Source: Unio delphinus
Lineage: Eukaryota > Mollusca > Bivalvia > Unionida > Unionidae
Assembly (NCBI GenBank): GCA_029339505.1
Contig: JAQISU010000345.1
Coordinates: 2,731,501-2,795,500, forward strand
Reading direction: 5' to 3'
Length of the DNA: 64,000 nucleotides
Below the pieces are notes generated by a model. It saw only the letters and a program-made list of their open reading frames with translations. It did not search any database and had not been told where the DNA came from. The translations under genes were made by a program, and so were the position numbers. Positions 1 through 64,000 of this stretch are shown here, piece by piece (position 1 is the first letter of the stretch; the number at the start of each line of letters is the position of its first letter).

Positions 1-1
1 G

Positions 2-63
2 AACTCATTTCTGCATGATTTGTTACAAGGAGTCACTGATCCAATCATGAGCCATTTGCAATG
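2..63 (+). CDS. Possible C-terminal tail of an upstream gene
   Basis: The frame is open from the window edge and ends at a TGA at 61-63, about 50 bp before the start of the polymerase frame. It gives only 20 residues with no recognisable motif. In such compact elements an upstream gene would be expected close by, so this may be its end. It could equally be chance. Confidence 0.2.
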
Positions 64-111
64 ATTCATTATACTTAAATCTTTCATTTAAATGCTTGTT
101 TTAATTATAGT

Positions 112-924
112 ATGGAGGAGTTCGAGAGATTATCAAAAATTAAGCCCTGGAAAAGTGTTCAATTCAATCTTGATAGAGTTTCTGATACACCCAAGAATAA
201 AATTCCTGATAGAACCATGATTAGTAAAATCAGAGACTGTTTTAATGAATTCAAGCGTGATGGGGCATCTCACTGCTGGTCAACATTTCGAATTGATGGT
301 GTTGTTGACGCTACCATGAATGATGAAAAAGCAGCAGTGATAATTTCACGTCTTGGAGAAGAAAGAAATTTTTTTCGAATAAAATTCCTTATCCGTGATG
401 ATGGAAAATGGATCATTAGGGATAAATTTGAACCCATTCTCAAGGACAAAAAAACTGTCACCGTGAATCAGGATTCAAAACCAGGAATTTTGACTGGAAT
501 TGACAAACCATACTACGAAAGATCTTATCCTATAACAGCAGTTATTTACGGGATATATCCGCTCAATGAAAAACCTGATATTGCAAAACTAGCACCTATG
601 AAATATTCGTCAAGGGTCAATTGTGTAGCAACACGAATAATGGAACACTTCACAAATGCGTCCCGGGGAAATAAACTAACTGATCAAAGACGAAAAAAAA
701 TAACCGAGTGGGAATTAACGGTAAAAGAGAATGGGGCAACAATTCAAGATATAATTAAATTAGAAACATCATTGAGATTTCTAATATCGGTAAGGACAAT
801 CACCGGTGAAGTATTAAAAGAACCGAAATATCAATCAAAAAAGGAGCTCCAATACAGATTATTGATCATAACGAACACGCGTGGTCATCTGCAAGAACAA
901 TATTCCCACGGGATAGAACCGTGA
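112..924 (+). CDS. N-terminal portion of the element's DNA polymerase/helicase protein
   Basis: A 270-residue frame begins with an ATG. Residues from about 165 on (SSRVNCVATRIMEHF, then the WELTVKENGAT block) resemble the N-terminal half of long predicted polymerase-like proteins I recall from arbuscular mycorrhizal fungi (Rhizophagus). No Exo I-III motifs of a proofreading domain are obvious. The frame overlaps the next one by four bases. The downstream frame can be read back to about 831, and the family-like sequence seems to cross from one frame to the other at an A6 run (837-842), so the two frames are probably one gene split by a one-base slip. The slip could be real decay, programmed frameshifting or a sequencing error. 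The function of this region alone is unknown; DNA binding or a remnant of the exonuclease domain are guesses. Confidence 0.75.
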   Translation: MEEFERLSKIKPWKSVQFNLDRVSDTPKNKIPDRTMISKIRDCFNEFKRDGASHCWSTFRIDGVVDATMNDEKAAVIISRLGEERNFFRIKFLIRDDGKWIIRDKFEPILKDKKTVTVNQDSKPGILTGIDKPYYERSYPITAVIYGIYPLNEKPDIAKLAPMKYSSRVNCVATRIMEHFTNASRGNKLTDQRRKKITEWELTVKENGATIQDIIKLETSLRFLISVRTITGEVLKEPKYQSKKELQYRLLIITNTRGHLQEQYSHGIEP

Positions 925-3590
925 AATATATTCCCCAAACTCTGTTTGGAACAGAAGAGTTTTTTTCAGAGCAGAAATTATTTGATGATATTTACCATTT
1001 GAGTAAAAACGATCCTGTGTCAATATGGCTATTTCATAGTGCTGCAGACGAGGAATGTAGATTTGATCAGTTTGTAAGACCCAACGGAGAATTGTACCGT
1101 ACTGAAGAACTGCATAATCAAATGAAAAAACTAGCTAGTGAGTTTTCACCCCAGAGTTCTGGGGAGGGGGAAGACAACGATCAATTATTAGCAAACTGTT
1201 TTACACTATCATCAATTGCAGCACATTTTGCTAGGAAGAAAAACGCGTGGAAACCAACGAGAAGTGAGTTTTTATCAGATGTCGGATTGTCCTGTCTTGA
1301 ATACAGTCATGGAGGGTTATGGAATACAAAATACGACCCTGAAACCATTATTTCAGTTGATATGATTGCGTGTTATCCAGGAAGTTTTCTCGGGTATGGA
1401 GAATGCGAGAAATATTTTAAACGATTTGGACACCCCACACACGAAATGACCCGTGTTGCGATTAATGGACCACTGCCTGATTTTGATTTAACCGGATTCG
1501 CTTGTGTAGTATCATTTGAATTGGCTGAGGGACTTCATTCGTGTAGTTATCTTTGGATTGGTAAACACATGTCTGAAAAACACTGGATGCCAATAGTGTT
1601 GTTACGGTATATGATTGATTGTGGGATGTTAAAATCATTAATTGTCAGTGAAGCAATTATATCCTATCGAGCACAGAAATCAGTCTGGTTACCACAACCT
1701 GATCTAGAAAAAATAATTAGCGAACAGCGAAAACTGTTTCCTGATTTCAGTGAACAACAAATCATGGATTGGTCCAAACAGTTATTTGAAATCAGAAACA
1801 ATGAAGCAAAAGATCTTGGACGAAGAATAATCGGTAAATTTACCCAAGGTGGTAAATACGACAATACAAGATATTCTTCACGGTTAATTATAGACAATGC
1901 TGAATACGATTTTGTAATCGCGGATCTAACGAATAAAGGCCTATATGTCAATCGTAAAGACGCATTTCTGTCCGATGGAACCAAATTGGGTACAATTGTT
2001 ACTTACAATGATGGGTACAATCCTCAATACACACATTTGAGAGCTTCTATGCTTGGTTATGCTTCTATCAATTTTTTTTCAATGATCAATAAATTTCCTA
2101 ACACCGCAGTTAGAGTTGCCACTGATTCATTTTACATAAAAAGCGATATGGCTGATTTTATAAACGGTAGCAAGGCTACTGGCAACGAGAATTGGGGGTC
2201 ATGGAGAATTAAGCGAGAAATGCTTCATGATTATATTCAATCAGCAGATGTTACATGTGAAAATAATTATTTAGAAAGCAATCAGTGTTCAGAATTTTCT
2301 AATGCACCACCGATTTCTGATCCAATATGCCGGTATAAAACAGTTTATTTAAACGGCTGTGGTGGGTCAGGAAAAACAACCCGGGCAATTGAGTTATTCC
2401 GCGTTTCCAATCCAAATATGATTGTACTAACACCAACACACAGACTTGCAAGAAAAATGATACAGCAAGGGGTAAATGCTTGCACTTATCACAGTTTTTT
2501 CCGATGGAAGGGAGATAAATGGACTCCTGAGCGTATGGGAGAGAAATTTATTCCTGAAATTATCATTTGGGATGAAATAGACACAGTGTCAGAAGATGTA
2601 TTAAAAATATTTATTGAGTGGTTGTTATTGAAAAATACAAAAATCGTCATGTGCGGTGATCACGGACAACCACCACCATTTGTCGGTGCATCCCCACATG
2701 AATGGCTAAAGGGTTTTGTAGACTATTATGAAGAAATTGATACCGATCATAGATCACTTGATAATGAATTAAAAGAATTGAAGAAACTAATTAGATTACA
2801 ACCGGATAGAATCCAGTGTGAAATAGCCCGTGAAATAATTTCGGAAACTCCAATGAATGAGTTTTGGGAAGTATGGAGACCAAATGATTTGATCATTGCA
2901 AGTAGAAAAATAGTCAGGGACACACTTCAGATGAAGTTATTTGAATTGCATAAACAAAAATTTGCAACACTTCCAGTGCCTCTTTGTTATAGGCCATCTG
3001 ATACACGAAAACAGAACATTGAAGTTGATATTCCAGGACAAAGTGAAAAACAAATTCTCGTATTAAATGATATTGTGCTGGTTCATATCAATGTCGTTGA
3101 AGATGCATTGCGTGCTAATAAATCCCCGTGGACGCTAGGATACGCAGCAACAATACATTCTTCACAGGGGCTGACAATATCGGATACAATTGTTTGGATG
3201 GTGGATAATCGCATCGAATGGTCAAATTTAGTCTATCTCGCAGTATCCAGAGTACGAAAAATAAATCAACTTCGAAAAATTGTTTTCGATGATAATGACA
3301 CAACAATGGATGATATTGATGTTAAAATTATTGATAAAAAACTCTCCGGTTACAAACAACAAGACAAAAAAAAACAACGAGAATTTGATATTGATGCTAA
3401 ATTAATAATCACTTTGAAGAAACAACAGAATAATCACTGCGCAAGTTGCAATTGTATAATGCGTTGGCAGTATTCGGATAAAGAACCTCGCCAATTTACC
3501 GTTGACAGAAAAAATAACAATTTCGGTCATGTCAGAAACAATGTGATGTTGACTTGTCTTGAGTGCAAAAGACGCAACGGCGCTAGTTAA
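921..3590 (+). CDS. B-family DNA polymerase palm - SF1 helicase - HNH nuclease fusion protein
   Basis: 889 residues; the nominal first codon is GTG, so this is probably the continuation of the preceding frame. Domains in order: a PolB-like palm with motif A at about 145-152 (SVDMIACYP, catalytic Asp147), a motif B-like stretch at about 300-311 (RRIIGKFTQG) and motif C at 399-403 (VATDS, Asp402); an SF1 helicase with Walker A at 479-487 (GCGGSGKTT), Walker B WDE at 550-552, motif III GDHGQPPP at 579-586, motif V TIHSSQGLT at 744-752 and motif VI AVSRVR near 774; and a C-terminal HNH-type zinc domain with Cys840/843, Asp862, His870, Asn873/874 and Cys879/882. The expected role is replication of the element, with polymerisation and unwinding on one chain; the HNH domain could nick ends or replication intermediates. 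No exonuclease motifs are visible. It ends tail-to-tail with the integrase, overlapping by 8 bp. Domain calls are from motifs; the combined role is inference. Confidence 0.9.
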   Translation: MKYIPQTLFGTEEFFSEQKLFDDIYHLSKNDPVSIWLFHSAADEECRFDQFVRPNGELYRTEELHNQMKKLASEFSPQSSGEGEDNDQLLANCFTLSSIAAHFARKKNAWKPTRSEFLSDVGLSCLEYSHGGLWNTKYDPETIISVDMIACYPGSFLGYGECEKYFKRFGHPTHEMTRVAINGPLPDFDLTGFACVVSFELAEGLHSCSYLWIGKHMSEKHWMPIVLLRYMIDCGMLKSLIVSEAIISYRAQKSVWLPQPDLEKIISEQRKLFPDFSEQQIMDWSKQLFEIRNNEAKDLGRRIIGKFTQGGKYDNTRYSSRLIIDNAEYDFVIADLTNKGLYVNRKDAFLSDGTKLGTIVTYNDGYNPQYTHLRASMLGYASINFFSMINKFPNTAVRVATDSFYIKSDMADFINGSKATGNENWGSWRIKREMLHDYIQSADVTCENNYLESNQCSEFSNAPPISDPICRYKTVYLNGCGGSGKTTRAIELFRVSNPNMIVLTPTHRLARKMIQQGVNACTYHSFFRWKGDKWTPERMGEKFIPEIIIWDEIDTVSEDVLKIFIEWLLLKNTKIVMCGDHGQPPPFVGASPHEWLKGFVDYYEEIDTDHRSLDNELKELKKLIRLQPDRIQCEIAREIISETPMNEFWEVWRPNDLIIASRKIVRDTLQMKLFELHKQKFATLPVPLCYRPSDTRKQNIEVDIPGQSEKQILVLNDIVLVHINVVEDALRANKSPWTLGYAATIHSSQGLTISDTIVWMVDNRIEWSNLVYLAVSRVRKINQLRKIVFDDNDTTMDDIDVKIIDKKLSGYKQQDKKKQREFDIDAKLIITLKKQQNNHCASCNCIMRWQYSDKEPRQFTVDRKNNNFGHVRNNVMLTCLECKRRNGAS

Positions 3591-4527
3591 GACCATGCGG
3601 TGGCAATTGAGTATCCTCGGGTATTACTTGTAATTGTTGTCTAGTAAATCCTCGTTGAGGGGCAGTTGAATCCAGTTTATAGACTGGAGGTCTACCCGTA
3701 GATCGTGTTATACTAGATATCTTGTGTACAGTAACACTCCAAATAGGATCAGTAGCCCTTTTTCTACCCCTTTCAAGCTCTCCTGGTTCATATAAATATC
3801 TCACAATGACATTACTACCAAGAATTGTTTCTTTGACATCTTTTTGTGGTTGTACGGGTATTGACTTCTTTTTAATCGCATTGATAGGTTTCATGTTGAT
3901 TGTTCTAGTAATCTCATTATTCAGTGCAGTAATCACAGCTGGTAATCTTTTAACCCATTTACGGGATCTTTTTTCTTGGATAAATTCTTTTGCGTATTGA
4001 TATCCAAATAACCGCTCAGCAATCGTCCTATTAAACCGTTCAACAATTGCCTGATCACGATGTAGCGCAGTATGTCCTCGTCTGATAGTGACATTGTGAT
4101 ATTTCATTGTAAATAACACTGCACCCTGAAATTCCTTGCCAGGATCAATTTGTAATAGATTTGGCCAGTGTAGAGGACCCCTTCGATAAATCTTTTCAAA
4201 TGCAGAAGCCTTCAGTGGCTGATTTTGTTTTTAACGGTTCTGTTTCTTTGTATCGACTTGCAATATCAACTACGGTTAATGCGTATTTGTACCCACCATC
4301 ATGTGGCAGAAATAATATATCAGCCTGATGAACTTCATTAGGAAAGGTCACATCAAAATGCGAGAAATTAATTTGTTTAGGCGGTGGTAGATAAATCTGC
4401 CATAGTGCCTGTTTAGATAACCAATGAGCCGCAATGGGTTTTTTTTCACTTTTGCAGCGCTAGCGAGTTTATGGATTGCTGATTTACCCCTCCAGTATCC
4501 TCTTGGGGAATAATAAATAGATTCCAT
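3583..4527 (-). pseudogene. Retrovirus-type DDE integrase of Maverick/Polinton class, two frame breaks
   Basis: On the minus strand, from an ATG at 4527, the translation follows the Maverick-type integrase: an N-terminal block with GYWRG, an LPPP segment, the first catalytic region (HQADILFLPHD, then VVDIASRY), the second with the LQIDPGKEF motif, and the catalytic Glu in AIVERFNRTIAERLF. The C-terminal part is the 178-residue frame ending at 3583. The frame changes twice: at a T8 run on the plus strand (4439-4446) and near 4206-4214. The first is at a homopolymer, so a read or assembly error is possible; the second is not. The gene starts 8 bp after the stop of the zinc-ribbon/PLA2 gene, which suggests co-transcription. 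The enzyme family inserts linear element DNA into the host genome, usually making 5-6 bp target duplications. The domain identity is secure; whether the gene is functional is open. Confidence 0.88.
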
Positions 4528-4534
4528 GTTGTTA

Positions 4535-5061
4535 TTAATTACCAGCACCTAACATCAGTTTACTTTTCATAGTCGATTTTAACAAAAAGGAAGCCAATTT
4601 TTCTTTGAAAGATTTATCAGGAATAGCATTTAACGCATGAATTAATTTCACATCTGCTAGATGCCTGTGCTGCAGATTATTGCTTTTATAAGAGACATCA
4701 TGAAGGTGACAGGCCTTATCAATGGCGTTTATCGGTTCTTCACCGGGGTTGGGTTGGTTTTGATTATTGAGTCTGATATCTAATCGTGTTCCGGGGCCAC
4801 AGTAGCTATATCCTGGAAGGTGTTTTTCTCCAGGGTACTTTGCCCATGGGGTTCCAGGGAGTTTAGTTAGCTTGGCTGCGATATCACCTCCTCGTTTTTT
4901 TTTAAAGATTTTTTGGGTTTACCAAGGGAAACAAATCTAAATTTCTTTGTACTACACTGTACGCATTTACCAGAAAGCGCTGATCGGTTATTTTTAGTTG
5001 TAATCGTCGTCAAGTCATCTGTGCCAGTACGTTTTTTACACTTCACACAATATAGATCCAT
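4535..5061 (-). pseudogene. Zinc-ribbon plus parvovirus-like phospholipase A2 protein, one frameshift
   Basis: The 64-residue N-terminal frame from the ATG at 5061 is a zinc ribbon with CxxC pairs at residues 5/8 and 33/36. The adjacent frame, which has no ATG of its own, encodes a PLA2-like domain: a PWAKYPGEKHLPGY lead, a YCGPGT calcium-loop-like motif, and the catalytic CHLHDVSY (His-Asp), ending at TAA 4535-4537. The frames meet at a T9 run (plus strand 4895-4903), so this is most likely one gene with a one-base slip. Zinc-ribbon/PLA2 proteins of this layout occur in adintoviruses and Mavericks, where PLA2 is thought to help the particle cross membranes, as in parvovirus VP1. It is divergent from the ATPase, with only 17 bp between start codons. 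The PLA2 part is easily missed because it lacks a start codon. Confidence 0.85.
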
Positions 5062-5078
5062 AATTTATATATAACGGC
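5062..5078. promoter_or_regulatory. 17-bp divergent intergenic spacer with palindromic TATA box
   Basis: The spacer lies between the start codons of the zinc-ribbon gene (-) and the ATPase (+). It contains TTATATATAA, an exact palindrome, so it presents the same TATA sequence to both genes. TATA-rich motifs directly next to start codons are common in late genes of large eukaryotic DNA viruses. Promoter activity is inferred. Confidence 0.5.
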
Positions 5079-5744
5079 ATGAATATAATTGATTATTCAG
5101 CTACCCGACGACGGGAATCTATTAAACATCATGAAATGTTGCCGAATTCAATTAGAATGTTTATAATCGGACCATCTGGAAGCGGAAAGACACAACTGCT
5201 ACTTAATTTGATAACGAGATGGATGAAATGGAACAAATTGTATTTAATATCCCCTAGTGTAGACGATCAGCGATGCTATGAAGTGCTAAAGGATTTTAAC
5301 GAGAAAGCAAAAGAATTTGAAATCGACGATGATTTTATTGAATTTATTACTGATATTGATGAAGCCCCTTCCATGGAAGACATCGATGGAAGTATTAACA
5401 ATTTAGTTGTCTATGACGATGTGATGTTAGATAATCAAAAAAATCCTGCTAGAATCTTTTCCCGGGGGCGGCACAAAAACACCGACGTGATATATGTCAC
5501 TCAACGGTACACACAAATACCAAAAGTGATCAGAGATAATTGCAATGTGTTGTGTGTGTTTAACGGCGTTGATACTCATACGCTACGAAATATTCATCAG
5601 ACCTGGTGCAGCGGTGATATGGATCATAATCGATTTAGAAATTTCTTTAGCCACGCTCAGTCAAAACCACACGGATTTGTAACAATAAATTTAGCAGACC
5701 CGAGGACGCGATATCGTATCGGACTTGATAAAATATTCGGTTGA
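5079..5744 (+). CDS. A32-type (FtsK/HerA superfamily) genome-packaging ATPase
   Basis: The intact 221-residue frame has a Walker A motif at residues 31-38 (GPSGSGKT), a hydrophobic strand ending in Asp-Asp at 109-114 (LVVYDD, Walker B), and the conserved downstream block FSRGRHKNTDVIYVTQRY followed by QIPKVIRDN, typical of poxvirus A32-like ATPases. Length and motif spacing fit this family in Mavericks, virophages and adintoviruses. The enzyme pumps element DNA into preformed capsids, so its presence implies that the element is or was able to form particles, although no capsid gene is visible here. It starts at an ATG 17 bp from the divergent zinc-ribbon gene. There is no frameshift, unlike its neighbours, and the reading frame looks capable of producing a full protein. 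Confidence 0.92.
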   Translation: MNIIDYSATRRRESIKHHEMLPNSIRMFIIGPSGSGKTQLLLNLITRWMKWNKLYLISPSVDDQRCYEVLKDFNEKAKEFEIDDDFIEFITDIDEAPSMEDIDGSINNLVVYDDVMLDNQKNPARIFSRGRHKNTDVIYVTQRYTQIPKVIRDNCNVLCVFNGVDTHTLRNIHQTWCSGDMDHNRFRNFFSHAQSKPHGFVTINLADPRTRYRIGLDKIFG

Positions 5745-5769
5745 AATCCTAAAAGAAAATTATTAACCC

Positions 5770-6016
5770 ATAGCAGCAGAGGGGGCGAGTGACAACTTTT
5801 GCGACGTTTTATGGTTAAGCAACGAAAACGCGAATAGAGTATGACCGCGCAAATTCGTGTTTTGAGCAAGAAATCAATAAGGCTCTATTTACCAAATGGA
5901 GACCTTATTTTTTGGGGGGTTAAAACACGAGATTTCGCAGAAAGGCTCTATTTGCTGTTTTGACAGTTAAAAACGATTTTTGTTTGAAAAGTTGTCCGGC
6001 TCGCCCCCTCTGCTGC
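5770..6016. repeat. 247-bp foldback (long inverted repeat), possible MITE or element terminus
   Basis: The outer ends are a perfect 18-bp inverted repeat: AGCAGCAGAGGGGGCGAG on the left and its complement on the right. Inside, the two ~120-bp arms remain alignable (GACAACTTTT blocks, CGTGTTTT blocks, GGCTCTATTTACC at the centre), so the whole segment can fold on itself. Flanking 6-mers do not match, so no clear target duplication is seen. It may be a foldback MITE inserted beside the ATPase, or the terminal structure of the Maverick-like element (AG...CT ends). No coding capacity is apparent. Confidence 0.7.
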
Positions 6017-6044
6017 TTAAATGCACATTGTAAAGGATTTGCAA

Positions 6045-6183
6045 AGTGGCAGGAACTATTCTTTATTTTATCCAGGCAATAACGAAATTGAGGTCTGACA
6101 AACATCTCAAAGATAGAAACTTTAATCCAGGTGAAAGGGTTTGGACTGTTATTTATAACCCCAAATCCTTTTCAGGTTTAGTA
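6045..6183 (+). pseudogene. Possible Ty3/gypsy integrase C-terminal scrap
   Basis: A short open stretch ends with a basic segment and then FNPGERVWTVIYNPK, which resembles the C-terminal GPY/F-like region of Ty3/gypsy integrases (FxPGDxVW...NP). It stops where the (AT)n array begins. It is too short to be certain. Confidence 0.3.

Positions 6184-6185
<2 letters not shown>

Positions 6186-6266
<81 letters not shown>
6186..6266. repeat. (AT)n microsatellite
   Basis: About 80 bp of uninterrupted AT dinucleotides. It marks the end of recognisable element sequence on the right. Confidence 0.98.
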
Positions 6267-6267
<1 letters not shown>

Positions 6268-7600
6268 CTCAGCATAGATCATTGTGTATATTTATTGTCT
6301 AATAAGTATATTTGATAAATCAGAATAAACTATGACTAATGATCAGAGTAATATCGATCTATGTTACTAGTAGTTGAGAACAATTTATGAATCATTACAT
6401 ATAATATAATATTTGATATACATATTGGCCTTTTGTAGTGGACTGAACACTTAATTTCTTAATCATTCATTTAACATATATCTATTAGAAATGTACATAT
6501 TAGCAGCTGGAAGAAATGTAAAAGATTTTATCATTTCGATAAATAGCTCACATTTTCCTTTATGCGTTAGTATATATGATTAAGAAAATATTTCATTTTC
6601 CTTAGATGACTTTGATATTAGTTAGCTTTCTGTAGTATATTCGACTTGTACAGGTCATAAAAGCAATTCCAATAAGACATGTATATATTTTGATTAATAC
6701 GCTAATTGTTCTCTACATTTCAGATTGTGTAAGATACTTGATATTTGTTTATACGTTTTGATTACGCATGTACAATTTTATATAATTTAAGCTGATACAT
6801 TAGGTTTGCTGTGAAAACTCTTAATTACCATTGAACACAGATTTATATTTATTATATATAATAAAAATGTAAGTATTGATGAAAATATTGACTGATAGAT
6901 ACTTTCGTTTATTTCCTATCTTGTAAAAGAAAATATAGTTTTTAACAAATATTATTCGACAAAGGGTCGTTATTTGCATTTCACTACTTCAGTTAAGAAC
7001 CTTTGCTACAAAGGAACGTAGACTTGTATATATCAATGCTATAATATGGTGATGTTTTCAGTGAGTGAAAACGGGACAAACTTGTTTACGCTTCATGGTT
7101 CGATTGACTGCGTAGGAGGTCATATATATTAATGTACATTTAGATTCATATATGACTGAGGTGACGAGGTGAAAATAGATGATAACAGTGTTTCGAGATG
7201 ATGGACAATTCAGTTAAATGGTCTGGCTGGTAGCTTTGAAGGTAAACATGTTTACCTTGTATGGCTTTGATTTGCTCTTAAACATCACTCAAGCAATAAT
7301 AAAATGATAATATACATCATATCCTTCGAAACGATTATGCGATCGTTGTTTATGAATATTTCTTATTCAGTAAACATGACAAGTTGTTTAGCTTCTGTTA
7401 TCCAATGTAAATTACTAAAATGGTCAAAATTCATTTTATAATAACAACTAATCATGTCGAGTTGTACTTGGCACATGTCTTTTAAAAATAATGATATACG
7501 ATAGTTGCATATTTATAGATTGGTACAAACAATTATTCCGTATAGCACCATATGTGATAAGACTTAATTGTCGACATTGATGGATAATTAAGTTGAATGA
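6267..7600. other. AT-rich non-coding DNA
   Basis: No reading frame, exon-like block or repeat family is recognisable. It contains short scattered AT stretches only. Confidence 0.6.
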
Positions 7601-7609
7601 CTGGGCTTA

Positions 7610-7858
7610 TATATCTGATCGAGTGAACGACTGGTATAAAGCAATCTCCGTTACGGATCACTGCCATCTCATCTCTGTCTGCGTTGGTTCGAGTCTGACT
7701 TTCGGTCAATGTGGGCATGTGAGAAAGCTTGCCAGTAGCTTCTCGTGGGTCAGTGGTTCTTTCCGGGGGTTTTCCCAGGTTCTTCCTCCACGATTAATAC
7801 TGGCCGCCTTATATAGCCTATCTTGTGCTGAAAAATGGCGTTAAAACCTAAAACAACA
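7610..7858 (+). mobile_element. tRNA-derived SINE, family A, copy 1
   Basis: It shares with the copy at 10.48 kb the segment CTCCGTTACGGATCACTGCC, a GGTTCGAGTC box-B-like motif, a CCAGTAGCTTCTCG core, the TCAGTGGTTCTTTC block, and the tail TACTGGCCGCC...GTTAAAACCTAAAACAACAAC. The tRNA-like 5' head is diverged. Confidence 0.8.
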
Positions 7859-8234
7859 ACTACTATTCGTACTTAAAACAAATTAGCCGTATAATTCAGT
7901 ATCTGGAACATAACTTTTACAGAAAGTTGACCGACAATAAAACTATGTCCACCATTGGCATTAATAAATCAGGAGTTCAGGATTTACTTTACGTCGCTTG
8001 TTTCAGTTTTAATAATTAATTATATTAAGTGTTGTGAAACCATTAGATGATGTAGCAAGCTTCTCGTTGAGTTGCTAAAACCAAAAACTGTTGGTGAAAT
8101 CATTGACTAGCTTCTTAACATTGATCGTATCAAAACAGAAGGTGGAGCACACAAAGCGATTGTTTAAAACTTGACCACTAATATTGTTTTCTACTGCACA
8201 TGAGGATCAGAAAAGAAACGAGTTAAATTCTTAC
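7859..8234. other. Non-coding, start of intron 1 of the left 5'-nucleotidase gene
   Basis: No further 5'-nucleotidase exon is seen from here to the left edge. The intron would therefore contain the SINE and the Maverick-like element if the gene is intact. Confidence 0.5.
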
Positions 8235-8585
8235 CATGGCATCGTATTTCAGCTTTTTCATGAAGTAGGATGATTCAAGACCTTGATATTGTGTGAACCA
8301 CACTGTTCCCGTGAAGCGATCCCCAGCGTCAAGCAGTAGAACATTATTTCTTTCTGCCCTTATTCGATTCACCATAGTAACATAACGCGCTACACCTCCC
8401 GTACATGCTCTTGCCGCGGTCTCTGTGATTGTACAATCTCCATAATATTTTCCCATTTCCTCATAGTGTGCATGAACATCGTTTGTGTGAAGAATTGTTA
8501 GCTCTAATCCACATCCGTATTTAGCTAATAATCCAAACATGATTAGAAGCAGATCATTTTTCACTTGGCCTCCCATTTCTTTCAT
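8235..8585 (-). CDS. NT5E: Ecto-5'-nucleotidase, first coding exon (left gene copy)
   Basis: 117 codons from an ATG at 8585. The N-terminus is a signal peptide-like stretch (LLLIMFGLLAKYG). It is followed by LTILHTNDVHAHYEE, holding the first metal ligands Asp and His, then CTGGVARYVTMVNRIR, LLLDAGDRFTGTVWF with the third metal-ligand Asp, and KLKYDAM at the exon end. The exon ends in phase 0 at a good GT donor (ATG|GTAAGAAT), exactly where vertebrate NT5E exon 1 ends. Secreted or GPI-anchored 5'-nucleotidases convert extracellular AMP to adenosine. The next exon should lie at lower coordinates, but none is found down to position 1. Exons 2-9 of a gene on the same strand lie far to the right, so this belongs to a second copy, a rearranged gene or a misordered assembly. 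A GTG five codons upstream is not used as the start. Confidence 0.93.
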
Positions 8586-8660
8586 ATTTCTTGCAGGCAC
8601 ACAGTTTTCCTAGCGAGACGACCGCGCGCTGTAAAATGAATGAAGTATAAAACTCTCCCC

Positions 8661-8670
8661 TTTATATGAT
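8661..8670 (-). promoter_or_regulatory. Candidate TATA box of the left 5'-nucleotidase gene
   Basis: The minus strand reads ATCATATAAAGGGG about 80 bp upstream of the start codon, followed 25-30 bp later by a CATTCATT stretch that could hold the initiator. Spacing is reasonable; no experimental support. Confidence 0.45.
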
Positions 8671-8689
8671 GCAAAGTATAGGCTGGTTT

Positions 8690-9327
8690 TCTATTCAAAG
8701 TGAATCTACGTATTCAAAAGTTAATGGCACTCAGAAAATGTTACGGTCTAGACGTGAACGAATAATCCAAGCGTGACTACATTGCTTCAACCTTTAATAA
8801 TCAGGCGACAGACTTGATGCATTTACTCTTTACTTACATTCTGGATAAACTTAACTATTTTCCCAAATATTTAGGCGTTTTTATCACTTGGAATCAACGG
8901 TCAACTTTCATAACTTTGATACAGTCAAACACCTTAAAACAGATTTATCTACGCCGTCGGGTAAATCGTACAGTTTATAGAGTGGCATCAAATACTCGAG
9001 CCTTGTAATGAAAAATGTCATTCTTCTAAAAGGTTGTATGTGCTAAAGTCACTTGACCACGTACAAGCCATGTCTGACGCGTCTACAATATTGAGACATC
9101 CGAAGGGTCTTTATGTTCATTAACAAATTTACGGTCACTAGCACATTTGTGGGCATTAACACATCGCAAAAATTATATAAACTGTGTTCAAGATTAACTA
9201 TAATGAAAACGAGGTCAAGCTGACACACACACACTCACAGACACACGGGATTTATTCCCCCATCTTCAGAATATATTTTGGATGTCTTCCATGATAGATC
9301 ACTTGGCCCTTTCATTTATGTGTGTGT

Positions 9328-9330
<3 letters not shown>
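8690..9330. other. Non-coding upstream region
   Basis: Upstream of the 5'-nucleotidase first exon. Nothing recognisable apart from a short CA/CACA-rich patch near 9220-9245. Confidence 0.5.

Positions 9331-9336
<6 letters not shown>

Positions 9337-9417
<81 letters not shown>
9337..9417. repeat. (AT)n microsatellite with short GT-rich shoulder
   Basis: A GTGTGTGT run passes directly into about 80 bp of AT dinucleotides. Confidence 0.98.
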
Positions 9418-9418
<1 letters not shown>

Positions 9419-10480
9419 TATGTGTGTTAATGTTCACGATTCTAGATTGAAATGTTCCTTTTAATGTTGTCGGTTTATCATTTGGGGTGAGGTCATTTAA
9501 AACATCCATCATGATGTTGCCTTTTGGGATAAAGTCATTGTAAACATTCATCATGATTTTTCATGCAACGAAGCCCTAAGTGGCTATAAAGATTGCCAAC
9601 ACGCATAGTAGTTTTATGGAGGCAACTGACAGAAATATTAATCAAAGGAAAAGAACAAATTGGCAGGCTGACCAAAGCAAATGGTCTACAGGTTTTTCAT
9701 CCTATTCAAAATAACTCTGAGAGACCAAAATGTCACATCCTAAAGGTGTGTGTTTTTTGATCATACTTGCTTATCATAATAACGGTAATTAATACGAGTA
9801 GAATAGAACGGTAATGTTAATTTGTTCTACCATGATCAGTGATATCTTGGTCTTTAATATTAATATCACTTATCGACAAACCCGGTAAAGTTCCAGAATT
9901 TTAACATACACACTATCAACATCGTTAGTTGCCAAAGATGAAATTATATTCAGATATTCCATGTTTATTCTGTAACATACTTAAGCATCCTTGGTGTTTG
10001 TGTGTAAGATTTGATTTATCATGACATGCTAGTGATGGACTCTGACAGCGTAAATGAAGTTGATGAATTTGTTAATGGAATGTTTAATGTAATTTGGATG
10101 AAGTCTCCGTCGACAAAGTCTGATAGATTATGTTCAGAGTGACAAACTTTCAAAAATAATTCATATCTGTTTTATCGTATGGCCCTTCTGTCGGGCGAAT
10201 TTGATGTTACTTGTTGGGGGATGTGAGATTGTGTTAGATGCATTATTTCTTTACAGGTTGAGAATTTCAAGTTAGGCATAGATTTTGTTTGGCTTCACAA
10301 ATATTATTTTAGAGTCCCTGACCTATATTGAATGCCTCCCTCCTCTGCGATGAAAATGTTTAATGGGGCTGTCGCAATGAAAGATGTATGCATCCTACTC
10401 TAAATGGTACATCACTGAAGCTGATAAGCAACTGGATGCACAAAGAGTATTATATCCAATACTACCTTTTTTACAAGCGG
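9418..10480. other. Non-coding DNA
   Basis: A duplicated motif with the shared segment ACATTCATCATGAT/ACATCCATCATGATG lies near 9500-9555. Otherwise nothing recognisable. Confidence 0.5.
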
Positions 10481-10712
10481 CCCCGAGTGGCCGAGTGGTC
10501 TAAAGCGCTCTCCGTTACGGATCACTGCCATCTTACCTCTATCTGTGTGGGTTCGGCCAATGTGGATACGTGAGAAAGATAGCCAGTAGCTTCTCGTAGG
10601 TCAGTGGTTCTTTCTGGGGGTTTTCCCGGGTTCTTCCTCCTCCATTTATACTGGCCGTCATGTATGGTCTATCGCGTACTGAAAAATGAAGTTAAACACT
10701 ACAACAACAAAC
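10481..10712 (+). mobile_element. tRNA-derived SINE, family A, copy 2 (best head)
   Basis: It begins with a tRNA-Leu/Ser-like box A region (GCCCCGAGTGGCCGAGTGG, then TCTAAAGCGCTCTCC) and a partial box B (GTGGGTTCGG). It continues with the family core and ends in GTTAAACACTACAACAACAAA. A short stretch after box B is missing relative to copy 1. Confidence 0.85.
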
Positions 10713-10957
10713 CTTTATTACACCACTGATCACTGCTGCTTTAATTCCCGTTGGCATTACGACAGCCTCAGAGGTATTCCAGAGATGTTGCCTGGCCATG
10801 AATGAAGGGGAAAGGTGAGGGAATTGTCGATAATACACTCATTTATGGCAGGACGTGAAAGATGTTCAATTTGGAAAATATCGATAAGATATAATTGGTT
10901 TCTAGGTCAACAAAGAAAAATGCGGATTTTGAAATAAACTGATAACATTTTTTTTAT

Positions 10958-11112
10958 GATTTTAACGTATGTTTAACGATTTTTCAGTCATATCGATACG
11001 ATGTCTGCAGTGAGGCAGTTTCTCGTGATGTCTCGCACTGAAGCATCATACCTCAGACATGTAGCATGATGTCCCACCCAGTCACATTATCCTGACACCA
11101 GGCCGACCAGAC
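10958..11112 (-). mobile_element. tRNA-derived SINE, family B, 3' fragment
   Basis: The reverse complement reads CTGGTCGGCCTGGTGTCAGG...GACATCATGCTACATGTC...GACTGAAAAATCGTTAAA. It matches the body and tail of the copy at 33.03 kb, with an extra ~30-bp block shared with the fragment at 19.79 kb. The tRNA head is absent. Confidence 0.7.
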
Positions 11113-11114
11113 AT

Positions 11115-11655
11115 TTTCAAGTCGACACCAATCCTGACATTACAAATTTTGTTCAGGACTTGTACTATAGACTGTTTGGTTGATCTCTACAACTATTTTC
11201 AACACAAAACCCATTCCATGTGCAATCTTTAGTCCAAGTAAATTTTTACCATGTGATCCAGTGATAAAAATACTCTAAACTGGTAATATACTTCTTTTAA
11301 AATGCCATAACAGTGTATCCACACTTATTCAGTTTATTTCTTGGTTAATGAGAATATATATTCAAAATACGAATGTAAAAAATCCGATTGAAAAATTTTA
11401 AGTAATAACTGCATGGGAGCCGATCTAATATCGCATTTGCACCTGTTTGCGATAATAACCGAACGCAACTGCCGACCACTTCCGGTATTTAGTGAAAACA
11501 CATTATGAACACTTGTTGTAAACAATGGCAGAGTCGGTATCGTCACATTATTAAAAAGTCTTCAGAAACTCAACACGAAAGTTGCGATTTTGAAGGAAGT
11601 GAATTGTCACTGTCCTGCGGGTCTTAGCCATTCGTAGATGGTGATTTAATAAGCT
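11115..11655. other. Non-coding; decayed 5' region of the P2RX7-like gene
   Basis: An ATG-led stretch at 11525 (MAESVSSHY then stop) and an out-of-frame acidic stretch at 11560-11625 may be remains of the first exon's beginning. Earlier sequence is not recognisable. Confidence 0.4.
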
Positions 11656-11659
11656 CAGA

Positions 11660-12924
11660 ATATTATGATAATGGTGTACAAGTGGCTGCCGGCACCCAAA
11701 TTAATCCGAACCAGTTTGAACCCTATGTTTCCAATACCGACGAATCCGAAGCTGCATATGAAGATTACGAAGAAGAAAGACGAGATAGATTGACGGACAG
11801 TTCATGGAAATTGTTTTTGAATATGTCTACGGACTAAGTTACCATAAATATATGTATCTGACGATATTTGCAGTAGTGTTCCACAGTATCATATTCGTTT
11901 ACAAATGAATGTTTCTCACCTGTAATAAAGGATGTAAAAGTGTATTGCATTTCATGGCTGGAGACGTATTTATACATTGATAAGTAAAAGGTACATTGGA
12001 TAAAATGTTGTAAGCTTCGAAAACCCGTGAAAAAATTGATACAATTTAGAAGTACTTAAGATTCATAGGAGAGGACGTCCTCTTTTGCACAACTGTTGAA
12101 ATAGGCATGATATTTACTGATACATGGTAGCAAAATTGAATTCATATTTTGTACACTGTATTATAAGTTAAAATTTCTAATTTCTTTATAGTATGCAAAT
12201 AGTGTATGTTATAAACTATGAAATAAACCCTTTTTTATGTGGTAGTCATCTACTTGCAACTTTTATTTTCTTTCATGTCTAATTTAATTTTACAGGGCTG
12301 TACTAAATGTTTTACCTGTTCCTGACATTAGTCAGTTTGCGTCATTGTACTGTGATGTTGATGTGTTCATAAATATAGGAATAAATTTGATAAGCACAGC
12401 ACAATACATTAAAGAAAACTCTAATTTTAGGTGTATGTGTGGACATTGTTTGGTAATGACCACAGCAAGGGAATGTGTATATTGTTGTGACGTAGAGAAG
12501 GTCAAAAGTGTCTGCAATGAATACCAGGCATACAATGTATAACACACCATCCATTGTTCAGTCCAGTTTGTCTCGACATCCATGCTTTAATAGTAGTATA
12601 CTACCAGTATAGACAACAATATGGAGAACGTCCAGAACAAGAAAATGAGTAAGTAAAATGTCTGAGTAATTTTTCATGCTCTTTTTTTGTTTTCATGATC
12701 TATGCATGACAGCATAGTATTGGGATTATTAATACAGAAAATAAATAAAGCACTTTTTCCAGTCATTTTATGCCACCTTCATTGCTTGAACCCCTCTTTT
12801 TGAGGCCTACACCGTCTAACCTTTATACCACAGTGATACTGATAAGACATGCCCGAAGAAAACAACCACATATACATGTTCAAATATTGTTTTATTTCAG
12901 TTTTTGTGTCAGAAAAAAAAATGG

Positions 12925-13004
<80 letters not shown>

Positions 13005-13330
13005 GCACAGATTATTTTGGAATCATATAACTTTATTGGTATAAAAAAAAACGATAAATCACATTGGATCAATAACAATATCTACTAAAAATTTTGATTT
13101 CCTAATTTGATCTAATCCACAAAGCATAATTTATCTCAACTTAGTTTTCAAATTATTATTTCAGAAGACATCTGTATACAGCATATAGACAATTTGTTTG
13201 GTGATGTTGGCACTTCTTGGGCAAGGAAGTGAGGGTTATCATTCCATCATGTGCTGTTCACAGGATCCGCACTGCCTTTCCTGATCAAAACCTGAACTAC
13301 GCATGCTATCATGAGGTTGACAGCGATTAA
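11660..13330 (+). pseudogene. Decayed P2RX7-C-like (zinc-binding) gene, three exons
   Basis: Three blocks match the domain found at the P2X7 C-terminus and in many mollusc and cnidarian single-domain proteins. Block 1 (about 11660-11811) encodes INPNQFEPYVS...DESE and an acidic stretch ending RLTDSSW. Block 2 (12431-12648; TTTTAG acceptor, GTAAGT donor) encodes CMCGHC...ECVYCC, the Cys-rich zinc site, then CITHHPLF...VCLDIHAL...YYQYRQQYG after a one-base frame change near 12530. Block 3 (13165-13330; ATTTCAG acceptor) encodes RHLYTAYRQFV, then WHFLGKEVRVIIPSCAVHRIR. An in-frame TGA at 13202-13204 lies in the usually Trp-containing segment. No clean donor follows block 1. The gene is therefore probably dead. 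It is tail-to-tail with the THAP-type gene. The family's molecular role outside P2X7 is poorly known. Confidence 0.75.
12926..13000. repeat. (AT)n microsatellite in P2RX7-like intron 2
   Basis: About 75 bp of AT dinucleotides between the second and third exon-like blocks. Confidence 0.98.
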
Positions 13331-13768
13331 ACCTTCTAAGAAGATTTTGAGTAGCAATATCCTTATCAGGCTTCTCATACAGACTACACATAGGTGGTGG
13401 TACATCTACCCAAAGTTTGACTCTTTCGTCATTTACCGGTCCTATTCTGAATGCTGTTTTTATCAGACTTTCAACATAATCTGTAAATTAAAGAAAATTG
13501 AATATGCATTGTATTGTACAAACCAAAAACTGCAACTTTGTGTTGAAGTTAATACATAAATTAAAAGTATTTGTCTTTACAATTGTTTGCATATTTTTAT
13601 TATTTTACCATAGGGCGAAATCTTGATCTTTAAAATTAAAGGAGTGTCAACTTTAACAAATATTTTGCCTTTACTGTTTGAATTTAATATATATATAAAT
13701 AATATAAGTACTTACACTTGGTATAACAGAATTTAGATAGTGATATATTCCTTTCTGTTCATTAATTA

Positions 13769-15612
13769 CTAATGCATATTCTTCCTATATGTTGAGTCAG
13801 CTAGGAATTTCCTGACAGTGTATTCTCCATTCTTGTACTTCGGATACGCTATTTTATATCTGGCCCTCCTATTCTTAGTGCTCGCTTGCTCTCTTTGGCT
13901 ATTTTCATTAAAATGCAATGCAGCTAGCCAAAGCCTATTTCAAAGTAATTAAAGATGCAAAATACAATACATAATTTTATCAAAAACCAAATACTTTATT
14001 TGCAAACATTCCAAAACACTAAAAACTGTTATACAATGTTACATTGCAAAATATCAAAAAATCAGATCTTGATATCTATGATTTAATTTGAAGATGGATA
14101 TATTGGACTATATATAAAACACTGCAAAACCTGAAACAGTATTTTTGTGTGTGCAATAATGTAAGATTTACCTTGAAAGCACTCCATGATAAGAGAAACC
14201 AATCATCTTTGGTGCAAAATGATTGATTACAGAGTGGTATCCCTCCAGTGCTGAAGTTTGTTGTCCAGATGACAGAATTGGCACAACTTTTCTCATTTGC
14301 CTGCTGGTCACAATCTCTTCAAGCTTTTAAAATACTTTAGATATTATAAGTTATAAAATATATTCATCTTAGCTTGGTTTTACGCTATCTTACATGAAAA
14401 TTAAAATGTGCACTAAAAAAAATATGTCTAAATTCAATAAATTACAAGACCAGTAAAGTTAGTGAGTCACATGCCTATATGACATGTACTCCATAAGACC
14501 CCAATGTGCTTTTGCATACCAAATATCATGTTTTTTTTTAAATGTACTGTCATCTACATTGGGAGTTTAAATATTGTGTTTCCATTACAAAGATAATTTT
14601 GAGGTATACAATATTGTAAAATTTCTACTCCATTTCGTTGTTGTTGTTGTTGTTCTAGTGTTAAACGCCATTTTGCAGCACAATGTAGGCGATACATGGC
14701 AGCCAGTATAACTGTTGGAGGAAGAACCCTGGAAAACCCTGGGAAGAACCACCGACATTCCATTTTGTTTTGTAGATTTTTATTAATTGGGGATGGGAAT
14801 AAACCTCATCATGTTTGTAAATATCTATATTTAATCTGATGCACACATTAGTCTGACAATGAAATATATATGTAGGCCTTCTAAATCAACCAGCAGAAAG
14901 ATTTCTCTATTCAAATGGTCAAAATTGAAGGCATCATAAAAATTGAGACAATATGTATCAAATGTTTATATTATATTTATCAAATGTTTACATCTCAGTT
15001 CTTAACTGATTGGATGTTTTCTGAATTATTTTGGAAATTATGAAAACGTTCTACAGGGTACAAATGGAAATGATTTGGTGACTGATCGATTTGTTGAATA
15101 TCATAGATATAATAATATGGTACTTGTCATTTAAAACTCACCATTGCTGCTTCTCTTTAAACAGCCCCTTCTTATTTTCTTTGGCGGTGACACTTGACAA
15201 GTAACTTCTTCTGATGGTGACAATATTTGAAATCTACACAGCTAATGCTTAAATGTTGAAGGTTATGATACCTTCGTTTACCTTGGTTTGGTTGTCTGTT
15301 TCCTCCACACAGACATCATCATCATTGAGTTTGACTTTCTTTGGTGCCCTACACATATGCTCAACCTCAAATTTATACGTAAAAGGGAAGCATTCGGGTG
15401 TGAAATGAAAGGAGCAGACGGCAGAAAACTCAGTCGGACTATCCCAGTTTGCTCTTTTGATTTTTTACAAAGTCTGTCCACCTACGACGAAGTGATTGGT
15501 CCTTCGGGAAGGAATGCATGGAAAACCCATCAGCATTTGCATTCCCACAATTTGCTACAACACACCTGACCCCGCTGCCCTTGCTTGTACCTCCACGATG
15601 TGCTTTTGGCAT
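13769..15612 (-). pseudogene. THAP-domain gene, multi-exon, frameshifted
   Basis: Exon 1 (15282-15612) starts at an ATG and encodes a THAP zinc finger: CVVANC, then GFSMHSFPKD, RRRWTDFV, a one-base frame change near 15445-15460, then WDSPTEFSAVCSFHF and PECF, ending at an AAG|GTAAAC donor. A probable middle exon ends at 15142 with AATG|GTGAGT and encodes a basic SPPKKIRR segment. Exon 14172-14323 encodes SSGQQTSALEGYHSVINHFA, with donor AAG|GTAAAT. Exon 13769-13934 continues in phase with RLWLAALHFNENSQREQAS and IAYPKYKNGEYTVRKF, then stops. The HQTSS/LEGFHSVINHFAPK-type block occurs in uncharacterised mollusc proteins. THAP domains bind DNA and are frequent in P-element-type transposases and genes derived from them. 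Phases between the middle exon and 14323 do not match, so one or more exons are lost or unseen. Confidence 0.72.
14634..14757 (-). mobile_element. SINE family A, 3' fragment
   Basis: (TTG)n-like tail followed by GTTAAACGCCATTTTGCAGC and the GGAGGAAGAACC block: the reverse complement of the family A tail and core. It sits inside an intron of the THAP-type gene. Confidence 0.75.
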
Positions 15613-16960
15613 GATTAGGATGATAAAATAACTAATATGGAACGGAAAACGTGCATTGTTTATGTTTCGATAGAAACGGAAGTAAGGCGTGTGTTCATAA
15701 TGTGACGTCAGACGATCTCTACACTCCGGAAATTACCGAGCGATAAAATCGGTCCGATGTGTAATATTTTCGAAAACACACCTGAGCATATTTCTCACTT
15801 ATTATGGAGAATTTTTCCATCGGGTTTGTTTATACCGTTTCCAGATTTTATTTTCTATTCAAATAATACTGAATTTGATTTACGTTATCTACACTGGTAT
15901 GGCACTTTAAGCGTACTAAATGATACGTTTGCTTCAGTGTCTATTTTGAAATAAACTGAGAACTGACGCGTTTTCAAAACCACGCGCCATGCCTCATTGA
16001 GTTTATTTACTATCTATTAGAGGACTGACGGCATCCTGGGCCAGGAAGAACGCTTCTTGGTAGTCGGAATAATTTTTAGCAGGATTTTCATTTAATGTAA
16101 TTCGTTAACTCTCCTTGAGCGACAGACAATGTCAAAGTGGTGAGGCTTATTACAACTTCTGCATCGTTTAATCTCAGTGTTACCACAGAACGTGGTGAAT
16201 TTAATGTCATTGTATTATATATGAACAAACATTATTCTGGTTTTGCTTCAAAATAGGGAATTTGGTTTACCCGTTGCTGCACGAATAAAAAGATTGCAGT
16301 GCGAAACCCGATTAACTTAAGCTCTTTAGTGGTGGATTTCACCATAACCAGAGTACCTACTAGGTCAAATCTTATTATAGTATCACGATACAGCGGACTG
16401 TGTTAGCCGATGTCTACTTTATTGGAACAATAATAATTCTGTATTATTATCCGTTGAACGTGATAGTTTTGTTTTATATATTGGAAATTTCTTCTAGATT
16501 TTACAGATAGTGAACCTTATGTAACATAACACCATACTATCAGAGAGATTTTTATATGTTTCAGGTTATCCATTTATAGAACTGGACAGACAAATCCAGT
16601 ACAGTTATAAGCTGCAAACATTGAACGACACGCATTGTTTGCAGTTCTCATAATGTAGTAAGACTATTCTTGTCGGGCAAAAGTCACGATAGTGTTTATT
16701 ATAGTAATTATCTTGCAAGAAGCCATGTCCTATATAAACGCAGGTGTAACGTATTTCGTTGCATTCGCTCTCACCCGTGTGTCTCATATACAACACGGCT
16801 CGGTCATTATAACTATTTTAGCGGTGAATTTGGTGGATAGTCGTAGAACTTTGTGGGGTTTCGTGTAACACATATCATACTGTCGATGGCGACATTGAGT
16901 CGGAGGGCGGTATTTGCTTACTCAAAGCGAGGGACCACAGATTGGAAACTAAAAACACAT
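15613..16960. other. Non-coding; upstream of the THAP-type gene
   Basis: It includes the sequence GTGTTCATAATGT (15690-15702), inverted relative to ACATTATGAACAC near 11500. Otherwise no gene, exon or repeat is recognised. Confidence 0.5.
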
Positions 16961-16961
16961 G

Positions 16962-17145
16962 ATTGTTGTTGTGGGGTTTAACCCTATTTTTCAGCACAAT
17001 ATACGCTATATATGGCTGCCAGTATTAGTGGTGGAGGAAGAACCCGGGAAAACTCCCGGAAAGAACCACCGACCCACGAGAAGCTAATGGCATGCTTTCT
17101 CACATATCGACATTGGCCGAATCTGACACTCGAACTCACGGAGAC
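16962..17145 (-). mobile_element. SINE family A, copy lacking most of the head
   Basis: The complement of the family tail (TTGTTGTTGTGGGGTTTAAC), then the AGCACAATATACGC core, the GGAGGAAGAACCCGGGAAAA block and the CGAACTCACGGAGACTAC box-B remnant. Confidence 0.8.
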
Positions 17146-17149
17146 TACA

Positions 17150-17810
17150 TGTTTATATAATGCCTCCTAAGAGTTTAATGTTTACTCTGTCTATGAAACA
17201 TATCATTACTTCTTAACAAGATTATGTCCCTATCGTTTAATCATAGTTTGATGTCTCAATTTTCTAAACTGCAAGACAAAGGATTAAAAACATTTTCAAG
17301 CGAAATCGAATGAAATGACTTCAGGCTAGATAAGACGGGTACAAGAAGGACAACTGTTGTAAACAATTGATACCATAATTTAACTTGAAATGTTATTTCA
17401 AAGCTCGTTGTAAATTATCAGCTCCAACAAATTATCAGCTCCAACAAAAGAGAAATGCTTCACAAAATTGGTTTCGAATAATTCTGAAAGAAACTCTGGT
17501 TAGCTCTTCAAAGCTCCCACAATATAATATCCTACGTCTGCCAATGAACACCAACATCTCCTCGCCAAATAATTTAGACATGCACTACCTTGCAAGAGTT
17601 TATATCCTCTTATCTGTTCAACCCTCAGAGATTCCGGCTATCTAAAGCCCAAAGGCTAAAAAAAAAAAAAAACAGTTCTAGAAACACTTTAGCATGCATG
17701 TAACCCTGATAAAAGCGTTTTAATTTGAACACGTTTTCCAACCAAAATAATGTAGCTAGTGAATAATTCTCAAAGCAGAAAATCTTTGACTAACCGGTTG
17801 AGGTTCATGG
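17150..17810. other. Non-coding DNA
   Basis: A short direct duplication of TTATCAGCTCCAACAAA occurs at about 17410-17450. No gene is seen. Confidence 0.5.
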
Positions 17811-17812
17811 AA

Positions 17813-18327
17813 GACTAAGTATAAGTAAAACTAAGACTAAGTATAAGTAAAACACGGTATTGTATAAGTATAAGTAAAACACGGTATTGTATAAGTATAA
17901 GTAAAACACGGTATTGTATAAGTATAAGTAAAACACGGTATTGTATAAGTATAAGTAAAACACGGTATAAGTAAAACACGGTATTGTATAAGTATAAGTA
18001 AAACACGGTATTGTATAAGTATAAGTAAAACACGGTATTGTATAAGTATAAGTAAAACACGGTATTGTATAAGTATAAGTAAAACACGGTATTGTATAAG
18101 TATAAGTAAAACACGGTATTGTATAAGTATAAGTAAAACACGGTATTGTATAAGTATAAGTAAAACACGGTATTGTATAAGTATAAGTAAAACACGGTAT
18201 TATATAAGTATAAGTAAAACACGGTATTGTATAAGCATAAGTAAAACACGGTATAAGTAAAACACGGTATTGTATAAGTATAAGTAAAACACGGTATTGT
18301 ATAAGTATAAGTAAAACACGGTATTGA
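17813..18327. repeat. 27-bp minisatellite
   Basis: About 18 near-identical units containing GTATAAGTATAAGTAAAAC and ACGGTATT. A few are shortened to ACGGTATAAGTAAAAC. The unit length is divisible by three, which leaves long spurious open frames on the minus strand. Confidence 0.97.
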
Positions 18328-18499
18328 GATTACACTTTACAAAATATAAGGAATTTAGCATCCAAATATCGACGCGTATGAACATTTGAAAGTAGAACCA
18401 ACTTGGCGATTTTTTAAAAAAATAATCTGGTCACTAAACCACCTACCGCTATCCCCCATTTAGCGAGGCAGCTGTTAGTACCATTTTTGTAAGTCTTTG

Positions 18500-18710
18500 A
18501 AATGATTCGGACGGGGTTCGAACCTACGACCTACAGCGTCCGCCTCGGAAACGGGAGGTCGTGGGTTCTAACCTCGGCCAAATCATACCAAAGACTTCCA
18601 AAAATAGTAAAACAGCTGCTTCGCTTGGCGCTCAGCAATAAGAGATTAGTGTTAGGACTGGTCAGCCTGGTCATCAGCATAATGTTAATGGGTGGGACTG
18701 TCGCAGAATT
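18500..18710 (+). mobile_element. tRNA-derived SINE, family B, copy with decayed head
   Basis: It carries GGTCGTGGGTTCTAACCTCG (box B-like), then ATCATACCAAAGACTTCCAA, CTTGGCGCTCAGCAATAAGAG and GTTAGGACTGGTCAGCCTGG, all aligned with the copy at 33.03 kb. Part of the head occurs inverted just before. Confidence 0.75.
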
Positions 18711-19785
18711 GAAACCGATACTAACATTTACATATTGAAAATAAACCAATAATATTATATCTATCTGATATACAGCTTCAAGAAACCTCAGTTTCAAATA
18801 ATAGTACACACTAAGATGTTCACATAATTTCACGTATAGACTAGGCTTGAGATTCAAACAATCTCAAGTTTTCAAATACGTTTCAAATGTTCTGCACTGT
18901 CAGTAAGATTCACAAATCTCCTGGAATTCAACTAAGATTGAAATTAATCTCATGTAAATACAAATATACCAATTTAAACAACAATTGGAACAAACATATG
19001 CTTCTTGACCCTTGTACAGTCACACGATTCATATACCGATAAACCGCACAGTTTCAACACTTCCCTCGGGTTGGCCCACTCTCTTGTATCGGCCGCTCGC
19101 ACCCTTCATGGATCCACTAAATGTACAGTCAGCCATACGTATACACACGTACAGACAGCATACATCACCCTTGTATTAGCTACGTCTACAGTCGTGGCTC
19201 CACCACATGTACAGACATACGCACATACATATAGACATCTAGATAGCTCTACTCGTTAGCTAAACTCATCAGTCTCGTTACACCCGTTAGACTCGTTAGA
19301 CTTGTTAGCCTCGTTAGACTCGTTAGCAATAAATAAAATCAGACTGATAATATTAATGAGTTCTGGAAAGTACTAATACATTAAACTCTTAATAGCAACT
19401 TGAAATTCACAGTTCACAACGTTTCAAATCTGCGTTGTAATAAACGAATCATTACACGATATGACAATACAAACTCAATAAACTTCGCATATCATATAAA
19501 ATATAAATTTAACACTCACCCCTATGGCTATAGAAATACCACGTGTGCTCTCCTCAACCGATACAAAGTGACCAGTGTCGGTTATACATTAATCGTGCTT
19601 AAATTCATATCGTGATTATAATGTCCGTAGCCGCAAGTAGTTTACGGCGAGGCATTTGTTGGTTCCGTCGCTTGTCTTGAAAAACGCCTGTTCACCCTAG
19701 ATAACGTGGTACGCATGCACAACAAAAATAGTCAAATATTTCTCAGGCATAACAAAAGTTTTTTTTTTTCTTCTTCTAATTCTGT
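18711..19785. other. Non-coding DNA with a CTCGTTAGA-rich patch
   Basis: At 19245-19330 a short 9-12 bp motif (ACTCGTTAG) repeats about eight times. The C-rich stretch at 19000-19250 may be a mobile-element fragment of unknown type. No gene is seen. Confidence 0.5.
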
Positions 19786-19786
19786 G

Positions 19787-19880
19787 ACAGGGACATCATG
19801 CTACATGTCTGCGGCATGATGCCCAAGTGCTAGATATCTCTGTAAACTGCCATACTGCATTTTTCAATAGAAATAAAAGT
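19787..19880 (+). mobile_element. SINE family B, internal fragment
   Basis: GGGACATCATGCTACATGTC, a GGCATGATG block and AGATATCTCTGTAAACTGCC match the extended variant seen inverted at 10.96-11.11 kb. Confidence 0.6.
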
Positions 19881-22800
19881 CACAGGGTGATTATTTCAGG
19901 TGCAGATCGTATAAAGCATGGTACAGATATGACCGACTACATCAATACTTTGTACTACGTGAGCGACCACTTTAGAAAGTATTTTTTCATTCAATAAGGG
20001 CAAGTGCTGACTGTTCACGTTCAAAATCCACTTCACTGAAAAATTAGTGCATGAACATGTTGAAAGAGGTACTCTGGCATCAGGGCCTGAACTGATGATG
20101 TCTTGAAAATGTTAACCTTCAATAACAAGTAACTGTTATTCAGACTGGAGTAATATTCGGTTTCATCATTGGTTTCGGAATCAACATGTGCTGAAGTGGT
20201 CGACATCGACACAGGATAAAATTCTACCTCTTGGGATTTTACAATCGCCGTCGTAACGGGTAGCATGGGATGAAGACCATGTTCTCACTTGCAACAGGGG
20301 TAAGCAACATTTCATATTTTGTAATCAAAAATATCCCGAACTGCTCTTCTCCCTCTTTTTCTAGACCTGTTTATGAGGTTTTAATGCTTTGTACTTCTCG
20401 TTCTGCCCTTTCCTTGCTGTAGTAATCGAAGAACTGCTGCTTTGTACAGGAGTGTTTAGCAAATGTTTAAGGGTATATCAGCGATCCAAGATTCCTTTTC
20501 ATCTATGTATCAAAACGTTCGGCTTTCATATAGTTCTTTTGGGACTTTGTTGATTTACGAGGACAGATTTAAAGATATTCGTTTCCGTGAGTTAAATTTG
20601 TATCTTTAAAAAAAAGATGGTGATTACTGGTTTAAATGTGGACATCACCGTATGAAGAGCGGATTTTGACATATCTCCTAATCTATGTCTGCATTGTCCA
20701 CGTACTCCATAGTGCACAAGATTCATATATTAAAATTTATCACGGGTCTTTTTCGAAAATATAGTTTCAAGAGTCATGTTCCTTAATAGAATATACTATT
20801 TTGTCCTGGATCTGCTTTAAAACTAAAATTGTCATTTTAAGAAATTACGACGTACTGCGAGAACGATAAAGAAGATATTTTGATTCTCTCTGAACGTTAT
20901 ATGTTTCCTCTTTGTCATAAGTTGATATGGCAGACTCTTCTTTGAATGGAACGGAGGAGCTGTGTGCAGTACGACGTTGTACTCGACGACATCAGGGTAT
21001 ACAAACATTAAGGTTCTGTCCTTCATTTAATTTGATAGGAAATCGAAATACTTGCATAATTGTTAATTATTATTGATTTTTTTTATTAGGTAAGGGAACT
21101 GTAATTCCTTCCAGAATGTCAAACAAAGAGAAAGGTTCGTAGAAAGTGTATGGCAATTAATTTGAGACTTAGAGAAATTTGACAGTATTCGATGTGTACA
21201 CTTTTGTTAGTTTAATTTTTATATAGTTAGAATTGTTGCGATGAGATATCAAATAATACGATAATATTATGAACGAATTCTCGTGGAATAGATGTACAAC
21301 AGGAGATTTGTTGGTGCTTCTCTTTTGGCTTAATACAAGGCAGGGTGACATCTATTACAGTGTTCTTGAACGTCTTTGTTGACGATTTAGTGCTCTATAT
21401 TTATTAAAGGCGACTTAATAATTTCTAAGCAGAAAATATACTAAACAGTTTAATGTCCCCTGATTTATATTTAAAGATGCGTATATTGCACTCGGCCTAC
21501 TCACTGTCATTATACTCCACATCCTTCGTCGTAGGATTTGAAGTAGCCGCTGCAGCGTGGGACTAACAAAGATTGATGGTTTCGACAGGACATTATCCCT
21601 GGCATTCAAGCATTCAAACACCGCTATCTAACTTATTCGAGTAGGTGATTGACTCATCCTAGTCTTTTCAGACCTTTGTCTTTGATAGAAAAGAAAATTC
21701 TCCTAGCCTGCTATTTTTGTTTTAAAGCTAACTATTTATAACCAATAACATGTTGAAATGTATTCACACGATTTTTAAAGATTCATTTTGAGAAATTCTA
21801 TGATGACGAAATCAGACTTATGAGGCAAGTTGATGGATAAGACAAGAATAAAACACATATTTTTCGAAACCTGTAGTAGCGTATGTCGAAATTGTCAATT
21901 GCGAGTAGGTTTATTAGCTGAAATATCTGCAAAATCGACCAAAAGATATGGTACAAGCCAAAATAGTGTCTCATACGACACCTTTAGGACCAGAAAATCT
22001 CGACAAATATCTCAAACTAGCCACAGACGAGGTTGATCAATAGAACTTGATTAAAGTGCAATTCGCTTCCCTTCAATGTAAAGGGAAAAACATATTACTC
22101 TTTGGGGTCGCAAGGAGATCAGTGCTATTTTCATGAAAAACTGGCTTGGGACTTAAAACAGAATTCCAACCCTTTACGACGATGATGCTCTACTTCCAAA
22201 TATGATAGACAAATTATCAAGTCATGCACCTTGTGACTCATTAAGCTCGACCGAAACGGTATACCTTCCTTTCTCGGAAGAGGTTCTCTTTTTCGCGCGC
22301 ATACGAGAATGGCAGCTGTATCACGTGATACGGTCAACTTCCTGTGAGGTCAGCGAGTCCACTACAGTAAACGACTGTAAATGTCTAAATTTATAATGCT
22401 ATCAACATCGTGACTCTCCCGAAATCAACTATAAAATGCAAACCAAGTCACTTTCTATTAACCACCTCGCTCTTTCCAACTGCCTAATATTTTATTATGT
22501 ATCTTAATTGCTTTGCAGTTTTAATATTGTATATTCTTATACATCATGTACATGATATGATGCTTCTTTTGATAATTAGTGATAATTAGTGATAATTAGT
22601 GCCAAACACTATGTTCCGATGCCTTATGAGCATTGCCACTTTGGCTTCTAGCACTATTTGATCTTAAATGTTTGCACGACTGGTTGCTTCCATTTTTCCA
22701 TGCATTAATGCGTAAAAGTCGGTGGAATGTCATTAAAAATCTTTATCGATTTCTTAAATATTTCTACCCTCACTGTTCGAATGAGAGTGCAATCAAAGTG

Positions 22801-25427
22801 TTCTCTCAGTAGTACAAACGTTCCTTCTCAAAACCGTCCTTAAATGACCTGTACCTATGAGGATATTGATTTTTTCGTCTATTCCGCCTTACAAATTTGT
22901 TATGATGTTCTTGGGGTCTAAGTCGAATTATTTCAACTAAAATGTACTAAAGATGTTTGAAACCAATATGATTACAACAAGGGACCTAATAGCAGTTCCT
23001 GTTAATACAGGCTACGCAGAGTAACCTCCCCTATATGGATTCATATGGAATCACATCACAATTAATACTTCCAGTTCAGTACCCACGAATGTAGTTCTAG
23101 TCTATTTTTAGAACATTTTTTCCTCTCTCCTTTTGGTGGTGATAGAAGAGTTATATTGATGCATCTTTGGTATGGATTTAAAGTTAATTGTTTATTCCTG
23201 AGAATAGAAGCTCTGAGAGTGGCTGTCTGTATGTATTTTGGCGACAGTGCACACTGTGTAAGTAGGCCTTAGTGATGATCCGGAAGTGAAATCAGTGTTC
23301 TGTGTACATGCTGCTCTGTTTACAGTGCAGCCACTCAAAAAAATGCCGGTCAACCCTTGACAAGAATTTCACCGTGAAGTCATCTTTGGGGGTATTTTAG
23401 ATTTTCATATGATTTGTATTGATTGTCATACTGTGGAAAGGTCAGTGCTGAGAAATATATGAAGAGAACATATAGTAACATTAATTGTGGTGTATGGCCA
23501 TATGCCAATTCCGCTTGAGGAATGCTTTGTATAGGTATAACGGTACCAATTGCGCAAGTCCAAGTGGGTGGCGCTTAAAGTGTAGGGAACATTGCAATCT
23601 GAAATAACAACAACACTAGCTATGATTGGTGCATTATGTGAGAGTTGTACTTTCTGTTAGGTTTAAAAACAGTTTAGCGTCTTTTTGCAAAATGTGAATT
23701 TATGCTAATTCCTATATAGATCATATTTTGTATTTTTTATGATGTTTTGAAAATGTAATACACATGACTGAAAATATGCATGTTGTGACTAGATAACTCA
23801 TACCCCTGTCTAGTTCCAGCAGAGTTATCTCTCTTAAATGCAATGGAGTACCTGGTTTTGTCATCCTCAAATTGACTATCTAACATTGTTCTCTATAACA
23901 TGGTGTGAGATGCACGCTAAATTAGGATAGAAAATATATTTATCTCTCCAAATATTAGCATTGAGGTCTATGAAAAAACAATTGGTACCGTGATACCTGT
24001 ATAGCCTTACTTTTTAGAGTCCAAGAAGGTTAAAACTACTAAGAGCCAAATATGTGCTCAAAATCGAAAACCTTTAAGCAGGGAATTAACCGATTCGTAT
24101 GTGGACATAGCATGATTATGTTCATAGGGTTTACAGAATTATGCTCTACTTTTTCAGCCGCCATATTTTAAGAACCCCATTGAAAAAATATTTTTCATTT
24201 TCTACATTTAAGTAGGTATCAAATAACACATTTAGCAACGATTTCTCAGAACGCTCGCAACGATGTTCCTCTAAATATTTTCAGTTAGATCCATAACTGC
24301 AAACACTTAATGGATAATTTAAATCTACTCATTTTAACTAGAGGCTCGCGAAGTGCAAACAATTATTACTTTTTATAAAAAAAAAGATTGTTTCCTCTTA
24401 TATATTATAGCCAGTACCAATAAAAACACTCTTGTTTCTCCTATTGCCCTCAATGAAGCTGGTCACAATTTATTTTAAAGGTCTACGACCAGAGATGTGT
24501 TGAAATTTCATTTTAAATATTTTCATTGGGAATAACCAGCTGGTTTCATATTTCTTACTGAATCAGCAGTAAAACTATGATTGCATATTACATCAGCTCA
24601 CATTGAGGTAAAATATAAACGTTTAACAAACCTTGTGTTTTATCAGGATGTTTGAAGAGTTTCTTAAAAATATTTTACCATTTTAATTATTTGGAATAAT
24701 TTTAAGCGTTGGTTAATATATTTTAACGTGAAGCAACACTCAGAATTATTTATTATAGTACATATTTCATATAATGTTACAATTGTAACGCTCTCATCTG
24801 TCTAAAGAAAAAGGTTTTACATCATGACGCACATTTTGAATCCGATTTTCAAGACTGATTATAAATATTGATTTTATTGACAACCTTTAATTACCAATGT
24901 CCAGCAGATATGTGTTTCCAATATATAAAGCTCTATAAAATATGTATACAGAATGTATTGTATTTAGCTTCAACCTTACCAAAACCAATGTCCAGCAGAT
25001 ATGTGTTTTTAATAGATAAAGTTATATAAAATATGTATACAAAATGTATTTAGTTTCATAATTTAAGCGTTTGTTATAGGGTTTAACGGTCGACAACTCA
25101 TGTTTCACCTAAGGCCATCTTCAAACATTAAATACACACCTAAGTGTACATCAAGAACATATTTGAAATGAAAAGCCGAGACAAAATATCATTATATGAA
25201 ATATAAAAGGTGGAGAAGGTTACGTAGCAATATACTAAATAAACAATAAAATGTATATTTTCGTTATTCTATTGCATATTTGTGTTTCACTGTATGCAGA
25301 TTATATATATGACAGTCCGGTAATTCCAATATACAAAAAATAAATTCTCGCACAATATTTTTTCAGCAATGATTGTTTGAAGTCTGAAAATAACAAAGTA
25401 CAAAGACATTTCGTAATTCATGCTTTG
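19881..25427. other. Long AT-rich non-coding stretch
   Basis: No exon-like block is recognised. It contains three copies of GTGATAATTA at 22577-22600; a paired AACTCAT/AGAGTTATCTCT hairpin-like pair at 23789-23835; and two ~80-bp tandem copies at 24892-25053 sharing CCAATGTCCAGCAGATATGT and AAAATATGTATAC. A 77-codon minus frame at 20033-20266 has no recognisable motif. Confidence 0.5.
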
Positions 25428-52073
<26,646 letters not shown>

Positions 52074-53185
52074 ACATGACTTACATTATGGTGAACTGAG
52101 TTCTAAATAGTACAACATTTGCTATCAATTCCAAATGACTTACATTATGGTGAACTCAATCCTAAATAGTACAACATTTGCTATCAATTCCAAATGACTT
52201 ACATTATGGTGAACTCAGTCCTAAATAGTACAAAATTTGCTATCAATTCCAAATGACTTACATTATGGTGAACTCAATCCTAAATAGTACAAAATTTGCT
52301 ATCAATTCCATGACTTACATTATGGTGAACTCAATCCTAAATAGTACAAAATTTGCTATCAATTCAAAATGACTTACATTATGGTGAACTCAATCCTAAA
52401 TAGTACAAAATTTGCTATCAATTCCATGACTTACATTATGGTGAACTCAAACCTAAATAGTACAAAATTTGCTATCAATTCCATGACTTACATTATGGTG
52501 AACACAATCCTAAATAGTACAAAATTTGCTATCAATTCCAAATGACTTACATTATGGTGAACTCAATCCTAAATAGTACAAATTTGCTATCAATTCCAAA
52601 TGACTTACATTATGGTGAACTCAATCCTAAATAGTACAAAATTTGCTATCAATTCCAAATGACTTACATTATGGTGAAGTCAATCCTAAATAGTACAAAA
52701 TTTGCTATCAATTCCAAATGACTTACATTATGGTGAAGTCAATCCTAAATAGTACAAAATTTGCTATCAATTCCAAATGACTTACATTATGGTGAACTCA
52801 ATCCTAAATAGTACAAAATTTGCTATCAATTCCAAATGACTTGCATTATGGTGAACTCAATCCTAAATAGTACAAAATTTGCTATCAATTCCAAATGACT
52901 TACATTATGGTGAAGTCAATCCTAAATAGTACAAAATTTGCTATCAATTCCAAATGACTTACATTATGGTGAACTCAATCCTAAATAGTACAAAATTTGC
53001 TATCAATTCCAAATGACTTACATTATGGTGAACTCAATCCTAAATAGTACAAAATTTGCTATCAATTCCAGATGACTTACATTATGGTGAACTCAATCCT
53101 AAATAGTACAAAATTTGCTATCAATTCCAAATGACTTACATTATGGTGAACTCAATCCTAAATAGTACAAAATTTGCTATCAATT
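52074..53185. repeat. 59-bp minisatellite, about 19 copies
   Basis: Units with ATGACTTACATTATGGTGAA, CTCAATCCTAAATAGTACAA and AATTTGCTATCAATTCCA. Some units lack two to three bases after CCA. Confidence 0.98.
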
Positions 53186-54401
53186 GAACAATCTAAGTGA
53201 ATTATATTGGCATTTCGAATAACGTTCACTAATGTACTGATGTACGTATAGTTCTAATGAATCACAACGATATCAATAAAAAATGTATGCAAATAATTTC
53301 ACGGTTGATAAAACAGCAACACTATATGCAATACCAATATCAACTGTTATTTCTTTATTTTTATATAACCTTGTATGCAGCACTCCTATCAACTGATATT
53401 TCTTTCTATTTTTTAATAAACCAATCAACTACAAAGTTATTGTTCAGCGCAATATATTTAATGGCGATTTTTGTAAGCTTTTCTCTTCAACTAGGATTAT
53501 TTGTAAGTAATATCTTAATTGCTTTTATGACCGGACATGTTATGAATAAAGGCTGGTACACATTTTAGGTACGCGTAGAATTTGAAATGCACTCGTTACG
53601 ATCTTGACCTCTATATCTGTATGTCATGACCCGTCTCCTTATTTTCAGTTAGCTCTCTGTCGTAAGGTAATGTTCGTTAGCGAAATTAAAATATTTTTGT
53701 CTCCTTCTGTGAAATACAATCTGTTCCTCTTACAGCTTATTTCTTGTTGACGGATTGAATATGCAAACAATGTCCCATGAAATGTGTTTGGCTGATTGAT
53801 TGTAAATAAAATATCAGATTATATCACACATCCTGTGTTCATCATTATTAAGACTCCACTGCCCATAATCATAGCGTTGGGTAGAATGATATTCAAAAAC
53901 ATACTAGTAATAAACTAAAATTTTAATTGGTATCCACAATTTCGAATTTACTGTACTAGTGGACCTCCACAAGCATATTATATATATGAAATGATCTACG
54001 TTGAAGCATATTTCTTTCTGTTCTGAAAATTGATCTGACTTGCTATTTACACTAATTTAGAAACAAATATTATTCCTACATAGCGATTTGTTTTAGGGAA
54101 ATTATCCCATGTTATCTTTATTTATGATGATTTTGGGGAACTGTTTTCTTACTTGGCGTTATATAGCCGGGACTGCGCTGACGCGATGTTCAAACATGTA
54201 CATAAATTAGAAGGAATACAATTCTTTCATTTTCCTAAACATAATCTGTGATGTAATGGAGCAGTTTGAAGTGTTTGGATAATAGTGTGACCTTCTTTTT
54301 ATATAAGTCGCAGATGTGTTCTTTTATTCTCGCTATAACTTAAACTTTGGTCTCAATTAGATATTGTTTACCACCTTATAATTGGTTAAAAAAAACAAAC
54401 G
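53186..54401. other. Non-coding DNA, one hydrophobic frame
   Basis: A 103-codon plus-strand frame at 53257-53568 is rich in Leu/Ile/Phe and could span three membrane helices. No family is recognised and AT-rich DNA gives such frames by chance. Confidence 0.45.
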
Positions 54402-54619
54402 TCATTGTCTACGATCACCTCTAAACTTGTAGGTATGTTTTAGATTTGTAAAAGTACTCTTAAATCTTGAATTTATAACTTTTCTTACGGAGTCGCTCTT
54501 GTCCCATAATCGAATTTGCTGTGCAAGTTGGACGTCAAACATACTGCTGTTACATTTTCTCGTAATGACATCATCATACAAAATTGTATACACCACAAAA
54601 ATGATCCATATGACGTAAT
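54402..54619 (-). CDS. Unassigned terminal exon-like block with one membrane helix
   Basis: After a TTAATTCTACAG acceptor, the open stretch runs 72 codons to TGA. It begins with a hydrophobic helix (YVIWIIFVVYTILY) followed by a basic, soluble tail (QQIRLWDKSDSVRKVIN, FRGDRRQ). The layout would suit the last exon of a membrane protein. Family not recognised. Confidence 0.3.
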
Positions 54620-54831
54620 CTGTAGAATTAATTATAAGCCCAGATATACAGTCGAATATCGTCCACCTTAGAATAGATGTGAACTGCCCCGTTTCTATAA
54701 AATGTACACATAAATAATATCTAAATAAATATCAGAGATACTCCATCACACTTTGACTGATTTATCCAATAACGATAAGTAAGTCTTTGTAAACAAAGTA
54801 CTATGTTAAGTCCTTAGCAATCTGAAAATTT

Positions 54832-54983
54832 TTGTGGATAAACACATTACGGACAATACAGGAAATTTATTCTTTCTGTGCATAAACACATTACGGACAC
54901 TACAGGAAATTTATTTTTTCTGTGGATAAACACATCCATATTACGAACAATACAGGAAATTTATTTATTCTTTCTGTGCATAA
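54832..54983. repeat. ~44-bp minisatellite, left block
   Basis: Units with GGATAAACACATTACGGACA and ATACAGGAAATTTATTCTTT. The array is split by the insertion that follows. Confidence 0.95.
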
Positions 54984-55811
54984 TGTTACGTGCTTAGTCT
55001 CGAATAAACAGTAACATAGAAAGAGTGAAAATAACAAGCTTGTAAAACTTAATAAACAATTTATTGAGTACAAATACTTTTCAGAAAAGAAAAATAAACT
55101 TACGGTTTTAAAAATCAATTCCAAACTTAATCCAAAAATAACTCAAAATATTATCAACTAGAGAAATTGCAAAAGTCCTGGTAATAAAATGTCCAAATAA
55201 TTCTAAGTTTGAATTCCAGCGATGTATCCAATATAGAAGACGATGTATTTTGATGAAGTCAGTTCTTGTTAATGAAAATCTATGAGTACATATTCTTTTC
55301 CAGATAACTAACAAAATAATTCCTCTTGATCCAAACGAATTGACACAATTTCCAGTACACGGTAATTAAAAATAACTAAAAAAAAGACACACAACTTAGT
55401 ATTCTAAAAGCCCAAACTTCTACTGAATAGCTCGCTCCCAAAACATAGTTTATATATCTGTTTTTTTTTTAATTAAACAAAGGGTCACGTGATCTTCTAG
55501 AAACTATCAGAACAAATTTACGTTTAAAAACTCACGTATCCAGCGTATGACCTAACTAAAATAGAAAGATGTTTATACAAAAGCTCCATTTTGTTCTTGG
55601 AACCAACCAATCATTTTAAAAGCTTGTTTACAACTCTGAAACCAGGTCAGAAATGAGGTCAACACCTGGTGTTCACTCTGTAAAGTACAGGTCACACACC
55701 CCCACCCCCCGTTTCAATGAACGAATCTTAAAACTTAAAATGCCAAATTTAAATCTAACAAACAAACAAAAATAAAAATAAATATAAATGACATATCAAA
55801 TATACGTAACA
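54984..55811 (-). mobile_element. Probable solo LTR (828 bp)
   Basis: The ends form the inverted pair TGTTACGT...ACGTAACA (TG...CA), and the insert is flanked by ATAA on both sides where the empty repeat unit reads TGCATAAACAC once. On the minus strand there is a TATA-like GATATATAAAC near 55450 and an AATAAA near 55060, before the right-hand end at 54984. This order suits an LTR in minus orientation. No internal retroelement genes are present. Confidence 0.72.
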
Positions 55812-56165
55812 ATAAACACATTACGGACAATACAGGAAATGTATTCTTTCTGTGGATAAATACATTACGGACTATACGGGAAATTTAATCGTTCTGTGAA
55901 TAAACACATCCATATTACGGACAATACAGGAAATTTAATCTTTCTGTGGATAAACACATTACGGACAATACGTGAAATTTAAGTGTTCTGGGAATAAACA
56001 CATCCATATTACGGAAAATACAGAAAATTTATTCTTTCTGTGGATAAACACATCCATATTACGGACAATTTAGGAAATGTATTCTTTCTGTGGATAAACA
56101 CATTACGGACAATACGGGAAATTTATTCGTTATGTAGATAAATACATCCCATATTACAAACCATA
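55812..56165. repeat. ~44-bp minisatellite, right block
   Basis: The same unit as the left block, more variable, with alternating CACATTACGG and CACATCCATATTACGG forms. Confidence 0.95.
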
Positions 56166-56359
56166 CAGGAAATTCATTCTTTTTCTGATGATTCGGAAAA
56201 CGGAGCAATCTCATATAAGAGCATATTGTTTCGATTGGAGAAATAAAAAAAAATTCAGTTGCATTCATCCACTTCTACCTGATCCATCCTCACGCTCCGT
56301 TTAACAAAGGACTATTGTAACTGTACAAGAAACCCCTCCTATGATCTCACCTAAAGGAT

Positions 56360-56760
56360 TGTCAAACCATCCCATATAGGACAAAGTTATTTTTTCGATA
56401 TGACACCCCGTATGGGACAATGTTATATTTTCAGTACGACACCCCATATAGGACAACGTTATATTTTCAATATGACACCCCATATGGGACAACGTTATAT
56501 TATCAATATGACACCCTATATAAGACAACGTTATATTTTCAATATGACACCCCATTATGGAACAATGTTATATTTTCAATATGACACTCCATATGGGACA
56601 ACGTTATATTTTCAATATGACACCCCGTATGGGACAATGTTATATTATCAATATGATACCCCATATAGGACAACGTTATATTTTCAATATGACACCCCAT
56701 ATAGGACAATGTTATATTTTCAATATGACACCCGATGACAATGTTATATTATCAATATGA
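56360..56760. repeat. ~36-bp minisatellite
   Basis: About 11 units with ATATGACACCCCATATGGGA and CAACGTTATATTTTCA. Confidence 0.97.
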
Positions 56761-56878
56761 CCCCCCCCCCGGCTGATTTAGAAACAACTCATAGCCTATA
56801 AAGTACCGCAGCTGTCCATTTTTCGAAAGAGACACTGTCACCCAGCCAACACTTGCTTACCCTCCCACCCCTGTCAGC

Positions 56879-56879
<1 letters not shown>

Positions 56880-56936
<57 letters not shown>

Positions 56937-56940
56937 CACA
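56880..56940. repeat. (CA)n microsatellite
   Basis: About 60 bp with one interruption (CAAA). Confidence 0.98.
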
Positions 56941-58825
56941 ACGTGCCCGCGCACGAAAAAGTCCAATAACTAGTTTTAGTCTTGGATTCATTGTAAGATG
57001 GTTTCACTCCAGTTGAATGCAGTCACTGCAGACTAATATCATTGTCTACTACCTACAGACCTTGGTGTTGTCACATGACAGAAAAGCTAGCTGCCTCCGA
57101 TGCAACGTCTGCTGGCGGGAACATAAATCATACAGATAAGACACACCTAACAGTTGAACAGTCATCATTACAACCAAAACTGCGTCCACTGATAAGCCAT
57201 ACTGATAAAAAGACTGGTCAGTGACTGGACTACTTTGACAGCTGGGAGCAAACGCTTCCAAGATTCCTTCATCCAGCTACTGCTTTCGTATCGTGTACAC
57301 TAGTATTGCTGGCTGTAAAGGTTTTCCTGTCTTTTAGGTTGTGTTGGGTGCTAACAATATTATTTAAACTATTACGGAAGACCAACCCTGGCACGTTTTT
57401 GTCAGAAATTGAAGTATTGACAGAGAGATGCAAAGCTCTGAGCCCCCAGTCAGTGGTGCCGACAGTTAAATTAATGAAAACACAACATGCAAAGTTCAAA
57501 TAAACAACAATTTAATATCAATCAATAATAGTTATCTCTCAAATAAATTTAATATCAATCAATAATAGTTATCTCTCAAATAAAATTCAAATTAAAACCC
57601 TATCACTCGAGCATGTGACGGCCTATTTCATCATCGGACTTAGTTTGATAGATTTTCCTCCTGCCCCGTGTTCCTTCTCATATGTTTGAACTTTCTCTGG
57701 ACTTGTAATCCAATTCCATCCAGTCGTATAACTTCTGCCTCCGTTCTTCCTCTCTCTTTTGTCTCCCAGAGACTCGGATCAACTGCACTAGGATATTTCC
57801 CTTCGTCTCATACAGTTCCTCTGGTACCTAAAAGCTTCCTGTATTAACACACAAGGACATTAGCATAGCATATTCCCTTAGCTATCTAACTCACACTAAC
57901 CAACGATATAATTAGATAAGCCATTTCCTTCTTTGGTCACGCATTCGTGCTCATCTATCTGATATGTGTACAGGGTATATTTAGATTCTCAGTTTTATTA
58001 TACAGAACAATAGCAGATAATCAGACTCATCTCTGGCCATTGCACTTCTGCAAAGTGTACACGTATATTCACATATCCATGTGCTGATATATCCGTACAC
58101 ATGATATTCCTACAAAGTATACACAAATAAAAAAATCCGTAATTTACGAATGTTGCACACTGCAACCATTATACAAAGTTAATAAGTCAATTCAACATTT
58201 GAAAATATATAATATCAAATGAATAAATGCATGAGGTTACTACGAATTAACCCAATAGCGAATTACAATATTAATTCTTTACATAAACATTGCTGATATC
58301 TCAAAATAAGCCTGTAGATCAAATACTACGATGAATCAAAACCTACAAATGGTAATTCAACGTACTAAATTATATATACTGCAATAGTTAAAGTACAATT
58401 ACTTTGCCGTAATATTTTACAACAATGGAGCAAATAGTCAGTTACATGTACTGAAGCTCCTTGTAATTACCAGAATAACAAGTTTCCCGCCAATTTTGAA
58501 TGGCATCGGAATAGCTTATCTTCCGTTATAATTTCCGCAAGATGGTTTAGCAGCTACTAACGTTTAGTTCTCAAGATAATAGATTTACGCTTGCGATGCT
58601 ATTATTGGCCACGCCTTGCTCAAACGATTGGTGTCTTTGTTTGTCCCTATAGAACTTACTTTGTCTATCAAATTCATTTTACCAACTTACCTACCTAGAG
58701 TAGCGCGTATTCAGGTCAACCACTTGCGACATTGTTTCTATTTTCCCCCAGTTCTAAGTAAAGTGAATTTGTTTCTCCTACCGTTACATTTTAAGCTATC
58801 ACAGGGCGGTTGGATAGTGAATATG
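56941..58825. other. Non-coding DNA
   Basis: A 37-bp direct duplication (AATTTAATATCAATCAATAA type) lies at 57508-57585. Two unsupported short frames at 57.0-57.5 kb. No gene is recognised. Confidence 0.5.
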
Positions 58826-58829
58826 ATTT

Positions 58830-60440
58830 AATGGATTGTATAGTGGGTGTAATGGATAGTAATTTGTGGTGTAATGTATAGTATTTTGTGGTGTAATGGA
58901 TAGTATTTTGTGGTGTAATGGATGTAATAGATAGTATTTTGTGGTGTAATGGATAGTATTTTGTGGTGTAATGGATAATATTTTGTGGTGTAATAGATAG
59001 TATTTTATGGTATAATGGATAGTATTTTGTGGTGCAATGGATAGTATTTTGTGGTGTAATGGGTAGTGTTTTGTGGTGTAATGGATAATATTTTGTGGTG
59101 TAATGGATGTAATCGATAGTATTTTGTGGTGTAATGGATAATATTTTGTGGTGTAATAGATAGTATTTTATGGTATAATGGATAGTATTTTGTGGCATAA
59201 TGAATAGTATTTTGTGTTGTAATGGATAGTATTTTGTGGTAAAATGGTGAGTATTTTGTGGTGTAATGGATAATATTTTGTGGTGTAATAAATGGTATTT
59301 TGTGGTGTAATGGATGGTATTTTGTGGTGTAATGGATAGTATTTTGTGGTGTAATGGATGTGATGGATAGTATTTTGTGGTGTAATGGATAGTATTTTGT
59401 GGTGTAATGGATAGTATTTTGTGGTGTAATGGATAGTATTTTGTGGTGTAATGTATAGTATTTTGTGGTGTAATGGATAATATTTTGTGGTGTAATGGAT
59501 AGTATTTTGTGGTGTAATGGATGGTATTTTGTGGTAAAATGGAGAGTATTTTGTGGTGTAATGGATAATATTTTGTGGTGTAATGAATGGTATTTTGTGG
59601 TGTAATGGATGGTATTTTGTGGTGTAATGGATGGTATTTTGTGGTGTAATGGATAGTATTTTGTGGTGTAATGGATGTAATGGATAGTATTTTGTGGTGT
59701 AATGGATAGTATTTTCTGGTGTAATGGATAGTATTTTGTGGTGTAATGGATAATATTTTGTGGTGTAATGGATGTTATTTTGTGGTGTAATGGATAGTAT
59801 TTTGTGGTGTAATAGATGTAATGGATAGTATTTTGCGGTGTAATAGATAGTATTTTGTGGTGTAATGTATAGTATTTTGTGGTGTAATGGATAATATTTT
59901 GTGGTGTAATGGATAGTATTTTGTGGTGTAATGGATAGTATTTTGTGGTGTAGTGGATAGTATTTTGTGGTGTAATGGATAATATTTTGTGGTGTAATGG
60001 ATAGTATTTTATGGTGTATTGGATAGTATTTTGTGGTGTAATGGGTAGTATTTTGTTGTGTAATGGATAGTATTTTGTGGTGTAATGAATAATATTTTGT
60101 GATATAATGGATAGTATTTTGTGGTGTAATGGATAATATTTTGTGGTGTAATGGATATTATTTTGTGATGTAATGGATGGTATTTTGTGGTGTAATGAAT
60201 AGTATTTTGTGGTGTAATGAATAGTATTTTGTGGTGTAATGGATGGTATTTTGTGGTGTAATAGATGGTAATTCGATGGTTTAATGGATGGCATTTTGTG
60301 GTGTAATGGATGGTATTTTGTGGTGTAATAGATGGTATTTCGTGGTGTAATGGATGGTATTTCGTGGTGTAATGGATGGTATTTTGTGGTGTAATGGATA
60401 GTATTTTCTGATGTTTTGTGATGTAAGGGATAGATATTTT
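58830..60440. repeat. 22-bp minisatellite, about 70 copies
   Basis: Units of TAATGGATAGTATTTTGTGG plus TG, with variants ATGGATGTAATGGATAG. Because the minus strand contains no stop in any phase of the unit, frames over 400 codons arise by chance. Confidence 0.98.
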
Positions 60441-60700
60441 GTGAGATTTCATATCATTCTGTTACATTCTAAGCGAACACATGGCATTTTGGAGAGTATG
60501 ATATATTGGATAGCATAGTGGTGTGATAAATAAAGATATTGTGGTGTAAGGGAGAGTCTATTTTGTAAGATTTTGTCTTCTTTGTTTACATTCTGAGATT
60601 AAATAAAGAATTTATGAAAGGTTAAGGGGGTTGGGGGTGTTAAATGGTATTTTTTGTGGTGTAAGGTATAGTCCATTTGGTGAAATGGCTTTTTCTTCCT

Positions 60701-60747
<47 letters not shown>

Positions 60748-62130
60748 ATATTACCTGCATTAGGAGGAATACCCGATGTTTACACACCAGCATTAGGAGG
60801 AAAAAAACAGTATGGAATTAATTATTACTTTTCTTAGATTAATGCTAATGCTAATTGCTTTATTAATGAGATAATACTTACTTGATCTGTGCAGTCCTCT
60901 CAAATGTTGGTGTGTAAGCATGTTGCACGATAAGTCTTAAGAATGTTGGTGTGTAAATAAGTTAACTATTGAAATAAGCTATATCGTGTTGATGTTTTAA
61001 CCAATGATACGATCTCTCATTTGGGCTGGGTAGTCAGTTCAGAACGTTATTTTTAACACATATAGCCAGTAGTGTTGCTGAACTACATAACTACATACTT
61101 ACATACCACCTGCAGGTAAATAACATGTGTGGGTGTCAGGAATCATGAATCATGTGTGGGTGTCAGGAATCATGAATCATGTGTGGGTGTCATCTATCTT
61201 TAATAAAGCATGAAGTTACAAGGCTCATCGAATCTACCTGAAGGGTGATAACCATTATGTTAGAACCTTTCTCTAGCAAATAAATGTTTAGGAGTTTTGC
61301 GTCAAACATGTAGAAGAAATCAACCTCTTTAAGGCGAATAATTGTTTCCAGAAGCTACTTGTTTCACGATGACTGTTTAAGAGCGGCTCTACCGTATTAA
61401 TCTATTTCGACTTAATACACAATCAAAACCAGTATGGAAACGAACTTTATTGTATACAGTAGAAACAAATTTTAGACTGCACGTAAATTAAGCACATTAC
61501 CGTTTTCAGTGCAGCCTATGAAAGCCCAAGCAAACATTTACCTGGCATACGATGGTTTATTAAGTAAAAGGAACCTAAATCATACTGCAAAAATATCTAA
61601 TGTACTAGCTGACAACTATATTTTGCACTGCAATTAATTACTACAGGTAAGTTTTACAACAGAAATTGTGCAGATCACATTTTTACCCAGTTTTAGTATT
61701 GAGTGTTTTATTTTAAGGTATTGAATTTGGGAGTCTCAACATATATTAGGTTATTCTTCAACAAATCAGAAACGACCTCAATATTATATAAAAGGTTTTG
61801 AACAACTTACTGTATTTTTTATTTACCCGCATTTCTTGAATAAATAGCATTTTCACCACACCAAGAAAACAAATATTCTTGAGTTACTAGCTATGGACTG
61901 TAATATATCGTCTCATTATGGCCTTTTGTAATATTGTACGTAGGGCATATTGTTGTTCTGCGATCCTTGACAATCTACAACTTAATTATCTGTAAGTGAT
62001 AGATAGATATTTTCTATCTTTAGGCAATTACATCAATGTTTAATTACACATTTTTGTTTATACATATTTTGACCAAAACACGCTCAAAGAAGATACGAAA
62101 TTTTGTAGGCATACAGGTATGTAAATCTTT
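60441..62130. other. Non-coding DNA with small repeats
   Basis: (GT)n at 60710-60746; three 27-bp copies of CATGTGTGGGTGTCAGGAAT type at 61122-61190. No gene is recognised. Confidence 0.5.
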
Positions 62131-62260
62131 ATGAAATAATGGCCTCATAATGAAATAAAGGCCTCATAATGAAATAAAGGCCTCATTATGAAATAAAGGC
62201 CTCATTATGAAATAAAGGCCTCATTATGAAATAAAGGCCTCATAATGAAATAAAGGCCTA
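62131..62260. repeat. 19-bp minisatellite, 7 copies
   Basis: Units of GGCCTCATAATGAAATAAA. Confidence 0.97.
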
Positions 62261-62480
62261 TTGAATAGTACATATACCATATATCCCAAACTTGTGAATC
62301 AGGAGTTTTAGTCTAACGTCATATCGTATGTTGGTATCGGTATTGGTTTCTTCCCTTTCACATATTCCATCTCCATAATGTTAACTTCCTTTGTCAATGT
62401 TATACCTGACATTTTATTTTTCTTATATGGTTTACAAATGTTATCTGTGGGTAGGTTAGTTCAATATCGAAGATCTAATA

Positions 62481-62700
62481 TGCACTGATGGACTGATGGA
62501 TTAACGTGACTGATATTTAGAACTGATGGATTAACGTGACTGATATTTAGAACTGATGGATTAACGTGACTGATATTTAGAACTGATGGATTAATGTGAC
62601 TGATATTTAGAACTGATGGATTAACGTGACTGATATTTAGAACTGATGTATTAACGTGACTGATATTTAGAACTGATGTATTAACGTGACTGATATTTAA
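62481..62700. repeat. 30-bp minisatellite, 7 copies
   Basis: Units with AACTGATGGATTAACGTGAC and TGATATTTAG. Length is a multiple of three, so the minus frame stays open. Confidence 0.97.
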
Positions 62701-62982
62701 TGTATTGCCATAGGTTTGGATGCCTTCATAAACTCCTCCTTGACACACATGTTCCAAACATGCATGTTTTTTTTTTCCTGGGAAGGGTTGATGGTTTACA
62801 TCACAGCAACACAAAATTTATTATTTTGTACTCAGGCAAATGGAGTTACCAGAGGACACATCATGGCAGCCATCGCGTGCTGATATGATGGCACGATTAT
62901 ATCCTGCACAGTTATATTTATAAATACACGTATAGTTACATATGTTACGCTTGTATACATAGTGTATGTGTGTGATTAGGAA
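62701..62982. other. Non-coding DNA
   Basis: Nothing recognisable. Confidence 0.5.
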
Positions 62983-63066
62983 TTTTAACGTAACTTTAAC
63001 AATGTTTCAATCATATCGCTACAATATCTGCAGTGTGGCAGTTTTTTAGTGATGTCTAGCACTCGT
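62983..63066 (-). mobile_element. SINE family B, 3' fragment
   Basis: The reverse complement of the family B tail: AACGTAACTTTAACAATG, TTTCAATCATATCGC and AGTGATGTCTAGCACT. Confidence 0.65.
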
Positions 63067-63074
63067 CACTCTTC

Positions 63075-64000
63075 TTTTTAGAAAGATAAACTGCAGTTGT
63101 GCAAGGGGTTCCAAACGATCAGTCTTATAGGTCATCCAAGCAAGGTTGTGCTTAAAATAATCCCAATAGATTGAAACCTCAAGCTGAGCACACCATTCCT
63201 GAAACCACAGACAGGTTTTAGAGAATGAAGAGGCACTGTATAAAAGTTTTTCTAATCTTATAATTGTATGCGAAACGAAACATCTTCAGCATCGAAAAGA
63301 CCTCTATCATGTCTTGACTGACTTCCGGAAGGCTTTTGACAAGGCATGGAAGACAACCTTATGGGCTACATAAACGCAACATAAATCACAAATTAAAAAA
63401 CACCCAGAACACCTGTATAACAACTAGCACAGTTCTCGTCATAGGCAACGTCGGATATTGGTACATACCCAGTCAGAGACTGACAATGGTACCATCTCTC
63501 ATCCACTCTCTTCAACATCTACATAGAAATAATCATGTATGAATCCCTAATGCCCTGGAACATCATGTGGGCAGAATTAGTGCTGGAGGAAACACAATCT
63601 CCAGCCTGTGCTTTGCTGTTGATACAGATGGCTTAGCAGGAGATGATCAAGAACCATTTTAAACAGGAAGCAATAAGGTATGAGATGGAGATCAGCGCTG
63701 ATAGGACCAAGCTAATGACAAACAACTCGTGAGTGAATGGACAGAAGCTCAACAGAGTTATAAGCGTCACTTACCGCATCTGATCAAGGTCCAAAACTAA
63801 TGTTCTTTACTAGGTTGTCACGACAACAACTGCTCTGTCTAGACTGAAGAATATTCGGAAGGACAGAAACATTACGTTCGGGTCCAAGATGCAATTGTGA
63901 CATAGGCAAATGTGCTCACCTCCGTAAAGATAGACACTCTAAGATGGTATGTCATGTCTCGCGCTCATGTAGCCTGACAAATGTATTCCTATAGGGCACA
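63075..64000 (+). pseudogene. Decayed LINE reverse transcriptase
   Basis: Scattered frames match the RT of the endonuclease-RT type common in molluscs: RTISLIGHPSKVVLKIILNR, LKPQAEHTIPE, then DLYHVLTDFRKAFDKAWKTT, LSSTLFNIYIEIIM, and a YEMEISADRTKLMTNNS block. Several stops and frame changes separate them and the Asp-Asp active site is not preserved (AVDTDG). It continues past the window edge. Confidence 0.75.

What the first reader, a model, noticed from the sequence alone, without database searches (positions are those of the whole stretch)
921..3590. DNA polymerase palm, SF1 helicase and HNH nuclease on one chain in a Maverick-like element
Known Polintons and adintoviruses carry a protein-primed PolB as a separate protein, usually without an attached helicase. 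Here PolB motifs A-C are followed by a complete SF1 helicase motif set and a C-terminal HNH zinc domain. From memory, similar long predicted proteins are abundant in Rhizophagus fungi, so this may be a widespread but barely described replicase lineage shared by distant hosts. A self-contained replicase with its own nicking domain suggests a replication mode different from protein priming. Domain identity is read from the sequence; the replication mode is inference.
Basis: partly seen in the sequence, partly recalled or inferred. Interest (0 to 1): 0.88.

Follow-up and report, generated by a model that had tools for sequence, protein, structure and literature searches.

The report
Animal virus-like element's fused polymerase-helicase replicase
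A 15-kilobase virus-like element, whose replication gene occurs at least 51 times in this large genome, encodes one long protein that joins a predicted DNA polymerase, a predicted helicase and a nuclease-like zinc domain; it likely copies the element from a protein primer, as related proteins of protist viruses are thought to do.

Summary
Confirmed: the 889-aa frame at 921-3590 carries family-B-polymerase-like palm motifs, a Pif1/RecD-type SF1 helicase and a C-terminal zinc HNH-like domain on one chain. It is not the whole protein: stop-free frames of 1168-1294 aa occur in other copies, and the window copy is split by a frame break inside an OTU-like region (112-924 / 921-3590). The gene sits in a 14,967-bp element with inverted repeats, RVE integrase, A32 ATPase, double-jelly-roll capsid, adenain-like protease and PLA2 genes; 8 of 8 copies examined have 5-bp target duplications. 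Selection is purifying (omega 0.20). The domain plan matches the published 'Tlr1-like' pPolB-S1H replicases of polinton-like viruses and transpovirons, for which protein priming is predicted. So the fusion is known; what looks new is its place in an animal (probably bivalve) polinton-like lineage with kin in mycorrhizal fungi, beside canonical pPolB genes in the same genome. Placement in a tree with named Tlr1 proteins was not done, and nothing biochemical is shown.

The parts
1..6017 (.). 3' part of the element; its 5' end lies upstream of the window (C361:2722551), total 14,967 bp
   Evidence: TIR pair L009:1051-1316 / window 5752-6017, 96% identical
112..924 (+). N-terminal piece of the replicase: alpha/beta domain in the terminal-protein position plus first part of an OTU-like region (Cys codon within NCVA at 619-630)
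   Evidence: ORF; matches other copies in frame up to residue 241-243; Cys 47 of 47; model, weak OTU matches
810..924 (+). zone of the frame break: the two frames overlap here; the OTU-like His motif (about 867-884) lies in the second frame
921..3590 (+). C-terminal piece of the replicase: palm, SF1 helicase, HNH-like zinc domain
1353..2135 (+). palm motifs: motif A 1353-1379, Lys motif 1827-1853, pre-motif C 2037-2078, motif C (ATDS) 2109-2135
   Evidence: conservation
2355..3254 (+). Pif1/RecD-type SF1 helicase (Walker A 2355-2381, Walker B 2562-2582, HSSQGL 3150-3176, YLAVSRV 3234-3254)
3438..3575 (+). C-terminal HNH-like zinc domain: CxxC ... VDR ... GH ... N ... CxxC
3583..4548 (-). integrase gene, interrupted in this copy (open 178 aa at 3583-4119); copy C64 has 324 aa with rve domain
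   Evidence: tblastn full length 71%; rve E 2.5e-7 in copy C64; no rve hit in the window piece
4538..4918 (-). phospholipase A2-like protein
   Evidence: PF08398 E 2.3e-12
4867..5061 (-). DUF5679 small protein
   Evidence: PF18930 E 7.3e-14
5079..5744 (+). A32-type DNA packaging ATPase
   Evidence: PF04665 E 1.5e-15
5752..6017 (.). 3' terminal inverted repeat, ending ...CTGCTGCT
6018..6022 (.). 5-bp target site duplication TAAAT (same 5 bp precede the 5' end)

Best explanation
The reading frame is the C-terminal part of a ~1,170-residue protein of a polinton-like endogenous element and is built like the published Tlr1-like (pPolB-S1H) replicases, so it likely copies the element's linear DNA by protein-primed synthesis, with its own predicted helicase opening the duplex. 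Shown here: gene content, TIRs, TSDs, domain order, invariant motif residues, purifying selection. Inferred: (1) a domain in the terminal-protein position supplies the priming hydroxyl; (2) the OTU-like Cys/His protease cuts the primer part from the replicase; (3) the palm, with Asp in motif A and the second Asp of motif C, polymerises; (4) the fused Pif1/RecD-like helicase drives strand displacement; (5) the HNH-like zinc domain acts as a built-in DNA-binding or much-altered nuclease module and not as the replication-initiating nickase; (6) the RVE integrase inserts the copy, giving 5-bp duplications. The window copy itself is a broken relic: replicase frame split and integrase interrupted.
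Confidence: 0.7

Rival explanations
1. Self-contained nick-primed replicase: the HNH domain nicks the element and the palm extends the 3' end while the helicase displaces a strand.
For: HNH-like domain is kept at the C-terminus and under purifying selection (omega 0.15); PHROG endonuclease VII matches E 1.8e-8 to 3.6e-13 in four homologues.
Against: The expected catalytic His position is Arg in 41 of 42 and, among 48 C-termini matched by pattern, Arg in 47 and Gln in 1; an OTU-like Cys/His region stands before the palm; palm resembles phi29; linear element with TIRs.
Confidence: 0.1
2. The palm is no longer a polymerase: the protein is a helicase with a dead polymerase scaffold, and host polymerases copy the element.
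For: First Asp of motif C is absent in 51 of 51; no sequence-level match to PolB. The title of a 2016 paper, seen only in reference lists, calls the polymerase inactivated.
Against: Motif A Asp, Lys motif and second motif C Asp are invariant and the palm is under purifying selection, omega 0.23. PMC11071308 (section 10) lists active polymerases that lack the same Asp.
Confidence: 0.2
3. The HNH-like domain is a passing homing endonuclease, not part of the replicase (the reading suggested in PMC11071308).
For: Homing endonucleases are described in pPolBs and PLV helicases (PMC11071308 section 10; PMC12220804 passages).
Against: It sits at the same place in Elysia (P0044, P0053), in the fungi Racocetra, Cetraspora and Diversispora (P0042, P0043, P0052), in unnamed homologues and in distant P0127, with Arg or Gln for His in each pattern match; sporadic presence would be expected of a homing gene (inference).
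Confidence: 0.2

Closest known systems
Tlr1-like helicases (pPolB-S1H fusions) of PLVs, the Tetrahymena Tlr1 element and transpovirons
   Same: OTU-like region with conserved Cys/His, palm lacking the first Asp of motif C, C-terminal SF1 helicase, C-terminal HNH (or GIY-YIG); Tlr1 also has an RVE integrase (PMC11071308)
   Different: Here in a 2.5-Gb genome (probably bivalve) at high copy; no named Tlr1 or transpoviron protein came up in the two replicase searches (the second scored only 7,996 candidates)
Canonical animal Polintons/Mavericks/adintoviruses
   Same: RVE integrase, A32 ATPase, DJR capsid, adenain-like protease (weak match), TIRs; ends (AGC)2//(GCT)2 resemble vertebrate (AGT)2//(ACT)2 (PMC8097293 passages)
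   Different: Polymerase fused to SF1 helicase, no recognisable exonuclease, motif C xTD instead of DTD; 5-bp instead of 6-bp TSD. Canonical pPolB genes occur in the same genome; beside the one examined, integrase and A32 are only 28% and 26% identical
OmPLV Helicase SF1-pPolB of Oxyrrhis marina (PMC12721341, passages)
   Same: One chain with SF1 helicase and pPolB in an endogenous polinton-like virus
   Different: In OmPLV the helicase is N-terminal and the exonuclease is kept; no HNH is mentioned on the fusion in the passages seen; tyrosine recombinase and no RVE integrase

Membership tests
Tlr1-like / pPolB-S1H replicases | pPolB-type palm with motifs A and B, first Asp of motif C missing | tested here: met
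   Invariant motif residues; phi29-like palm in the model; not found by sequence profiles
Tlr1-like / pPolB-S1H replicases | SF1 helicase fused C-terminal to the palm | tested here: met
   Pfam, PHROG and structure matches
Tlr1-like / pPolB-S1H replicases | vOTU with catalytic Cys and His before the palm | tested here: inconclusive
Tlr1-like / pPolB-S1H replicases | no exonuclease domain | tested here: inconclusive
   Only one invariant acidic residue in 277-414, but the phi29 alignment starts at residue 52
Tlr1-like / pPolB-S1H replicases | C-terminal GIY-YIG or HNH domain | tested here: met
   HNH-like zinc domain
Tlr1-like / pPolB-S1H replicases | clusters with named Tlr1, PLV and transpoviron proteins in a tree | not tested
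   No named member was retrieved; top BFVD match H6WBE3 is unnamed in the tool
Polinton/Maverick | RVE integrase, A32 ATPase and DJR major capsid | tested here: met
   rve E 2.5e-7 (just under its curated cut-off), DJR E 1.7e-17, A32 E 1.5e-15; homologues in 8 of 8 copies
Polinton/Maverick | adenain-like protease | tested here: inconclusive
   Peptidase_C5 E 0.003-0.006, below the curated cut-off
Polinton/Maverick | long TIRs | tested here: met
   204-294 bp, 92.6-99.3% identical, 8 of 8
Polinton/Maverick | 6-bp target site duplication | tested here: not met
   5 bp in 8 of 8 copies
Polinton/Maverick | canonical pPolB with exonuclease and DTD motif C | tested here: not met
   PF03175 does not match the ORF but finds canonical pPolBs elsewhere in the genome

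The most novel reading that the evidence does not exclude
A distinct animal-and-fungus lineage of viruses replicates with an all-in-one primer-protease-polymerase-helicase protein whose HNH-derived zinc domain has become a permanent, non-homing part that recognises or processes genome ends, and the lineage has moved between aquatic animals and mycorrhizal fungi.
Probability: 0.3. Interest if true: 0.72.

Novelty: new variant of a known kind. Interest (0 to 1): 0.52.

Why it matters
It carries the polymerase-helicase fusion, which the papers read here describe from protist viruses and transpovirons, into animals (and, as proteins, into mycorrhizal fungi), in a genome where canonical pPolB genes also occur at high copy. 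That makes it possible to compare two replication modules side by side in one host, and it gives a large natural set (over 100 proteins, many of them fragments) for testing which residues of the primer, protease, palm and HNH-like parts are fixed. The steady presence of an HNH-like domain without its expected His argues against reading it as a chance homing endonuclease.

Full report
Observation. The 889-aa frame at 921-3590 is real. Pfam finds a helicase at residues 471-624 (AAA_19 2e-10, AAA_30 2.6e-8); PHROGs finds a Dda-like helicase (2.7e-18) and an endonuclease VII match at 812-882 (6.2e-5). No Pfam model finds a polymerase, and PDB sequence searches by single sequence and by profile return only helicases of Pif1, RecD and TraI type or annotated ATPases of that kind.

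Full-length protein. A search of 5.8 billion proteins gave 103 relatives, many of them fragments; the longer ones are mostly 1,130-1,280 aa, and the closest is 73% identical over all of the query (P0001, 1,168 aa). In the genome of the window (2.5 Gb) 51 copies were scored, the 50 others at 91-95% identity; this is a lower bound. 29 of the 51 have no stop in the matched stretch and 22 have one or more. Stop-to-stop frames of 1,168-1,294 aa were read whole in five fetched pieces (L016, L017, L020, L022, L024). The window copy is split: 112-924 matches the N-terminal part and 921-3590 the rest, with the break between about 810 and 924; the OTU-like Cys is in the first frame and its His in the second. 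GTG at 921 is therefore probably not a true start.

HNH-like domain. Of 107 homologues scanned, 60 reach 90 or more residues past helicase motif VI; 48 of these 60 match a CxxC...D-x...G-H...N...CxxC pattern, with D-R in 47, D-Q in 1 (Rhizophagus P0067) and D-H in 0. Of the 12 misses, P0006, P0056, P0063, P0064 and P0102 show the domain with changes; the other 7 are truncated or frame-shifted at the end, or carry other sequence. Of 24 named molluscan and fungal rows, many of them fragments, 5 carry motif C, Walker A and the HNH pattern together: Elysia P0044 and P0053, Racocetra P0042, Cetraspora P0043, Diversispora P0052. In the endonuclease VII/HNH fold the residue after that Asp is the catalytic His (recalled). 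Other residues might serve, so inactivity is not proven.

Element. TIRs delimit the window copy as C361:2722551-2737517 (14,967 bp; window 5752-6017 is the 3' TIR). In eight copies whose two ends were read, TIRs are 204-294 bp and 92.6-99.3% identical, termini are AGCAGCAG...CTGCTGCT with variants (one end of the window copy and one of C120 differ), and each copy has a perfect 5-bp direct repeat (TAAAT, AAATA, CTAAG, TATAT, ACTTA, AATAG, TTACA, AAATT). A ninth copy (C220), a head-to-head palindrome, was fetched but left out of these counts because its 5' end was not reached. Vertebrate Mavericks have 6-bp TSDs and (AGT)2//(ACT)2 ends (PMC8097293, passages); PMC12220804 (passages) gives 5-6 bp for PLVs and 6 bp as typical of RVE integrase. 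Gene content was checked by tblastn with ten proteins of copy C64, the DUF5679 protein and the 270-aa frame of the window: integrase, PLA2, A32, capsid and DUF5679 in 8 of 8, protease in 8 of 8 when the extra upstream stretches are included. Pfam names: rve 2.5e-7 (31.3 bits, cut-off 32.6), PLA2 2.6e-12, DJR 1.7e-17, Peptidase_C5 0.003 (below cut-off), Pox_A32 1.5e-15. In the window copy the integrase is interrupted.

Selection. Among nine copies over stretches free of stops (36 non-independent pairs; copies with stops were not used), omega is 0.20 overall, 0.23 palm, 0.13 helicase, 0.15 HNH.

Distribution. Named relatives are in sea slugs (Elysia), a freshwater mussel (Sinanodonta) and Glomeromycotina including Rhizophagus, with a few in other sources. 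In a quick 73-row tree the 11 fungal rows lie on one side of a branch (SH-aLRT 100) and the window groups with P0001 and P0003 (100), then in a 7-row set with Sinanodonta (100); the midpoint root and the long row P0102 limit further reading, and transfer between animals and fungi is not shown. Capsid homologues are 70% identical in Sinanodonta and 48% in Potamilus over part of the query, so a bivalve host is likely but not shown. Two IMG/VR scans found none.

Same-genome comparison. PF03175 finds canonical pPolB in the same genome: 75 candidates scored, 150 matches, open frames mostly near 1,361 aa, and no match in 14 control genomes. In the one read (L038) motif C is DTD and exonuclease-like motifs are present (my reading). 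Beside another (C18) lie an RVE integrase with chromodomain and an A32 ATPase, 28% and 26% identical to those of the window type; that they belong to one element with the pPolB is likely but its ends were not found.

Literature. PMC11071308 (2024; section 10 read whole, other passages) describes Tlr1-like helicases: variable N-terminal domains, vOTU with Cys and His, palm lacking the first Asp of motif C yet predicted active, SF1 helicase, C-terminal GIY-YIG or HNH. This is the architecture here. PMC12721341 (passages) describes a reverse-order fusion. PMC7805220 (passages) mentions early Rhizophagus polintons without a detectable capsid gene, so the fungal elements are not unknown. No title or abstract start listed by my searches reports this fusion in animals; the lists were capped, most subscription papers are not held, and figures and supplements were not seen. 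Krupovic 2016 (vew019) is known to me only from reference lists and recall (not held).

Verdict. A real, conserved and repeatedly copied replicase of known architecture in what looks like a new host range and element type. Mechanism: protein-primed, helicase-assisted synthesis is most likely, by analogy and by motif; nothing biochemical is shown.

Noticed in passing
G000 genome (e.g. C18:1834013-1835533, L038): Canonical pPolB genes (exonuclease-like motifs, DTD motif C) coexist with this element type; 75 candidates scored, a lower bound.
   Followed up: partly
L009:5540-6425 (minus) and homologues in the other copies: A gene near the capsid gene differs strongly between copies (28-72% identity by piece against copy C64) while A32 is 85-99% and integrase 71-97%: a hypervariable, perhaps host-contact protein (inference).
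   Followed up: no
L017/L018 (C220:1015470-1035469): Two copies lie head to head as a near-perfect palindrome (4,335 bp at 99.3%).
   Followed up: no
L023 (C120:1021939-1031938): Pieces of a second, older element (replicase pieces 52-76% identical, in several frames) lie beside a younger copy; pieces of further elements also lie in L026 and L039.
   Followed up: no
window 28297-30008, 52076-53185, 58829-60414: Tandem arrays (57 bp x 30 at 97%, 59 bp x 19, 22/44 bp); the long ORFs 28269-30020 and 59005-60294 lie almost wholly in arrays and are likely satellite artefacts.
   Followed up: partly
window 44639-45898: Reverse transcriptase frame (RVT_1 E 1.4e-23), a separate retroelement.
   Followed up: no
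P0059, P0072: Relatives are filed under Candidatus Thiodiazotropha metagenome bins; probably clam-host DNA in symbiont bins (inference).
   Followed up: no
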